A stretch of 64,000 nt of DNA, from positions 682,001 to 746,000 of the forward strand of contig CP079699.1 of NCBI GenBank assembly GCA_021383565.1, written 5' to 3'. Each line of letters starts with the position of its first letter. The stretch's first letter is position 1. Under the pieces are notes generated by a model. The model was not told where the DNA came from and ran no database searches. It was given only the letters and a program-made list of their open reading frames with translations. Shown one piece after another: positions 1 to 64,000 of the stretch. The translations under genes and the position numbers were made by a program. This DNA comes from Levilactobacillus brevis. Its GTDB lineage: Bacteria; Bacillota; Bacilli; Lactobacillales; Lactobacillaceae.

Positions 1-633
1 CTCGACGAGATCGGGACGGTCAACGTGAATGCGATTGCCGAATACCGTGAGGTGCGGGAACGCTACGATTTTCTGACCAAACAACGTGACGATCTCCTGA
101 CGGCGCGCGATCAGTTGACGGCGACCATGGACGAACTCGACGGTCAGGTCAAGCGGCGCTTCAAACAAAGCTTCGATCAGATTGCCGCTAAGTTCGCCGC
201 CACCTTTCAACAGATGTTTGGCGGGGGAAAGGCCGAGCTGGTCCTCACCGATCCGCACGACCTTCTGACCACCGGTATCGACATCATGGCACAGCCACCA
301 GGCAAGAAGTTCCAGAACATGGGGCTCCTCTCCGGGGGCGAACGGGCGTTGACCGCAATTACGCTATTATTTGCTATTTTACAAGTTCAACCCGTGCCAT
401 TCTGTATTTTGGACGAAGTGGAGGCGGCCCTTGATCCGGCCAACGTGACCCGCTTCGCCCGTTATATTCACCAATTCCAAGATCAGACTCAGTTCATCGT
501 GATTACCCACCGTCAAGAAACGATGGTGCAGGCCGATATTTTATACGGGGTAACCATGCAAGAGTCCGGCGTTTCCAAGATGGTCGCCGTGGATCTGGAT
601 CACGAAACCACTACGGAAGGGAAGCAATCCTAA
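1..633 (+). CDS. smc: Chromosome partition protein SMC, C-terminal part (5' end outside window)
   Basis: The frame is open from base 1, so this is the last 210 residues of a protein that normally has about 1,180. The piece starts in the distal end of the returning coiled coil (residues such as AIAEYREVRERYDFLTKQRD) and enters the C-terminal ATPase head. The ABC signature LLSGGERAL lies near base 330 and the Walker B segment CILDEVEAALD near base 405, followed by the D-loop and the switch histidine in VITHRQ. With ScpA and ScpB, SMC forms the condensin-like ring that compacts and segregates the chromosome. The stop overlaps the ftsY start (TAATG), so the two are translationally coupled, as in other Firmicutes. 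Seen: motifs and coupling; family role is established. Confidence 0.97.
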   Translation, partial: LDEIGTVNVNAIAEYREVRERYDFLTKQRDDLLTARDQLTATMDELDGQVKRRFKQSFDQIAAKFAATFQQMFGGGKAELVLTDPHDLLTTGIDIMAQPPGKKFQNMGLLSGGERALTAITLLFAILQVQPVPFCILDEVEAALDPANVTRFARYIHQFQDQTQFIVITHRQETMVQADILYGVTMQESGVSKMVAVDLDHETTTEGKQS

Positions 634-2099
634 TGGGATTATTTGATATTTTTCGGCGCCGGGCGAAGAAAGAACCCGCCAGCGAAGCGCCAGAATCAGT
701 TGCTAGTAGCGCGGCACCGGCAGCCACAAGTGCCGCCGCTGCAGAAAGTACGGCCTCGGTAGCACCAAGTAGCGCCAGTGAAGCGACTAGTCACGCGGCG
801 GAAACGGCGACGCCAGAGTCTACCGCAACTTCGACCGAGAGCAGTGCCGCTGCGCCATCAACACCAGCTAGTGCGGCACCGTCATCAGTGGCCGTTGCGG
901 AACAGTCCGCAGCGGTGTCGATGACGACCGACTCCAGTGCGGCCGTTGAACCGGCGACAACGCCAACTAGCGAGGCGTCAGTGGCCTCGGTAGCACCAGC
1001 ACAATCGAGCACCGCGTCAACCGCCAGTGAAGCGTCTGGCGCAACGACTGAATCGGAGGTAGCCGGGGCATCGTCTGCCGCGACGCCTGTCGAATCGGCA
1101 CCAGCGACGACGCCGGCCGACCAGAACGTCGAAAATGACCAGCCCGTCAGTGATGAACAGCTCTACGATAAAGGGTTAGAGAAGACTCGGCACACCTTTG
1201 GCGAACGGTTGAACGCCTTATTGGCGAACTTCCGGCACGTGGATGAGAGCTTCTTCGATGATTTGGAAGAAACGCTGATTGGCGCCGATGTCGGGTTCGA
1301 CATGGCCGTTAAGCTCAGCGACGAATTGCGTGACGAAGTGAAGCTACAGAACGCCAAGAAGTCCGCGGATGTCCAAAACGTCGTGGTCGAGAAGTTGGTT
1401 GAAATCTATGACGCGGCCGGTAACGACGAGAGTACCGCGTTGAACATGGCTAAGGAAGGCCCAACCGTCATCCTCTTTGTCGGGGTCAACGGTGTCGGTA
1501 AGACCACGACTATTGGTAAGATGGCCAACCGGTATCACCAGGCGGGCAAGAAGGTTCTCTTGGCCGCGGCCGATACGTTTAGAGCCGGTGCCACGGAACA
1601 ACTGGACGTCTGGGCCAAGCGCGCGGACGTCGATATCGTGACGGGCAAGCCGCAATCGGATCCCGCCGCTGTGGTCTTTGACGCCGTGCAGAAGGCTAAA
1701 CGCGAAGACTACGATATTCTCTTTGTTGATACGGCTGGTCGGCTGCAGAACAAGGTAAACTTGATGAACGAGTTGGCCAAAATGAAGCGGATCATTACGC
1801 GTGAAATCCCGACGGCACCGCACGAAGTCCTTTTGGTGCTGGATGCCACGACTGGGCAAAACGCGTTGACGCAGGCCAAGTTGTTCAAGGAATCCACGGA
1901 CGTGACGGGCATCGTATTAACCAAGCTCGACGGCACGGCCCGTGGGGGAATTGTTTTGGCCATTCGTAATGAACTGCATGTTCCCGTGAAGTTCATCGGC
2001 CTGGGCGAACAGATTTCAGACCTGCGACCGTTTGATCCTAACGAGTTCGTTTACGGCTTGTTTAAGGGGCTAATCGACGTCAAGGCGTTGGAAAAATAA
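633..2099 (+). CDS. ftsY: Signal recognition particle receptor FtsY
   Basis: FtsY is the membrane-associated SRP receptor GTPase that docks Ffh-ribosome complexes at the Sec translocon. The protein is 488 residues, long for the family, because residues about 15-165 form an Ala/Ser/Thr-rich acidic low-complexity region in place of the short A domain. The NG domain follows: G1 GVNGVGKTTT near residue 283, DTAGRLQNK near 365 and TKLDGTARGG near 429. The start codon overlaps the smc stop. A hairpin with a T tract follows at 2114-2160. The low-complexity stretch is typical of lactobacilli and probably binds membrane; that part is inference. Confidence 0.97.
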   Translation: MGLFDIFRRRAKKEPASEAPESVASSAAPAATSAAAAESTASVAPSSASEATSHAAETATPESTATSTESSAAAPSTPASAAPSSVAVAEQSAAVSMTTDSSAAVEPATTPTSEASVASVAPAQSSTASTASEASGATTESEVAGASSAATPVESAPATTPADQNVENDQPVSDEQLYDKGLEKTRHTFGERLNALLANFRHVDESFFDDLEETLIGADVGFDMAVKLSDELRDEVKLQNAKKSADVQNVVVEKLVEIYDAAGNDESTALNMAKEGPTVILFVGVNGVGKTTTIGKMANRYHQAGKKVLLAAADTFRAGATEQLDVWAKRADVDIVTGKPQSDPAAVVFDAVQKAKREDYDILFVDTAGRLQNKVNLMNELAKMKRIITREIPTAPHEVLLVLDATTGQNALTQAKLFKESTDVTGIVLTKLDGTARGGIVLAIRNELHVPVKFIGLGEQISDLRPFDPNEFVYGLFKGLIDVKALEK

Positions 2100-2113
2100 C
2101 GAGATTAATTGAA

Positions 2114-2160
2114 GGCTGGGTCGTCTTGATCGTTCGCGGTGACGACGACCTGGCCTTTTT
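2114..2160 (+). terminator. Rho-independent terminator after ftsY
   Basis: An imperfect GC-rich stem pairs GGCTGGGTCGTC with GACGACCTGGCC and is followed by TTTTT. It sits 14 bases after the ftsY stop and is the likely end of the smc-ftsY transcript. Confidence 0.7.
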
Positions 2161-2320
2161 AGTGGGATCGATTGTCAGCAAGGTTATGGGCGGTGGCGTA
2201 ACCGATTAGGGGAAGATGATGGAACTGTATCACTTATGTCATGGCAGCCTTAAGGGATTTGACAAGTCGTTCCATTCTTCAAACGGTAATGCGCGGCTTA
2301 ATTAGCTGATGATCGTCAGT

Positions 2321-2464
2321 GTAGCCGTGAGTGAGTCAAATTTGGTCTCAGCCGTGGGATTGTCCCAAGTGTTCTGCTTGGGAAAATGGCGACTTTGAGA
2401 CGTGGCTTTTTCCGTCCTTCCCACCGCGTTCCAGACCAAATTTGGCGAACGGCAAGGCGAGCCA
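2321..2464 (+). repeat. Structured dispersed repeat, copy A
   Basis: This copy matches the reverse complement of 40987-41165 over most of its length. The outer arms CAAATTTGGTC (2337-2347) and GACCAAATTTG (2433-2443) pair perfectly. Inside, GTGGGA pairs with TCCCAC. Stem TCCCAAG (2363-2369), loop TGTTCTG and CTTGGGA (2377-2383) form hairpin P3. The 3' half of the next hairpin (P4) is deleted here. The conserved end GGCGAACGGCAAGGCG lies at 2444-2459. No reading frame is apparent. The rest of the ftsY-ISL3 gap, 2161-2320, shows nothing I recognise. Confidence 0.8.
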
Positions 2465-2500
2465 CATCGAATCTAGCCGCTAACCAAGTTTGACCACGAA

Positions 2501-2530
2501 GTCATTTCCGATACTGGAAATGACTTTTTT
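2501..2530 (+). terminator. Perfect Rho-independent terminator, invaded by the ISL3 element
   Basis: GTCATTTCC (2501-2509), a six-base loop and GGAAATGAC (2516-2524) form a perfect 9-bp stem followed by TTTTTT (2525-2530). The left inverted repeat of the ISL3-family element starts at the next base, 2531. A second TTTTTT follows its right end (5133-5138), so the insertion is in the T tract. Confidence 0.85.
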
Positions 2531-2590
2531 GGGCTCTTTGTCAACTGTTGTTGGTAATCGGCTGTCTGAGGTTGCCTAATCGTATTATGA

Positions 2591-3850
2591 TTAGGCAGCC
2601 TTTTTAATTCCGAATACTAGATGAATCCTTAATCTAAAGCTACTAAAACAACCGAATCCGTAGCTGACTCGCTTGATTACTTTGATTTTATTATTGATAC
2701 CTTCCATTGGTCCATTAGAATAATTGTATTTTAGCGCATTGTACACAGATTCTTGGTGTTCTCTCAACGTATTTAACGGTGTTTCAAGCTCTTCGGAGTA
2801 ATCATTCTTCTTGTCTAGAATGGTTACTAGTTTGGACGTGTGACGATACTTGACGGCTCGCCGAACGGTCTGTAAAAGCTCATACGCTTGGCGTAATTCA
2901 TCATTGAAGCTGAGAATGTAATCGACCGTACTATTCTCAGTATTAATTCCTGAGAGATGAGTGAAATTATGATAGACGTTGAAGTTCAGCTTTTCATTAG
3001 GTTTTAAGAGTAGTTTCCAGTATCGTTTTAAGATCTTATGTTTGATATTTGAATTGGCATAGGACTTCATTATACGAACTCTCACACGATTGAAACCACG
3101 CATTATAGAACTCACGATGTGGAACCTATCGGTTACCACAATCGCGTTTGGAAAAACGGTTTCTGTCAATTGCGGATACGTGTAATTCATATCTGTCACA
3201 ATGATTTTCACGCCTTCTCGCGCAGCCTTAGTATATCGATTGAAGTATTTTTCGAGATCATACAGGGTTCGTGATTCAAGGATATCGATAAATTCGTTTC
3301 GCATACCGTCCATAAAGACAAAGCTCATTGCACCTTTGGCATCTTTGGTAGACTTGACTTCATCCATATTAATAACTGCTGGCAACCAGCTGTAATTTGT
3401 CTTAATATCCGGTTGGTAGCTACGCATGATTCGTAAAACACTCGTACTCGAAATGTTTAATTCGTTTGCGATATGTCGCATTGAAACCGTCTCACTGAGC
3501 TTTACTAAACACGAGATCCGGCTGACGTTAGAGATGGTGTGGTTTCGCTGAACTAACGACGTTTCTGCCAGAAAGTATTGATGGCATTGCTTACACTTGA
3601 AATTACGTTTTTTAAGGTGAAGTTTAACGTCTCGTTCAACGGCTTGTGGGAGTTTAACCGTGGTCCAACGCCAACCGTATTTGATAATGCTCTTCTGGTT
3701 CAAAACGCCACATTTAGTACAAGCTTTTGGACGGTAGTCTAAAAGTGCCTGTACCTTGAGTGGTCCCTTTACTTCTAAGGGATTCATTATTTTCAGTTTT
3801 TTGATATTAGGGTCTTTTATCCCCAGAATAATTTTAGTATCATTGGACAT
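2591..3850 (-). CDS. ISL3-family transposase
   Basis: This 419-residue DDE transposase would cut and move the surrounding element. An N-terminal zinc-binding domain is visible as CTKCG and CKQCHQYF (about residues 40-95). A helix-turn-helix around 120-145 (MRHIANELNISSTSVLRIM) follows. The catalytic core includes INMDEVKST, IIVTDMNY and the C-terminal glutamate in NGPMEGINNKIK. Length and motif order fit intact ISL3/IS1165-type enzymes, so the gene looks functional. The IS30 insertion lies upstream of it, about 75 bases before the start, and may have separated it from its promoter. Its base composition is clearly more AT-rich than the neighbouring housekeeping genes. Confidence 0.95.
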   Translation of the reverse strand: MSNDTKIILGIKDPNIKKLKIMNPLEVKGPLKVQALLDYRPKACTKCGVLNQKSIIKYGWRWTTVKLPQAVERDVKLHLKKRNFKCKQCHQYFLAETSLVQRNHTISNVSRISCLVKLSETVSMRHIANELNISSTSVLRIMRSYQPDIKTNYSWLPAVINMDEVKSTKDAKGAMSFVFMDGMRNEFIDILESRTLYDLEKYFNRYTKAAREGVKIIVTDMNYTYPQLTETVFPNAIVVTDRFHIVSSIMRGFNRVRVRIMKSYANSNIKHKILKRYWKLLLKPNEKLNFNVYHNFTHLSGINTENSTVDYILSFNDELRQAYELLQTVRRAVKYRHTSKLVTILDKKNDYSEELETPLNTLREHQESVYNALKYNYSNGPMEGINNKIKVIKRVSYGFGCFSSFRLRIHLVFGIKKAA

Positions 3851-3851
3851 A

Positions 3852-3923
3852 GGATATAGTCACTTTCTTTCTCTTGAAATGTGGTAGTGGATGGACATAG
3901 ATCTGCGACTATATCCCTTTTTT
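3852..3923. terminator. Hairpin with T tract abutting IS30 copy 1
   Basis: GGATATAGTC (3852-3861) pairs perfectly with GACTATATCC (3907-3916) across a 45-base loop and is followed by C and TTTTTT. It lies just upstream of the ISL3 transposase gene, where a hairpin could shield the transposase from outside transcription. The IS30 end begins at or just after the T tract; whether the T's belong to IS30 cannot be decided from two copies. Confidence 0.5.
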
Positions 3924-5047
3924 GTACGACGAATTTACAATTGAAGTGCAACAAGTAAGAAGATAAAAAAGGAACTCATAGCCTGAGTCCTGTAAAATGA
4001 AGTCACCACAACAATCATTTAAAGGAGATTTTAGGCTATGAGTTCGTACAAACATCTTACCTTAAAAGACCGAGAATGCATACTGTTAGGCGTCACTTTA
4101 AACGATAGCTATCAAGTTATTGCGGAGAAAATTGGCTGTTCTAAAGCCACTGTATCACGTGAAGTTACACGCAATGGCGGTCGTGATGCATACTCAGCTG
4201 TCAAAGCACAAGAGAGCTACCAAAGGCGCCGACTGAAGAGCCGCCGTCCTAGACTCCTAACTGACCTGAAATTACGAGATTTTGTCCTTCGCTGCATCGT
4301 TCAATACCAATGGTCTCCCGAACAAATCTCAGGGCGTTTACTTCACGAAAATAGTGGATGGCGAATTAGTTACAACACCATTTATCGCGGAATTGAACGT
4401 GATAATTTGGGAATTAAACGTAAGAGTCGTGGCGCTCGTGGTTTTGCCCGTAAACTCCGCCATCGTGGCAAAACTCGCAAGGTCAAAGGAACAATCAATG
4501 AACGACGGGGGCGGTTTAATGATGTTCCTTCAGTCCATGAGCGGCCAGTGTCGTGTGATAACCGGAGCTGGTTTGGCCATTGGGAAGGTGACACCGTTCG
4601 AGGTAAGACTGGACGTTCAGCTTTAGTTACGTTGGTGGACCGTAAATCACGTTACTTACTATCTCAACGAGTTTCCAAAGTAAACGCCAAGAACGTTACA
4701 CAAGCTATGATTGACTTATTGCATACTGTGACGCCCAAACGAGTTCGTACGCTTACGCCGGATCGTGGGACTGAATTCGCAAGATATCGTGAAATTAGTC
4801 AAGAGCTAGGTATTCCGGTCTATTTTCCAGATCCACACGCACCACAGCAACGGGGAACTAACGAGAATACAAATGGTCTTATTCGTGAGTATTTCCCAAA
4901 AGGAACTGATTTAGATCAACTCACTGACCAAGATATTTGTCAGTTCATTGAAACATTAAATAACCGACCACGTAAGGTCTTAGGCTGGAAGAGTCCATCA
5001 GAAATTTTCTTTGGAATAAAGTTGCGCTTGACTTGACAATTCGTCAC
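3924..5047 (+). mobile_element. IS30-family insertion sequence, copy 1 (nested in ISL3)
   Basis: The element is almost identical to 13654-14777. Its imperfect terminal repeats are GACGAATTTACAATTGAAG on the left (from 3928) and, reverse-complemented, GACGAATTGTCAAGTCAAG on the right (ending 5047). One complete transposase gene lies inside. A 13-bp inverted repeat, GAACTCATAGCCT (3972-3984) and AGGCTATGAGTTC (4033-4045), covers the transposase start codon. Exact outer boundaries are uncertain by a few bases because both copies share a preceding T tract. Confidence 0.9.
4038..5036 (+). CDS. IS30-family transposase (copy 1)
   Basis: A 332-residue DDE transposase. N-terminal helix-turn-helix regions include YQVIAEKIGCSKATVSREVT (about residues 22-41), which matches the IS30 specificity domain. 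The catalytic core shows GHWEGDTVRGK, LTPDRGTEF and NENTNGLIREYFPKGT, giving the DDE triad and the IS30 signature around the glutamate. The start is ATG with AAAGGAG 11 bases upstream. Translation may be blocked on read-through transcripts because the start codon lies in a 13-bp inverted repeat. It differs from copy 2 at one residue seen here (Ile in place of Val, base 4794), so transposition was recent. Confidence 0.97.
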   Translation: MSSYKHLTLKDRECILLGVTLNDSYQVIAEKIGCSKATVSREVTRNGGRDAYSAVKAQESYQRRRLKSRRPRLLTDLKLRDFVLRCIVQYQWSPEQISGRLLHENSGWRISYNTIYRGIERDNLGIKRKSRGARGFARKLRHRGKTRKVKGTINERRGRFNDVPSVHERPVSCDNRSWFGHWEGDTVRGKTGRSALVTLVDRKSRYLLSQRVSKVNAKNVTQAMIDLLHTVTPKRVRTLTPDRGTEFARYREISQELGIPVYFPDPHAPQQRGTNENTNGLIREYFPKGTDLDQLTDQDICQFIETLNNRPRKVLGWKSPSEIFFGIKLRLT

Positions 5048-5169
5048 CCATTTTTACTCTATACAGTATACAAAAATATCCGCTGCCAGTAACCAATTAA
5101 GTTGATTACCAACAACAGATATTTTAGAACCCTTTTTTGCCAGTTTCGGGGCGAACATCGCGAAAAAAA

Positions 5170-5198
5170 TTGACGAAACCGCTAAAAATCGGTACTCT
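5170..5198 (+). promoter_or_regulatory. Sigma-A promoter of ylxM-ffh
   Basis: TTGACG (5170-5175), a 17-base spacer and TACTCT (5193-5198) lie about 90 bases before ylxM, just outside the right end of the ISL3 element. The ylxM-ffh pair can therefore be transcribed independently of the upstream IS insertions. Confidence 0.7.
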
Positions 5199-5287
5199 AG
5201 TAGAGTGTTTAAGTCCGTTTGTTTACGGTTAAGGGTGACTGAATCGTAAGTGAAACGGCGCTGGGTGACTAACTGGGAGGGCCAAGC

Positions 5288-5629
5288 ATGGAAATTGAAA
5301 AAAATTATCGAATTAATTCCTTATTTGCGTTCTACCAGCCATTGCTGACCGCAAAACAAAATAATTATATGCAGCTGTACTACGGCGATGACTATTCTCT
5401 GGGCGAGATTGCCGAGGAATTCAATGTGAGTCGGCAGGCGGTTTACGACAATCTACGGCGGACCGAAAAGATTCTGGAGGATTATGAGGGTAAGCTTCAT
5501 CTCTATCAGGAATTTACGGCGCGCAACCAACAGGCTGATGAAATTCAGTCGTACGTGGCGGATCACTATCCCCACGATGCGACGCTCAACCGGTTAGTCG
5601 CGGGACTTGAAAATCTAGAAGAACAATGA
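5288..5629 (+). CDS. ylxM: YlxM family putative DNA-binding protein (SRP-associated)
   Basis: A 113-residue protein with a sigma-70 region 4-like helix-turn-helix: [27 protein letters not shown] at about residues 37-63. YlxM homologues are encoded next to ffh throughout Firmicutes, and in streptococci have been linked to SRP function. Here it lies 19 bases before ffh. The start ATG follows GGGAGG at a good distance. The usual length is 105-115 residues, so it is complete. The precise biochemical role is not settled. Confidence 0.93.
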
Positions 5630-5648
5630 AAGTTAGGTGGCAAGACGA

Positions 5649-7103
5649 ATGGCGTTTGAAGGATTAACAGAACGGCTACAAAACGCAATGCGTAAACTCA
5701 GAGGAAAGGGGAAAGTTTCCGAGAGTGATTTGCGCGAGACGATGCGTGAGATTCGCTTGGCGTTACTGGAAGCCGACGTTAACTTCACGGTTGTTAAGGA
5801 CTTTGTCAAACAGGTCCGTGACCGGGCAATGGGTGCCGATGTGCTGGAAGGGTTAAATCCCGCGCAACAAATCGTGAAGATCGTTGACGAAGAATTGACG
5901 AAAACAATGGGGGAAGAAGCCGTTCCCCTGAACAAGTCTGAGAAGATTCCGACAATCATTATGATGGTCGGACTTCAAGGGGCCGGGAAGACCACGACTG
6001 CCGGTAAGTTAGCTCGGAAGTTGAAGGAAGACGAAAATGCGCGGCCACTGATGATTGCCGGCGATATCTACCGGCCAGCCGCCATCGAGCAGTTGGTACA
6101 GGTCGCTCAGGGAATTGACGTGCCGGTCTTCCAATTGGGCACCGACGTGGATCCGGTCGAAATTGTTCGTCAAGGGTTGGCGCAGGCCGCCGAGAACCAC
6201 AACGACTACGTCATCATTGATACGGCCGGTCGTTTACAGATCGATGAACAGTTGATGGACGAATTGGCCAAGATTAAGGCCCTGGCGCAGCCGGATGAAA
6301 TCCTCCTGACGGTCGATGCCATGACTGGGCAAAACGCCGTGGCCACCGCCGAAGGTTTCAACGACAAGCTCGACGTCACTGGGGTTGTCCTGACCAAGTT
6401 GGACGGCGATACCCGTGGTGGGGCCGCACTGTCGATTCGAGCCGTCACCGGTAAGCCAATCAAGTTTATTGGCCAAGGTGAAAAGATGACCGACCTGGAC
6501 GTCTTCCATCCCGACCGGATGGCGTCCCGGATTCTGGGGATGGGGGACATGTTATCCCTGATTGAAAAGACCCAGAAGGAATACGACGAGAAGCAAGCTC
6601 AAGAATTAACGGAAAAGATTCAGGAAAATTCGTTTGACTTTAACGACTTCCTGGACCAAATTGCCCAGATTCAAAAGATGGGCCCCATGGATGAAATCAT
6701 GAAGATGATTCCGGGAATGGCCAATAATCCGGCCATGAAGAATGCCCAGATGGACCCCAAGGATATGGAACACCTGAAGGCCGTGGTCTACTCGATGACG
6801 CCGCAGGAACGGACCAATCCCGACCTGTTGAATCCATCGCGGCGGCGACGGATTGCCGCTGGTTCCGGTCGGCCCATTCACGAGGTGAACCGCATGATTA
6901 AGCAGTTCAACCAGATGAAGAAAATGATGAACCAAGTGTCGAAGGGCAACATGTCCGGCATGGAACAGCTGATGGGCAACACGGGCATGGGCGGTGGCGC
7001 CGGCATGGGCCGCATGCAGAAGATGGCCATGAACCGGATGTCTCGTCAGATGAAGAAAAACAAGCGTAAACGCCTCAAGAGTAAGAAGAAGCGGCGTAAG
7101 TAG
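5649..7103 (+). CDS. ffh: Signal recognition particle protein Ffh
   Basis: Ffh is the SRP GTPase that binds signal peptides and 4.5S RNA and hands ribosomes to FtsY. Domains in order: N helices (1-90), G domain with GLQGAGKTTT near residue 107, DTAGRL near 190 and TKLDGDTRGG near 248, then the Met-rich M domain (about 300-484) ending in a Lys/Arg-rich tail. I chose the ATG at 5649, giving the family-typical MAFEGLTERLQ, because AGGTGG (5635-5640) sits 8 bases before it. A GTG at 5637 in the same frame would add four residues but has no spaced ribosome binding site. Confidence 0.96.
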   Translation: MAFEGLTERLQNAMRKLRGKGKVSESDLRETMREIRLALLEADVNFTVVKDFVKQVRDRAMGADVLEGLNPAQQIVKIVDEELTKTMGEEAVPLNKSEKIPTIIMMVGLQGAGKTTTAGKLARKLKEDENARPLMIAGDIYRPAAIEQLVQVAQGIDVPVFQLGTDVDPVEIVRQGLAQAAENHNDYVIIDTAGRLQIDEQLMDELAKIKALAQPDEILLTVDAMTGQNAVATAEGFNDKLDVTGVVLTKLDGDTRGGAALSIRAVTGKPIKFIGQGEKMTDLDVFHPDRMASRILGMGDMLSLIEKTQKEYDEKQAQELTEKIQENSFDFNDFLDQIAQIQKMGPMDEIMKMIPGMANNPAMKNAQMDPKDMEHLKAVVYSMTPQERTNPDLLNPSRRRRIAAGSGRPIHEVNRMIKQFNQMKKMMNQVSKGNMSGMEQLMGNTGMGGGAGMGRMQKMAMNRMSRQMKKNKRKRLKSKKKRRK

Positions 7104-7160
7104 GTCGTTTCGAGACTGGTGCTGGTACAGCCTGGTCATGAAACGCGTGATGTAAAAAGG

Positions 7161-7189
7161 TAGACGCCGGGCGATTAATCCGGTATACT
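7161..7189 (+). promoter_or_regulatory. Promoter of the cation ATPase transcript
   Basis: TAGACG (7161-7166), a 17-base spacer and TATACT (7184-7189). The predicted transcript start near 7196 is about ten bases before the riboswitch P1 stem. Confidence 0.65.
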
Positions 7190-7204
7190 ACCCCTAAAGC
7201 AATT

Positions 7205-7290
7205 CATAAGGGAGTAACTAGCAGGAATCTCTGCGGCAATATCGTCAGCAAGAAGCCAATCCGGTATTGTCTTAAATAGTGAGACTTATG
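7205..7290 (+). promoter_or_regulatory. yybP-ykoY (Mn2+) riboswitch
   Basis: The closing stem pairs CATAAG (7205-7210) with CTTATG (7285-7290). Immediately inside are GGGAGTA on the 5' side and GTGAGA on the 3' side, the conserved internal-loop sequences of the yybP-ykoY class. A TCGTCAGCA segment in the middle fits the second loop that docks to form the Mn2+ site. This class senses Mn2+ and commonly controls P-type ATPases and MntP-like exporters (for example yoaB of Lactococcus lactis). Identification is by eye from motif order. Confidence 0.75.
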
Positions 7291-7307
7291 TGTGTTCACA
7301 ATTTTTT

Positions 7308-7394
7308 GTGTGCATGCGTAGGCCTCATTTTTTTAACCAGTCATCATGGGCATTAACCATGGGGACGCGTTAACTAAAATGAGGTCACGCACAC
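7308..7394 (+). promoter_or_regulatory. Long hairpin between riboswitch and ribosome binding site
   Basis: Arms GTGT..GCGT..CCTCATTTT (7308-7331) and AAAATGAGG..ACGC..ACAC (7376-7394) pair with small bulges around a loop of about 44 bases. The stem ends 4 bases before AGGAGG of the ATPase gene. It is not a standard terminator because no T tract follows the 3' arm. It may be part of the riboswitch expression platform; that is inference. Confidence 0.55.
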
Positions 7395-7412
7395 CATAGG
7401 AGGAAATGGAAA

Positions 7413-10061
7413 ATGGCCAAGATCCCAATTTACCAACAACCTGTATCCACTATTTACCAGGCCCTACAGACGGATGATCACGGGCTGAGTGCCGCTACCG
7501 TGCAAGAACGATTGGCCCGAGACGGCAAGAACGCGTTGAATCAGCAGAAGACCACGTCACTGCTCCAGAAGTTCATCGCGCAATTCAAAGATTTCATGAT
7601 TATTGTCCTGCTGGTGGCGGCTCTGATCGCCGGCCTGACCGGGGAAGTTGTCGACGCCATCATCATCCTGATTGTGGTCGTCTTAAACGCCATCTTCGGG
7701 GTCTTCCAGGAGGCTAAGGCCGAGGAAGCCATCAACGCGCTAAAGGAAATGTCGGCACCCAACGCCACGGTTCGGCGGGACAACGTGGTCACGACCGTCA
7801 AGAGTGACGAGCTGGTGGTTGGTGATATCGTGTTGCTGGAAGCCGGGGACATTATCCCCGCCGATCTGCGGTTGACCGAGGTTGGTTCGCTTAAAGTCGA
7901 GGAGTCGGCGTTAACCGGGGAGTCCGTCCCGGTTGAGAAGCGTGATGACCGCCTGACGGCTAGCGACCTGGCCATCGGAGATCGGTCGAACATGGCGTTC
8001 ATGAATAGCAACGTCACCTATGGCCGGGCCACCGGAGTCGTCGTTGCCACGGGTATGCAGACCGAGGTGGGCCGCATCGCCGGGATGATCGAAGACGCCG
8101 ACGAGACGACCACGCCGTTGCAGGCTAACCTGACGCAACTCGGGAAGTCGTTGACCATTCTCATTCTGATCATTGCCGCCATCGTGTTTGTCATGGGGAT
8201 GTGGCGTCAGGCCGAAAGCCTGATTGACATGCTGCTGACGGCGATTTCCCTGGCCGTGGCCGCCATCCCCGAGGGCTTGCCCGCCATCGTGACCATTACG
8301 CTGGCGTTGGGGACCCAACGGATGGCCAAGCGCCACGCCATCGTCCGGAAGTTGCCGGCGGTGGAAACGCTTGGGAGCACCGATATCATTGCGTCCGACA
8401 AGACCGGGACGTTGACCCAAAACAAGATGACGGTAGAGAAGGTTTACCAAGACTTACGGTTGACCGATGCGCACACGGTGGACTTTGCGCGAGATAACCG
8501 GTTGGCGCAGACTATGATTTTGAGTAACGACACCAAGATGACCGACGAGGGTTTGGCGGGGGACCCAACGGAAACGGCGTTGGTCCAATACCAACTGGAC
8601 CGGCACTACCCGGTCGAGGACGTCCTGGGGACATTGCCACGGGTGGCCGAGATTCCCTTTGATTCCGAACGGAAATTAATGTCCACGATTCATCCGCTAG
8701 CCGCCGATCACTTTCTGGTTGCGGTCAAGGGGGCGCCGGATGAACTGCTGAAACGGGTCACACACTTAGCGCGGGATGGCCAAGTGGTCCCCCTGACCGA
8801 TACTGATCGACAGACCATCTTGACTACGAACCATGAAATGGCGACCCAAGCACTCCGGGTGCTGGCCTTTGCCTATCGGATTGTCGACGCGGTGCCGAAC
8901 GATCTGACCAGCGAACGGGTGGAAAATGAGCTGGTCTTCGCCGGCATGGTGGGGATGATTGACCCCGAACGGCCAGAGGTTGAGCAGGCCGTAGCCGATG
9001 CCAAGGCGGCCGGCATTCGACCGCTAATGATTACCGGGGACCATAAGGATACGGCCGCCGCCATTGCGACGCGGCTAGGCATCATGGAAAAAGACGATAC
9101 CGCCGCGGTCGTGACCGGGGCCGAACTCGACGAGATGGACGACGCCACTTTTGCCAAACGAGTGAAGGATTTTGCCGTCTACGCGCGAGTGGCGCCGGAA
9201 CACAAGGTCCGTATCGTCAACGCTTGGCAACAGCACGGTAAGGTCGTTGCCATGACTGGTGACGGGGTCAACGATGCGCCCGCATTGAAGGCCGCCGACA
9301 TCGGGATTGGGATGGGCATCACCGGGACCGAGGTTTCCAAGGGGGCCAGTGATATGGTGCTGGCTGACGATAACTTCTCCACGATTGTGGTTGCGGTCGA
9401 AGAGGGACGGAAGGTCTTTGCGAACATTCAAAAGGCCATCCAGTACCTATTGTCCGCCAACCTGGGGGAAGTTTTGACGCTCTTCATGATGACCATCCTG
9501 GGCTGGCAGATCTTGGCACCGGTGCACATCTTGTGGATTAACCTAGTGACCGATACGCTGCCGGCGATTGCCTTGGGGATTGAACCGATGGAGCGCAACA
9601 TTATGAAGCAGCCGCCACGGGGGCGTAAATCGAACTTCTTCTCGGGCGGGGTTTTCGGAGGAATTCTCTACCAGGGTCTGCTCGAAGGGGGCATCACGCT
9701 GTTCGTCTACTGGATGGCCATCACGTACCCCGTTCACCAGGCGGCCAACCTGGCCCACGCCGACGCCTTGACCATGGCCTTCGCCACGTTGGGACTGATT
9801 CAACTCTTCCATGCGTTTAACTCTAAGTCGATTCACGGGTCGATCTTTACGGTCGGTCTGTTCCGGAATAAGTTCTTCAACTGGGCGATCGTGATTGCCT
9901 TTGCCCTGTTGGCCATGACTATTCTGGTACCGGGCTTAAACAGCATGTTCCACGTGGCCGCCCTGAGCCTGTTCCAGTGGAGTATTGTCCTTGGCGCCTC
10001 ATTGATGATGATTGTGATTGTAGAAATCGTTAAGTTCTTCCAGCGACGCGTGGTAAAATAA
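7413..10061 (+). CDS. P2-type cation-transporting ATPase, probable Mn2+ (or Ca2+) exporter
   Basis: An 882-residue membrane pump that would use ATP to expel divalent cation. Visible motifs: TGES near residue 167 (actuator domain), PEGLPA near 285 in the fourth membrane helix, phosphorylation site SDKTGTLTQNK near 328, and MTGDGVNDAPALK near 614. PEGLPA and overall length place it in the SERCA/PMR1-like group. The upstream Mn2+-type riboswitch suggests a job like Lactococcus YoaB or pneumococcal MgtA, relieving manganese excess. Lactobacilli accumulate high Mn, so such a valve makes sense. It lies between ffh and rpsP, which are usually closer together. RBS AGGAGG is 9 bases before the ATG. 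Substrate is inferred, not proven by sequence. Confidence 0.9.
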   Translation: MAKIPIYQQPVSTIYQALQTDDHGLSAATVQERLARDGKNALNQQKTTSLLQKFIAQFKDFMIIVLLVAALIAGLTGEVVDAIIILIVVVLNAIFGVFQEAKAEEAINALKEMSAPNATVRRDNVVTTVKSDELVVGDIVLLEAGDIIPADLRLTEVGSLKVEESALTGESVPVEKRDDRLTASDLAIGDRSNMAFMNSNVTYGRATGVVVATGMQTEVGRIAGMIEDADETTTPLQANLTQLGKSLTILILIIAAIVFVMGMWRQAESLIDMLLTAISLAVAAIPEGLPAIVTITLALGTQRMAKRHAIVRKLPAVETLGSTDIIASDKTGTLTQNKMTVEKVYQDLRLTDAHTVDFARDNRLAQTMILSNDTKMTDEGLAGDPTETALVQYQLDRHYPVEDVLGTLPRVAEIPFDSERKLMSTIHPLAADHFLVAVKGAPDELLKRVTHLARDGQVVPLTDTDRQTILTTNHEMATQALRVLAFAYRIVDAVPNDLTSERVENELVFAGMVGMIDPERPEVEQAVADAKAAGIRPLMITGDHKDTAAAIATRLGIMEKDDTAAVVTGAELDEMDDATFAKRVKDFAVYARVAPEHKVRIVNAWQQHGKVVAMTGDGVNDAPALKAADIGIGMGITGTEVSKGASDMVLADDNFSTIVVAVEEGRKVFANIQKAIQYLLSANLGEVLTLFMMTILGWQILAPVHILWINLVTDTLPAIALGIEPMERNIMKQPPRGRKSNFFSGGVFGGILYQGLLEGGITLFVYWMAITYPVHQAANLAHADALTMAFATLGLIQLFHAFNSKSIHGSIFTVGLFRNKFFNWAIVIAFALLAMTILVPGLNSMFHVAALSLFQWSIVLGASLMMIVIVEIVKFFQRRVVK

Positions 10062-10090
10062 GCGTAATAGCTGGTTGACTGACCGAATTT

Positions 10091-10129
10091 AAAAATGGGG
10101 GTCGTTTACCTGAGCGACCGCCGTTTTTA
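10091..10129 (+). terminator. Terminator after the cation ATPase
   Basis: AAAAATGGGGGTCG pairs imperfectly with CGACCGCCGTTTTT. It separates the ATPase from the AAA+/VWA operon. Confidence 0.75.
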
Positions 10130-10162
10130 TTTATCAGACGATCATAGATTGGAGTGAAGGTC

Positions 10163-11344
10163 GTGGCATTGACGTATCAAGCCTGTTTACAGGCAACGAA
10201 TGTAATTCTAGCGAGTGGTAGCGTACCGACCATCGTGGGGGAAGCCGGAATTGGGAAGTCGGCGCTGGTCGCCGATCTGGCGCGTCAACGCGGAGCAAAG
10301 CTGTTCACCACGGTGGTTAGTTTAGTAGAAAAGGGGGATCTGGTGATTCCCGTGCCACCACTGACTAGCGACTCCTTCGTCCAGACGGCCAAATACGGGT
10401 CATTGGCCGATGTACAGTTCGGCTACTCCCACACGTTGGTTGCGATGATTCGCTACGCCGAGGCCCATCCGAACCAGGAAATTATCTGGTTTCTGGATGA
10501 ATTCAACCGCGGAACACAGGCGGTGCAGAGCGAACTGATGAATCTGGTCTTACAGCGGCAAATTAACACGTTGACGTTGCCAGAGCAGGTGCATTTAGTT
10601 CTGGCGGAAAATCCGGACGCTACCATGACCGGCTTCGAGCAGAGCCACTACGGCGTGACACCGGGAGATGCCGCGATTGCCGACCGGACAACTCGGCTGG
10701 TGCTGACGGCGGATGCGGATACGTGGCTGCAGTGGGCGACACAGTCGGTGGATGGCACGCCGCGGATTACGCCGCTGGTCACGGACTATTTGGCGGAGAA
10801 TCCCGCTGATTTACACGTGGTTGCGACGAATACCGCCACGGCGGACGATGACTTGCAACCCACCCCGCGGGCCTGGGTGCGCGTCTCGCAGGCACTGCGG
10901 GAATTAGACCGGCAACAGCTCTTCGGTCAAACGGCGGTCATGACGGCAATTATGCAGGGAAATTTGGGTATGACGGTCGGGACGGCGTTTGCCGGGTACG
11001 TCCAGGAACAGCGTCCGGGGCTAACCGTTGAACAGGCCTATCAAGAGGCCACGGCTCCGGCGACTTTTAAGACCCTTGCGCCGGCCCAGCAACAGCAGAT
11101 TTTACGCTTGTGTCTAGACGCTCAGGCAAACTGGCCGTTGACCACGGGAAGCTACGCGCAGCGGTTCAGTGAGCTGTTGGCGGGATGTCCCGCCGATGGT
11201 CAGTTTGCGATCGCCCAGGCGATGGCCGATACGCCCCAGTTGTTTGAACAACTCGCGGCGGTGACGGCTACGGCGCCGGGGGTGGCTCAACTGTACCAGC
11301 AACTCACGGCCATTGGCCAGCGTGGAAGTCAGATCGAGGTGTAG
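10163..11344 (+). CDS. MoxR-like AAA+ ATPase
   Basis: A 393-residue single-domain AAA+ protein. Walker A GEAGIGKSAL lies near residue 26 and Walker B IIWFLDEFNRG near 110, followed by sensor-type LVLAENPD. The C-terminal 200 residues are helical and poorly conserved to my eye. MoxR-type ATPases are chaperones that work with a VWA-domain partner, which is the next gene. I chose GTG at 10163 because GGAG (10151-10154) is 8 bases before it; a GTG at 10154 would overlap that site. The gap to the partner is 3 bases. Target and pathway are unknown. Confidence 0.88.
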   Translation: MALTYQACLQATNVILASGSVPTIVGEAGIGKSALVADLARQRGAKLFTTVVSLVEKGDLVIPVPPLTSDSFVQTAKYGSLADVQFGYSHTLVAMIRYAEAHPNQEIIWFLDEFNRGTQAVQSELMNLVLQRQINTLTLPEQVHLVLAENPDATMTGFEQSHYGVTPGDAAIADRTTRLVLTADADTWLQWATQSVDGTPRITPLVTDYLAENPADLHVVATNTATADDDLQPTPRAWVRVSQALRELDRQQLFGQTAVMTAIMQGNLGMTVGTAFAGYVQEQRPGLTVEQAYQEATAPATFKTLAPAQQQQILRLCLDAQANWPLTTGSYAQRFSELLAGCPADGQFAIAQAMADTPQLFEQLAAVTATAPGVAQLYQQLTAIGQRGSQIEV

Positions 11345-11347
11345 GGG

Positions 11348-12700
11348 ATGACGAGTTTAACGCAGGATCTAAAACGCATTGCCACGGCAGCCCCGGCACA
11401 ACAGGCGGTGACAACCCAGCGGGCCTACCAAAATGCCGTGATGTATCTTTTACAGACCGATCCCTTCTACGGCCGGGTGCTTAGCCAACTGGCCGTAGAA
11501 ATCGGCACGGACCGCTCGCCGTTGAGCTTGCGGCCCACGGCAACGGACTGGCGACTCCGGTTGACGCCGCAAGCCATTAGTCAACAACAGTGGACGGGGG
11601 CTCAGTGGCTAGCCATGTTGCGGCATACGGTCTTACATCTGTTGTGGCAGCACCCGCAGCGCTACGCCACAGCACTCAAGACGCCGGCTCAGGCCGGACT
11701 GGTACGCTGGGCGACCGATGCGGCCGTCAACGACTATCTGACGGATCTTCCGGCTACGGCGATTACCAGTCAAAAGCTCCAGCAGTTAATCGGACAGCCG
11801 GTTTTACGCCAACAGGATTCGGCCGTGTATTTCCGCCAATTACGCGCGTGGCAAGCCCGCCACAAGCAGGCGGCTAAGGATCTTCCGGTTGGTGGCCCGG
11901 CCAATCCGGGGGCTGCGGTGGCCCGGCGCCGGGGGGACTCGGGTACTGAGCCCAGTGCCCTAGACGGCCATACGGCGTGGCAGCAGGCCGATGCGACCGC
12001 GGCGGCTAATCGAGAGCGGTGGCGCAAGCAGCTCTTCCAGCGAACGGCCGATTCCCTGACGGCTAAGCAACGCGGGACCTTACCGGGGACCATGCAGGCC
12101 GCACTGACGCCGACGATTGCGGAACACCCCTTGGATTGGCGTCAGTTGCTCAAGCGCGGTCTGGGCCAGGTACCAGCGGGGCGACAGCCGGCATTTGGTC
12201 GTTTTAATCGACGTCAACCCGCGCGCATGGAATTGCCGGGACAGATTGTGCAGACCTGGCAAGAAATTTCTGTGTTCGTGGACGAGTCGGGTTCGATGGG
12301 CAACCGGGAGATTAGCTACCTCCTCGGGCAATTGGCCACGTTATTGGTCGTTTATCCCGCGCAGGTGACTGTTTATCCGTTTGATACGGTCGTGGACCCT
12401 AAACGGCGCTTTAGTCTCCAGCGGCGGCCCCAGCACCTGATACGCACGGGTGGTGGAGGTACCCGGTTTCAAGCCGTCTTCGATGCGCTCCCACGGTTGT
12501 TACGGGGGGCCACCGGACAGCTGGTGCTCATCTTGACGGACGGTTACGGCGAACAACGGGTCCAACCGACGTTACCGGTCCCCGTGATCTGGCTACTGAC
12601 CAGTCCAGAGACGGCCTTTTCGGTGAAACACGCACCGGGAACGGTCGTGAGCCTAGCGACCGATCCGCAATGGCGGGCGATAAGGAGGCAAGAGTCATGA
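11348..12700 (+). CDS. DUF2201-type protein: degenerate metallopeptidase domain plus VWA-like domain
   Basis: A 450-residue partner of the preceding AAA+ ATPase. The N-terminal half carries RHTVLHLLWQHPQR near residue 91. It keeps the HxxxHxxxxH spacing of DUF2201 putative metallopeptidases but has Thr where the catalytic Glu of HExxH should be. A linker rich in Ala, Gly and Arg follows (about 170-225). The C-terminal half has the metal-ion-dependent adhesion site DESGSMG near residue 311, then GGGGTRF and LILTDGYGEQ, as in VWA-like domains. It is probably a target-binding adaptor rather than an active protease. Its stop overlaps the start of the next gene (ATGA). Confidence 0.82.
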   Translation: MTSLTQDLKRIATAAPAQQAVTTQRAYQNAVMYLLQTDPFYGRVLSQLAVEIGTDRSPLSLRPTATDWRLRLTPQAISQQQWTGAQWLAMLRHTVLHLLWQHPQRYATALKTPAQAGLVRWATDAAVNDYLTDLPATAITSQKLQQLIGQPVLRQQDSAVYFRQLRAWQARHKQAAKDLPVGGPANPGAAVARRRGDSGTEPSALDGHTAWQQADATAAANRERWRKQLFQRTADSLTAKQRGTLPGTMQAALTPTIAEHPLDWRQLLKRGLGQVPAGRQPAFGRFNRRQPARMELPGQIVQTWQEISVFVDESGSMGNREISYLLGQLATLLVVYPAQVTVYPFDTVVDPKRRFSLQRRPQHLIRTGGGGTRFQAVFDALPRLLRGATGQLVLILTDGYGEQRVQPTLPVPVIWLLTSPETAFSVKHAPGTVVSLATDPQWRAIRRQES

Positions 12701-12993
12701 CACAACAATTAACGGCCGACGAGCTTAGGGCGCTGATTAAACAAACGGCGGCTTATCGTAATGCCCAAGCCATTCTGGCCAACGAGTGGGGGAGCCGGGC
12801 GATGGAAAATCCGCTGTTTCAGGCACCAATCACCGTAGCCGACCTGCGTTTTGCTCAGGATTTGCAGGAAGCGGGGGTCAGTAAGGTTAAATTAGACTTC
12901 ACCGATTACGGGGCCGTTCAACGCTGGATTGCCGCGAATCAGCAGTTTTTAACTGCGGATGATCGGGCCTGGTTACAGCGTCCTTTTGAATAA
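12697..12993 (+). CDS. Small hypothetical protein of the AAA+/VWA operon
   Basis: A 98-residue soluble protein beginning MTQQLTADELRALIKQ, mostly helical, with no motif I recognise. The ATG overlaps the stop of the VWA gene, and AAGGAGG lies 9 bases upstream, so it is translationally coupled and is part of the same three-gene operon. An earlier in-frame ATG at 12670 lies inside the VWA gene and lacks a binding site. It may be a substrate or regulator of the AAA+/VWA pair; that is inference from position only. Confidence 0.8.
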   Translation: MTQQLTADELRALIKQTAAYRNAQAILANEWGSRAMENPLFQAPITVADLRFAQDLQEAGVSKVKLDFTDYGAVQRWIAANQQFLTADDRAWLQRPFE

Positions 12994-13017
12994 TTTCGAG
13001 GTGTAAAGAAAAAACCC

Positions 13018-13046
13018 TTTACATCATATCCAGAAACTGGTATATT
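13018..13046 (+). promoter_or_regulatory. Promoter of rpsP-khpA
   Basis: TTTACA (13018-13023), a 17-base spacer and TATATT (13041-13046). The -35 box lies in the 3' arm of a small inverted repeat, TGTAAAG (13002-13008) with CTTTACA (13017-13023), which may be a coincidence or a regulatory site. Confidence 0.75.
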
Positions 13047-13080
13047 ATTACACGTTGAAAGAAATACAGGAGGTGTCTAC

Positions 13081-13356
13081 ATGTCAGTTAAGATTCGTTT
13101 AAAGCGGATGGGCTCTAAGAAGCGTCCATTCTACCGGATTGTGGTTGCCGACTCACGGAGTCCTCGTGATGGCCGTTTCATCGAACAAGTCGGAACGTAC
13201 AATCCAGTTACCCAACCTGCTTCAATTACGTTGAAGGAAGAATCTATCATGAACTGGTTGAACAACGGTGCTCAACCTTCAGATACGGTTAAGACTTTAC
13301 TCTCCAACGCTGGTATCATGAAGCAATACCACGAAGCTAAATACACTAAAAAGTAG
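13081..13356 (+). CDS. rpsP: 30S ribosomal protein S16
   Basis: A 91-residue protein starting [20 protein letters not shown], the classic S16 N-terminus, which helps assemble the 16S rRNA 5' domain. Length matches Bacillus S16. AGGAGG lies 8 bases before the ATG. The gene is followed after 9 bases by khpA, the standard order. Confidence 0.98.
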
Positions 13357-13365
13357 TGATTAGCC

Positions 13366-13626
13366 ATGACCGATTTTAAGGCATTAATTCTAGCAATTGT
13401 TAGCCCACTCGTGGAACATCCCGAAGCGTTGGTGATTACACCAGCGGAGACGGACCGGTTCTATGAATATCGGTTAACCGTTCATCCGGACGATATCGGG
13501 CGGGTGATCGGTAAACAAGGCCGCGTGGCGCAGGCGATTCGTACGATCGTCTACAGCGTTCGCGTTCAAGGCAATAAACGGGTACGACTCATCATTGATG
13601 ACCGCCCGACAAAGACTCTCGAGTGA
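13366..13626 (+). CDS. khpA: KH-domain RNA-binding protein KhpA (YlqC)
   Basis: An 86-residue single KH-domain protein. The GxxG loop is visible in GRVIGKQGRVAQAIRTIV at about residues 45-62. KhpA forms a complex with KhpB (Jag/EloR) that binds RNA and affects cell elongation and division in pneumococcus and lactobacilli. It sits between rpsP and rimM in the conserved cluster, but here an IS30 element begins about 28 bases after its stop, and a further 525 bases separate that element from rimM. Confidence 0.95.
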   Translation: MTDFKALILAIVSPLVEHPEALVITPAETDRFYEYRLTVHPDDIGRVIGKQGRVAQAIRTIVYSVRVQGNKRVRLIIDDRPTKTLE

Positions 13627-13653
13627 GGCGGCAACGTTTCCTCGAGTTTTTTT
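13619..13653 (+). terminator. Hairpin and T tract at the end of khpA, abutting IS30 copy 2
   Basis: CTCGAG (13619-13624) pairs with CTCGAG (13641-13646), followed by TTTTTTT. The 5' arm overlaps the khpA stop codon. The IS30 copy begins right after. As with copy 1, some of the T's could belong to the element. Confidence 0.45.
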
Positions 13654-14777
13654 GTACGACGAATTTACAATTGAAGTGCAACAAGTAAGAAGATAAAAAA
13701 GGAACTCATAGCCTGAGTCCTGTAAAATGAAGTCACCACAACAATCATTTAAAGGAGATTTTAGGCTATGAGTTCGTACAAACATCTTACCTTAAAAGAC
13801 CGAGAATGCATACTGTTAGGCGTCACTTTAAACGATAGCTATCAAGTTATTGCGGAGAAAATTGGCTGTTCTAAAGCCACTGTATCACGTGAAGTTACAC
13901 GCAATGGCGGTCGTGATGCATACTCAGCTGTCAAAGCACAAGAGAGCTACCAAAGGCGCCGACTGAAGAGCCGCCGTCCTAGACTCCTAACTGACCTGAA
14001 ATTACGAGATTTTGTCCTTCGCTGCATCGTTCAATACCAATGGTCTCCCGAACAAATCTCAGGGCGTTTACTTCACGAAAATAGTGGATGGCGAATTAGT
14101 TACAACACCATTTATCGCGGAATTGAACGTGATAATTTGGGAATTAAACGTAAGAGTCGTGGCGCTCGTGGTTTTGCCCGTAAACTCCGCCATCGTGGCA
14201 AAACTCGCAAGGTCAAAGGAACAATCAATGAACGACGGGGGCGGTTTAATGATGTTCCTTCAGTCCATGAGCGGCCAGTGTCGTGTGATAACCGGAGCTG
14301 GTTTGGCCATTGGGAAGGTGACACCGTTCGAGGTAAGACTGGACGTTCAGCTTTAGTTACGTTGGTGGACCGTAAATCACGTTACTTACTATCTCAACGA
14401 GTTTCCAAAGTAAACGCCAAGAACGTTACACAAGCTATGATTGACTTATTGCATACTGTGACGCCCAAACGAGTTCGTACGCTTACGCCGGATCGTGGGA
14501 CTGAATTCGCAAGATATCGTGAAGTTAGTCAAGAGCTAGGTATTCCGGTCTATTTTCCAGATCCACACGCACCACAGCAACGGGGAACTAACGAGAATAC
14601 AAATGGTCTTATTCGTGAGTATTTCCCAAAAGGAACTGATTTAGATCAACTCACTGACCAAGATATTTGTCAGTTCATTGAAACATTAAATAACCGACCA
14701 CGTAAGGTCTTAGGCTGGAAGAGTCCATCAGAAATTTTCTTTGGAATAAAGTTGCGCTTGACTTGACAATTCGTCAC
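13654..14777 (+). mobile_element. IS30-family insertion sequence, copy 2
   Basis: Essentially identical to copy 1 at an offset of 9,730 bases, including terminal repeats and the inverted repeat that covers the transposase start (13702-13714 with 13763-13775). It separates khpA from rimM in the same orientation as both genes. Confidence 0.92.
13768..14766 (+). CDS. IS30-family transposase (copy 2)
   Basis: 332 residues, with the same helix-turn-helix and DDE motifs as the copy at 4038-5036. The only coding difference I see is G at 14524, giving Val in place of Ile. The frame is complete and probably active. The start codon is inside a potential 13-bp stem, so efficient translation may require a transcript starting within the element. 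Confidence 0.97.
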   Translation: MSSYKHLTLKDRECILLGVTLNDSYQVIAEKIGCSKATVSREVTRNGGRDAYSAVKAQESYQRRRLKSRRPRLLTDLKLRDFVLRCIVQYQWSPEQISGRLLHENSGWRISYNTIYRGIERDNLGIKRKSRGARGFARKLRHRGKTRKVKGTINERRGRFNDVPSVHERPVSCDNRSWFGHWEGDTVRGKTGRSALVTLVDRKSRYLLSQRVSKVNAKNVTQAMIDLLHTVTPKRVRTLTPDRGTEFARYREVSQELGIPVYFPDPHAPQQRGTNENTNGLIREYFPKGTDLDQLTDQDICQFIETLNNRPRKVLGWKSPSEIFFGIKLRLT

Positions 14778-14797
14778 CAATAAAATGGTTTCTTTCC

Positions 14798-14960
14798 GTT
14801 GCCGCCTTGCCGTTCGCAAAATATGAGCTGGAACGCGGTGGGGACGCGTCGAGCCTGAGGAGCGGTCTTGACGCTCGCTTGGAACCACCAAAGTCCGGTG
14901 TTTCCAAGTCGCCATTCTCTAAGAAAAACACTTAGAAAATCCCACGGCTGAGTAGTGGAT
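14798..14960 (-). repeat. Structured dispersed repeat, copy C1
   Basis: Read on the minus strand, this copy has CTCAGCCGTGGGA, hairpin P3 (arms 14914-14923 and 14931-14940, loop TGTTTTT), hairpin P4 (CTTGGAA with TTCCAAG plus CACC with GGTG; 14878-14908), TCCCCACCGCGTTCCAG and the end GCGAACGGCAAGGCGG (14801-14817). The P3 and P4 stems differ from those of other copies but still pair. Confidence 0.75.
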
Positions 14961-15079
14961 ATCCATTCTATTGAATGCGCCTCACACGAGTGACTGTAAG
15001 CGTGGTGGGACTGACCACCTCGCCGGAGGAGGCCAGTAATGGAGCCAGCCGTGACAACGGTGTTAGCTGGCGTTCTTGG

Positions 15080-15215
15080 CCAGCTTAGACCGTGGGACGA
15101 CTTGGGAGACTTACGGGGTGTGTAAGGCTTCCAAGCGAGGCGGAAGCCCGTTCTTTGGCTGAATCCGGTCCCCACAGCAGGCGGAATTGCTGGCTGCCGC
15201 AGGCCACGTTGTGGG
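15080..15215 (+). repeat. Structured dispersed repeat, copy C2 (partial, inverted relative to C1)
   Basis: CCGTGGGA (15090-15097) and TCCCCAC (15169-15174 region) form the P2 stem. Hairpin P4 is CTTGGGAGACTTAC (15101-15114) with GTAAGGCTTCCAAG (15122-15135). Hairpin P3 is missing. It shares CTGGC.GCCGCAG near 15190-15201 with sequence beside copy D (41259-41270). The stretch between C1 and C2 and on to rimM shows no gene. Confidence 0.6.
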
Positions 15216-15304
15216 TAAGGCGGATGTACAACTACAGTTGCCAGAACAACACACCATTTAAATGAAGTAAACAAAAAAAGTTAAAGAACAAGGAGGCCAG
15301 TCAG

Positions 15305-15823
15305 ATGGCATATTACACAGTCGGGACCATCGTCAACACGCACGGCATCAAAGGGGAAGTTCGCGTGGTCGCCATCACCGATTTTCCAGAGAGTCGGTTT
15401 GCGGTCGGTTCCACGCTCTACGCCTTTCAAAAGGGACAGAGCCAGCCGGTTAAGCTCACGGTCGCTTCCGAACGGCCCCATAAGAACTTCTATCTATTGA
15501 GTTTTGCGGGTAAGCCGTCGATTAACGATGTGGAAATCTATAAGCAGAGCACGCTGAAGGTCACCGATGACCAGTTGAAAGACGACCAACTCCAACCCGG
15601 TGAATATTACTATCATCAGATTGTCGGCTTGGACGTCGTGACCGAAGACGGCGAGAAGCTGGGAACGATTAAAGAAATCTTGTCGCCGGGCGCCAACGAC
15701 GTGTGGGTCGTCGACCGGCCGGGTAAGGACGACTTGCTCTTGCCCAAGATTGACCAAGTCGTCAAAAACGTTGATCTGGACCAGCACCAGGTCACGGTAG
15801 AATTGATGGAGGGACTCGAGTAA
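15305..15823 (+). CDS. rimM: Ribosome maturation factor RimM
   Basis: A 172-residue 16S rRNA processing protein that binds S19 and helps the 30S head mature. The N-terminal beta-barrel starts [19 protein letters not shown], and the C-terminal PRC barrel (about 95-170) contains [13 protein letters not shown] and a [17 protein letters not shown] segment. AAGGAGG lies upstream at normal spacing. The stop overlaps the trmD start (TAATG). Confidence 0.97.
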
Positions 15824-16602
15824 TGCGAATCGATGTATTAAGTTTATTTCCCGATATGTTTTCCGGCCCGATGCACGACTCCATCGTGGGTAAAGCCATT
15901 GAAAATGGCCATCTGACCATGCCTGTCACGAACTTTCGGGACTATTCGACCAACAAGCACGGCAACGTGGATGACTATCCATTCGGTGGCGGCGCGGGGA
16001 TGTTGCTACAACCCCAACCGATCTTCGATGCCGTGAAGGCTACGCAAGAACAGGCCGCGGCCGAGGGGTTACCCAAGGGACGCGTTATCCTAATGGACCC
16101 TGCTGGCGTGACCTTTAATCAGCACGTGGCCGAAGAGTTTGCCCACGAGGAACATTTAACCTTCCTGTGTGGCCACTACGAGGGCTATGACGAGCGGATT
16201 CGCTCACTCGTGACGGATGAGGTCTCCTTAGGGGATTTCGTCCTGACGGGGGGCGAATTGGCCTCGATGGTCATGATTGATGCTACGGTGCGCCTCTTAC
16301 CCGGCGTGCTGGGCAACGAAGAATCTGCGCCCGGAGATTCCTTTTCTTCCGGTCTGCTGGAATACCCGCAATACACGCGACCAGCCGATTTCCGCGGCAT
16401 GAAGGTGCCGGATGTCCTCATCAGCGGTAATCACGGCAAGATTGATGAATGGCGGCAAAAAGAAGCCCTACGGCGGACCTACACGCGTCGGCCGGACCTC
16501 ATCGACCATAGTAAGCTGACCAAGGAACAGAAACATTTACTGGCGGACGTTCGGATTGAAGAGGAAGAGCGTCAGGCCGCTGAACAGGAGTCAAGAAAAT
16601 AA
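15823..16602 (+). CDS. trmD: tRNA (guanine-N1)-methyltransferase TrmD
   Basis: A 259-residue SPOUT methyltransferase making m1G37 in tRNA, which prevents +1 frameshifting. The N-terminus [13 protein letters not shown] and the trefoil-knot segments [12 protein letters not shown] and [11 protein letters not shown] (SAM binding) are visible, as is LEYPQYTRP. It is complete and translationally coupled to rimM. Confidence 0.98.
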
Positions 16603-16604
16603 CC

Positions 16605-16633
16605 TTTACAGGCATTTCGAGATATGATACACT
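16605..16633 (+). promoter_or_regulatory. Promoter of rplS
   Basis: TTTACA (16605-16610), a 17-base spacer and TACACT (16628-16633), starting 2 bases after the trmD stop, so rplS has its own promoter. Confidence 0.7.
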
Positions 16634-16639
16634 TACTTT

Positions 16640-16700
16640 TGGCTGTTTAGCCACAAAAACAACATTCCGCTGTCGAAACTGAGAATGAGTGTTGGCGAAA
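16640..16700 (+). promoter_or_regulatory. Probable L19 ribosomal protein leader
   Basis: The untranslated leader of rplS holds a small hairpin GGCTGTTTAGCC and a longer stem in which AACATTC (about 16661-16667) faces GAATGAGTGTT. Firmicute rplS transcripts often carry an autoregulatory L19 leader. Assignment by eye from position and fold only. Confidence 0.45.
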
Positions 16701-16714
16701 GGATAGAATTAATT

Positions 16715-17071
16715 ATGCGCCAAAATACTTTAATTGCTAAGATCAACCAAGAACAATTACGGGACGATGTTCCAGACTTCCGTGCCGGAGACACTGTTCG
16801 GGTTCACGCCCGGATCGTCGAAGGTACCCGCGAACGGATCCAGTTGTTCGAAGGTGTCGTAATCAAGCGTAAGGGTGCTGGCATCCAAGCAACTTACACG
16901 GTACGTAAGATGAGTAACGGTGTCGGTGTGGAACGGATCTTCCCATTACACTCCCCACGTGTTGCTAAGATTGACGTTATTCGTCAAGGTCGTGTACGTC
17001 GTGCTAAGCTGTACTACCTCCGTGAACTTAACGGTAAGGCAGCGCGGATCCCAGAACGCCGTCGCAACTAG
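16715..17071 (+). CDS. rplS: 50S ribosomal protein L19
   Basis: 118 residues, matching the family length, with [20 protein letters not shown] and the C-terminal [19 protein letters not shown]19 lies at the 30S-50S interface. I chose the ATG at 16715 ([15 protein letters not shown]); an in-frame ATG at 16685 would add ten residues not found in the family, and AAAGGA lies between the two. Confidence 0.97.
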
Positions 17072-17080
17072 TTACAGATC

Positions 17081-17112
17081 AAAGACCAATCACTTCGGTG
17101 GTTGGTCTTTTT
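17081..17112 (+). terminator. Terminator of rplS
   Basis: AAAGACCAATCAC, a TTCG tetraloop and GTGGTTGGTCTTTTT form a strong hairpin with T tract. Confidence 0.93.
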
Positions 17113-17230
17113 CTGTGACAAAATTTGTATCGGATTGTATTCATAAAGGCACAGTCGTTGCTGTGAAACGCCTAAAGTAAAAACAGAGTTGAAGATTTAA
17201 GCCAGTGTCATAAAGTTTAAAAGGCAAGAC

Positions 17231-17276
17231 AAAGCAGACCAACCAGTGAGGTTATCACCGATTGGTCTGCTTTTCT
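17231..17276. terminator. Bidirectional terminator downstream of the YhgE gene
   Basis: AAAGCAGACCAA (17231-17242) pairs with TTGGTCTGCTTT (17262-17273), flanked by A's and T's. It ends the minus-strand YhgE transcript and would stop anything leaving rplS. Confidence 0.85.
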
Positions 17277-17313
17277 TTACTATAGGCGTTAGGAATGCGA
17301 ATCCCTTTAAAGA

Positions 17314-20300
17314 TTAGTCTCGCGAGTCATCGATTGCCGTTGCATGGGGCCGCATGAGCTTGAACCCAATCAGCGCGCCGCCAATCAGAATGATGACGAC
17401 GGCGGCGGTAATCCCCATGGTCAGAACCGCGGAGCTAATGCCGGTCCCACTGAGGGCTTGCGTCAGTCCTAGGTTGGCGTACGTGACTGGTAGGAACTTC
17501 GCCAGCGGGGCGTAGAGCGTCTTCACGGTTTGAACCGGGAAGATGCCGTTGGCGACGCAGAGCTGTAAGAAGAACAGGACACCGATGACCAGAACGGCCA
17601 GACGACCGATGAAGAACCGCAGCACGAGTTCAACGACAAGGACGGCTAGGGCGAAGAGTCCGGTTAAGGCCATGAAGGTAAACGGTTGGGCCGCATGGAG
17701 CATGATGGCCATGCCGGCACTGGTAATCAGGGACTGTAACAGGACCCAGCCCGTTAAGTTGGCCAATTGCCGTGGCGTGTGTAGCTGTTTACGATAATCG
17801 AACCAGACGACTAAGCCGGTCAGCCCCAGGAAGGTTAAGAGCGAAACCACAAATGGTGCGATGGCGTGGCCGAAGTTTGGCACGTAACTGAAACGCTCAT
17901 GAGCCAAGGTAGAGGCCGAGGCAAACATATTGGCCGTTTGGGTCGTCAATGGTGTGGCCTTCACCTGCTTGGCGCCGCCTTGTAAGGCCGTGGCTAGTTT
18001 ACCGTTGCCTCGTTGGAGCTGTTGGGTGCCCGCCATTAGCTTAGGGGTGTTGGCGGCTAACTTCTGCGAACCAGTCGATAGTTGGTTGACGCCAGCGACT
18101 AGTTGGGGAGCCTGCTGATTCAGGGATTGGAGCCCACCACTGAGTTGCGTGCCGCCGTTGGCCAACTTTGAAACACCGGCAGTCAAAGCCGGAACTTGAC
18201 CGTTGAGCTGGCTCAAGCCGTTAGACAATTGGTGGGTTCCCGTGGTCAGCCGGCCAGCGCCAGCGACCAACTGGCCCATGCCACCGGTTAAGGCGGGGAG
18301 CTGACCGTTTAAAAGGTCCAATCCGTTGGTAAGCGTGAGTGACCCATTGAGGAGTTGTGTCACGCCACCAGTTAGGGCCGGTAACTCACCTTTGAATTTA
18401 GCGGTTCCACTCGCCAGTTGTTGGGAGCCGCTGACCAGTGCCGGACCGTTGGTGGCGAGTTGCTGACTGCCGGCAAGCAATTGCTGCACGCCAGTGGTGA
18501 AAGCTGGAACCTTTTGATTGACCTGTGTTAAACCGCCGGCCAATGTTTGGGTGCCGCTAACGAGGGTGCCGTACTGCTTGACGAGGGCGTCGTCATTGGT
18601 GTTAACGGCACTATTGAGTTGGTTTAGTGCTTGATTTTGCTGGGTCATCGCGCCCGTGATATTGGTGAAGAGCGTCTTGAGTTGCTGGGCGTCTTGCATG
18701 ACCTGTAGCAGAGCGGTCGAAGGCGTCGTCTTGTCGGTTGGGGCCAAAGCCGCTACCTCACGTTTTAACGTGTCGACTGTCTTTGACGTGGTTGACGTAC
18801 TTGGCGTGGCCGTGGCACTCGCTTGGGCGAGCTCATTGGCGGCCGCCGTGACGGCTGACTTGGCAGCGGTCGTGTTCGAACGCGTTGTGGTGGTTGGCTG
18901 ACTTTGACCGGCATTCGCTAAGGCTGAGGTCATGGCAGTCTTCTGCGCCGCGGTCATCTTCGTTTCCTTGGCCACAGTGGCAACCTTGGCGTCGATTTCG
19001 GCTTGGGTCATCCCGGTCGAGTGCGAGGCTGCTTGGGGCTGATCCAACTGGGCGACCGCCGTTTTTAATTTTGTCGCCGCCTGTGAGACCTTGGGGGTAC
19101 TGGTCGAGGTTGCGGTGTCTTGCAGCTGGGTCAGCGTGGCTTGGACGGCCTGCACTTTGGCGGACGATGCGCTACCATTGGTGAGCGTGCCGGCTAAAGT
19201 CGCTAAATCCGTTTGAAGTTTCTGCTGTAACCAATCGCCTTGGGTTTGCAGGGTGGCGGTCCCGCTAGCGGCTTGGTCCTTTAAGCTAGTCATGGCGGTT
19301 CCCAACCGGTTGACACCGGCCTGTCCCGCGGCCACTTGACTGGCTAATGATGAGGAACCATCGCTTAACTTAGAGACGGCATCGGCTAGCGTTTGACCAT
19401 TCGTGTCCAGCTGTTGTAAGCCCGTGTGGACCTGATAGACGCCGTTGACGTATTTGGTCGTGCTCGTGGCCAGCACTTGACTGCCATCGGCCAGTTGGAC
19501 CACGCCGGAGGCCAGGGTACCCGTCTGGCGATTGAGCTTTTTCAGTCCGGCCGTGACCTGCGCGGAACCGTTATTTAACCGGTTAACGCCACTGGTCAGG
19601 GGAGATGTCTTGGTGGTCAGTTGCTGCAGACCGCCGGCTAACGTTGAAGAACCGGTTGAAACTTGGTTAGCCCCGGCGGATAGCTGGGCAACCCCGCTGG
19701 CTAACGGTTGGGTTTGGGCCTGCAGGGTCCGCAGCCCGGTCGACAACTGATCGGCGCCCGCGGACAGGCGGTGAACCCCTGTTGGCAATTGCTGAACTTT
19801 CGTGGTCAGTTGAAGTAAGCCGTTGTTAATTTTGTTGACGCCGGTCGTGTAGGTATTCATCCCGTCTGCCAGCGTGACGGTTCCATCCTTGAGTTGCGTG
19901 GCCCCGTGGGCGGCCGTTTGAAAACCGCGTCCGCTGGCTTTGATCTGGTCAAACATACTCAGTGCGTAGGCCTTGGTCACGGCCCGTTTGACGGCGGAAT
20001 TTAATTCCGCGGCGCCCGATTGGCTGATAATCTCACCGATATAGTTCAACGAGTCGTTGGTTTTGTAGGCGAGGCGCATCTTTTGGGGATGACGAGAGGT
20101 CACGGTCGTGGCGCGCTGTGAGAAGTTAGCGGGGATGGTAACGACGGTATAATACCGATTGTGACGCATGCCCGTGGCGGCCTCCTTGGCGGAAAGGAAC
20201 TTCCACCCCAACTTGTGATTATGCTTGAGTTGATGCACAACCTGTTGGCCCACCGCCAGGCGTTTGCCTTGGTAGGTAACCGGGCGATCCTCATTCACGA

Positions 20301-20427
20301 CGGCTACCGGTAACTGACCGGTCTGGCCGAACGGGTCCCATAGCGAATGGATGACCAGTCCGGCACAAACCACGGGCAGGACCAATCCGGCGGCTAGGGC
20401 ACCACCAGTTAACAACTTATGTTTCAT
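17314..20427 (-). CDS. YhgE/Pip family membrane protein (phage infection protein-like)
   Basis: A 1,037-residue membrane protein of the YhgE/Pip family, which includes the lactococcal phage receptor Pip and the type VII secretion protein EsaA. One helix at about residues 8-28 is followed by a long extracytoplasmic domain and then about five C-terminal membrane helices (about 855-1030), an ABC-2-like arrangement. The outside region is built of many LxxG repeats, such as GVAQLSAGANQVSTGSSTL, broken by a Thr/Ser/Ala-rich coiled segment (about 400-590). ATG at 20427 was chosen because GAGGAG lies 8 bases upstream; a GTG at 20436 adjoins that site. Two palindromic operator-like sites lie upstream. 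Function is unknown; surface or export roles are possible. Confidence 0.9.
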   Translation of the reverse strand: MKHKLLTGGALAAGLVLPVVCAGLVIHSLWDPFGQTGQLPVAVVNEDRPVTYQGKRLAVGQQVVHQLKHNHKLGWKFLSAKEAATGMRHNRYYTVVTIPANFSQRATTVTSRHPQKMRLAYKTNDSLNYIGEIISQSGAAELNSAVKRAVTKAYALSMFDQIKASGRGFQTAAHGATQLKDGTVTLADGMNTYTTGVNKINNGLLQLTTKVQQLPTGVHRLSAGADQLSTGLRTLQAQTQPLASGVAQLSAGANQVSTGSSTLAGGLQQLTTKTSPLTSGVNRLNNGSAQVTAGLKKLNRQTGTLASGVVQLADGSQVLATSTTKYVNGVYQVHTGLQQLDTNGQTLADAVSKLSDGSSSLASQVAAGQAGVNRLGTAMTSLKDQAASGTATLQTQGDWLQQKLQTDLATLAGTLTNGSASSAKVQAVQATLTQLQDTATSTSTPKVSQAATKLKTAVAQLDQPQAASHSTGMTQAEIDAKVATVAKETKMTAAQKTAMTSALANAGQSQPTTTTRSNTTAAKSAVTAAANELAQASATATPSTSTTSKTVDTLKREVAALAPTDKTTPSTALLQVMQDAQQLKTLFTNITGAMTQQNQALNQLNSAVNTNDDALVKQYGTLVSGTQTLAGGLTQVNQKVPAFTTGVQQLLAGSQQLATNGPALVSGSQQLASGTAKFKGELPALTGGVTQLLNGSLTLTNGLDLLNGQLPALTGGMGQLVAGAGRLTTGTHQLSNGLSQLNGQVPALTAGVSKLANGGTQLSGGLQSLNQQAPQLVAGVNQLSTGSQKLAANTPKLMAGTQQLQRGNGKLATALQGGAKQVKATPLTTQTANMFASASTLAHERFSYVPNFGHAIAPFVVSLLTFLGLTGLVVWFDYRKQLHTPRQLANLTGWVLLQSLITSAGMAIMLHAAQPFTFMALTGLFALAVLVVELVLRFFIGRLAVLVIGVLFFLQLCVANGIFPVQTVKTLYAPLAKFLPVTYANLGLTQALSGTGISSAVLTMGITAAVVIILIGGALIGFKLMRPHATAIDDSRD

Positions 20428-20457
20428 TCTCCACACTCCTCAATAATGACTTAAAAT

Positions 20458-20481
20458 GTATATGGCATGTCACATTATAAT
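20458..20481 (-). promoter_or_regulatory. Operator-like palindrome, proximal copy, upstream of the YhgE gene
   Basis: GTATATGGCATGTCACATTA shares GTATATGGCATGT with the distal copy 64 bases away. On the minus strand a TATAAT -10-like box overlaps it. The pair resembles TetR-family operators, and the genes of many YhgE proteins are next to TetR regulators; no such regulator is present here. Confidence 0.55.
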
Positions 20482-20521
20482 GCAAGACCTATCACTAATC
20501 TGCGTTCACCTCAATAAATTA

Positions 20522-20545
20522 GTATATGGCATGTTGCATTTATAC
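20522..20545 (-). promoter_or_regulatory. Operator-like palindrome, distal copy
   Basis: GTATA..GGCATGTTGC..TATAC is an imperfect palindrome with outer arms GTATA and TATAC. It is a direct repeat of the site at 20458-20481. Confidence 0.55.
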
Positions 20546-20706
20546 TAAAAAATTGACTGAAAATTCAGCCATATTTTGGAGTCTACTCGTCTAGGATTTA
20601 GATTGCAAGGCTTAGCTTTTTGATGAAAGCCCATTCAAGCCTGAATTAGTTGGGTATCTGGCCAGATGTTTTTTTTCAGTGGAGAGCGGGAAATGGGGGG
20701 GAAATC

Positions 20707-21111
20707 ATGAAAAAAACGTCTATTTTGATTAAAATTTTGATGATTTTAGTCTTACTAACGATGACGAAGGTGATTATAGTTTTGTATATTTGGGATGAGG
20801 CGATGATTATTATTCAGAGGAAACTGTGCAATAAGACTGAACGATCAGGCTTCACTTTAGCGTAAACGTTTACCCCAATGCCATTCTTTACCCGACAAAC
20901 TGCTAATGAGTTGAATAGTCGTTATTCACAGCCGTCAGCAATTTCCAATGCAGGGCACGCACGTAATCTTGCAGAAACCAAACGTACGCACATTCAGCAG
21001 GAAAAGAAGTTACCGCAAACGGGACAAAAGAATGAGAACTTCCTGATTTATTTAGGAGAAGTACTGTTGGCATTATTGGCTGTACCATTTGTCTTCCGTC
21101 GTCGGCACTAG
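20707..21111 (+). pseudogene. LPXTG cell-wall-anchored mini-protein, interrupted by one stop codon
   Basis: From ATG 20707 (GGGGGGAAATC just upstream) a 52-residue frame encodes a Lys-start hydrophobic stretch like a signal peptide, MKKTSILIKILMILVLL. It ends at TAA 20863-20865. The same frame continues to 21111 and ends with a complete sorting signal: LPQTGQ, then a hydrophobic segment and FRRRH. Read through the single stop, the product would be about 134 residues. Either the gene has been inactivated by one base change, or two small proteins are made. Family unknown beyond the sortase motif. Confidence 0.6.
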
Positions 21112-21185
21112 TGAATGATGTAAGGTGACAGTCGTCATTAGACTAGAAATGCCTTAGTGTCTGGCCAACCGATGTTGAAGAAAAT

Positions 21186-21225
21186 TTGAGAGGTTCAATC
21201 CGTTTATGAATTGGGCCTCTTTTTT
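21186..21225 (+). terminator. Terminator downstream of the LPXTG remnant
   Basis: GAGAGG..CAAT, a loop, then ATTG..CCTCTTTTTT, an imperfect stem with a T tract. Confidence 0.6.
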
Positions 21226-21348
21226 GAACGATAATTACACGCGTTGTATTTTGTTGTCGACATTCGCTACCAATCTTATTTTGGCTCCATTTGCAGCGAC
21301 CTATGCGGGTTCCCGAGGTATCAGTACCAAGTTTCACCGAAATAAGCC

Positions 21349-21377
21349 TTGACGAATCAGACTTTATCGTGTATAGT
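21349..21377 (+). promoter_or_regulatory. Promoter of candidate small RNA
   Basis: TTGACG (21349-21354), a 17-base spacer and TATAGT (21372-21377). It is not followed by an open reading frame of note. Confidence 0.65.
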
Positions 21378-21383
21378 TACTTC

Positions 21384-21497
21384 TTAGAGTTTAAGAGATG
21401 CTAATAAAGAGATTCAGAGAAATTGTTTAGCAAGCCGGAGTTTCTTAGATTTGAAAGTCGCTCGCCCATTCGTAGGAATGGCGGGCGATTTTTTTTG
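21384..21497 (+). ncRNA. Candidate small non-coding RNA of about 114 nt
   Basis: The segment runs from the expected start of the promoter above to a strong terminator: CGCCCATTC (about 21463-21471), loop GTAG, GAATGGCGGGCG, then eight T's. No ribosome binding site with a convincing frame lies between. It could instead be an attenuated leader, but the next gene on this strand starts 195 bases after the terminator. Not a known RNA to my eye. Confidence 0.5.
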
Positions 21498-21498
21498 T
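21458..21498 (+). terminator. Strong Rho-independent terminator
   Basis: TCGC.CGCCCATTC and GAATGGCGGGCGA form a GC-rich stem with a four-base loop, followed by TTTTTTTT. Confidence 0.9.
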
Positions 21499-21691
21499 GC
21501 CTCTACTTATTACTAATGTATTTTTTACTCATTTTGTTGCAGGTTTTGACCCAATAAAATAAAAAATCGTTTTATCCCATCACTCGTTCAGCCATCAATT
21601 AATTTGGTTAGATACTTCCTTAAGCCAGTCTCCCAGATTGGTTTTCACCGGGGACTTCAGTATGATGGACGGGAAAGAGGGGGAATGTGAC

Positions 21692-21985
21692 ATGTCCAAG
21701 ACAGCGGTGCGACTCACAATTGAAGTGGTTGGTGGCTTGATTGTTTCGGCAGGCTTGCTGTCGTTGATTATCTCGAGCACTTACGCCTACGTTCATGCGT
21801 CCGGCGTGACCCACTACACCTTAAATCTATTGGGGATGCCCTTCTTCCACATCAGGCACGTCGCCGGGCACTTTAGCGGACAGACGGATGCCATGGGCAT
21901 GGGTGTGGTTTGGCTAGTGGCGACGGTGGGCATCTTGGTCTTAGGCGAGTTGCGCCACCGGTTAGTCACCCATCGGTGGTTGTAG
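21692..21985 (+). CDS. Small membrane protein of unknown function, upstream of kup
   Basis: A 97-residue protein with two predicted membrane helices (about 9-32 and 68-87) and a basic C-terminus RHRLVTHRWL. It starts MSKTAVRLTIEVVG; GAGGGGG precedes this ATG. An upstream in-frame ATG at 21638 lacks a binding site. The gene ends 12 bases before kup and is clearly co-transcribed, so a role with K+ uptake is possible. I do not recognise the family. Confidence 0.75.
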   Translation: MSKTAVRLTIEVVGGLIVSAGLLSLIISSTYAYVHASGVTHYTLNLLGMPFFHIRHVAGHFSGQTDAMGMGVVWLVATVGILVLGELRHRLVTHRWL

Positions 21986-21997
21986 GGGGGCGATGCG

Positions 21998-23992
21998 ATG
22001 CGGTTAACGACACAAAAACTCACTGGGGTGGGGATGCTGATTACGCTGGGCATCGTTTACGGCGATATTGGCACCTCGCCCCTTTACGTCATGAATGCGA
22101 TTATCGATCAGGCGGGCCGGCACGAGTTGGCCACGATGACCCCCGTCATGCTGGGGAGTATTTCACTGATTTTTTGGACATTAATGTTGATTACCACGGT
22201 GAAATACATTCTGTTGGCGATGCGCGCCGATAACCGGCATGAAGGCGGCATTTTCGCCCTGTATGCGTTGGTTCGCAATCATGCCAAATGGCTGATCTTT
22301 CCGGCGCTAATTGGCGGGGCGGCTTTATTGGCCGACGGGACGTTGACGCCCGCGGTGACCGTGACCTCGGCGGTTGAGGGCTTGAAGAACCAGACGTTTG
22401 GGGCATTTCATTTCGGTGACGCGCAGGGCTGGGTCTTGCTGGTAGTCACGGGGATTCTAGTCGGTCTCTTTCTGGTCCAGCGGTTGGGAACCCAGCTCAT
22501 CGGCTGGTCGTTTGGGCCCCTCATGTTGATTTGGTTTAGCTTCATCGGCTTGGTGGGTCTGTACAATTTGGCGGCCTATCCGGCGATTCTTCGGGCTCTG
22601 TCGCCGACGTACGCGCTGGCTTTTCTGGTGAGCCCCGAGAATCGGCAAGGCATCTTCATCTTGGGAAGTATCTTTCTGGCCACAACCGGTGCGGAGGCCC
22701 TGTATTCGGATATGGGGCAGGTCGGCAAACGCAACATCTACGGGACCTGGCCGTTTGTCTATCTGATGTTGATGCTCAGCTATCTGGGCCAGGGAGCGTG
22801 GATGATTCGCCACGCCGATGCGCCGGGCGTCAATCGGTTGGTCAACCCTTTCTACGCGATGGTGCCGGCCAACTGGCGGCTGTTTGCGATTGGCATTGCA
22901 ACCGTGGCGGCAATTATTGCGTCACAGGCCCTGATTACCGGGTCCTATACGCTGGTGCATGAAGCCATGGGCCTCAAGCTCTTGCCGCGATTGCGTATCA
23001 AGTTTCCGGGCAATGAAATTAGCCAGCTCTACATTTCAACGGTTAATTGGCTCCTGTGTGGCGTCACGTTGAGCATCGTCTGGTTCTTCCGGACCTCGAG
23101 TAACATGGAGGCCGCCTATGGTCTGGCGATTACGATTACCATGCTGATGACGACGCTGCTGTTGCACGCGTTTCTGCGGCAACGGGGACATCGGCTGGTG
23201 GCGACGGTCTTCGTGAGCGCGTTTGGCCTGCTGGAAAGTCTCTTCTTACTGGCGAGTCTGGCCAAATTCGTCCACGGCGGGTACGTGACGCTATGTTTGA
23301 CGCTGGTCATTCTCACCGTCATGGTGTTCTGGTATTACGGCAATCAGCGACGCAGTGCCCATGTGGAGGAGTCCGAACGCGTCTCGCTATTGGATTTTCT
23401 ACCGCAGTTAACGGCGTTGAGTCGTGACGATCAGGTGCCGCTGTTTGCGACGAATCTGGTTTACGTGGGTCGGGTGACGCCGGATCATGAGATTAAACGA
23501 GCGGTGGTCTACTCGATTCTGGACCAACAGCCGAAGCGGGCGACGGTCTACTGGTTTGTGACGGTCAACGAGGCCGATACGCCGTATGAATGCAGTTATA
23601 CCGTGGAAACGTTAGGAACGGATAACGTGATGGACGTGCAGCTGTACCTGGGCTTTAAGAAGCCCCAGCGCTTAAATGTCTACCTCCGTCAGATTGTCAA
23701 TGACTTGTTGGCAACGGGGGTCTTGCCGGATCAGACACCGCGCTATTCGAGCGAGCCAAGGCGGCAGGTCGGTAACTTTAAATTTGTCATCCTCAATCAA
23801 CAATTTCAGGATTTGGGTGCCCAAGATGATTTGCCGGCGGGGGATCGATTGCTGATTGGCGGTCGGCTCCTGCTGCAGCGGGTCAGCCTGTCACCTCAGC
23901 ACTGGTACGGCTTGGAATTTAGCGACGTTGTCGAGGAGCGGGTGCCCTTATTTATTGGACATGCGCCGGATCGGACGTTGCGGCGACGGTAA
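21998..23992 (+). CDS. kup: Kup-type potassium uptake protein
   Basis: A 664-residue K+/H+ symporter of the KUP/HAK family. The N-terminus includes [14 protein letters not shown] (about residues 15-28), the family hallmark, and the first helices include [11 protein letters not shown] and [19 protein letters not shown]. About 12 membrane helices are followed by a cytoplasmic tail of about 220 residues. Length is typical. The stop codon lies within the conserved end of the dispersed structured repeat, so the final codons come from or have merged with that element. Confidence 0.96.
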
Positions 23993-24008
23993 GGCGGCCA
24001 GTACGCGA
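23983..24008 (+). repeat. Terminal core of the structured repeat, overlapping the kup stop
   Basis: GCGACGGTAAGGCGGCCAGT followed by ACGCGA matches the conserved end GCGAACGGTAAGGCGGCCAG + TACGCGA found at 40987-41013 with one base missing. The TAA at 23990-23992 is the kup stop. Only the terminal segment of the repeat is recognisable. Confidence 0.7.
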
Positions 24009-24100
24009 CTAACATATTATAGTGGATGGCGTCCTTGTCACACTACGGATTCTAGCTGTTTTATAGCTTTCAACCTTTAGGCTTGAATCAAATTTAGCCG

Positions 24101-24130
24101 AAAAAAAAGTTCCCAGACATAATGCCTGAG
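24101..24130. terminator. Left half of a bidirectional terminator split by the IS3 element
   Basis: AAAAAAGTTCCCAG here and CTGAG + AACTTTTTT made from 24126-24130 and 25563-25571 would form a 13-of-14-bp stem with A and T tracts if the IS were removed. It would have served kup and the convergent permease gene. The IS3 element now interrupts the 3' arm, with GAG repeated on both sides. Confidence 0.8.
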
Positions 24131-24161
24131 TGAAGTGAACCCCATAAATTGGAGTGAATTT

Positions 24162-24989
24162 CTAAGCTACTAATTGGCTGGCATGTTCCCGGTATTTTAC
24201 CGGGGACATGCCGGCCAATTTTGTTTTTATCCGGTGGTAATTGTAATAATCTACGTATTCGGTTATTGCTGCCGCAAGCTCTTGATAACTGCTATAACTG
24301 TGATTATGAACAGTCCCTACCTTGAGAATGTGGAAAATACTCTCTGCTACGGCGTTATCAAGGCATGTGGCCTTGCGGCTCATGCTTTGAAAGACTCGAG
24401 CTTCTTTGAGAATACTGATATATCGACAGTTCTGGTACTGGAATCCTTGATCCGAGTGAATAGTCATTCGATAAGGCACTTTGGGTCTTCTTACTATAAG
24501 GCGTTCTAAGGGATCAGTGACGAATTTAACTGTTGGATGCTGACTAATTGCCCACTCAAGAATTTCTCCGTTATAAAGATCAATGTAGGCAGTGAAGTAT
24601 GCACGTTCATTGACGGTCTGATGACCCCAACGCACTTCGGTGACATCAGTCACGATTTTTTGAAAAGGGCGATTGGTCTTAAAGTTGCGGTTTAGACGGT
24701 TTCTAGCGATTTTACCGACAGTACCTTTATACGAGTTGTACTTCTTTGTTTGCCGTTTAAAGGCAGTGCACAATAAATTATTTTCGCGCATGATTCTCAA
24801 AACCGCCTTATGATTGACCAGTATGCCTTTATTCCTAAGTGCTAAGGTTACAGTGCGATAACCATAGTCTGGATTGTTTTGTCGAATCTTTTTGACCTCT
24901 TCAACTAACGTTGAAGAGGTGTTTTGATACTTACGATGACAAGCATCATGATAGCTACTGCTCGACATCTTGGCCGCTTTCAATACCAC
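24162..24989 (-). CDS. IS3-family transposase OrfB (integrase core)
   Basis: 275 residues from the first possible start (GTG). The DDE core is visible as IVTDVTEV, IHSDQGFQY and DNAVAESIFHILK. The frame is open further upstream into the end of orfA, reading KAQLITELRCKFNV. This is the normal joint in IS150-type elements, so the active enzyme is probably the OrfAB fusion made by -1 frameshifting at the A-rich AAGAAAAAG run near 25035. No internal stops were seen. Confidence 0.93.
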   Translation of the reverse strand: MVLKAAKMSSSSYHDACHRKYQNTSSTLVEEVKKIRQNNPDYGYRTVTLALRNKGILVNHKAVLRIMRENNLLCTAFKRQTKKYNSYKGTVGKIARNRLNRNFKTNRPFQKIVTDVTEVRWGHQTVNERAYFTAYIDLYNGEILEWAISQHPTVKFVTDPLERLIVRRPKVPYRMTIHSDQGFQYQNCRYISILKEARVFQSMSRKATCLDNAVAESIFHILKVGTVHNHSYSSYQELAAAITEYVDYYNYHRIKTKLAGMSPVKYREHASQLVA

Positions 24990-25027
24990 AACTAATTTGA
25001 CGTTGAATTTACACCTTAGCTCAGTGA

Positions 25028-25510
25028 TTAGCTGGGCTTTTTCTTGGTTTGAGATTTTTTCTGTGCTAAGGCTTCGAGTTTTTCCAAGTAGGCTACCCGA
25101 ATGCGTAAAATTTCATTCTCTTCTTGAAGTTGTTTGAGTGTTTTAGAATCCTTTGATTTGTCTGTCACTTTTAAAGACCGTCCTTTGAATGGCTTCAAAC
25201 GTCCTTCAATCAGCTTTCGCTCCCAATCCCATATTGTAACTGGGTTCTTTAGGCGGAAGTGGCTTGCTGTAGCTGGATATGAGGCATGATGAGTCTGTCG
25301 CCATTTGATGACTTTAATTTTAAAGGAATAGTCGTAAAAAGTCTTCTCTGAATGGTTCTCCAAGCCCGGAATACCAAACAATTTAAAATTGGCTAACCAT
25401 TGATAAATGGTCGCGGAGCCTTTGATCCCATACTCTTGCATTAATTTTTGTGGCGATTTTCCTTGAAGATATTTAGTTAAGACTTGTTGTTTTATTTTAG
25501 CTGAAAACAT
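25028..25510 (-). CDS. IS3-family transposase OrfA (DNA-binding)
   Basis: 160 residues starting MFSAKIKQQVLTKYLQGKS with a helix-turn-helix around residues 20-40 and a second one near 70-95, then a leucine-containing coiled coil (LKQLQEENEILRIRVAYLEKL) at 125-146. This is the standard IS150-type OrfA layout. It ends KKKPS just after the A-rich slippery run. Confidence 0.92.
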   Translation of the reverse strand: MFSAKIKQQVLTKYLQGKSPQKLMQEYGIKGSATIYQWLANFKLFGIPGLENHSEKTFYDYSFKIKVIKWRQTHHASYPATASHFRLKNPVTIWDWERKLIEGRLKPFKGRSLKVTDKSKDSKTLKQLQEENEILRIRVAYLEKLEALAQKKSQTKKKPS

Positions 25511-25581
25511 AGTAAAACCCCTCGAGTTGGATTTACTCCAATTCGAGGGGTTCACTTCAGAGAACTTTTTTAAAATCATGA

Positions 25582-27096
25582 TTAATCTTCGTCGTTCGCC
25601 GTGGCATTCTCCTTAGCCGACCGCTTCTCAGCGTTACGGTAGAAGATCCAAGCGACGGCTCCGAAGAAGATGGGGCCGATAATCGTCCAGAAGGCGGTCT
25701 TGTAATCGGCGTCCAGGATTGGTTGGAGGCAGGTAAAGACGATGCCGGCAATCAGAACCAAGAGCACGATACCCACGATGATATTCGTGAAGACCTTGTT
25801 CTTGTAGACCACGAATGGCCGTTCCAAGTCCGTCCGTTTCTTGAAGAAGGGGAAGGCCCCAATCAAGAAGAGGTACGGTGCCGACGTGGACACGTTGGCC
25901 ATGTTAGTTAAGATTTGGTAGAATTCCTTGGCAGCGGAGCCCCCGAAGGAAACAAAGAAGATGAAGACGGCAACGACGGTGGCTTGAATCCACATGGAGT
26001 AAGCCGGCACGCCAGCCTTGTTGAGGCGCGTCATCTTCTTCGGCCATAATTTTGGTGAAGATCCTAAGATAAAGGATTTCAGTGGCGAGTAGACCAGCAC
26101 GAAGAAGGACCCCAGGTAAGCCATGAACATACTCAACCCGGTTAACCGCGCTAAGACGTCCCCAATCAACACGGAAGTCCCGTGAGAGAGGTTTAGGGCG
26201 TGTCCCATGACCAGCCCCAAGTTATTCATCAGTACATAAGTAATGTTCCCCAAGTTAACGGAACCACTACCGAGGACGTCATGCCAGTTGGCACTGATCC
26301 CCCAAAGGAAGATGGACAGGGAGTAGGCGATGGTGATGGTAATCGTGGAAATGATCAGCCCCTTAGGAAAGGTTTTTTCCGGTTTATCCATACTATCGGT
26401 GATCCCGCCCATGGATTCCATGCCGGCGTAAGCAAAGACGGCATAAATCACGAACGACAGCAGGGCCATCGGGGACTGGAATTGCGGGTTCGGTGAGGCG
26501 ATGAAGCTGTGTAAGCCGTTGACTGGTTCGGCGAGTTGACCGCCGTTTAAGAACCAGATCAGGATGCTGGCGATGAAGAACAGGATGGTCAGACCCATTA
26601 CGAAGATTCCACCCAATGAGGAAATCTTGGCGATGGAGCTGACACCGCGAGTAGCGAAGAAGGTGACCGCTAAGATCCACACGATCCCGAGAATCCCGAT
26701 GGTTTGCGTGGAACTCAAGCCTAGAATTCCCCAGGTCTGCGTCTGGTCGCTCCCGGAAATCAGGGTTGATAGTGGAATCCAGACCTTTGTGGACGTGGAC
26801 AGCATCCAGATGATCCATGAGGACAGCCAGATGAAGGTTCCGATAAAGGCCATCTTTTCACCGATGGATTCGGCTAGCCAGGAGTAGATTCCCCCCTTGG
26901 CCTCCTTAAAGGTGGACCCGTATTCTGCCAGCATCAACGCGCTAGGCAGAAAGAAGAATAAAGCGGCGAGGACGTACCAGATGATACTGGCGTAGCCCAT
27001 TTGGTCGTAGGCCACGGTCCCGTTGGCGAAACCGTAGATGGCCGAAAAAATCATTAAGATCAGACTGAAGAGTCCAATCTTCTTTTGCTTTTCCAT
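25582..27096 (-). CDS. yjeM: APC-superfamily amino acid permease, YjeM-like
   Basis: A 504-residue transporter with about 12 membrane helices. Its N-terminus (GLFSLILMIFSAIYGFANG) and segments such as SVNLGNITYVLMNNLG closely resemble E. coli YjeM, an APC permease of unproven substrate. It ends in an acidic tail, ENATANDED. ATG at 27096 is preceded by GGGAG; an ATG at 27114 lacks a site. Upstream on the same strand is a dipeptidase, so peptide-derived amino acids are plausible cargo. The IS3 element has inserted 22 bases past the stop, in its terminator. Confidence 0.88.
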   Translation of the reverse strand: MEKQKKIGLFSLILMIFSAIYGFANGTVAYDQMGYASIIWYVLAALFFFLPSALMLAEYGSTFKEAKGGIYSWLAESIGEKMAFIGTFIWLSSWIIWMLSTSTKVWIPLSTLISGSDQTQTWGILGLSSTQTIGILGIVWILAVTFFATRGVSSIAKISSLGGIFVMGLTILFFIASILIWFLNGGQLAEPVNGLHSFIASPNPQFQSPMALLSFVIYAVFAYAGMESMGGITDSMDKPEKTFPKGLIISTITITIAYSLSIFLWGISANWHDVLGSGSVNLGNITYVLMNNLGLVMGHALNLSHGTSVLIGDVLARLTGLSMFMAYLGSFFVLVYSPLKSFILGSSPKLWPKKMTRLNKAGVPAYSMWIQATVVAVFIFFVSFGGSAAKEFYQILTNMANVSTSAPYLFLIGAFPFFKKRTDLERPFVVYKNKVFTNIIVGIVLLVLIAGIVFTCLQPILDADYKTAFWTIIGPIFFGAVAWIFYRNAEKRSAKENATANDED

Positions 27097-27152
27097 TAGA
27101 TTAATATCTCCCATATTTAGTGCGGACTAGTGATGGCTAGTGCCGACTCTGT

Positions 27153-28568
27153 TTATAAATTCAAATCTTGGTGATAGTTGAGCGGGCCCAGGTCAGTTGC
27201 TTGGGTGATCAGGGTGGCCGCGAGCTCACGGTAACGTCGAATTCCCAATGCGGCGTTATCGTTGGCTTGTTGTGTCAAATAATGGCTGAGTTCGAGACCG
27301 CTGAGCTGTTGCCCCACGGCATCGGTCTGTTGAACGGATTGTTTAAACGCGATCCGTAAGTCCTTTTGCACCGCGCTAACGGTCGGCCAGGCTTCGTGAT
27401 AGTGGGCGTCGAGCAAGACGCTGACTAGCTTGTAGACCCAATAGGCGGATTGCGGATCGTAGGTGGCTTCGCCTAAACGGTAGGCGGCCGGTGTACTGTC
27501 GATACCGGCGTAGAACGGCACGTAGACGCTCTGCGCACCGACACCCATGGCTAACCACTGAATGCCGGCCAGAGCTGGGTCCATGTCGGGCCGGAGCTGA
27601 AGGACGTGTGATTCCTGCGTCTTGGCCAGACTGACGGGCCGGAACCGTTTGCGCTGTTCCGCAGTGCCGGAGCCCACCGGATCGTAGGGCGTTTCTTCAA
27701 AATGACTACTGAGATAGCCCTGCGCGTCGTCAATGCTCAATAAATGATCGGCGTATTGAATAAATGGCAAGTCGAACGATTGTGGGTCTTGCGCAATCTC
27801 GGGATTAAACCGCCGTTGACCGTACCAGACCCGTGGGGTGTTATAGTACAGGTCGGATTGGTCCTGCGTTCCGAAGATATCGCGCCAGCTGAAGCGGTGA
27901 CGCGACGGGTTCAGGTGGTTGTCGGCGACAAATTCACGCAGGTGACGCGCAAACATAAAGTTTTCGCTATCCTGAAAATCCACGTCCTGAATGGCCATCT
28001 GATTGGCCACGACAGCGTAACCGTTGTCTGGAATGCGCTGGGCGACCCAATAGTGGCCGGCCCCCGTTTCCAGGTACCAGGCTTCGTGTTGATCGGCAAA
28101 TAAAATGCCGTTGGATTCGCTGGTCCCGTAGTGTTCGACGAGTTGGCCTAAGCGAGCGACACCGGCTCTAGCGGTCTTGACGTAAGGCAGAACCACGGTC
28201 ACCATGGCCTCCTCACCAATCCCATCCTTAACCAGGGGATCGGCGCCTAAGACGCGTTCGTTAGAGTAGGTACTCTCGGTGGCACTCATCGCCACGCCGT
28301 ACGCATTGATGCCGTCTTCCTCGAACAAGCCGTATTTATCGGTCCATTCGGGGGTGGCGGTATACTTGGCGGCCGTCAGGGGCAAGGGCATGGTGAAGCC
28401 GTTGTCCGTGCTGACGAACTGCTGCGGGATGGCTGCGGTACGAGCGGGATGGACGACGAAATGCTTGGGCCAAGCGGCCTTGGCGTCTTCATTCCGGCCA
28501 ATCATAACCGAACCATCCGTCGTGGCTTGGGCACCGATTAAAATACTGGTGCAAGCGGAATAATTCAT
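27153..28568 (-). CDS. pepD: C69-family dipeptidase (PepD type)
   Basis: A 471-residue cytoplasmic N-terminal-nucleophile hydrolase that cleaves dipeptides. The predicted catalytic cysteine is Cys5 in MNYSACTSILIG, and GSVMIGRNEDAK follows. Middle segments EEDGINAYGVAMSATES and VANQMAIQDVDFQ fit peptidase family C69. ATG at 28568 is preceded by AAAGGAG; an upstream in-frame start would bury the cysteine and lacks a site. The permease gene follows after about 55 bases, so the two may form one transcription unit. Confidence 0.92.
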   Translation of the reverse strand: MNYSACTSILIGAQATTDGSVMIGRNEDAKAAWPKHFVVHPARTAAIPQQFVSTDNGFTMPLPLTAAKYTATPEWTDKYGLFEEDGINAYGVAMSATESTYSNERVLGADPLVKDGIGEEAMVTVVLPYVKTARAGVARLGQLVEHYGTSESNGILFADQHEAWYLETGAGHYWVAQRIPDNGYAVVANQMAIQDVDFQDSENFMFARHLREFVADNHLNPSRHRFSWRDIFGTQDQSDLYYNTPRVWYGQRRFNPEIAQDPQSFDLPFIQYADHLLSIDDAQGYLSSHFEETPYDPVGSGTAEQRKRFRPVSLAKTQESHVLQLRPDMDPALAGIQWLAMGVGAQSVYVPFYAGIDSTPAAYRLGEATYDPQSAYWVYKLVSVLLDAHYHEAWPTVSAVQKDLRIAFKQSVQQTDAVGQQLSGLELSHYLTQQANDNAALGIRRYRELAATLITQATDLGPLNYHQDLNL

Positions 28569-28846
28569 GGGAGCACTCCTTTCTGCATATTGAATAAAAT
28601 TCACGTTACTTATTCTATCATTTTTGGGGCTAAACGGGGCTAGTTTCGAAGATTTTTTTAATTATTTTACATAAATTTCTCATCACAATAAATATTTATA
28701 CAATTTTATGATTACGAATGCACTGCGGATCGCAATCGTTCAGGGCCGAAAAAGCTGTCAGACTGGCTGTGGTTGGACTGGCTAAGTCGCAGGAGTTGTG
28801 GTTAAATAGTGAAAACGACTGACGACGGAAAGGTGTGGGCAGAGGC

Positions 28847-29740
28847 ATGATGGTAGAAAATAAGCGACGTGAAGTGGGGAAACACCTCTTAATTTTAGTG
28901 GGTTCGGCCATAATTACGGCGGTTGCATTAAATGAATTCTTAGTTCCCGGTAAGATTTTCAGTGCGGGGATCAACGGGATTTCTCAGATTATCGCGACCC
29001 TGTTGGCGGCCGGTGGCATTCATCTGAGCACCGGATGGTTTATCCTCCTCTTTAACATCCCCATTGGTCTGCTGGGCTGGTTCAAGGTGGGCCGTGGGTT
29101 TACCATCTATTCGATCATGGTGGCGATTCTGACTTCGATTCTGGCGATTGTGGTGCCGGTCAACAATATCTCCAATAACGCGCTGCTGGCGGCGTTATTC
29201 GGGGGCATTCTAACCGGTGTGGGTGTGGCTTATCCCTTAAAGAATGGTTTTTCGACTGGGGGGATGGACATCGTCGCCGTGGTGTTGGAGAAGACCACGG
29301 GGCGGACGATTGGCACGCTCATGATGATGATTAACTTTGGTATCGTGATTGTGGCGGGGTTCCTGTTTGGCTGGGAGAGTGCGCTATACACAATTATTTC
29401 CATTTATGCAATGTCGCGAGTGGTCGACAGTATTCACACGCGGCATCAAAAGCTGACCGCCTTTATCGTGACGGCCCAGCAGGACGTGGTGATTGCGGAG
29501 CTGAATAAGACGCTTATCCGGGGAATTACGGTGATTCCTTCCTTTGGGGCCTACACCCGCCAATCAAGTACGGTTCTGATGACAGTTATTTCGCGGTATG
29601 AACTTTATGCATTGGAGCACGCGGTCAAGGAAGTCGATCCCAGCGCCTTTGTCAACCTGGTGAACACGGTCGATATTGAGGGGAACTTCTATAATGAGAC
29701 GGAACAGTTGAAGTTGCGCGAGGAGACGGGGAAAAAGTAG
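28847..29740 (+). CDS. YitT family membrane protein
   Basis: A 297-residue protein with five to six membrane helices in the first 200 residues (two YitT/DUF161 units: ITAVALNEFLVPGKIFSAGINGISQI and GFSTGGMDIVAVVLEKTTG) and a C-terminal DUF2179 domain (about 210-290) with AFIVTAQQ. Such proteins are common in lactobacilli; their substrate is not established. Start choice between ATG 28847, ATG 28850 and GTG 28835 is uncertain; AAAGG and AGAGG both lie near. The gene diverges from pepD. Confidence 0.88.
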   Translation: MMVENKRREVGKHLLILVGSAIITAVALNEFLVPGKIFSAGINGISQIIATLLAAGGIHLSTGWFILLFNIPIGLLGWFKVGRGFTIYSIMVAILTSILAIVVPVNNISNNALLAALFGGILTGVGVAYPLKNGFSTGGMDIVAVVLEKTTGRTIGTLMMMINFGIVIVAGFLFGWESALYTIISIYAMSRVVDSIHTRHQKLTAFIVTAQQDVVIAELNKTLIRGITVIPSFGAYTRQSSTVLMTVISRYELYALEHAVKEVDPSAFVNLVNTVDIEGNFYNETEQLKLREETGKK

Positions 29741-29748
29741 GCCAGTAA

Positions 29749-29777
29749 TTGCCATTGCGCGTGGTTACCGGTATAAT
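29749..29777 (+). promoter_or_regulatory. Promoter of the tautomerase gene
   Basis: TTGCCA (29749-29754), a 17-base spacer and TATAAT (29772-29777). Confidence 0.75.
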
Positions 29778-29810
29778 AGCCATATCCATAAAGAGAAGGG
29801 AACGAAAAAA

Positions 29811-29999
29811 ATGCCAATTGTTAACATTGATTTGATTGCCGGTCGTTCACAAGACCAGCTCAAGGCCTTGGTCCAAGACGTAACGACGGCGGTCACCAAG
29901 AATACTGGTGCCCCAGCCGAACACGTCCACGTGATTCTGCGTGAAATGCAGCCTAACCGTTACGGCGTGGCCGGCGTTTTGAAGAGCGACGAAAAGTAA
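29811..29999 (+). CDS. 4-oxalocrotonate tautomerase family protein
   Basis: A 62-residue monomer of the tautomerase superfamily. After Met removal the N-terminal catalytic Pro (MPIVNIDLIAGRSQDQLKAL) is exposed, and Arg40-like and HVHVILREM features follow. These proteins form hexamers. The physiological substrate in lactobacilli is unknown. It has its own promoter and terminator, so it is monocistronic. Confidence 0.93.
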   Translation: MPIVNIDLIAGRSQDQLKALVQDVTTAVTKNTGAPAEHVHVILREMQPNRYGVAGVLKSDEK

Positions 30000-30020
30000 T
30001 CAGAATTTCCAAAATCTTAT

Positions 30021-30064
30021 AAACCGCCACCAAACCCGATACAGTCGCCTTGGTGGCGGTTTCA
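30021..30064 (+). terminator. Terminator of the tautomerase gene
   Basis: AAACCGCCACCAA (30021-30033) pairs perfectly with TTGGTGGCGGTTT (30050-30062). Confidence 0.85.
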
Positions 30065-30077
30065 TTTGCAAAAACGT

Positions 30078-30106
30078 TTGGCGCGGCGGACACTTTTCGG
30101 TATACT
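30078..30106 (+). promoter_or_regulatory. Promoter of glpK
   Basis: TTGGCG (30078-30083), a 17-base spacer and TATACT (30101-30106), 70 bases before glpK. I found no convincing cre site. Confidence 0.65.
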
Positions 30107-30148
30107 AGAGACAAGTGCGACATCACGGTGGATTTAGGCCGTTGCTAA

Positions 30149-31675
<1,527 letters not shown>

Positions 31676-31696
31676 ACAAAATTATTGATGATGAAT

Positions 31697-31729
31697 GACC
31701 ATTGGCCGGAGCGGTCGGTGGTCGTTTTT
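31697..31729 (+). terminator. Terminator of glpK
   Basis: GACCA..CCG and CGG..TGGTC form an interrupted stem followed by GTTTTT. Confidence 0.65.
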
Positions 31730-31746
31730 GTTAGGGGGCTGGTGTT

Positions 31747-32622
31747 TTGGCAATAGATTATTTACCGGTAATTAATACGCATTTCACGTTATTTGGCGGA
31801 CACTTGGAAACAGTGCCAGCCGATTGGCAGTGGCCAGCGGAAGAACATCCGGCTTTTGAGCTGATGTATGTCCTTGAGGGGCGTCAGCGTACAATTACGG
31901 AGACTGGTGAACTCGTGTTAAAGGCTGGCGAGATGACGATTATCCCAATTGAAACGCGGCATACCAATGCGGCATTGGACCACCGAACGATGACCTACTT
32001 TTGTATGCACTTTAACCTTGATGATCCAGCACTTCGATACCTTTTAATCCGAGAGTATGCTGGTCGGATAATCCAACCGCAAGATGCCTTGTATGACCAA
32101 TTACGGCGGCAAACTGAACAATTGATTGCGATGATTGGTCCAGACTATAATCTAGCGGATCAGCTGGATTTACAAGTTGGAGTCATCGATATTATTATGA
32201 CGTTGGTAAAGGACTTGAAAGCTGCAGGAAAATTCACACCACAAGCGGCTGATGTTGATCAGTTTATGCTGTGCCATCAGTTGGCTAGTGATCTTAAGGC
32301 ACAGCTAGATTATCAAGTTTATCATGCGGCAGTACCTCAACAACCCTCGATAACTAAAATTATTGCCAGTCACAACATCTCTCAAAGCTATGCTCTAAAA
32401 CTTTTTCAAAAATATTATCATGAATCACCGCAACAATATTTAATTCAGCTCAAATTGGCAACGTCGAAGGAGTTGTTGAGCCAACCACGAGCTCGAGTCA
32501 ATGTGGTTTCAGCTAAGCTGGCTTATACGGCACCCAGCCACTTCACCAGAGAATTCAAGAAACATTTCGGCCAGACACCACGAGATTATATACAAGGATT
32601 AAAAGAGAATCATACGAATTAG
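31747..32622 (+). CDS. AraC-family transcriptional regulator
   Basis: A 291-residue regulator. The N-terminal cupin-like sugar-binding domain includes LEGRQRTITETGELVLKAGEMTIIP (about 45-70). The C-terminal double helix-turn-helix (about 195-290) includes ISQSYALKLFQKYYHESPQQYL and LAYTAPSHFTREFKKHFGQTPRDY, the AraC signature. It probably senses a sugar and controls the transporter and glycosidase genes that follow. Start is TTG with AGGGGGC upstream. Base composition is more AT-rich than glpK before it, marking the start of a likely acquired segment. Confidence 0.9.
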   Translation: MAIDYLPVINTHFTLFGGHLETVPADWQWPAEEHPAFELMYVLEGRQRTITETGELVLKAGEMTIIPIETRHTNAALDHRTMTYFCMHFNLDDPALRYLLIREYAGRIIQPQDALYDQLRRQTEQLIAMIGPDYNLADQLDLQVGVIDIIMTLVKDLKAAGKFTPQAADVDQFMLCHQLASDLKAQLDYQVYHAAVPQQPSITKIIASHNISQSYALKLFQKYYHESPQQYLIQLKLATSKELLSQPRARVNVVSAKLAYTAPSHFTREFKKHFGQTPRDYIQGLKENHTN

Positions 32623-32655
32623 GGATAGTTCTATACGAATTATCCTCTTTTTTAT
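32622..32655 (+). terminator. Terminator of the AraC gene
   Basis: GGATAGTT and AATTATCC flank a 7-base loop, followed by TCTTTTTTA. Confidence 0.7.
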
Positions 32656-32680
32656 AGCGTGAATTCAGATAGAATAGTTC

Positions 32681-32696
32681 TTGTAAGCGCTTTATA
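32681..32696 (+). promoter_or_regulatory. cre-like site (CcpA) upstream of the MFS-GH5-GH43 operon
   Basis: TTGTAAGCGCTTTATA matches the cre consensus WTGNAARCGNWWWCAW at all but two positions. A TTGACG -35-like box follows at 32702-32707. This predicts carbon catabolite control of the operon. Confidence 0.65.
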
Positions 32697-32784
32697 AACC
32701 CTTGACGAAGGATTTTGTTGATTTTAGGTAGGCTATCGGAAAGATTTACTGTTTTTCGTCAGAATGATTAAGGAGTGTTTTTTA

Positions 32785-34029
32785 ATGGCTGATGTTGTCA
32801 TGAATCCAACTCAAGAAAAAAAGAAGATGCCTAAGCGTTTAGCCTGGGGACTATTGATTGGTTGTGTTAGCTGGATGGGACCGTATTCAGGGATGAACGG
32901 GACCTTGTTGCCAGCAAAGATTGGAATGTTAGATCCCATCAATAAGGTTAAGTTGGTGGCGACCTTTGCCGCAATCGCTATGATTGTCGCAATGTTTGCG
33001 AACTTAATTGAAGGCGCTTTATCTGACAGAACCCGCTCGCGGTTTGGTAAGCGAAAGCCTTGGATTATTGGGGGAACAATTGGTAGCGTAATTATGTTTT
33101 TCGTTTTATCCTGGTCACCAACTATTCCTATTCTATTGGTTACTTGGACATTGTACCAGTTAACACTAAATGCGATAGTTGCGCCCATGGTTGCAATTAT
33201 TGCCGACGCTATTGATCCAAAGTTTCGTGGAACGGTTTCATCATTTTATGGTATCGGTATGTCGATTGGGGCTTATGGTTCTGGCGTTGTTGCCTCACAA
33301 TTTCTAGGTAAAGTTAATATTGGAATCTGGGTTTTTGCACTGGTTCAGGTAGTTTTGACCATAATTTCGATGTTTTTGATTAAGGAGCCTTCAAGTGCCG
33401 ACGAACCTAAAGTTCCACTCAAAGGTAAGGAGTTACTGGCTTCATTTGCGTTCCCACTTCAAAATGCGCGTGATTTCTATTTAGCTTTGTTAGGTAAGTT
33501 CTTGATGATGGTGGGTTCCTATATGATTGCGGGTTATCAATTATACATTTTGACCGATTATATGCGTTTGAATCAATCAACAACATCCAGAATGGTGGCC
33601 ATTATCTCTGTCATCTTAATGACCACGGCGATTGTCTTCGGTGCGGTTTCAGGCCCATTCGCAGATAAAATTGGTCGGCTAAAGATGCCTGTAGCATTGG
33701 CAACCTTAATGATTGCAATTGCCGGAATCTTTCCGTTTTTTGATGCCGCACCATGGACAATGTTAGTCTATGCTGTGCTATCTGGTATCGGAAATGGTGC
33801 CTACTTGGCCGTGGACCAAGCATTGAACATTGCAGTATTACCTAATCCTAATACTGCGGCGAAGGACTTAGGCGTCATGAATTTATCGGCCACTCTTGGC
33901 CAGATTATGGGCCCCGTTACGGCCGGTGCTGTCATCTCAATGGCAGGTTATCGAATGATATTTCCAGTCATGGCCGTCATCTGTATTATCGGTTGTGTCA
34001 TGATTATGTGTATTAAAAAAGTTAAATAG
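32785..34029 (+). CDS. MFS sugar transporter
   Basis: A 414-residue major facilitator protein with 12 predicted helices. The loop between helices 2 and 3 has EGALSDRTRSRFGKRKPWIIGG, the family A-motif, and the second half repeats it as GPFADKIGRLK. AAGGAG precedes the ATG at 32785; an ATG at 32764 is upstream of that site. Position between an AraC regulator and two intracellular glycosidases suggests import of beta-linked oligosaccharides. Substrate is inferred. Confidence 0.88.
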   Translation: MADVVMNPTQEKKKMPKRLAWGLLIGCVSWMGPYSGMNGTLLPAKIGMLDPINKVKLVATFAAIAMIVAMFANLIEGALSDRTRSRFGKRKPWIIGGTIGSVIMFFVLSWSPTIPILLVTWTLYQLTLNAIVAPMVAIIADAIDPKFRGTVSSFYGIGMSIGAYGSGVVASQFLGKVNIGIWVFALVQVVLTIISMFLIKEPSSADEPKVPLKGKELLASFAFPLQNARDFYLALLGKFLMMVGSYMIAGYQLYILTDYMRLNQSTTSRMVAIISVILMTTAIVFGAVSGPFADKIGRLKMPVALATLMIAIAGIFPFFDAAPWTMLVYAVLSGIGNGAYLAVDQALNIAVLPNPNTAAKDLGVMNLSATLGQIMGPVTAGAVISMAGYRMIFPVMAVICIIGCVMIMCIKKVK

Positions 34030-34043
34030 GAGGAGAGAAAAGA

Positions 34044-35210
34044 ATGACTAAAATTAAGGGTGTTAACTTGGGTGGCTGGCTCGTTCTTGAAAAGTGGATG
34101 TCTCCTCATTTGTTTGATGGGGTATCCAGTGATGATGAGTATTATTTGGCTAAGGACTTGCCAACTCGCGAGTACGAAACACGAATTAACATGCATCGTG
34201 CTGAATTTATTACCGAAGCGGACTTCATTAACATTGCCAGTCGGGGATTCAATGCCGTTAGAATTCCAGTTCCTTACTTTATCTTTGGTGATCGTGCCCC
34301 TTTCATTGGCTGTGTTGAAGAGCTTGACCGTGCATTCTCCTGGGCAGAAGCATACGGATTGAAGATTCTAATTGATTTGCATACAGTTCCAGGTAGTCAG
34401 AACGGTTTTGATAACGGGGGGATTTCTGGTGTATGTACTTGGGCACAACAGCCTCACGAGGTAGACTTCGCGTTAAGTGTTCTTCAACGATTAGCGCAAC
34501 GCTATGGACATCGTTCCGGTCTACTTGGTATTGAAGTGCTTAACGAGCCAGCAACGGCAGGGATGTTTAAGTCAATGTCAACGCGTTATCAGCCAAGAGA
34601 ACCAGAGTTGGCTAAAAATAATGCACCCATTACGCTGGATTTTCTGTATGACTTTTACATGAAAGCCTACAATATTTTAAGAAAAGATTTACCTGTCGAT
34701 AAGGCTATCTATTTTCATGATGGTTTTGAGTTTGATGCTTGGCATGACTTTTTCGCCAACCATTCCTTTGAAAATGTTGTGTTAGATACGCATCAATACC
34801 TGATGATGGCTGAGTTATCCGGAACACCACAGACAGTTGATAATTACGTTAAAGTGATGCAGGACTTCGGCCAGAAGATTGCGGTCGTTGCTAAAGAAGT
34901 TCCGGTTGTGACAGGGGAGTTTTCACTATTTAATTCATACACCGCTGGTATTGATACCAAGGGTGGCATTAATCCAACTCAAGAAGAAATGAAAGGTCAA
35001 GTCAATCATTTAAACAAGGACGTTCTGATCCAAGCCTACCAAAAGTTATGGCGTGCTCAGATAGGTGCTTGGAACAATGGGAGTGGTTACTTCTTTTGGA
35101 CTTACAGGTTAAATATTGACACGATTAACGAGCCGGCTTGGTATGGCTGGGATTCCTGGAGTGCCAGTCGTGCCTTGGATCAGCACTGGATTGATCCTAA
35201 AGATTTATAA
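34044..35210 (+). CDS. Glycoside hydrolase family 5 (exo-beta-glucosidase type)
   Basis: A 388-residue TIM-barrel enzyme without a signal peptide, so cytoplasmic. GVNLGGWLVLEKWM at the N-terminus resembles exo-1,3-beta-glucanases of GH5. The acid/base glutamate is in IEVLNEP near residue 169 and the nucleophile in VVTGEFSL near 291. It would hydrolyse imported beta-glucan-type oligosaccharides; exact linkage cannot be read from sequence. It starts 14 bases after the MFS stop with AGGAGAG. Confidence 0.88.
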   Translation: MTKIKGVNLGGWLVLEKWMSPHLFDGVSSDDEYYLAKDLPTREYETRINMHRAEFITEADFINIASRGFNAVRIPVPYFIFGDRAPFIGCVEELDRAFSWAEAYGLKILIDLHTVPGSQNGFDNGGISGVCTWAQQPHEVDFALSVLQRLAQRYGHRSGLLGIEVLNEPATAGMFKSMSTRYQPREPELAKNNAPITLDFLYDFYMKAYNILRKDLPVDKAIYFHDGFEFDAWHDFFANHSFENVVLDTHQYLMMAELSGTPQTVDNYVKVMQDFGQKIAVVAKEVPVVTGEFSLFNSYTAGIDTKGGINPTQEEMKGQVNHLNKDVLIQAYQKLWRAQIGAWNNGSGYFFWTYRLNIDTINEPAWYGWDSWSASRALDQHWIDPKDL

Positions 35211-35227
35211 AAGGAGCCACTTTAAAC

Positions 35228-36862
35228 ATGACTGAAATCAAGAATCCAATTTTGCCTGGCTTTACGCCAGATCCATCGATTTTGCGTGTCGATGAAGATT
35301 ATTACATTGCAACGTCAACGTTTCACTGGAATCCTGGCATTCAAATCTTTCATTCTAAAGATTTAGCTAATTGGGAGCTCATTGCGCATCCATTGGCTGA
35401 CGTTCCCGAAGTGGACCTTCGCGGCACTATGACGCCTGGGGGGATTTGGGCACCCGATCTTTCCTACGATGCGCAGACTAAACTTTTTTGGATGACCTAT
35501 AGTAAGATGAACAATCAGGACGGTCGGATGTTTGACGCTGATAACTATACTATGTCTGCAACGAGTATTATGGGACCATGGAGCAAGCCAATCTACTTGA
35601 ATTCTATCGGGTTTGATCCATCGCTATTCCATGATGACGATGGGCGTAAGTGGGTAGTCACCTTAGAGTGGGAAACTCGCCTAGGCTACCAACATCCTGG
35701 TGCAATTGTTTTGGAGGAATTTGATCCTAAACAGCAAAAACTGATTGGCGATCCTGTGCGGATCACGCGGGGTGGCACCGACCGTGGGGCGCAGGAGGCC
35801 CCACATTTGTATAAGCATGGAGACTATTACTACTTGATGACAGCTGAAGGCGGTACTGGCTATGGTCATGCAGTTGTCCTCCAACGATCCAAGCAGATTG
35901 CAGGTCCATATGAGTCAGATCCTAAGAATCCAATTGTTACTTCAACGCCGTATTACTATTATCGTCGAAATGATCCGGATGCCAGTCGTCCAGACTTGTA
36001 TAACCCAGATGCACCGTTACAAAAGGCCGGACACGGGTCACTCGTGTCGACACAGACTGGCGAATGGTACATTGCACATTTATCGGCCCGGCCATTGCCA
36101 GGTCTACACTCTATTCTTGGTCGTGAAACGTCAATTCAGAAGATGGTTTGGACGGCCGATGGCTGGTTACGAATGGCTGATGGCAGTAATTTAGCCAAGG
36201 CGACGACGCCAGGAATGAGCGGCATTGAACTTGACCATGAGCAACGCCTCTTTAATTTGGTCGATGATTTTGGGCAACCACAGCTAGATCCACATTGGCT
36301 AACGCCGTACAGTCGGCCAACCAAGGACTGGATTAATTTGAACAATCAAGGCCTACGTATGCGAGGACGGCAGTCGTTCTTTTCTCGGATGGACGTGTCG
36401 TTGATGGCTACTGCCGTGACGAGTTTTCATGAGACAGCTACAACTAGTGTGAAATTTAAGCCAATTCATTTCTCGCAATCTGCGGGACTGGTGTTGTATT
36501 ATGACAACCACAACTGGTTGTTTGAACGGTTGAGCTATGATGAAATTAATGATCAAACGGTTTTGGATGTCGTTCAAGCTAAAAACGGTGAGAGAACTGA
36601 GCTGGAACCCGTAAAGATTCCAGTTGCTAGTTCTGCTGCTGAACTACGAGTAACAACCAATGATGATCAGGCCCAGTTTACCTGGCGTGAGAATGTCAAT
36701 GCTAAATGGGCACCGGTTGGTCAGCCCGTGGATATCAGTTATCTATCTGATGAAGATATTGACGGGTTTACTGGTCTCATGGTGGGAATCGGTACCTGGG
36801 ATGCGTATCGACGAGAATCATATGCTGATTTCAGTTGGTTTATGACGGAAAACCAAGGGTAA
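35228..36862 (+). CDS. Glycoside hydrolase family 43 (beta-xylosidase/arabinofuranosidase)
   Basis: A 544-residue cytoplasmic GH43 enzyme. The five-blade propeller starts with NPILPGFTPDPSILRV; Asp15 in TPDPS is the predicted general base, with the acid Glu in QEAPHLYKHGDYYYL near residue 191. The C-terminal 200 residues form the beta-sandwich domain typical of XynB-like beta-xylosidases. The length of about 540 fits that group. It is last in the operon, 17 bases after GH5, and followed by a strong terminator. Activity on xylo-oligosaccharides is inferred. Confidence 0.92.
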   Translation: MTEIKNPILPGFTPDPSILRVDEDYYIATSTFHWNPGIQIFHSKDLANWELIAHPLADVPEVDLRGTMTPGGIWAPDLSYDAQTKLFWMTYSKMNNQDGRMFDADNYTMSATSIMGPWSKPIYLNSIGFDPSLFHDDDGRKWVVTLEWETRLGYQHPGAIVLEEFDPKQQKLIGDPVRITRGGTDRGAQEAPHLYKHGDYYYLMTAEGGTGYGHAVVLQRSKQIAGPYESDPKNPIVTSTPYYYYRRNDPDASRPDLYNPDAPLQKAGHGSLVSTQTGEWYIAHLSARPLPGLHSILGRETSIQKMVWTADGWLRMADGSNLAKATTPGMSGIELDHEQRLFNLVDDFGQPQLDPHWLTPYSRPTKDWINLNNQGLRMRGRQSFFSRMDVSLMATAVTSFHETATTSVKFKPIHFSQSAGLVLYYDNHNWLFERLSYDEINDQTVLDVVQAKNGERTELEPVKIPVASSAAELRVTTNDDQAQFTWRENVNAKWAPVGQPVDISYLSDEDIDGFTGLMVGIGTWDAYRRESYADFSWFMTENQG

Positions 36863-36868
36863 TTCGAT

Positions 36869-36908
36869 GCCATTTCAAAGGATTGTATTTCCTTTGAAAT
36901 GGCTTTTT
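36869..36908 (+). terminator. Terminator of the MFS-GH5-GH43 operon
   Basis: GCCATTTCAAAGGA (36869-36882) pairs perfectly with TCCTTTGAAATGGC (36890-36903), followed by TTTTT. Confidence 0.95.
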
Positions 36909-37206
36909 GTATATAACATTTAATCGAAATTCAGAAAAAAATATGTTTAGAAGTGGAACAGTCAGGGCAATTGGCTAGAGCTGGTGGCATATTCTGCGAA
37001 AATGAATTGTTCAAATCCTATAGAATCAGCTTATTGCAGTACACAACCATATTTTTTCAAAAAGTATGCCACAAAATCTCCTCATTTTACATTAGTAAGA
37101 GTATCAGCATAAATAACCGGTCAATCCACACTACTGCACAGAAAGTAAATCCATGTGTTTACAGATTACTTGCGTTACAATTTAGGTAATTAAGGAGGAA
37201 TCAGCG
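36909..37206. other. AT-rich gap before the M20 deacylase
   Basis: About 300 bases without a supported gene. A 78-codon frame (36953-37189) has no ribosome binding site and no recognisable product. The end carries AAGGAGG for the next gene. Nothing else is recognised. Confidence 0.5.
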
Positions 37207-38355
37207 ATGGCAGTGTTTACGGATAAACAGAAATTACAGATTCTTGAGGATCTCGTCGCAATTCAGTCGGTCAATGATCACGAGACGCAGGTGGCTACCT
37301 ACCTGCAGCAAGTGTTGGCGGATCACGACATTCACGCGCAGTTACGCCCATTAAGTGAATCGCGGGCCAATCTAGTGGCCGAGATTGGAAGCGGACACCC
37401 CGTACTGGGTGTTTCTGGTCACATGGACGTCGTATCTCCCGGCGACCCGGCGGCTTGGCAGAGCGATCCGTTTAAGCTGACGGCCCGCGGTGGGAAACTC
37501 TACGGTCGGGGAATTACCGACATGAAGGCGGGGCTGGCCGCACTCGTCATCGCCATGATTGAACTGCATGCGGCCGGCAAGCCCACGCATGGCACCATTC
37601 GACTGATGGCGACCGTGGGCGAAGAAGTCGGTGAGACCGGGTCCGCGGCCTTCTATGAGGATGGCGCGATGACCGATGTCGATGCGTTACTGATTGGCGA
37701 ACCGACCGGCTACCGCATCTTCTCTGCGCACAAGGGGTCGATGGACGTGAAGTTAACCTCACAGGGGAAGGCAGCGCATAGTTCAATGCCCGAACTGGGT
37801 CAAAACGCCATCGATCCGCTGCTATCACTACTGAGTCAGGCCAATGAAGCCTTTCGCAAGACCGATCGGGTTAACGCCGCATTGGGCGCACTAACCTTTA
37901 ACACGACGGTCTTTAATGGGGGCAATCAGGTCAACTCGATTCCGGCAACGGCGACGGCGGAAATGAACATTCGAACGATTCCTGAATTCGACAACGCGAC
38001 CGTTACGCAGGTCCTTCAGCAGTTGGTCACTCAGGTCAATGAACAGGGTGGCCACGTCACGATGGATATTTACATGTCGCAGTCGCCAGTCGAGGAGCCC
38101 AAGGACAACGACTTGAGTAATCTGGCCGCGGCAATCGGTGCCGGCTATGCGGGCGAACCAATTCCTAAGTTGGCTTTGCCAGCCGTGACGGACGCATCGA
38201 ATCTCCTGAAGGGTAAGGGACACAACTATCCGTTCATCGTCTTTGGTCCCGGTAACGAGACGGCTCACCAGGTCGATGAGTACGTGGATCAGCAGATGTA
38301 TTTGGACTTTACGACACTCTATCAGAAGTTGATAACGGCATACTTGGCGGAATAA
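37207..38355 (+). CDS. M20 family deacylase (ArgE/DapE type)
   Basis: A 382-residue zinc amidohydrolase. GHMDVVSPGD near residue 72, LYGRGITDMKAGL near 100 and the catalytic Glu in TVGEEVGETGSA near 140 are the family metal and catalytic motifs; a lid domain (about 180-290) follows and GPGNETAHQVDEY is near the end. It may be succinyl-diaminopimelate desuccinylase or a peptide deacylase; with no lysine genes nearby the substrate is uncertain. AAGGAGG lies 7 bases before the ATG. Confidence 0.9.
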   Translation: MAVFTDKQKLQILEDLVAIQSVNDHETQVATYLQQVLADHDIHAQLRPLSESRANLVAEIGSGHPVLGVSGHMDVVSPGDPAAWQSDPFKLTARGGKLYGRGITDMKAGLAALVIAMIELHAAGKPTHGTIRLMATVGEEVGETGSAAFYEDGAMTDVDALLIGEPTGYRIFSAHKGSMDVKLTSQGKAAHSSMPELGQNAIDPLLSLLSQANEAFRKTDRVNAALGALTFNTTVFNGGNQVNSIPATATAEMNIRTIPEFDNATVTQVLQQLVTQVNEQGGHVTMDIYMSQSPVEEPKDNDLSNLAAAIGAGYAGEPIPKLALPAVTDASNLLKGKGHNYPFIVFGPGNETAHQVDEYVDQQMYLDFTTLYQKLITAYLAE

Positions 38356-38429
38356 TGGCGACTGGTTCTCGGCTGGCTAGAGGCGTGGTTATTAGTGGTT
38401 ATTACTGCTTAGTTGTACTTGCTGACATT

Positions 38430-38497
38430 TGGGGTTTTCCAAATGGTGTCCGTTCTTCTCACCACGCCCCGGACCAAATTTGGCGAACAGTAAGGTG
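38430..38497 (+). repeat. Structured dispersed repeat, copy E (3' part only)
   Basis: TTCTCACCACGCCCCGGACC and then AAATTTGGCGAACAGTAAGG correspond to the 3' third of copy A (2418-2455). It lies about 75 bases after the M20 gene. Confidence 0.7.
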
Positions 38498-38599
38498 CAT
38501 AGATGGTATTCTAAGGAGACAGTCTCTGTCAGTAATGCATACAAAAAATCAGCACCGAGCAATCGAAATCATTGCTTGACGCTGATTTTTTAGAACAAT

Positions 38600-39412
38600 T
38601 TATTCGGCCAATTTTAAATAATTCTGTAGGTAAACGGCCAAACCATCGTGGTCGTTGTCCAGCGTGGTCATGTCGTTAGCGAGTTGTTTGATTGGTGTCG
38701 TGGCATTTTGCATGGCCACCCCCCAACCCGCGTAGTCGATCATGGCGGCATCGTTGTGTTCGTCGCCAAAGGCAATGATGTTCTGGCGTTCCACGTGGTA
38801 GTGGTGAGCCAGAACTTCCACCCCAGTGGCCTTCTGCACACCCTTTACGCCGAGTTCGACCACGGCGTTGGGACCGCCCCACGGTGCCGCGTCGATCACA
38901 TCACTAAAGTTGTGTCGCAGATAGCTTAATAGGTGCTCCTGATGATTGCGATCGACGGCGACCGTCAGACTAGTGGGGTTTTCGCGCAGCGTCTTCTGGT
39001 TCAGAATCTCATTGGACTGAAGCACCGTGGGGAAGAAGCCGACCTCCACCGGGTGTTGTCGAACGGCCAGAAAAAGATTCTTCCCCTCGGCCGCAATCAT
39101 ATTGATGCCGAGTTCCTCGCGGTGGGCGAGCAGGTCAAAGGCAATCTCCTTGTTAAAGGTATACTGGTATTCCCCCTGCCACTGCTGGTGGGGGATATGG
39201 CCCAGACTTCCATTAAAGTTAATCATGGGACCATCCAGATTGAGTTCATCGTAAAAGTTTGCCGAGATGCGGTTCGGCCGGCCCGTTACAATACTGACGA
39301 TGTGACCGGCTTCGCGGGCCTGAGTTAAAACGGCCTTCGTCTTAGCCGAAATCTTGGCGTCCGCATTTAAAGTGGTGCCATCCAAGTCGATGGCAATGAG
39401 TTTTCGTTCCAA
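38600..39412 (-). CDS. Cof-type HAD-superfamily phosphatase
   Basis: A 270-residue cytoplasmic phosphatase. Motif I is LIAIDLDGTTLN at the N-terminus, motif II is IVTGRP, and motif IV is IAFGDEHNDAAMIDYAG near residue 215, with a type-IIB cap between. Such enzymes act on sugar phosphates or flavin and pyridoxal phosphates; the substrate cannot be told here. Start is taken as TTG at 39412, with GAGGTG 7 bases upstream; the longer frame to 39577 runs through the promoter region and lacks a site. Confidence 0.9.
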   Translation of the reverse strand: MERKLIAIDLDGTTLNADAKISAKTKAVLTQAREAGHIVSIVTGRPNRISANFYDELNLDGPMINFNGSLGHIPHQQWQGEYQYTFNKEIAFDLLAHREELGINMIAAEGKNLFLAVRQHPVEVGFFPTVLQSNEILNQKTLRENPTSLTVAVDRNHQEHLLSYLRHNFSDVIDAAPWGGPNAVVELGVKGVQKATGVEVLAHHYHVERQNIIAFGDEHNDAAMIDYAGWGVAMQNATTPIKQLANDMTTLDNDHDGLAVYLQNYLKLAE

Positions 39413-39610
39413 CAGAGAACACCTCGCAATTTTGAAATAAAGTAACCCTTTCAATTTAACATAGTTTCTGGTTAGTTGCACCCATTTCACCCAGCGGCGG
39501 GGTAGTGCTCGACCCGAGAAACGGGTATAATAGGCAAAGTGAAAGCAACTAAATGGGATTATGTATATAGCAATCATGCTAATTGTAACTTACAAAATGG
39601 AGGCATAACG

Positions 39611-40981
39611 GTGAATTTACCTGAAGACTTTATCACGAAATATCAGCGATTACTGGGGGACGAGGCGGCTGATTTTTTGTCCAGCTTTGACGCGCCGAGT
39701 CTCAGTGGCTATCGGGTCAATCCGACCCACCATCATTTGGCGGCCGAACTGACGGCAACACCGGCTGTTTCGTATGAGCCACTGGGCCACTTCGGCACGG
39801 TTGGTGGGCGGACGTTGGCGCACCAGAGCGGCGCCGTCTACAGTCAAGAACCCAGCGCCATGTTTGTCGGCGCCACGGCCGCCCCACAACCCGGCGATAA
39901 GGTACTCGACCTCTGTGCGGCCCCCGGGGGCAAGACCACGCATTTGGCCAGTTATCTCCACGGCACCGGGCTACTGGTGACCAACGAGATTAATCGCAAA
40001 CGGGTTAAGGTGCTGGCGGAAAACGTCGAACGCTTTGGGGTGAAGTCGGCGGTCATCTTAAATGAATCGCCGGATCGCCTCAGCCCGGTCTTCCCGGATT
40101 ATTTTGACAAGGTCTTGGTCGACGCGCCGTGTTCTGGCGAGGGGATGTTCCGTAAGGACCCCGACGCCATGTCGTACTGGTCCCTGGATTACGTTCAGGA
40201 GTGTGCCACGCGTCAACGCGAGATCATGACGGAAGCCTTGAAGATGGTCAAGCCGGGCGGTCAACTCATCTATTCAACCTGCACCTTTGCCCCCGAGGAA
40301 GACGAACAGATGATGGCGTGGGTACTCGAGAACTTCCCCGAATTCCATCTGGTGCCGATCCAAAAGGTCGGAGGTGTCGTGGATGCCCGACCAGACTGGG
40401 CCAACGGCAATCCTGAATTGAAGAAGGCGGCGCGCCTGTTCCCTCATCTGATGAACGGCGAGGGCCACTTTGTTGCTAAGTTGGAACGCGACGGGGGCGA
40501 GGCTTCCGCCATTCACGGGCAAGCCAAGCTAGGTACGCCGTTGACTGGTGACCAGCGTAAGTTGTGGCAGGCCTTTGCGCAACAAGTTCTGGGCACCACG
40601 GACGTTGCGCAACTGGTCACCGTGAAGGATCAACTCTTCGCCGTGCCCGCCGACCTACCGAACCTGAAGAAATGCCACGTGTTCCGGCCGGGGTTACATC
40701 TGGGAACCTTCAAGAAGAACCGGTTTGAACCGGCCTATGCCTTGGCTCTGGCCAGTGACCCCCAGACGGTCAAGCAGACCCTGACCATCACGCGTAACCA
40801 GTGGCGGGCGTGGGTTCATGGCGAGACCTTCACGTTGGAGACGGCACCGCAGAAAGGCTGGTATCTGCTTACCTGTGCGGACCAACCCGTGGGCTTTGGT
40901 AAGGTGGTAGGCACCACGGTAAAGAATTTCTTCCCCAAGGGCCTACGCTTCACGGTCTACGATACGGATACCATCATTTAA
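39611..40981 (+). CDS. rsmF: RsmF-type 16S rRNA (cytosine-C5)-methyltransferase
   Basis: A 456-residue m5C methyltransferase of the RsmB/NOP group. The SAM site is VLDLCAAPGGKTTHLA near 100, and the two active-site cysteines are in VDAPCSGEGMF and YSTCTFAPEEDE. The C-terminal third holds the RsmF-type accessory and PUA-like domains. Start is GTG at 39611 (VNLPEDFITKYQRLLG), with GGAGG upstream; the frame to 39539 extends into the promoter. It modifies 16S rRNA positions near the decoding centre in homologues. Confidence 0.92.
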   Translation: MNLPEDFITKYQRLLGDEAADFLSSFDAPSLSGYRVNPTHHHLAAELTATPAVSYEPLGHFGTVGGRTLAHQSGAVYSQEPSAMFVGATAAPQPGDKVLDLCAAPGGKTTHLASYLHGTGLLVTNEINRKRVKVLAENVERFGVKSAVILNESPDRLSPVFPDYFDKVLVDAPCSGEGMFRKDPDAMSYWSLDYVQECATRQREIMTEALKMVKPGGQLIYSTCTFAPEEDEQMMAWVLENFPEFHLVPIQKVGGVVDARPDWANGNPELKKAARLFPHLMNGEGHFVAKLERDGGEASAIHGQAKLGTPLTGDQRKLWQAFAQQVLGTTDVAQLVTVKDQLFAVPADLPNLKKCHVFRPGLHLGTFKKNRFEPAYALALASDPQTVKQTLTITRNQWRAWVHGETFTLETAPQKGWYLLTCADQPVGFGKVVGTTVKNFFPKGLRFTVYDTDTII

Positions 40982-40986
40982 CTGAT

Positions 40987-41165
40987 CGCGTACTGGCCGC
41001 CTTACCGTTCGCCAAATTTGGTCTGGAACGCGGTGGGCAGGACGGGCCAAGCCTGAGAAACGGTCTTTTCCCTCGCTTTGAGCCGAAAGCCCGCGTCTCA
41101 AAGACGCCAGTTTCCAAGCAGAACACTTGGAAACTCCCACGGCTGAGACCGAATTTAACTCACTC
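40987..41165 (-). repeat. Structured dispersed repeat, copy D (fullest copy)
   Basis: Read on the minus strand: GTGAGTGAGTTAAATTCGGT, CTCAGCCGTGGGA, hairpin P3 (AGTTTCCAAG, loop TGTTCTG, CTTGGAAACT; 41109-41135), hairpin P4 (CTTTGAG with CTCAAAG; 41076-41103), CCCACCGCGTTCCAGACC, AAATTTGGCGAACGGTAAGG and CGGCCAGTACGCGA. It starts 6 bases after the rsmF stop. No reading frame is supported. Confidence 0.85.
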
Positions 41166-41289
41166 ACGGCTACATGAGGTGTCTAAGCTAGCCGAACGTG
41201 GTCACTCCAGCGATGTCATCGCACGTTCAGTAGTTTTCAACCATCGTAACCGGAATCTCTGGCAGCCGCAGATGGTGTTGATAACTAGG

Positions 41290-41348
41290 TTAATGGCGGT
41301 AAGTTTTGTCAGCTGGGGATTGGAGCATGCTTGCGAACTTTCAATCTT
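41290..41348 (+). repeat. Second repeat family, copy 1
   Basis: The 59 bases from TTAATGGCGGTAAGT to CTTTCAATCTT align without gaps to 54814-54872 with about 13 differences, almost all transitions. It adjoins copy D of the structured repeat. Confidence 0.65.
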
Positions 41349-41374
41349 TAGTCATTTAATACATCATCAAAAAG

Positions 41375-41436
41375 ACTCCCCGGTGGGCGACCATACTGAT
41401 GTTTACAATCAGCGTGATCGTCACCGGGGAGTTTTA
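41375..41436. terminator. Bidirectional terminator at the end of the mevalonate operon
   Basis: ACTCCCCGGTG (41375-41385) pairs with CACCGGGGAGT (41422-41432), with further pairing inside. T's follow in both directions. Confidence 0.85.
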
Positions 41437-41460
41437 GCTTTTTGTGGGGGGCAAAAAGCG

Positions 41461-42501
41461 TTATTTCGTTAAGTCGCGTTGTCGGCAATAATTTTCTAAT
41501 TCGGGTGATAATAGGAGCTGTTTTTCGCGGAGTGCCGCCAAATTGCGGGTACCAAGTAACGTCATAATCGTTTTCAGACCGGTTTGCCAATCCAAGAGCA
41601 TCTGGATTGTCGTGGCCTCGTCCGTCTTGATGAGGCTATGCAGAATCCGGCCGGCACTGCCGACGACGGTTGCCCCTAAGGCCAAGGCTTTGGCCGCATC
41701 GAGAGGCTGGCGAACGCCACCGGTCGCAATGGCGGTGAGCTCTGGAACCTGCCGCGCTTCGAACAGCGATTCAACGGTCGACTGACCCCAGCCAGCCAGG
41801 TAGTCGAGTTCCTTTTCCGGGCGGCGGAAGTTTTCAATTTGGGCAAAATTCGTGCCGCCACGGCCACCGAGGTCCACGTATTGCACGCCCACGCTGGCCA
41901 ACTGGGTCAACGTTTCGTGAGCCATGCCAAAACCGACTTCCTTAACGATTACCGGGACGTCGAGGGCGGCCACAATTTCTCCAATCTCGTCCAGCCAGTG
42001 GAAGGCGCGGTCCCCCTCGGGCATCACCAGTTCCTGAGCGGCGTTGATGTGAATCTCCAGAGCGTCGGCGGCCAACATCTCAACCGCCGCGCGGGCCTGA
42101 GCCACGGAATGACCGGCACCGACGTTAGCAAAAACGAGACCGTCCGGATTATTTTCCCGGAGAACGGTGAAGGTGGGCGCCGCACTGGCGTCTTTTAACG
42201 CAATGCTCTGCGATCCACTGGCCACGGGCATCCCCGTGGCCGCCGCAATCCGCCCGAGCATGGCGTTAACCTTGCCCGTTCGTGGACTGCCGCCGGTCAT
42301 GGCTTCAATCATTAACGGCACTGGTAGCGTCAGCGGTCCTAGTTGCGTGTGAAGGTCCACATCGGCATAGGCCATCTCAGGGAGACCTTGGTGAATGAAA
42401 CGCAGCTGGTCAAATTGACTCGTTGCGGTGGGTTGATAGAATTTTTCAGCCAGCGAAAGGTGTTCATCCTTCCGGTGGGCGTGCCGTGAGAGTTCTGCCA
42501 T
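41461..42501 (-). CDS. fni: Type 2 isopentenyl-diphosphate delta-isomerase
   Basis: A 346-residue FMN- and NADPH-dependent enzyme that interconverts isopentenyl and dimethylallyl diphosphate, the last step of this mevalonate operon. [44 protein letters not shown] and [20 protein letters not shown] are characteristic of type 2 isomerases, with the FMN phosphate site in [27 protein letters not shown] precedes the ATG. It is the last gene, 11 bases after mvaK2. Confidence 0.97.
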
Positions 42502-42512
42502 AGCGGTCTCCT

Positions 42513-43586
42513 TTATTCAATCACGTGATGGACGTTTAATTTGAGAGGTTCGATGCCCCGATGTTCCCATTCTTTGAGTAGGCTGGCGAGATCCTTCGCC
42601 GCGTTGATAATCACGATCCCGCAGTCACCGCCACCGGCACCGGAAGACTTGGCGGCGCCCCCGATATGCACGGCGATGTCGCACATGGTCTTGAGCAGCT
42701 TGGTTTCGATGGTGACGTGGCTCAGGTTGGCAAGTTGGTTCAGCAACTGTCGGTTAATGCCGATCTCGGTCTGGATGGCGGTGAGATCTTGGGTGTGGAA
42801 GCCCTCAATCATGCGTTGCAGGCAGGCCTTACTTTCTCTTAGGAAGGCGTGGTAATCTTCGCGCCGGGTTGCCTTGAACAGGGCCACCTTGTCCACCAAA
42901 TGTGACGTGGAGGCGGGGGTCCCGGTCCAGCCAATCATGAGGCGCAGAGATTCCGGTGGCGTCAGCAGTTCGATTTGTAGACCGGGCCAGTCCATTTGGA
43001 GCAGGTCGGTCAGGCTAATCTCACGGCGAGCGGAGGCTAACCAATCACGGTCAAACGCTTGGTAGGCGATCCAGCCCCCGTAAACGGATGCGGCGATGTC
43101 CCCCAGAGAACCGTTGCCTTGAACGTCCAAGTGGGCGATAGCGGCCAGCTTGAAGAGCCGGTCCTTAGGCATTTCGATGTCGTAGAATTGGCACAGGGCC
43201 TTGACGGTCGCCACGGTAACGGCGGCTGAAGAACCTAGGCCGTACTTCTTGCCATCGGCACTGTCCAGATCACTGTTGACGTTCAAGTGATAGATGGCTA
43301 GAGGCTTGCCCAGCGATTGGGCGTACTGTTCGGTCAATCGAATGGCCGATAAGATGTAGTGAAAGGGATTATCCCGATTGTCAAAAACGAGCTCGCTTCC
43401 CTGGCGTTGCCAGTAAAGAGAGTTCTCTTGGTATTGTTTGGAGGCGATTCGGCCGTAGTCATGGCTCGGCGTGATGGTCACGGTGACGAACTGGTTCAAG
43501 GCAACGATAATTGCCGGATAGCCCGGTTCAACCACGGCGTATTCGCCAGCAATGTAGAGTTTTCCGGGTGCTTGCGCGGAAATCAA
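42513..43586 (-). CDS. mvaK2: Phosphomevalonate kinase
   Basis: A 357-residue GHMP kinase that adds the second phosphate to mevalonate 5-phosphate. The N-terminus [21 protein letters not shown], the ATP loop [18 protein letters not shown] and the C-terminal [11 protein letters not shown] are GHMP motifs 1-3. The start is TTG, preceded by AAGGGAC. A 95-base gap separates it from mvaD, longer than the other junctions in the operon. Confidence 0.96.
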
Positions 43587-43681
43587 AAAATCAGGTCCCT
43601 TCTGTAACAGTTAATAGGTTTATATGGTGCTAGAATTAGTCGTTTTATACGGATAAAACTGGAAGAAACAGCCAGTGCCAG

Positions 43682-44659
43682 TCAATCCAGAAATTGAATG
43701 CCCGGTCCCGGGTGGGCAACGATGACGTTGTCCGCGCCAAACTGCTGGGCGAAGCGGTCTTGAATGACCGGCACGTCGGCAGCCTGGCAAAAGACCTTCA
43801 GGTTAGGACCGGCGTCCAAGGTGTAGTAGCAGGCCACGCCGCTATCACGCAGGGCTTTGACCGTTTGCATGGCCGCCAGGGTGTCACCGTTGAAGTAGCT
43901 ATAGGGTGGCCAGGCACTCAGCGTGAGCGCGTGCATGCGCATGGCGTTGGATTCCAGCGTCTCGCCCACGGTCGTAAAGTCCTGGGCAAGAATCGCCGGC
44001 TTGATGGCGGCCAGATCATCGGCCACAATCTGCTTCCAGGCGGGGTAGAACGGCGACGTGTTGACGCTGTTCTGCATGCCTTGACGCGAGCTGACCTTCT
44101 TACGCTTGGGGTCCAAAACCAATGCAATCACGGCGATGGGCCAGTCGACATTTTCCTGAAACGGGACGCCGTACGAACTGAGGTCGTCGTGTCCCGCGTG
44201 CCATTCGACGAAGCCGCCGAAGATCGACCGTGTTGCCGACCCCGAACCGCGACGGGCCAAGCGTGACAGGGCCGTGCGATCGAGGGTTAAACCAGCCGCA
44301 CGACTGGCCGCACCGGCTAACGCCGCAAAAGCGGAGGCCGAGGACGCCAATCCCGCCGCGGTCGGCACGTGATTCACGGACGTTACTCGCGCAAAAGAGG
44401 TGCGCGACGACTGCTGGCGCACCAGGTTTAAGAAGCTATGTACTTTACTGACCTGTTTCACGGTGAGATGCTTGCCGTTGACGGTGACCTCATCGGTGGT
44501 CAGGCCGGTGTCGAATTCGACCGTGGTGTCCGTGTAAAACTGGTCCAAGGTGAGGGACAGGCTGCCCGTTTGGGGGATGATCAGGTCGGTATCGGCCTTG
44601 CCCCAATATTTAACGAGCGCAATGTTGGTGTGTGCTCTTGCGGTTACCGCTGCGTTCAT
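43682..44659 (-). CDS. mvaD: Diphosphomevalonate decarboxylase
   Basis: A 325-residue GHMP-superfamily enzyme converting diphosphomevalonate to isopentenyl diphosphate. ARAHTNIALVKYWGKAD at the N-terminus and VPTAAGLASSASAFAAL (ATP loop) are diagnostic, with SGSATRSIFGGFVEW carrying the catalytic region. AGAGGAGG lies before the ATG, which overlaps the mvaK1 stop by four bases. Confidence 0.97.
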   Translation of the reverse strand: MNAAVTARAHTNIALVKYWGKADTDLIIPQTGSLSLTLDQFYTDTTVEFDTGLTTDEVTVNGKHLTVKQVSKVHSFLNLVRQQSSRTSFARVTSVNHVPTAAGLASSASAFAALAGAASRAAGLTLDRTALSRLARRGSGSATRSIFGGFVEWHAGHDDLSSYGVPFQENVDWPIAVIALVLDPKRKKVSSRQGMQNSVNTSPFYPAWKQIVADDLAAIKPAILAQDFTTVGETLESNAMRMHALTLSAWPPYSYFNGDTLAAMQTVKALRDSGVACYYTLDAGPNLKVFCQAADVPVIQDRFAQQFGADNVIVAHPGPGIQFLD

Positions 44660-45603
44660 TGGTGTTCCTCCTCTAGGTTAAAGGCTTCGATCCACGTTGC
44701 CGTGGCACCGGCCGTGATGAGACTGGCTTGTACGCGTTGAGTCGTGGTTTTATCCGGACATAGGGCAATCAGACAGCCGCCCATCCCGCCACCGGTTAAT
44801 TTGGCGCCAAGCGCGCCGTTGGTCGTGGCAACGTGAATCAACCGGTCCAGTTCGGGCGAGCTGACACCCAATCCGTGTAATTGCGTCTGGGCCTCACTGA
44901 TGATGGCACCCAATCGGTTGAGATCGGGCTTGGCCAGGGCGCTGCGGGCGGCCGTACTCAACTGACCGAGGGTGTGAATCTCCTGCTCCGTTTCGGTCGG
45001 CATCGTCGTCTTGCGCCGTGCGACTGCGGCCACGGCCTTTCCCGTCTGGCCCTTGATGCCGCTATCGGCGATGACCAGATAACCCTGTAAGGCAAAGGGA
45101 ATCTGGGTGGTCTCCTGATGCGGAACGAACCAAATGGGGACGTCGGAACTGACGGTGGCGGCGTCGATGCCGCTGGGGTTGCCATGCGTAATCTTTTCGG
45201 CAATTTCGGCAGTAGCGAGCAGTAAGTCGCGGTTCAATGGCCGGTCAAAAAAAGCGTACATCGCCCGGGTGATTGCCACGGCGACCGCCGCCGAAGAGCC
45301 CATTCCCCGTTCGGCGGGGAGGGCGCTGGTGATGGCCATGTCAAACGGAACATCGTGGCCATCGAAACGGGTGAGCAACGTGTCAATCAACTTGGCCACG
45401 CCCGCCAGGTTCTGACCCAGTTGGTCGATGGGACCGTCAAAATACCGACTGCTGAGGTGCTGGCCTTCGCTGGTCGCCGTCATAACGACGTTGGTGGTGA
45501 CCGACGGCAAAGGTAAGGCGATTGCTGGCTGACCGTACACCACGCTGTGATCACCAATCAGTATGATTTTGGCATTACTTTGTCCGCTTACCGTTTTACC
45601 CAA
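44656..45603 (-). CDS. mvaK1: Mevalonate kinase
   Basis: A 315-residue GHMP kinase, first enzyme of the operon. AKIILIGDHSVVYGQPAIALP, LPAERGMGSSAAVAVAITRA and LTGGGMGGCLIALCP are the three family motifs. The start is TTG at 45603 with only a weak GAAAGTGAG upstream, so low translation is possible. The order mvaK1-mvaD-mvaK2-fni is the standard Gram-positive coccus and lactobacillus arrangement; hydroxymethylglutaryl-CoA genes are elsewhere. Confidence 0.97.
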   Translation of the reverse strand: MGKTVSGQSNAKIILIGDHSVVYGQPAIALPLPSVTTNVVMTATSEGQHLSSRYFDGPIDQLGQNLAGVAKLIDTLLTRFDGHDVPFDMAITSALPAERGMGSSAAVAVAITRAMYAFFDRPLNRDLLLATAEIAEKITHGNPSGIDAATVSSDVPIWFVPHQETTQIPFALQGYLVIADSGIKGQTGKAVAAVARRKTTMPTETEQEIHTLGQLSTAARSALAKPDLNRLGAIISEAQTQLHGLGVSSPELDRLIHVATTNGALGAKLTGGGMGGCLIALCPDKTTTQRVQASLITAGATATWIEAFNLEEEHQ

Positions 45604-45708
45604 GGTTGCTCGCTCACTTTCTTCGTTAAATTTCCTACCAGAATATCATACTCTACTGATTCTCATTGCGCTAGTTTTGCTAACTAAAATTCGTGATTCT
45701 CCTAAAAA

Positions 45709-45903
45709 TTAACCCTTTCTATAGAAAGTTTGGCGGAAAAACCGGTTTTTCCCCAGAAAGACGTCGCGGAACAACCACGGATAGGGCTTACCAAATAAGG
45801 GGTAAACGAGTGGCCAGTCGCGCAGTTGTTGGTGTCGGAGATTCACCGTCCGTTTAGCTAAAAACTGAACAATCATCAGCCAAATGATGGGGGTACCCAG
45901 GGG
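45709..45903 (-). pseudogene. Remnant of a membrane-associated protein gene (C-terminal fragment)
   Basis: On the minus strand a frame of about 64 codons opens after a TGA (45904-45906) and ends TAA at 45709-45711. It reads WLMIVQFLAKRTVNLRHQ, then DWPLVYPLFGKPYPWLF and a basic tail ending FYRKG. The first in-frame ATG is at 45876 and has no ribosome binding site. The aromatic and basic composition looks like a real C-terminus, perhaps of a glycosyltransferase-like membrane protein, but I do not recognise the family. Confidence 0.4.
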
Positions 45904-46072
45904 TCAGTCGCTCAGTCAACAGACTGGCCGATTTCAGTGGTGAAACGGCGTAAGTTCCCTGGGGTCAATTCACGGCCAAGGTCCAAGAGCTTTGGTGGTA
46001 GCGCCGGCCGCCTAAGTGGTGTATCATAGTGCCAGTTATTAACGCAATCGTGCAGAAATTGGTGAGCAAATT

Positions 46073-48916
46073 ATGGATAAAGACACGGTTTACGCGGTGG
46101 TCGATATTGAAACTACCGGGACCAGTGTGACAGATGGCGACCGCATTATCCAGATCGGGTGCGTCTTCGTCCAGCACAACAAAATTATTAATCACTTCGA
46201 AACCGATGTGAATCCGCTACGAGAGATTCCCGCTGGTATTTCGCGGTTAACCGGTATTACAAATAAACGGGTCCGGCACGCGCCGCTCTTTGATGACGTG
46301 GCAGCGACCTTGTACAGTCAGTTGAGCAACACAGTTTTTGTGGCGCACAACGTCAATTTTGATTTACCCTTTATCAACGCGGAGTTTGCCCGGGTGGGGT
46401 ATCCGGAACTGACCATCGAGGGCCTCGATACGGTGTCGTTAAGCCAGATCCTCTTACCCACGGCCGCGAGCTTCCGGCTACGCGATCTGAGTAGTCTCTT
46501 TAACATTGAACACGACAGTCCCCATTCGGCGGATAGTGACGCGAGCGCCACGGCGGAGCTCTTCATCTTTCTCTTCCGGCGACTGCGAGCCTTACCGCTG
46601 GTGACACTGCAACAGATGATCGACTTGCATCCAGAACTACCGCTCCAAACGGCGGCCCTTTTTGACGTGGCCTTGCGACTCAACACGGCCAAGCCGCGCA
46701 AACTGCCGGATTATTTGTACGTGAAGAACGGACTGGCTCTGCGCCGGACACCAGCATTGGCCGCAACGACGCTGGCCGAACCCTCAAAGTATCCCAAGAC
46801 GAAGAAACAAAAGCAAAAGCTGATGCCGGACAACTTGGAATGGCGGCCGGAACAGGCCAAGATGATGAATTATATTTATAACAACTACGCGGCCAGTGAT
46901 CAGCATCCCGTGAAACAGATGATCGTGGAGGCGCCGACCGGGATTGGGAAGAGTCTGGGGTACCTGTTGCCGATGGCGTATCTGAATCAACAGGGGCGTG
47001 CCGTGGTGATTAGCACCGCGACGACGCTGTTACAGGAACAGCTCCTAGACCAAACGTTGCCGCTGTTGAATCAGATCGTGCCATTTCAGATTAATGCGAT
47101 TCTGGTCAAGGGCAGTCGCCACTACCTGGATTTGCAAAAATTTGCGGCCACGTTAAAGGTCGCCGAAAGTTCTAAGCAAACGCAGTTACTGAAACTCCGG
47201 CTCCTGGTGTGGCTGACCATGACCACGACCGGGGACCTGGATGAACTGCATCTGGCAACCTACCGTGCCCCGTACTTCCAAGAGGTGGTTCACGACGGGA
47301 CGACGCAGACCGATAATCCCTTCTATGACGATGACTTCTTGCGCCGTCGAGACCAACGCATGGCCCAAGCCCAGGTGATTATTGTCAATCACGCCTATCT
47401 GAGTGAGCACGCCCAAGATCTGGGTGAGCGCCTGAATCGGCCGTACCTCGTCATTGATGAGGCGCAGCACTTGGCCGAAAGTACCCTCCGGCAACGGCGG
47501 ACGCAGGTGAAGTTTGCCCAGTTGACCAACGCTTTACATCACGTGCAGCGCGACATCAACCGTGAGATTGGGCCGAGTCTCTTGGCACTCTTCGTGGGTG
47601 ACACCCAGGCCACCAACACCTTACACCGGATGGTCCGACTCAGCGAAGAACTTGAAACGACGCTGAATCAGATCGTCAATCAATTATTCTTGGCCTTCTT
47701 AGCACGGCAGCGGGGAAATAACCAGAATCAGACGATTGAAAAATTAATTCCCACCGAGGCACTCGATGCGCTACGGCCCCAAACGGATCCACTCGTGGCG
47801 ACCATGGTCGATGACACGACGGCATTATTGGCGGAATTGGGGGCCCTGCGACAGAGCTTCGATCGTCAGCAGGCTCGCTTCTCGGCGTCCGAGCAGCACC
47901 TTTTTGCCCAAGTCGACACGCGGATTCATCAGTTTGACGACGACGTCTCGCAGTTACAAGATATCTTCGCTCAGGTGACCAAGACCCATACGGCTAGCCT
48001 GTTCTGGGTCACGATTAACCACGTGGGTGACCGCAACAGTCTACAGTTTGCCAGTGGCTTATTGGCCACGGAGGGCTTCTTGCGCCGGCAAATCTACACG
48101 CATTTCCAGCCGGTCCTATTGACGGGGGCCACGCTCTTCTCCTCCGGCCGCTCGCAGTATGTCCTGGACCAGTTCGACCTGGACCGCAATGACACGGTGA
48201 CCCACCGGATGCGCTCGAGCTTCGACTACGCCCAGCAATCCCGGTTGTTCATCGCGGATTCCGGTCCGGAGTTGAACCGGGTGACGCCGAGCGACTACGT
48301 GGTGTACTTGACCGCCGCGATTACGCAGATTGCTGGGGCCGTCGATAAACAGACGTTGATTCTCTTTAATTCATTGAGCGTCATCGAACAGGTCTATCAG
48401 CAGTTGGTGACTCAGCCGGAATTTGCCCAGCGTGAGATCTTTGCGCAGGGAATTAGCGGCAGTCGTGAACGGATTGCCAAACGCTTTGCGACCAGTCACG
48501 GCGCCATCTTACTGGGCGCCGCGAGCTTCTGGGAGGGCATTGATCTGCCAGCCGAACAGCTGGAACTACTGATCGTGACCCGGCTGCCGTTTGATTCGCC
48601 GGATCGGGTCTTCGTCAAGGCCGACTACGCCCGTTTGGAGGCCGCCGGAAAGAATCCGTTCTACAACGCGGCGCTACCGGCGGCGACCTTGAAGCTTCGT
48701 CAGGGTGTGGGTCGCCTGATTCGGACGCCCACGGATCACGGGGCGATTGTGATCCTAGATCAGCGGCTGATTGAACGCCACTACGGTCAAAGTATTCTCC
48801 GCGCTTTGCCAGCTGACTTACCACGAACGACTGGCGACGTGACGGCGATTTCCCAAGGTTTAGTTAATTTTTTCGAAAAAAGCCCGGCCAAACCCCAGAC
48901 ACCACCGGAAGTTTGA
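46073..48916 (+). CDS. dinG: DinG-family helicase with N-terminal 3'-5' exonuclease domain
   Basis: A 947-residue protein. The N-terminal DEDD exonuclease domain (1-170) has AVVDIETTGTSVTDGDRIIQ, FVAHNVNFDLPFI and DSPHSADSDASATAEL. The helicase part has Walker A EAPTGIGKSLGYLLP near residue 287, DEAQHL near 462, and C-terminal ASFWEGIDLP and RQGVGRLIR. This Exo-DinG fusion is standard in Firmicutes; the staphylococcal homologue is mainly a nuclease because the iron-sulfur cysteines are absent, and I see no Cys cluster here either. First gene of the dinG-ypmB-aspB group. Confidence 0.96.
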   Translation: MDKDTVYAVVDIETTGTSVTDGDRIIQIGCVFVQHNKIINHFETDVNPLREIPAGISRLTGITNKRVRHAPLFDDVAATLYSQLSNTVFVAHNVNFDLPFINAEFARVGYPELTIEGLDTVSLSQILLPTAASFRLRDLSSLFNIEHDSPHSADSDASATAELFIFLFRRLRALPLVTLQQMIDLHPELPLQTAALFDVALRLNTAKPRKLPDYLYVKNGLALRRTPALAATTLAEPSKYPKTKKQKQKLMPDNLEWRPEQAKMMNYIYNNYAASDQHPVKQMIVEAPTGIGKSLGYLLPMAYLNQQGRAVVISTATTLLQEQLLDQTLPLLNQIVPFQINAILVKGSRHYLDLQKFAATLKVAESSKQTQLLKLRLLVWLTMTTTGDLDELHLATYRAPYFQEVVHDGTTQTDNPFYDDDFLRRRDQRMAQAQVIIVNHAYLSEHAQDLGERLNRPYLVIDEAQHLAESTLRQRRTQVKFAQLTNALHHVQRDINREIGPSLLALFVGDTQATNTLHRMVRLSEELETTLNQIVNQLFLAFLARQRGNNQNQTIEKLIPTEALDALRPQTDPLVATMVDDTTALLAELGALRQSFDRQQARFSASEQHLFAQVDTRIHQFDDDVSQLQDIFAQVTKTHTASLFWVTINHVGDRNSLQFASGLLATEGFLRRQIYTHFQPVLLTGATLFSSGRSQYVLDQFDLDRNDTVTHRMRSSFDYAQQSRLFIADSGPELNRVTPSDYVVYLTAAITQIAGAVDKQTLILFNSLSVIEQVYQQLVTQPEFAQREIFAQGISGSRERIAKRFATSHGAILLGAASFWEGIDLPAEQLELLIVTRLPFDSPDRVFVKADYARLEAAGKNPFYNAALPAATLKLRQGVGRLIRTPTDHGAIVILDQRLIERHYGQSILRALPADLPRTTGDVTAISQGLVNFFEKSPAKPQTPPEV

Positions 48917-48965
48917 TATAATTGGGAAAGATTGAATTCTGACAAGGGAGTACGATGGGAAATTG

Positions 48966-49469
48966 ATGAGACAACAATATCAACGGCGCCAGCGACCGCA
49001 CCACTGGGTATTACTCAGTGTCTTGGTCGTCATCTTGGTGCTGTTGCTGAGCGCGGGCTACGTGATCAACAAGGCCACGAAGCCCCTCAGCCAAGACCAA
49101 ACGCGGGCCGAGTCGGTCGCTAAAAAGTCTGGCCATCTGACCAGCACCAGCGGGTTCTACTGGACCAATCTCGATACGACCTACTACACGGTTGCGGGAA
49201 AGAACAAGGCCAAGCAGGCCGTCTACGCCATCGTGCCGAAGTCAGGGACTAACGTTACGGTGCTGAAACAAAGCGACGGTCTTTCCCGCAATGCGGCGCT
49301 ACAGAAGGTGTGGCAACACAACCCCAAGAAGGTACTTTCCGCGGCCCTCAGCCTATTCAACGGCAAGCCAGCCTGGCAGATTAGTTACTTGAACAAGAGT
49401 GGTAAGCTCTGCTACCTGACGTATCAGTACAGTAACGGTAAAGTCTTACAACAAATCTCCAACATTTAA
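48966..49469 (+). CDS. ypmB: YpmB-like membrane-anchored protein (DUF5590)
   Basis: A 167-residue protein with a basic start (MRQQYQRRQRPHHW), one membrane helix at about residues 15-35 and an extracytoplasmic domain with YTVAGKNKAKQAVYAIVPKSG and KPAWQISYLNKSGKLCYLTYQY. YpmB homologues always lie between dinG and aspB in Bacillus and lactobacilli; function is unknown. ATG at 48966 follows GGGAAATTG; a TTG at 48963 is possible. Confidence 0.88.
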   Translation: MRQQYQRRQRPHHWVLLSVLVVILVLLLSAGYVINKATKPLSQDQTRAESVAKKSGHLTSTSGFYWTNLDTTYYTVAGKNKAKQAVYAIVPKSGTNVTVLKQSDGLSRNAALQKVWQHNPKKVLSAALSLFNGKPAWQISYLNKSGKLCYLTYQYSNGKVLQQISNI

Positions 49470-49486
49470 TTCAGGAGGCGGATCAT

Positions 49487-50662
49487 ATGCAAGTGTCAAA
49501 ACGGGCACAGGGGGTCAGTCCCTCAGCAACGTTAGCGACCGGTCAGCGGGCACAAGCGTTGCAAGCCCAAGGCGTTGACGTCATCAACTTAAGCGTTGGT
49601 CAACCGGATTACGCCACACCGCAGTCAATTAAGGATGCGGCGGTGGCGGCCATTCAGGCTGATCAGGTCAATGGGTATACGGCGACCGAGGGCGTCTTAC
49701 CCCTACGACAGGCAATTGCGGCCAATTTGGCGACCCTACACCACGTGCACGTTGATCCGCAGCGGGTGGTCGTGACCACCGGGGCCAAGATGGCGCTCTA
49801 CGCGTTATTTCAGGTCCTCTTAAATCCCGGGGATGACGTCTTACTGCCGGCGCCGTACTGGGTGAGCTACAGCGAACAAGTAAAGCTGGCGGGTGGGCGA
49901 CCGATTGAGGTGGCCCCAACCGCATCGCTGAAGGTCACGCCCGATCAGCTTGCCGGTGCGCTGACGCCGGCGACCAAGGCCATTGTGTTGAATTCACCGC
50001 AGAACCCTAGTGGGACGACCTATACGCGTGCCGAGTTGCAGGCGATTGGCGATTTTGCGGTGGCTCACGACTTGGCCATCGTCGCAGATGAAATTTACGG
50101 TGAACTCCTCTATGATGATGACCAACCGGCGCCGTCGATGCTGGGAATTTCACCAGCCATTGACGACCACACGGTGCTGATCAATGGGGTGTCGAAGACC
50201 TATGCCATGACGGGGTGGCGGATCGGTTATGCCGTCGCTAACGCAGAGATTACGGCCGCCTTAAAGACGGTACTGTCGCATATGACGGGGAATCCGGCGG
50301 CTGTGAGTCAGGCGGCTGCGACGGCCGCGCTGACCGGCAGTCAGGACTCGGTAGCTGAGATGAAGGCGGGCTTCAAGCACCGCCGGGATGTCATTTATCC
50401 GCAGTTGGCGGCCTTACCGGGCTTTGAGCTGACTAAGCCGGCCGGTGCCTTCTACTTCTTTCCGGACGTGACGGCCGCGATGGCGTTGAAGCATGTGACC
50501 ACTACGGCGGCATTTGTGGACCGCATACTCAATGAGGCCCACGTGGCCACGGTCACCGGTGAAGCATTCGGGCTGCCCGGCCACATTCGGTTGAGTTACG
50601 CCACGGATCTGGGCACGCTACAGGCCGCCGTGGATCGGCTCCACGCCTTCATGACTGCTTAA
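49487..50662 (+). CDS. aspB: Pyridoxal-phosphate aspartate aminotransferase
   Basis: A 391-residue class I aminotransferase converting aspartate and 2-oxoglutarate to oxaloacetate and glutamate. NLSVGQPDYATP near the N-terminus, LNSPQNPSGTTY and the PLP lysine in INGVSKTYAMTGWRIGYAV near residue 237 are present, with IRLSYATD near the end binding substrate carboxylate. AGGAGGCGG precedes the ATG. It is followed by a terminator-like hairpin; asnS, its usual neighbour, is missing here. Confidence 0.94.
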   Translation: MQVSKRAQGVSPSATLATGQRAQALQAQGVDVINLSVGQPDYATPQSIKDAAVAAIQADQVNGYTATEGVLPLRQAIAANLATLHHVHVDPQRVVVTTGAKMALYALFQVLLNPGDDVLLPAPYWVSYSEQVKLAGGRPIEVAPTASLKVTPDQLAGALTPATKAIVLNSPQNPSGTTYTRAELQAIGDFAVAHDLAIVADEIYGELLYDDDQPAPSMLGISPAIDDHTVLINGVSKTYAMTGWRIGYAVANAEITAALKTVLSHMTGNPAAVSQAAATAALTGSQDSVAEMKAGFKHRRDVIYPQLAALPGFELTKPAGAFYFFPDVTAAMALKHVTTTAAFVDRILNEAHVATVTGEAFGLPGHIRLSYATDLGTLQAAVDRLHAFMTA

Positions 50663-50696
50663 GCCACACAACGTTTACTTTTTGAAATGTTAGACT

Positions 50697-50735
50697 AAAA
50701 ACGATCGGACTGCCCGTGGGCGTTCGGTCGTTTCT
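50697..50735 (+). terminator. Terminator after aspB
   Basis: AAACGATCGGACTGCCC and GGGCGTTCGGTCGTTT form an imperfect stem with a two-base loop, followed by a short T run. Confidence 0.65.
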
Positions 50736-50790
50736 TGCCACTGATGACGTTTAAGCGTTCGGTCAGTGGAAAAACAGGGGGATTTTGAGA

Positions 50791-51489
50791 ATGGAAGATT
50801 TCACACAGCGTTATATTCAGGCCGGGCAGACCAGTATCGCCAATTACCTGCTGGACCATTTCCGCGAGGTGGGGATGACCACCGACCAGTTATTGGTCTT
50901 CTTGCAGTTGCGGCGCTACATGGATCGCGGCCAGAAGATGCCCGCGGCCGAAGACATTGCCGACCATCTCGGTTGGGATAAGCAGCGGGTCTATCAGATT
51001 TTACACGAGCTCATCGCCAATAAATTGATGACGATTACCAGCGTTCCGGACGGTCAGGGGCAGAAGCAAGACGCCTATGACTTCAGATTGCTGATGGAGA
51101 AGCTCAGCCAATTGGCCGTCCAGACGACCAAAAAGGAAGTTCAGACGACGGCCACGACCGATCGGGCCACCGTTTTCAACCAGATTGAAACGGAATTCGG
51201 TCGGCCGCTCTCGCCACTAGAGATGGAGAGCATCAATCAGTGGCTAGACAACGACCACTACCGGCCCGAGTTGATTCAGCTGGCCCTAAAGGAGGCGGTC
51301 CTCAGCCAGGCCTACAGTCTGAAATACATGGACCGCATCCTGCTGAACTGGGAGAAGAAGAATCTCAAGACGGCCGCTCAGGTGCAGCGGGAAAAGGAAC
51401 GCCAGAATCCTCGTCCGAGTGCGAACCCAACGGCCACGCCGGGTAATGACATCCCAGACGTCCCAATTTTTAAGCTGACGGATAACTAG
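50791..51489 (+). CDS. dnaD: DNA replication initiation protein DnaD
   Basis: A 232-residue primosomal protein that helps DnaA and DnaB load the helicase at oriC. The N-terminal winged-helix domain (about 1-105) includes PAAEDIADHLGWDKQRVYQILHEL. The C-terminal DnaB/DnaD domain (about 125-205) includes FGRPLSPLEMESINQWL and the YxxxIRxxW-like YMDRILLNW. ATG at 50791 follows AGGGGG; a TTG at 50785 is in frame but too close to that site. Confidence 0.95.
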   Translation: MEDFTQRYIQAGQTSIANYLLDHFREVGMTTDQLLVFLQLRRYMDRGQKMPAAEDIADHLGWDKQRVYQILHELIANKLMTITSVPDGQGQKQDAYDFRLLMEKLSQLAVQTTKKEVQTTATTDRATVFNQIETEFGRPLSPLEMESINQWLDNDHYRPELIQLALKEAVLSQAYSLKYMDRILLNWEKKNLKTAAQVQREKERQNPRPSANPTATPGNDIPDVPIFKLTDN

Positions 51490-51535
51490 CGAGATTTAAG
51501 ACTATCTCTTTAATTGTAAGTGTCGGGCGTGAATG

Positions 51536-51565
51536 GCTGGCGAACGGCAAGGCGGCCAGTACGCC
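51536..51565 (+). repeat. Terminal core of the structured repeat, copy F
   Basis: GGCGAACGGCAAGGCGGCCA followed by GTACGCC matches the end of copy D almost exactly. It lies 47 bases after dnaD and directly before a bidirectional terminator. The rest of the repeat is absent. Confidence 0.75.
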
Positions 51566-51574
51566 ACCATATAC

Positions 51575-51624
51575 AAAAAGCAAGCGGTGCACGACCTGTT
51601 GGGCCATGCATCGCTTGCTTTTTT
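51575..51624. terminator. Bidirectional terminator between dnaD and ponA
   Basis: AAAAAGCAAGCG.TGCA (51575-51591) pairs with TGCA.CGCTTGCTTTTT (51607-51623). Confidence 0.9.
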
Positions 51625-51633
51625 GCGATTAAT

Positions 51634-53964
51634 TTAATCATCGTCATCCTTATTCTGCGTGTCGGCAGCGGAAGAGGTGTTGGTAGAACTAGAATTCGTC
51701 GTATCATTGTCGTCGTTTCCATTGTTTCCACCAGTGGTCTGCTCCGTGCTGGAGGATTCTTTGCTGGCGCTGGATTGACTAGTCGTGGACGACTCCGTCC
51801 GGTAACTGCTACTGGAGTTCGTCGTGACCTGACCGTTACTACTATAGGCCGAGGAGCTCGTGGTATTGGTTGAGCCATACTGACTGGTTGACGTGGTATC
51901 GGAGACCGTGCCCGGATGACCGGTTACGTAATACTCGGTCTTTCCATTTTGGCTGGTTTCGGTTACCGTACTTGGTTTCGTCCAGTCGGTGTTGGTACTC
52001 TTGGTTGCCAGATAGCTCATCGTATACTTGTAAATCTCTTGGGCGATGGTCGTCTGCGTCTCACTGACGTAGTGGCCCGTCTGGAACTGCTTGTCGTAAC
52101 CCGTCCATACGGAGACCGAGTAGTTCTTGGTGTAGCCGGTGAACCAGGAATCCATGGTGGCACCGTCTGGCACTTTATCCGCGTAGTCATCAGGGTAGGA
52201 GTCCGTCCCGGTCTTTCCGGCTTGGTACAGTCCGGAAATGGCAGCGGAACGACCGGACCCATTCTCGTTGGTCATGACATCTTTCATCATGTCGGTCAAC
52301 ATGAAGGCGGTCGCGGCACTCATGGCCTTTTTCCCAACAGAAGCGTAGTTGTGCGCCTTGCCGTCTTGGGTAACGACCTTGGAGACCAGGTAAGGCTTGT
52401 AGTAGGTCCCGCCGTTCGCGAAGGCGGCGTAGGCCGCGGCCTCCTGTTCGGTCGAGATGTACAGTCCGATCCCGTTTTGCAGGGTCAACGTCTTATCAAA
52501 GGACATGCCCAAACCGTTCAGGAACGTGGTGGCTTTCTTGATGCCGACGTTCTGCAGGGTCCGAATGGCCGGAATGTTCCGGGATTCGTAGAGGGCCTTA
52601 CGCATGGTAATGGTTCCTTGGTACTTGCGATCCCAATCGTAGAGGCTCTTGGTCGTCCCCGGGTAGGTAAACGCCGTATCCTTAACGGGTTCGTAGGTCG
52701 GGTAGTTCAGGTACTCAATGGCTGGCCCGTAATCCATCAAAGGCTTAGCCGTCGAGGCACTGGACCGGTCAGTCTGGACGGCCCGGTTCAGGCCGAACGT
52801 GACGTTACCGGTCTTCCGGCCACCGATCATGGCGACAACCTTCCCGTTGTTCGGATCGACGATGGTTGACCCGACTTGGAACTTGCTAGACGGGAAGCTC
52901 ACGTAGCTACTGCCGTTAACAATGTTGTAAAGTTTCTTCTGGGCGCCCATGTCGAGGTTGGTGTAGACCTTCAGGCCACCGGTAGTGGTGTTGTATCCCT
53001 TGGTCTTCAGTTCGGCATAGACCTGCTTCAGGTAGGCGTCAATTACCTTGGTGGTCTTGGCACTGGCCGTGGCCGTCGACTTATGCGTCGTGGCGAGACC
53101 GGCCTTGATGCTGGTGGCCTTGGCCTGGGCTGCCTGAGCGGTGGTGATGACGTTATTCTTAGCCATGGCGTCCAGGACGAGATCCCGCCGTTTCTTGGCT
53201 AGATCCGGGTAGGTCGTCGGGTCATAGTTCGTTGGGGATTGCGGCATCCCGGCCAGCATGGCCAGTTGGGCTAAGTCTAAGTTTTTAAGATTTGTCCCAT
53301 AATAGTATTGCGCCGCGGTCTGCATCCCGTAGACCCCGTTACCCATGTAAACCTTGTTGATGTAGTACTCGAGGATCTGGTCCTTGGAGTAGTTGTGGTC
53401 GACCTTCAAGGCTAACCAGGCTTCCTGGGCCTTACGCTTAAGCGTCCGGTCCGAGGCAGCGGTCGAGAAGACCGATAGCTTGACCAATTGCTGAGTTAGG
53501 GTACTCCCCCCTTGCATCCCCAGAGAGGAGCCGGTGACGTTGGCTAAGGCCGCACCGACGATCCGGATGGGGTCAACCCCATTGTTCTTGTAGAATCGGC
53601 GATCTTCGGTTGAAACAACGGCCTTCTTCAGGGCGTCGGGGATGTTCTTGGTTTTGACGTAGCTACGGTTCTGCGCACCCAGTCGGGAAATCACGGTCCC
53701 GTTGGCATCGTAGACCCGCGTCGAGGCGTCACTGGAGAGGGCCGACTGGGAAATCTTCGGTGCACTCTGCGCGTAGAAAAAGAACAGGCCGGCCCCAAAC
53801 AGGATTCCGAGAACCCCGATGGCCACGATCACGAAGAGCACGCGACGGAAGGTCCGCCAACCGTTGTGTGGTCGCTGGGGGCCGCCGGACTTGCCGGTCG
53901 GTCTGACATTGCGTTCGGCATTGCGACTCATCCGGGTCTCTCTGCTTGAATTGTTACTAGACAT
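51634..53964 (-). CDS. ponA: Class A penicillin-binding protein 1A
   Basis: A 776-residue bifunctional peptidoglycan synthase. One membrane helix lies at about residues 37-62. The GT51 glycosyltransferase domain has VVSTEDRRFYKNNGVD and QGGSTLTQQLVKLS (about 115-165). The transpeptidase has the active serine in SSASTAKP near 405, the SRN motif in YESRNIPA, and KTGTDS near 585. The last 90 residues are a Ser/Thr/Asn-rich tail ending in acidic DKDDDD-like residues, likely exposed outside. AAAGGAG precedes the ATG. It is co-transcribed with recU, 30 bases upstream. Confidence 0.97.
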   Translation of the reverse strand: MSSNNSSRETRMSRNAERNVRPTGKSGGPQRPHNGWRTFRRVLFVIVAIGVLGILFGAGLFFFYAQSAPKISQSALSSDASTRVYDANGTVISRLGAQNRSYVKTKNIPDALKKAVVSTEDRRFYKNNGVDPIRIVGAALANVTGSSLGMQGGSTLTQQLVKLSVFSTAASDRTLKRKAQEAWLALKVDHNYSKDQILEYYINKVYMGNGVYGMQTAAQYYYGTNLKNLDLAQLAMLAGMPQSPTNYDPTTYPDLAKKRRDLVLDAMAKNNVITTAQAAQAKATSIKAGLATTHKSTATASAKTTKVIDAYLKQVYAELKTKGYNTTTGGLKVYTNLDMGAQKKLYNIVNGSSYVSFPSSKFQVGSTIVDPNNGKVVAMIGGRKTGNVTFGLNRAVQTDRSSASTAKPLMDYGPAIEYLNYPTYEPVKDTAFTYPGTTKSLYDWDRKYQGTITMRKALYESRNIPAIRTLQNVGIKKATTFLNGLGMSFDKTLTLQNGIGLYISTEQEAAAYAAFANGGTYYKPYLVSKVVTQDGKAHNYASVGKKAMSAATAFMLTDMMKDVMTNENGSGRSAAISGLYQAGKTGTDSYPDDYADKVPDGATMDSWFTGYTKNYSVSVWTGYDKQFQTGHYVSETQTTIAQEIYKYTMSYLATKSTNTDWTKPSTVTETSQNGKTEYYVTGHPGTVSDTTSTSQYGSTNTTSSSAYSSNGQVTTNSSSSYRTESSTTSQSSASKESSSTEQTTGGNNGNDDNDTTNSSSTNTSSAADTQNKDDDD

Positions 53965-53994
53965 GGTAATCTCCTTTGCGTTTAAACGTGTCAG

Positions 53995-54603
53995 CTACCG
54001 CTTTAGTAGTTGGTCCACGGCGTTAAGATAGGGTACCGGCAGTTGGAGCTGTGCGGTAATCTTGAAGCCTTTAGTGGCGATCTCGGTGTAGGGAATGGAC
54101 TTACGCCCACCAGTCGCCTGATCGTCCCAGAAGGTAAATAAATCAGTCGCGGGGTACAGGTAGGTCTCTTGGCGGCTAACGAATTTGATAATGGCAAAAC
54201 AGATACCGCCTTGAACCGTGCAGGCCCGCATGTGATCGATCTGATGTTGATGGAAGTTCTTGAGTGGAAACGACGCCTGATTCTTGGTTTCTTTGGCGTC
54301 GAAATCCAGATAGTGTCCTTGGTAGACACCGTTGTAATCGGTCGTCGACGCAGTGCTGAAGTAAGCTTCCTTGATGACGGCGGCACTACGCTTCGGATAG
54401 TCGACCTTGACGATCCGAATGGGGGTCGGCTTCTTGTGAACGACCGCCAGACCGTGTGTTTGATAATAGGTGTTGCTTTGGTTCAGTTCCTCTTCCAGCG
54501 TCATACCCCGTTTACCATAGTTGGTGTAGTGGCTGGCAAACTTGGGCCCCGTAGAATTCGCTGGCGCTTGGTAGGCATGCCCATTGGGATACCGAATAGT
54601 CAT
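53995..54603 (-). CDS. recU: Holliday junction resolvase RecU
   Basis: A 202-residue endonuclease that resolves Holliday junctions with RuvAB. GKRGMTLEEELNQSNTYY, the DNA-stalk region KRSAAVIKEAYF and the nuclease core GHYLDFDAKETKNQASFPLKN are characteristic, followed by the C-terminal PYLNAVDQLL. ATG at 54603 has AAGGAGTGAGGAG upstream; an in-frame start 90 bases earlier has no site. The recU-ponA pair is conserved across Firmicutes. Confidence 0.96.
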   Translation of the reverse strand: MTIRYPNGHAYQAPANSTGPKFASHYTNYGKRGMTLEEELNQSNTYYQTHGLAVVHKKPTPIRIVKVDYPKRSAAVIKEAYFSTASTTDYNGVYQGHYLDFDAKETKNQASFPLKNFHQHQIDHMRACTVQGGICFAIIKFVSRQETYLYPATDLFTFWDDQATGGRKSIPYTEIATKGFKITAQLQLPVPYLNAVDQLLKR

Positions 54604-54813
54604 TGACTCCTCACTCCTTGTTGAAAGCTGGCTTTCATTTGTGGCCCAGTTATTGATATTATACCAAGCTGACCCAGAAATAAAAACTCCCAAACAAATT
54701 CTAAAGAAATGTTTTCTTTTTTAAAATAACTTTTCAGCTGCGGTCGTTCGTCCAATCACGGCTGGAGAGACTAGAAGGTTAGGTCGTCCACCTTGTGGGG
54801 GGTGATGACGCGT

Positions 54814-54872
54814 TTAATGGCGATAAGTCCTGCCACCTGGGGACTGGGGCGTGTTCGCAAACTTTCAACCTT
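54814..54872 (+). repeat. Second repeat family, copy 2
   Basis: Aligned without gaps to 41290-41348. It ends GCAAACTTTCAACCTT; a short match, GCTTTCAACCTT, also occurs at 24066-24077. The 460-base gap around it, between divergent recU and the galactosidase gene, shows no coding frame. Confidence 0.6.
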
Positions 54873-55000
54873 AACCGCCCACTTTAAGACGAAACGCTGA
54901 GTTGGTAAAGTTAGCGTCCCAGCGTATTTAGTCGCGGATCTACGGTGGCTGGCTCACTGCTTTGGATACCGCAACTGTTGAAAAATACGTTTCAGCCGAG

Positions 55001-55016
55001 GTGTCAGCGCTTACAA
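55001..55016 (+). promoter_or_regulatory. cre site (CcpA) upstream of the alpha-galactosidase
   Basis: GTGTCAGCGCTTACAA fits the cre consensus with two mismatches. It lies 51 bases before the gene, in the promoter region, so glucose repression is predicted. Confidence 0.65.
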
Positions 55017-55066
55017 ACTGTGCTACGATAATTTTAAGGATCATTCATCATGAAGGGAGAACACCT

Positions 55067-57286
55067 ATGCCAATCTTAGTCAACACACATCATTTTCACC
55101 TGCAGACGGACCACACCAGCTACATTTTTCACGTGATGGAAAATGGGGCGTTGGGTCAGCTATACTACGGCCCACGACTGCATGACCAACCAGACTTTCC
55201 CGAGCTGACGGTTCGCGAGGAGCACAGTGACATGCCCGCTTGGCGGCTGGATCACCCCGATTTCCAACCGGAAACGTTGAAGCAGGAGTTTGCCGGCTTG
55301 GGTAAGGGGGATTACCGGGACCCAGCCTTTCAAATTACCGGGCCGGATGGCAGTCGCATCAGCGAATTTCGCTATCGGGATGCGCAAGTTTTACCGGGAA
55401 AACAACGGCTACCGGATTTGCCGTCCACGTTTGACGATTGTGATGACGGTGCGCAGACGTTGGTGGTGACCTTAGAGGATGTCGTCACCAATCTGACGTT
55501 GACACTGAGTTATGCGGTCTTTCCCCACCAAGACGTCATTGTTCGTAGCGCGAAATTCACCAATCATGGGCGGGCCACGGTCATAGTCGATCGGGCGCTG
55601 AGCCTACAGCTGGACTTGCCGGACGCCAACTACGATCTGCTACAGTTCTCTGGAAGTTGGGCACGGGAACGCCACCTGATTCGTCAGCCGCTGCGCAGCG
55701 GCATTCAGAGCGTGGGCAGTCTGCGCGGGGCTTCTAGCCATCAGCAGAATCCCTTCATCATCCTAGCTCGGCCCGAGACCAACGAGGATCAGGGGGGAGC
55801 CATGGGGGTTAACCTGGTGTATTCTGGAAATTTCTTGGATCAGGTAGAAGTCGATGCCTTCGATACGACGCGACTCCTAGCCGGCATTAATCCGACAGAA
55901 TTTGGCTGGCAACTCGCTCCCAACCAAAGTTTTCAGACGCCGGAAGCCGTGTTGAGTTACACCAATCAAGGGTTGAATCAACTAAGCCAGCAACTGGGGA
56001 CGTTCTATCAACACCATCTGGTCAATCCCCGGTTTGCGCAGCAGGCGCGGCCCGTGCTGATCAATAACTGGGAGGGCACGTACTTCGACTTTGATGAAGA
56101 AAAGCTATTGGCGATTGCCCGGGAAGCACAGCGACTCGGTATCGAAATGTTTGTCTTGGACGATGGCTGGTTCGGTCATCGAGATGACGATACGACTTCA
56201 CTGGGAGACTGGGACGTTTATGCGGCCAAACTACCGCACGGGATTGCCCATCTGGCCGACCAGATTCACGGCTTGGGGTTGCAGTTTGGGCTGTGGTTCG
56301 AGCCGGAAATGATTTCACTCGACAGTGACCTATACCGCACGCATCCTGATTGGACGGTCAGCGCGCCCCACCGGGAGATGACTCCGGGACGAAACCAATT
56401 CGTTCTCGATATGGCGAATCCAGTAGTGGTGGATTACTTATATGGAAAGATTAGTCGTTTAATTGAAGCGGCACAGCTGGACTACATCAAGTGGGACATG
56501 AACCGCAATATCACGGAATCCTTCAGCCCAACCTTACCGGCCGATCGACAGGTGGAATTCGCCCACCGGTACATGCTAGGGGTCTATCAGCTGTATGCAC
56601 GGCTGACAACGGCCTATCCTGACGTGTTATTTGAATCCTGTGCGTCCGGTGGTGGCCGGTTCGACCTGGGGATGATGGCCTATGCGCCGCAAGCCTGGAC
56701 CAGCGATGACACCGATGCCGTGGAGCGCCTACGTATCCAGTTCGGGACGTCTTACGGCTACCCATTAGCCATGATGGGGGCCCACGTGTCCGCGGTTCCC
56801 AACGATCAGACGGGACGCATCACGCCACTGGCGACACGAGCGGCGGTGGCCTACTTCGGTGACTTGGGTTACGAGCTTGACGTGACGCAATGTTCAGATA
56901 GCGAAAAAGCCGCGATTAAGGCCCAGATAGCCTTCTACAAGGCCCACCGTGACCTGTTCCAGCAGGGGACGTTCTACCGGTTGGACAGTCCCTTTACGGG
57001 GTCTAAAAACGTGGGCAGCTGGCAAGTTGTGAGTGCCGACGGACGCCGGTCGATTGCGGCCCGTTATCAAATCCTAAATCGGCCCAATCCCGGCTACAAT
57101 CGGTTGTATCTGCAGGGACTGCAAGCCGATCAGCGCTACCGAGTTGCCGGGGATGACCACATTTACTTTGGCGATGAGCTGATGCACGCGGGTCTCTTCG
57201 TGCCACACCTGTTGGCGACGACCCAGGGCGTAGAATCTTCCGCTGATTTCAGTGCGCGGGTCTTCGTGATTGATGCGGTCGACTGA
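55067..57286 (+). CDS. Alpha-galactosidase, GH36
   Basis: A 739-residue cytoplasmic enzyme that removes alpha-1,6-galactose from melibiose and raffinose-type sugars. NNWEGTYFDFDEEKL and FVLDDGWFGHRDDD open the catalytic barrel; the nucleophile Asp is in IKWDMNRNITE near residue 477, and the acid/base Asp is in AWTSDDTDAVERL near 546. Length matches Lactobacillus MelA/Aga enzymes. ATG at 55067 (MPILVNTHHF) follows GAAGGGAG; the frame upstream to 54962 spans the promoter and cre. No transporter gene is adjacent. Confidence 0.94.
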   Translation: MPILVNTHHFHLQTDHTSYIFHVMENGALGQLYYGPRLHDQPDFPELTVREEHSDMPAWRLDHPDFQPETLKQEFAGLGKGDYRDPAFQITGPDGSRISEFRYRDAQVLPGKQRLPDLPSTFDDCDDGAQTLVVTLEDVVTNLTLTLSYAVFPHQDVIVRSAKFTNHGRATVIVDRALSLQLDLPDANYDLLQFSGSWARERHLIRQPLRSGIQSVGSLRGASSHQQNPFIILARPETNEDQGGAMGVNLVYSGNFLDQVEVDAFDTTRLLAGINPTEFGWQLAPNQSFQTPEAVLSYTNQGLNQLSQQLGTFYQHHLVNPRFAQQARPVLINNWEGTYFDFDEEKLLAIAREAQRLGIEMFVLDDGWFGHRDDDTTSLGDWDVYAAKLPHGIAHLADQIHGLGLQFGLWFEPEMISLDSDLYRTHPDWTVSAPHREMTPGRNQFVLDMANPVVVDYLYGKISRLIEAAQLDYIKWDMNRNITESFSPTLPADRQVEFAHRYMLGVYQLYARLTTAYPDVLFESCASGGGRFDLGMMAYAPQAWTSDDTDAVERLRIQFGTSYGYPLAMMGAHVSAVPNDQTGRITPLATRAAVAYFGDLGYELDVTQCSDSEKAAIKAQIAFYKAHRDLFQQGTFYRLDSPFTGSKNVGSWQVVSADGRRSIAARYQILNRPNPGYNRLYLQGLQADQRYRVAGDDHIYFGDELMHAGLFVPHLLATTQGVESSADFSARVFVIDAVD

Positions 57287-57361
57287 CGACGCAATTGACT
57301 TGCCGTGACCCTAAAATTTCGCTACACTAGACTGGTAGCGTGTTAATAAGGGGGTAATGCG

Positions 57362-57931
57362 GTGAGTCGTCTGTGGTTAACGGGTTATCGAAGCTATGAA
57401 TTGGGCGTCTTTGGTAATCAAGATCCCAAGTTGTTGGTGATTAAGGATACGTTGCGTAAATTACTCATTAATAAGGTGGAAGTTGGAACCGATTGGCTGA
57501 TTACGGGTGGTCAACTGGGCGTCGAGCAGTGGGCCGCCGAGGTGGGCCTGAAGCTCAAACGGGATTATCCGGAGCTCAAGATTGCTATGATGACGCCGTT
57601 TGCCGAATTTGGCAACAACTGGAACGAGGGCAATCAGGCGCAGTATGCAACGCTGGCCAGCCAGGTGGACTTTCACCAGTCGGTTAGTGCACAACCCTAT
57701 CATGGCCCCCAACAGTTAAGAAACTATCAAGAATTTATGCTGACCCATACGGATGAGGCAGTCATGGTATATGATTTAGAAGTCGAAGGCAAACCTAAGT
57801 ATGATTACCGCGCCGTGACGCAGTTTCAGGAGCAGCATACTTATCCCTTAACACTTATCGATATGGATTGGTTGCAAGAAAGTGCCAACGAATATCAAGA
57901 AAATTTAAATAATGGTTCCCAAATCGAATGA
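57362..57931 (+). CDS. ypsA: YpsA family SLOG-domain protein (DUF1273)
   Basis: A 189-residue protein with a Rossmann-like SLOG fold: LWLTGYRSYELGVFG at the start, DWLITGGQLGVEQWAAEVGL near residue 45, and MMTPFAEFGNNWNE near 80. YpsA influences cell division in Bacillus and Staphylococcus, and is encoded next to gpsB, as here. SLOG proteins bind nucleotide-type ligands. Start is GTG with AGGGGG upstream. Confidence 0.94.
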   Translation: MSRLWLTGYRSYELGVFGNQDPKLLVIKDTLRKLLINKVEVGTDWLITGGQLGVEQWAAEVGLKLKRDYPELKIAMMTPFAEFGNNWNEGNQAQYATLASQVDFHQSVSAQPYHGPQQLRNYQEFMLTHTDEAVMVYDLEVEGKPKYDYRAVTQFQEQHTYPLTLIDMDWLQESANEYQENLNNGSQIE

Positions 57932-57985
57932 AAACTGGTATTATATTAATTGCCGGTTTGATAAGACAACGAGGTGTAAAAATCA

Positions 57986-58339
57986 ATGGAAAACGTTAAT
58001 TTCACTCCCAAGGAAATTTTGCAAAAGCAATTTCGACAAAAGATGCGCGGTTACGATCCAGACGATGTTGATAGTTTCTTAGACAACGTCATCAAGGACT
58101 ACGACACCTTTGTTAAGGAAAATCAACGGCTTCAAGAAGAAAACGAACGGTTGTTAGCGAAGGTCGACGAACTCACGAAGCAAGTGCAAGTGGGTGGCGG
58201 TCAACGCCAAGCATCGACGACTAGCCAACCGGTTTCAAGTGCCACGAATATGGACATTTTGAAACGGCTCTCCAATCTGGAACGGCACGTTTTCGGCTCA
58301 CAATTAGATAATGATCCAAACGAGTCACATCGTTTGTAG
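57986..58339 (+). CDS. gpsB: Cell division regulator GpsB
   Basis: A 117-residue DivIVA-like protein that links division and PBP1 to septal and side-wall growth. The N-terminal domain [28 protein letters not shown] carries the PBP-binding groove, a coiled coil follows to about residue 68, and the C-terminal trimer helix is [21 protein letters not shown] precedes the ATG. PBP1A (ponA), a usual partner, is encoded 4 kb away. Confidence 0.96.
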
Positions 58340-58350
58340 AATTATAAAGA

Positions 58351-58749
58351 CTGGTGTAAATCCTGAGTAATCGCGGTCGGCTTTTGTCGGCTGAGGAAAG
58401 TCCATGCTCGCACAGACTGCGATGTCTGTAGTGTTCGTGCTCGGTGAAAAAATAAGCCGGGGGACGTTAGCAATAACGTTACGGCGGGAAAAAACGGCTA
58501 CGGCTTCGGCTATGCCCGAGTATCCCTGAAAAGTGCCACAGTGACGATACGTCTAGGGAAATCTAGGCGGTGGAACGCGGTAAACCCCTCGAGCGGGCAA
58601 CCCAAACTTTTGGTAGGGGCGCTTCACATATGGAAATGAACGAAATGTGGGGGGAGAGGAAACTCTCGAGATAGATGATTACTGCCAGTCAGCCGTTTGC
58701 CTGAAACGGTTGGGTGGTACAAAACATGGCTTACAGGGATTTACACCAT
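58351..58749 (+). ncRNA. rnpB: RNase P RNA, class B
   Basis: The catalytic RNA of RNase P, which trims tRNA 5' ends. The 5' strand GGTGTAAATCC (58353-58363) pairs with GGATTTACACC near the 3' end (58737-58747). The conserved GAGGAAAGTCC lies near 58394, GGTAAACCCCTCGAGCG near 58578 and GAAACTC-type and AGATAGATGATTACTGCC segments near 58670. The fold and order fit the Bacillus-type RNA, and its place between gpsB and rlmL matches Bacillus. Confidence 0.95.
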
Positions 58750-58754
58750 GTCAG

Positions 58755-58785
58755 GTGGGTGGGAGCTTGCTCCCACCCTTTTTTT
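58755..58785 (+). terminator. Terminator of rnpB
   Basis: GGGTGGGAGC and GCTCCCACCC form a strong stem followed by TTTTTTT. Confidence 0.93.
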
Positions 58786-58848
58786 AGACATTTTAAAGGG
58801 GTTAATCCCAAGACCACCGTGTTTGGTGGTAAACTGGTCGCAGATGGA

Positions 58849-59004
58849 GAGTGGGACAAGAGGCGAATAGTCGGTGAGCATTAAGATAGATCACCGAATA
58901 ATCCCAGGCTTGGATCAGTCTTAAGCGAAACCACCTGCCCTTTGGCGTACGTTTTGGCTATTTAAATTGGCGACACCAGAGTTTGGGCAGTTCTGTCCCA
59001 ACTC
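58849..59004. repeat. Second type of structured non-coding element (about 156 bp)
   Basis: The ends GAGTGGGACA (58849-58858) and TGTCCCAACTC (58994-59004) pair with one bulge. Inside, TCGGTGA (58871-58877) pairs with TCACCGA (58891-58897). Just upstream ACCACC..GGTGGT forms another small hairpin (58813-58830). No reading frame is supported. It lies between the rnpB terminator and the methyltransferase gene. Confidence 0.55.
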
Positions 59005-59052
59005 GTCAGGCGTTCAGAATCGTGGAATCAACAGTGATATGAGGAGGATGTT

Positions 59053-60198
59053 ATGAAGAAATTTCATTTATACGCCGCAACGGCTAGCGGCATTGAAGCG
59101 TTGGCTGGTCGGGAATTACGTGATTTGGGTTACGAGACGCAGGTTGAAAACGGCCGGGTCCGGTTTGACGGGACGGTCGAGGATATCTTGCGGACAAATC
59201 TGTGGTTGCGGACGGCCGATCGGGTGCGGATCATCGTGGCCGAGTTTGACGCGGTGACCTTCGATGAGCTGTTTGAAGCCACCAAGGCGGTCGCCTGGGA
59301 CGAGTTATTGCCGATGGATGCGGCCTTCCCCGTTGAAGGGCGGTCTAAGAAGTCGCAGTTACATAGTGTGCCGGACGCACAGGCCATCGTGAAGAAGGCC
59401 GTGGCCACCAAGCTGGCGGCCGTCTATCACCGGCGGACGCGGATGCCGGAAACGGGCGCAACTTATCCGTTGGAAGTCATGATCGATAAGGATCACGTCA
59501 TGCTGACACTAGATACCACCGGTCCCAGCCTCTTCAAGCGGGGCTACCGGGTTGGCAAGGGGGGCGCGCCGATTAAGGAAAACATGGCGGCGGCCCTGAT
59601 TGCACTGACCAGCTGGCACAAGGACATGCCGTTCTGGGATCCCGTCTGCGGGTCCGGGACGATTCCGATCGAAGCCGCATTGATCGGGCGGAACCTCGCC
59701 CCCGGCTTTAACCGCGACTTCACCTGCGAAAGTTGGGAATGGGTGCCACAAGAGTTGAGCGATAAGGTCCGGGACGAGGCCGATGCCAAGGCGGACTATG
59801 ACACGCCGCTCCAAATTTTTGGGACCGATATCGACGAGAACATGGTTGCGATTGCCAAGAAGAACGCCGAGGAAGCTGGCTTGTCTCAGGACGTCACGTT
59901 CCGCCAATTGGCCGTACAGGATTTTCAAACGGATCTGAAGCACGGGGTCATCGTCGCCAACCCACCTTACGGGGAACGGTTGAGCGATCAGGCCAGCGTG
60001 CGGGAACTCTACAAGCAGATGGGCCAGGTCTTTAAGCCGTACACCGATTGGTCCAAGTACATCTTGACGGCTGACTTGGAATTCGAACACTTCTACGGTC
60101 AAAAGGCCACGAAGACCCGGAAACTTTACAACGGGGCGCTGCGGACGGATTACTTCCAGTTCTGGGCGCAACGGCAACCACGACAACACAAGGGGTAA
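59053..60198 (+). CDS. rlmL: THUMP-domain rRNA N2-guanine methyltransferase (RlmL/YpsC type)
   Basis: A 381-residue RNA methyltransferase. The N-terminal ferredoxin-like and THUMP domains span about 1-155 (LYAATASGIEALAGRELRDLGY). The SAM-binding core has FWDPVCGSGTIPIEAALIGRNLAPG near 195 and the catalytic VANPPYGERL near 302. The homologue in E. coli RlmL methylates 23S G2445. AGGAGG precedes the ATG. The neighbouring rnpB matches the Bacillus ypsC context. Confidence 0.93.
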   Translation: MKKFHLYAATASGIEALAGRELRDLGYETQVENGRVRFDGTVEDILRTNLWLRTADRVRIIVAEFDAVTFDELFEATKAVAWDELLPMDAAFPVEGRSKKSQLHSVPDAQAIVKKAVATKLAAVYHRRTRMPETGATYPLEVMIDKDHVMLTLDTTGPSLFKRGYRVGKGGAPIKENMAAALIALTSWHKDMPFWDPVCGSGTIPIEAALIGRNLAPGFNRDFTCESWEWVPQELSDKVRDEADAKADYDTPLQIFGTDIDENMVAIAKKNAEEAGLSQDVTFRQLAVQDFQTDLKHGVIVANPPYGERLSDQASVRELYKQMGQVFKPYTDWSKYILTADLEFEHFYGQKATKTRKLYNGALRTDYFQFWAQRQPRQHKG

Positions 60199-60204
60199 TG
60201 TTTG

Positions 60205-60585
60205 GTGATTAAAGCGGATTGTATCTTTTGTCAAAAATCTGAGATCGTCCTCGAAAATGACTTGGCCAAGGCTTTCTGGGATATCCATCCGGTCCGGAAG
60301 GGTCATCTGTTAATTGTGCCCAAGCAGCACTATGCCACGTATTTCGATGTGCCGGTAGCGACTAAGCAGGCACTCGATGAGTTGATGATGGCTGGAAAAC
60401 ACTTGCTCGATGAGCGCTACCAACCGGCCGGCTATAACATTGGCATCAATGTTAATCCGGCCGGCGGGCAAACCGTCATGCACGCGCACATCCATCTCAT
60501 TCCCCGGTATACGGGGGATGTAAAGGACCCGCGGGGCGGTATTCGCAAGATGATTCCCCACGCGGTCAAAAACTGGCGCCGGTAA
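60205..60585 (+). CDS. HIT family nucleotide hydrolase
   Basis: A 126-residue histidine-triad protein. CIFCQKSEIVLEND at the N-terminus and VMHAHIHLIPRY, the HxHxHxx triad, near residue 92 are present. Such proteins hydrolyse dinucleoside polyphosphates or adenosine phosphoramidates. GTG at 60205 follows AAGGGG at 9 bases; TTG at 60202 is also possible. It starts 6 bases after the methyltransferase stop, so the two are one transcript. Confidence 0.92.
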   Translation: MIKADCIFCQKSEIVLENDLAKAFWDIHPVRKGHLLIVPKQHYATYFDVPVATKQALDELMMAGKHLLDERYQPAGYNIGINVNPAGGQTVMHAHIHLIPRYTGDVKDPRGGIRKMIPHAVKNWRR

Positions 60586-60610
60586 AACGTCGTGGCTTAG
60601 TTTGGCTTTA

Positions 60611-60658
60611 GCTGGTCGCCTTACTGTTCGCATCAGCTAGGCTGGAACGCTGAGACTT
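60611..60658 (-). repeat. Structured dispersed repeat, copy G (short)
   Basis: On the minus strand GCGAACAGTAAGGCGACCAG (60612-60631) matches the repeat end, preceded by GTCTCAGCGTTCCAG, which looks like the two flanks joined by a large internal deletion. It follows the HIT gene by about 25 bases. Confidence 0.6.
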
Positions 60659-60682
60659 AAAAGTAAATGGTAAAAAATAAAA

Positions 60683-60747
60683 GGTGGTCAGCGACAACTG
60701 ACCACCCAGCAGGTCAGTCACCGCGGTTACGCGGGGCTGGCTTTTTT
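60683..60747 (+). terminator. Double hairpin terminator after the HIT gene
   Basis: GGTGGTCAG (60683-60691) pairs perfectly with CTGACCACC (60698-60706). A second hairpin uses CCAGC..CCGCG, loop GTTA and CGCGG.GCTGG, then CTTTTTTG. The remaining 60750-60900 shows nothing I recognise. Confidence 0.75.
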
Positions 60748-60903
60748 GTTTTTTTTTCAAAAAGCATGTAAGGAAAGATAACATAGTAATCCGGCTTAGC
60801 CGGGTCCATGCTAGACCAAATCGTTTATGGGGCGGTGTTAGTAAGTCAAAACGGCAAACAATAGGCTATTCTAACCCCCAAAGTAGACGTGGACCATTTT
60901 CAA

Positions 60904-60920
60904 TGTTAGAATTTGTGACA
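60904..60920 (+). promoter_or_regulatory. GlnR/TnrA box upstream of the ammonium transporter
   Basis: TGTTA, seven bases and TGACA form a perfect match to TGTNAN7TNACA. It ends 25 bases before the start codon, so nitrogen-dependent repression by GlnR is predicted. Confidence 0.85.
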
Positions 60921-60945
60921 TTAAGAGATAAAGAGGGCGTCGCAG

Positions 60946-62283
60946 ATGAATCTTGCTAACACCGCATTTGTTTTAGTTGCTAGTATCCTGGTCTTGTTTA
61001 TGACTCCGGGGTTGGCCTTTTTCTACGGGGGGCTGGTGTCCGAGAAGAACGTTGTCAACACCATGCTATCGGTCTTTATCATGACCGGCGTGGCCATTCT
61101 ATTGTGGATCTTTCTGGGTTACAGCATGGCCTTTTCCGGAAACATCGCGGGGATCGTGGGGAACCTACACCACGTCTTCATGGCGGGAGTCAACCTCGCG
61201 AGTCTCACGGCGAGCCACATTCCAGTGGGGTCTTACTCCCTGTTTCAAATGATGTTTGCCATCATTACGCCAGCGCTGTTCGTTGGCGCGGTCGTTGGTC
61301 GGATTCGGTTCAAGTTTTTACTGGTCTTTCTGATTGTTTGGTCCATCTTCATCTACTACCCGATGGTGCACTTGGTTTGGAGTCCGCTCGGCTGGCTGGC
61401 TAAGCTGGGGGTTTTGGACTTCGCGGGTGGCACGGTCGTCCACATCAATGCCGGGGTAACGGCTCTGGTTTTATCCGCTTGGTTAGGACCACGGTTGACG
61501 GGTAATCGCGACAATCCCCACTACAACTTGCCTTGGGTCTTGCTGGGGACGGCCATCTTATGGATTGGCTGGTACGGTTTCAATGCCGGCAGTGCCTTAG
61601 CCGTTAACGGTGTGGCGATGCAGGCGGCGATTACCAGTACCGTGGCCACGGCCATGGCGATGGTGACCTGGATGTTTCTGGATATCTGGACCGCGGGGAA
61701 ACCCACGCTGGTCGGCGTCTGCACGGGAACCTTGTGTGGTCTCGTGGCGATTACACCGGCCGCCGGTTATGTGACGGTCATGGGCTCCGTCGCCATTGGT
61801 CTCGTCGCGACGTGTACCAGCTACGCGTTCATTCACTTGCTGAAGCCGCGGTTGGGGGTAGACGATGCGCTGGATGCCTTCGGTTGTCATGGTGTCAGTG
61901 GGATTGTTGGGAGTATCCTCACGGGAATCTTCGCGACCAAGGCCGTTAACCCGACCATTACGGAAAATGGGTTGGCGTACGGTGGCGGCTGGCACCTCTT
62001 TGGCATTCAACTGCTGGCCACGGCCTTCACGATTGCCTTTGTGGCGGTCGTGGGCTGCGTCCTCGTCGTGGTTCTACGGCGTTTCATGCCAATGCGGGTC
62101 ACGGCCGGTGAAGAGGAATTAGGCTTGGATCAAGGCGAACACGGCGAACAAGCCGATTACGCCGTGGGCTTGAGCGAACGGTTGATGGATGAACAACCGG
62201 ACCAGGAGCGGTACGCCTCGGAATTCCGTGGGCAACTCCAACATCTGGACCATCCGCTCCCTAACCATGGCAATAGCCACTGA
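60946..62283 (+). CDS. amtB: Ammonium transporter AmtB
   Basis: A 445-residue Amt channel with 11 membrane helices. The phenylalanine gate and signature lie in LAFFYGGLVSEKNVVNTML near residue 28 and in DFAGGTVVHINAGVTALVLS near 165, which includes the first pore histidine; the second is in FGCHGVSGIVGSI near 310. The C-terminal tail of about 55 residues is hydrophilic and longer than the usual cytoplasmic tail. No glnK lies beside it. A perfect GlnR box precedes it. Confidence 0.96.
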   Translation: MNLANTAFVLVASILVLFMTPGLAFFYGGLVSEKNVVNTMLSVFIMTGVAILLWIFLGYSMAFSGNIAGIVGNLHHVFMAGVNLASLTASHIPVGSYSLFQMMFAIITPALFVGAVVGRIRFKFLLVFLIVWSIFIYYPMVHLVWSPLGWLAKLGVLDFAGGTVVHINAGVTALVLSAWLGPRLTGNRDNPHYNLPWVLLGTAILWIGWYGFNAGSALAVNGVAMQAAITSTVATAMAMVTWMFLDIWTAGKPTLVGVCTGTLCGLVAITPAAGYVTVMGSVAIGLVATCTSYAFIHLLKPRLGVDDALDAFGCHGVSGIVGSILTGIFATKAVNPTITENGLAYGGGWHLFGIQLLATAFTIAFVAVVGCVLVVVLRRFMPMRVTAGEEELGLDQGEHGEQADYAVGLSERLMDEQPDQERYASEFRGQLQHLDHPLPNHGNSH

Positions 62284-62413
62284 GTGCGGGCGTTCGCAAA
62301 AGTTAGTGACTTTATTAAGCTTGGTCAAAGTCGTTGTCGTCCACCAGAGAACCTGCTAAACTATGGATGTGGTTAGGGGCCACGTAGATTTGAATAGCTT
62401 AGGGGGGAGCAAT

Positions 62414-62611
62414 ATGAAAAAAGACACGATTGCTTTGACGGTATTAGTGATCTTGGCAGTGGGCTTCTTGAGTCTGGTGCTGGTCTTAATGAAGTCACCG
62501 ATGTGGATCGCCTTTCCAGCCATCTTTGGCGGATTGGGTCTGGTCTGCTACGGGATTGATGACTTGATTGTAAAATTTAAAAATCGCGGTCACGAAGAAC
62601 GCGAAGCATAA
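62414..62611 (+). CDS. Small two-helix membrane protein
   Basis: A 65-residue protein (MKKDTIALTVLVILAVGFLS) with two hydrophobic helices at about 6-25 and 30-50, and a charged end FKNRGHEEREA. GGGGGGAGC precedes the ATG at 62414. It lies 130 bases after amtB and ends in its own terminator. I do not recognise the family. Confidence 0.75.
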   Translation: MKKDTIALTVLVILAVGFLSLVLVLMKSPMWIAFPAIFGGLGLVCYGIDDLIVKFKNRGHEEREA

Positions 62612-62619
62612 TGATTTTT

Positions 62620-62650
62620 AAAAAGAGGCTGGCAGGCCTCTTTTTTTTGC
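62620..62650 (+). terminator. Terminator of the small membrane protein gene
   Basis: AAAGAGGC, loop and GCCTCTTTTTTTT. Confidence 0.88.
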
Positions 62651-62709
62651 GCCTTTACAGCGTCGGACGACCCTTGCTAAAATGGAAACTGTAAAGGCGA
62701 TGACTGTAC

Positions 62710-63792
62710 GTGAAAACAAAAGAATTGAATCGAGTGGCCGATGGCGGCGATTATCTCAAAATCGTTGCCTGTACGGCGGTCATGCTCCAATCCGTCCTGG
62801 GCCTCGCCTGGGACTTGCCCCGGGTGGTGGCGCTGCGACCGCTGCTGTCGGGCGTGTATCTGGCCGTGAAATTTACGGCACCCGCCTTTATCTGCGGTAT
62901 CTTACTCACAACGATGCGGACGACGGCCGAGCGACAACCACGGTACGGTCACTACTTGAAGCAGCAGTGGTCGGCCTTGTTTTTACCGACCATCTGCTGG
63001 ACAGCGGCCTACCTGTTGATTTTTCCGGGCTTGCAGCAGCACCACCCGTATCGAAATTGGTTGCAATTCGGCTGGCAATTTGTCAACGGCAATGCCGCAC
63101 CCCATCTGTGGTATAACACAATGATGCTGCAAATGATCCTGCTGATGCCCATGTTTTGGGCGATTCGGCGGCGGTTGCGTGGCAGACGTGCCGCCTGGGG
63201 GATTCTCAGTGTGACCACGGTGGGCTACCTGCTGTGGATGGGCTGGTATAGTCTGGCAGTTTACCCCACAGCGCGGCTTGCCGGCTGGTATCTCCTAGAC
63301 CGGGTGTTTCTGGGTTTTATACCGTACGCGATTCTCGGCATTTTGGTGTGGTACGGATGGCCGGTCATTCAGCGATATTTGCGTCGGTGGTGGTTGGTGG
63401 GCCTGCTCTTAGCCGTGGTGGCCTTACTGAGTCAATGGCGAGTCCTACTCGCGTGGCAGCTACCGATTGATCTAGGCCACACCAGCTACTATTTACCGGC
63501 GACGGTCGTCTATGATCTGGCCGTGATTGGCTTGGTTTTGGCGCTGGCCGGTAGTCAACAGACTCGACAGGCTCGTTCGCTACCAGTGATTCATCGATTA
63601 GCGGGTTATGCCTATCCGTCTTACCTGGCCAACGTGTTTTGGCTACAGGTGATCTGGCGGCTGGGCGGTGCAACACTGACCGGAATACACCCTGTACTGG
63701 GGATTATCACGTGCTATCTAGTCACGTGGATCTGGTCGTTTAGCTTTACGGCCGGGCTGACAGCCGTCTTAAATAGGAGGAAAAAACGATGA
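62710..63792 (+). CDS. Acyltransferase 3 family membrane protein
   Basis: A 360-residue integral membrane protein with about 10 hydrophobic helices. The start KTKELNRVADGGDYLKIVACTAVMLQS and the conserved HLWYNTMMLQMILLMPMFW segment near residue 137 are typical of acyltransferase family 3 proteins, which transfer acetyl or succinyl groups to surface polysaccharide or teichoic acid. The start is GTG with AAAGGCGATGAC upstream, a modest site. Its stop overlaps the Nudix gene (ATGA). Confidence 0.85.
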   Translation: MKTKELNRVADGGDYLKIVACTAVMLQSVLGLAWDLPRVVALRPLLSGVYLAVKFTAPAFICGILLTTMRTTAERQPRYGHYLKQQWSALFLPTICWTAAYLLIFPGLQQHHPYRNWLQFGWQFVNGNAAPHLWYNTMMLQMILLMPMFWAIRRRLRGRRAAWGILSVTTVGYLLWMGWYSLAVYPTARLAGWYLLDRVFLGFIPYAILGILVWYGWPVIQRYLRRWWLVGLLLAVVALLSQWRVLLAWQLPIDLGHTSYYLPATVVYDLAVIGLVLALAGSQQTRQARSLPVIHRLAGYAYPSYLANVFWLQVIWRLGGATLTGIHPVLGIITCYLVTWIWSFSFTAGLTAVLNRRKKR

Positions 63793-64000
63793 CAAGAGCG
63801 CAACCGGTAGAATTGGTCACGATGATTATGGTGACGGACCCCGCGACCGGCCGGGTCCTAGTGGAAGACAAAGTGAATGTACCCTGGAAGGCGGGACACA
63901 GTTTCCCCGGTGGTCACGTCGAAGTGGGCGAGAGTTGTGCGACCGCGGCGATACGGGAGGTCTTCGAGGAAACGGGGCTGACGTTAGCCAACGTCGACTT
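63789..64000 (+). CDS. Nudix hydrolase, N-terminal part (3' end outside window)
   Basis: The first 70 residues are present: MTRAQPVELVTMIMVTD, then the Nudix box GGHVEVGESCATAAIREVFE followed by ETGLTL, which has the GX5EX7REUXEEXGU pattern. Such enzymes clean 8-oxo-dGTP or other nucleotides. AGGAGG precedes the ATG, which overlaps the acyltransferase stop. Confidence 0.92.
   Translation, partial: MTRAQPVELVTMIMVTDPATGRVLVEDKVNVPWKAGHSFPGGHVEVGESCATAAIREVFEETGLTLANVD

Follow-up and report, generated by a model that had tools for sequence, protein, structure and literature searches.

Downstream of rsmF in Levilactobacillus brevis, a food organism, lies one copy of a multi-stem repeat that recurs across the 64-kb stretch of DNA analysed here (64,000 nucleotides, hereafter the window). 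The locus raises the question of what kind of sequence is found at so many sites and keeps hairpins whose two strands change together. According to the original prediction, the repeat could be a lacto-type motif, a MITE or a new structured RNA, and its paired changes were taken as a sign of a selected fold. Here, covariance modelling, genome searches and inspection of the element ends were combined in order to describe the fold, the boundaries, the mobility and the distribution of the repeat.

The structured module and its copies in the window

The recurring module is ~180 nt long and consists of a stem P1-P2-P3 followed by a four-way junction with the hairpins P4, P5 and P6. In an alignment of 29 copies from the genome of the window and from other genomes of the genus, 57 base pairs were recognised, 35 of which carry compensatory double changes. 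The covariance model R1 (185 positions, 57 pairs) gave 107 matches in 85 sources at E values up to 1e-25, corresponding to 102 distinct rows; the difference is due to overlapping stretches and loci, and the set includes sequences used to build R1. Standard pairs made up 97.5% of the 5761 pair cells of these rows, and pairing fell to 33-48% when the partners were slid by 1-3 columns. Two-sided changes were present in 42 of the 57 pairs compared with a shuffled mean of 25.4, and none of the 500 shuffles reached the observed value on any of five measures. The stems reported to change as pairs are thus real, and the fold has clearly been kept by evolution.

The dispersed repeat itself was confirmed, and it proved to be larger than reported, with a module of ~180 nt. 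The end motif GCGAACRGYAAGGYG is exact at six of the eight listed sites (2445+, 14803-, 38483+, 40998-, 51540+ and 60617-), has three mismatches at 23982 and is absent from the copy at 15080-15215. Four of the eight listed copies stand as modules (Table 1), three are end fragments with only 10-12.5 bits and E values of 0.03-0.18 (38420, 51515 and 60611), and the core at 23982 was not reported by the model. The copy at 15080-15215, listed as one of the same type, had to be reassigned: most of it is held by the U-type module starting at 15015, the divergent partner described below.

Table 1. Features of the repeat within the window
Feature	Position	Strand	Basis
Target-site duplication TCATTTAA, left copy; contains rsmF stop codon TAA	40974-40981		sequence
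Whole mobile element, 370 bp	40982-41351		read from sequence
Complete structured module P1-P6, four-way junction	40992-41177	-	covariance model, 191 bits, E 1.7e-56
Hairpin P6, approximate ends	41043-41072	-	model alignment
Hairpin P5, approximate ends (P4 of the original prediction)	41074-41106	-	model alignment
Hairpin P4, model positions 43-69 (P3 of the original prediction)	41109-41135	-	model alignment
Terminal inverted repeat CTTTCAATCTTTAG, 1 mismatch to end pattern	41338-41351	-	end-pattern search
Target-site duplication TCATTTAA, right copy	41352-41359		sequence
Structured module, P5/P6 part deleted	2317-2465	+	114 bits
Structured module, 5′ strand of P1/P2 decayed; left half of divergent pair	14797-14982	-	104 bits
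Partner (U-type) module, right half of divergent pair	15015-15211	+	29 bits, E 2.9e-7
Right-end fragment: module 3′ end, right flank, exact terminal repeat 24067-24080	23982-24080	+	sequence; unreported by model
Fragment with 3′ strand of P2/P1	38420-38503	+	12.0 bits
Fragment, module 3′ end only	51515-51560	+	10.1 bits
Fragment, module 3′ end, clear part ~60611-60658	60611-60744	-	12.5 bits

Several other features were noted in the window. A gene for an ISL3-type transposase (Pfam DDE_Tnp_ISL3) is located at 2591-3850 (-), near the module copy at 2317-2465, and a terminal-repeat-like sequence with two mismatches lies at 54862-54875 (-), where no module was reported nearby. Identical 300-bp stretches at 3918-4217 and 13648-13947 start two ORFs of 332 aa (4038-5036 (+) and 13768-14766 (+)), so that one insertion sequence is probably present here in two recent copies; the second ORF has rve and HTH_38 domains and is presumably IS30-like. 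Two ORFs, one of 275 aa and one of 183 aa, are enclosed by a 29-nt inverted repeat (86%; 24131-24159/25531-25559) that resembles IS3-type element ends. RNase P RNA of bacterial class B was identified at 58359-58738 (+) with 334.6 bits.

Element ends, likely transposase partner and divergent pairing

At the rsmF 3′ end, the duplication TCATTTAA is perfect on both sides of the 370-bp element, in which one terminal repeat is reduced to CTGA and the partner module is mostly deleted. No ORF of at least 80 aa is located wholly inside the element, and two ORFs overlap part of it; the simple ORF caller classed the site as co-directional by means of a 97-aa ORF at 41179-41472, which is a caller error. 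With the RsmF proteins of L. hammesii and Lactobacillus sp. HBUAS51381, the RsmF encoded here shares 90-91% identity. Among 13 named relatives (13 of 79 rsmF loci, with 420 bp read in each), the element is present in L. hammesii, L. angrenensis and L. suantsaiihabitans, and the rsmF 3′ site of the remaining 10 is without it. A model scan of all 79 loci gave 14 matches in 11 loci: 4 of them mark the rsmF 3′ site of these three species, and the other 10 lie at different places in the flanks.

Full elements are bounded by 14-bp terminal inverted repeats, CTRAAGGTTGAAAG. Allowing at most one mismatch, this pattern was found 74 times in the L. brevis genome and the reversed control twice. Out of 39 pairs of terminal repeats from all loci, 18 are flanked by an exact target duplication of 7-9 bp, compared with 0.45 expected from shuffled pairing; five have an 8-bp duplication with one mismatch and 16 have no recognisable duplication. 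After removal of three pairs of insertion-sequence (IS) size, exact duplications of 7-9 bp remained in 17 of 36, and the duplication of the IS itself measures 8 bp. Pairs below IS size are short, spanning 252-894 bp.

One of the IS-sized loci (L240) comes from G013, a genome of the same genus, where terminal repeats 1559 bp apart enclose a transposase of 450 aa whose match to NCBIfam NF049925 (IS4 family; cut-off 250) reaches 470 bits. Its ends, CTAAAGGTTGAAAG, are common to the mobile elements, and the 8-bp duplication CTGATTAA is present on both sides. The 1559-bp IS4-family element is the likely mobiliser of the repeat. No module was detected inside it, the one intact IS examined. Relatives of its transposase (E≤1e-20) are encoded in 14 of 35 genomes of the genus, some of them adjoining the same ends, and no relative was found at this threshold in the genome of the window, so that mobilisation there would be past or from outside. 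Blastn searches of plasmid and phage collections, which may lack the entries most closely related to this genome, gave no module match and therefore no vector.

Terminal repeats shared with an IS4-family element, a matching duplication length and a short length without a transposase gene are the properties of a MITE of the IS4 family. IS200/IS605-type ends and omega RNAs are not known to have target duplications or terminal inverted repeats, and the presence of both sets the repeat apart from them.

An intact partner was found only outside the genome of the window, in G013, and two kinds of candidates for an autonomous partner inside it were rejected. The 2.1-kb pair of terminal repeats at L096 2023-4160 is an IS3-type two-ORF element, called as such from its ORFs only, which lies inside a copy and splits the module of its host. 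Moreover, 15 loci with terminal repeats were read for a partner, and those without a full module turned out to be end fragments, a small element (L216) or the bare end motif (L190, L195 and L203).

The ends differ by genome. In a second genome (G030), the usual ends are missing at most of the 17 loci inspected. Ends of the sequence CTAAAGGTTGCAAG are found in this genome at L238 and L221, and in G031 (L247) ends of the form CTGAAACTTGAAAG surround a transposase 50% identical to that of L240. The combination of genome-specific ends and a diverged transposase hints at a co-evolution of ends and transposase.

Within the elements, modules are paired divergently, minus then plus, with their 3′ ends facing outward, as exemplified by the two modules between 14797 and 15211. 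This order was found in all 8 cases of neighbouring modules less than 600 bp apart in the window and 20 sampled stretches of the same genome, and in all 10 cases in 20 stretches of G030 (the samples being two 400-kb sets plus the window, with weaker opposite-strand matches at the same site left out). Likewise, all 26 distinct two-module loci (57 sources) hold a divergent pair, one of them (L045) with an additional weak same-strand match. When 28 copies of the partner module were aligned and folded separately, an identical topology was obtained with 57 pairs, of which 33 are doubly changed. An alignment of the best 30 copies of the L. brevis genome showed conserved context of up to ~600 bp around the ~180-bp core, and the complete mobile unit accordingly comprises ~600 bp with two modules of ~180-200 nt each. 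The repeat had thus been drawn too small, and its divergent pairing had been missed. Paired modules without the usual ends were observed in G030 (L237 6597-7021, L237 14841-15336 and L227 17766-18231); read by eye, the flanks of their two sides are partly complementary and differ between copies.

Distribution, selection and competing explanations

The search with a covariance model of this genome and of related genomes, proposed along with the original prediction, was carried out. In the L. brevis genome at least 122 matches were obtained at E 0.01 (150 of 846 candidates scored), and the repeat occupies about 100 sites. In a draw from the family, at least 65 of 251 genomes and at least 10 of 40 genera were matched (10 candidates scored per genome). 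The order-wide draw, a coarse sample, gave matches in at least 10 of 295 genomes, all within Lactobacillaceae (8 scored per genome). G002, G008 and G013 had no match at the DNA level, yet modules were found in them by the model (150 candidates scored per genome). All of these counts are lower bounds, since only some of the candidates were scored and weak members may be missed. Lactiplantibacillus xiangfangensis is a named holder of an element with ends and the duplication TTAATAA.

Taken together, the repeat is probably a non-autonomous MITE that an IS4-family transposase moves in trans and whose cargo is a divergent pair of structured RNAs. This reading is built on the covarying fold of both modules, the G-U polarity of the module type first described, the divergent pairing, the ends, the duplications and the IS4-family element with the same ends, all of which were observed directly. 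Less easily reconciled with it are the lack of a transposase relative (E≤1e-20) in the L. brevis genome, the 16 of 39 pairs of terminal repeats without a recognisable duplication, the many G030 loci without such ends and the private substitutions of the L. brevis genome described below, which kept the pairing just slightly more often than the neutral estimate. The transposase would act on the 14-bp ends (CTRAAGGTTGMAAG) and duplicate 7-9 bp of the target. The two modules would be paralogous and, as we infer, act as RNA. A read-through transcript across the whole element would then carry one sense module in either direction, so that the orientation of the insertion would be indifferent and 3′ flanks would be tolerated as target sites. 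The main reason for keeping the RNA may be that it is needed by active lineages, possibly because insertions are then tolerated, because RNA is stabilised or because a factor promoting mobility is bound. Going further, an orientation-proof mobile RNA cargo with a specific function in transposition, in the fate of mRNA 3′ ends or with a dedicated factor, shared by many Lactobacillaceae, is a tentative idea that may well prove wrong. A role as terminator was discarded: in a scan of one full element no terminator-like site was found, compared with 0.7 expected, and there was one weak promoter-like site.

A different view is that the modules are mainly regulatory RNAs of the host, i.e., 3′ UTR elements or sRNAs that were spread by transposition and are now kept copy by copy for the flanking genes. 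Their gene context is in line with it, as modules are almost never located between divergent genes: none of 19 classified modules of the L. brevis genome compared with 58 of 259 intergenic gaps (21 of 31 matches used), and one of 24 in G030 compared with 42 of 228 gaps (29 of 45 matches used), where two further modules lie inside long ORFs. These contexts come from an automatic, simple ORF caller with at least one error. The placement of copies shortly after gene ends, noted for the window, also holds beyond it. Some module loci also hold known leaders, a TPP riboswitch above the curated cut-off at L049 1154-1259 and T-box leaders just below it at L048 1152-1397 and L050 1694-1939. In G030, moreover, one-sided private substitutions kept the pairing in 8 of 13 cases compared with a neutral estimate of 17.6% (p 0.0005). 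Against this view, the corresponding value in the L. brevis genome is near the neutral estimate (8 of 25 compared with ~18%, p 0.07). A coarser count of kept versus broken pairs gave 10 versus 25 there and 10 versus 8 in G030. Also against this view, the rsmF site is empty in most relatives read, several fragments in the window are decayed, and there is no constant orientation to neighbouring genes, the few unpaired modules compared by eye with co-directional genes having no clear orientation bias. Retention for flanking genes is therefore an unlikely main cause. Selection on the fold is thus strongly supported for the lineages that spread, and for the individual resident copies it is no more than suggested.

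The fold could also work as single-stranded DNA, for example in replication-coupled transposition, and not as RNA. The repeat is a mobile element with outward modules, each of which could take up its fold at a terminus of an excised strand, and in the available part of a survey the structure of one repeat motif is considered to matter possibly as DNA (PMC11109978). The strand on which the repeat was originally described has 170 G-U and 46 A-C combinations, and G-U prevails over A-C in 27 versus 10 pairs (p 0.008; 55 pairs with at least 70% Watson-Crick pairing). Such an excess, established for the module type first described, is expected of a strand that folds as RNA and less of one that folds as DNA. 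The polarity is suggestive rather than proof, since the model to which the alignment was fitted represents the sense strand and was built in part with these sequences, so that G-U may have been favoured. In addition, the inverted ends and the duplications suggest a DDE transposase acting on double strands, and the IS4-family partner carries no module. We consider a role as single-stranded DNA to be improbable, and the MITE with an RNA cargo remains the preferred reading.

The paired changes could also be mutational, caused without selection by template switching that perfects hairpins or by gene conversion. P4, P5 and P6 are indeed hairpins of local extent, and the copies are all members of a single repeat family. 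The arms of helix P2, however, are more than 100 nt apart and two-sided changes were found in 13 of its 14 pairs, so that local hairpin correction is insufficient as a cause, while the junction motifs CUCAGCCGUGGGA, AGACCG and CGGUAAGGCG as well as the loop motifs stay nearly invariant in the 29-copy alignment. This explanation was already disfavoured and is very improbable, and the argument from covariation to a selected fold holds also for the long-range helix.

Membership in a family already in Rfam can practically be dismissed, as the comparison with 4227 families at the gathering threshold, lacto motifs included, gave no module match in the window, the single overlap with the element in a lax search was Cis52 with 18.6 bits compared with a cut-off of 56, and no hit of the lax searches overlapped the modules of 30 related loci. 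With terminal repeats, duplications and a covarying fold without an Rfam match, two of the three identities initially considered, MITE and new structured RNA, are true together, and the third, a known motif, is very improbable.

Comparison with known systems

A covarying four-way-junction module of ~180 nt, present in at least 65 of 251 genomes of the family, is absent from Rfam 15, and the literature searches performed here returned no paper describing the repeat. The finding connects an insertion-sequence family with a conserved RNA-like fold; to our knowledge, a fold of this kind tied to a DNA transposon with a DDE enzyme is unusual. It raises the question of why a jumping element keeps a complex RNA, and keeps it in two divergent copies.

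The repeat bcr1, one of several related interspersed repeats of the Bacillus cereus group, has a different sequence, and its target duplication is TTTAT, 5 bp in length. In the parts of the publications available, bcr1 is described as a MITE-like repeat of ~150-170 bp with tens of copies, often in UTRs (PMC2267715, PMC3446304). The many intergenic copies, the conserved fold, here found to covary, and the MITE-like character are common to both (PMC2267715, PMC3446304). Unlike bcr1, the present repeat has divergent pairs, an IS4-family partner with shared ends, duplications of 7-9 bp and an occurrence in 10 sampled genera.

Mobile or repeat sequence candidates such as MRSC-65-2, structured motifs from screens of bacterial intergenic regions, are characterised in the available part of a survey as multi-copy motifs without constant gene orientation that are thought to be selfish, MRSC-65-2 having a conserved UYCCGG repeat and occasionally a nearby transposase (PMC11109978). 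The present repeat is likewise a multi-copy structured motif without constant orientation to genes, and differs from MRSC-65-2 as described there in its identified ends, duplications and partner IS.

With MITEs of the IS4 family, the repeat shares ends common with an IS4-family element and an equal duplication length. Its interior, in contrast, is a structured module pair absent from the one intact IS examined, and the element is thus not a simple deletion product of the IS. REP/BIME palindromes, which are associated with RAYT transposases, are, like the present repeat, dispersed, structured and extragenic. REPs are described in the available text as palindromes of 20-40 bp (PMC3733652), whereas the repeat consists of ~180-nt junction modules with terminal repeats and target duplications and thereby falls outside this class. 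Structured mobile repeats as such are already known; the repeat of L. brevis differs from them in the twin arrangement of the modules and in the identified ends and partner.
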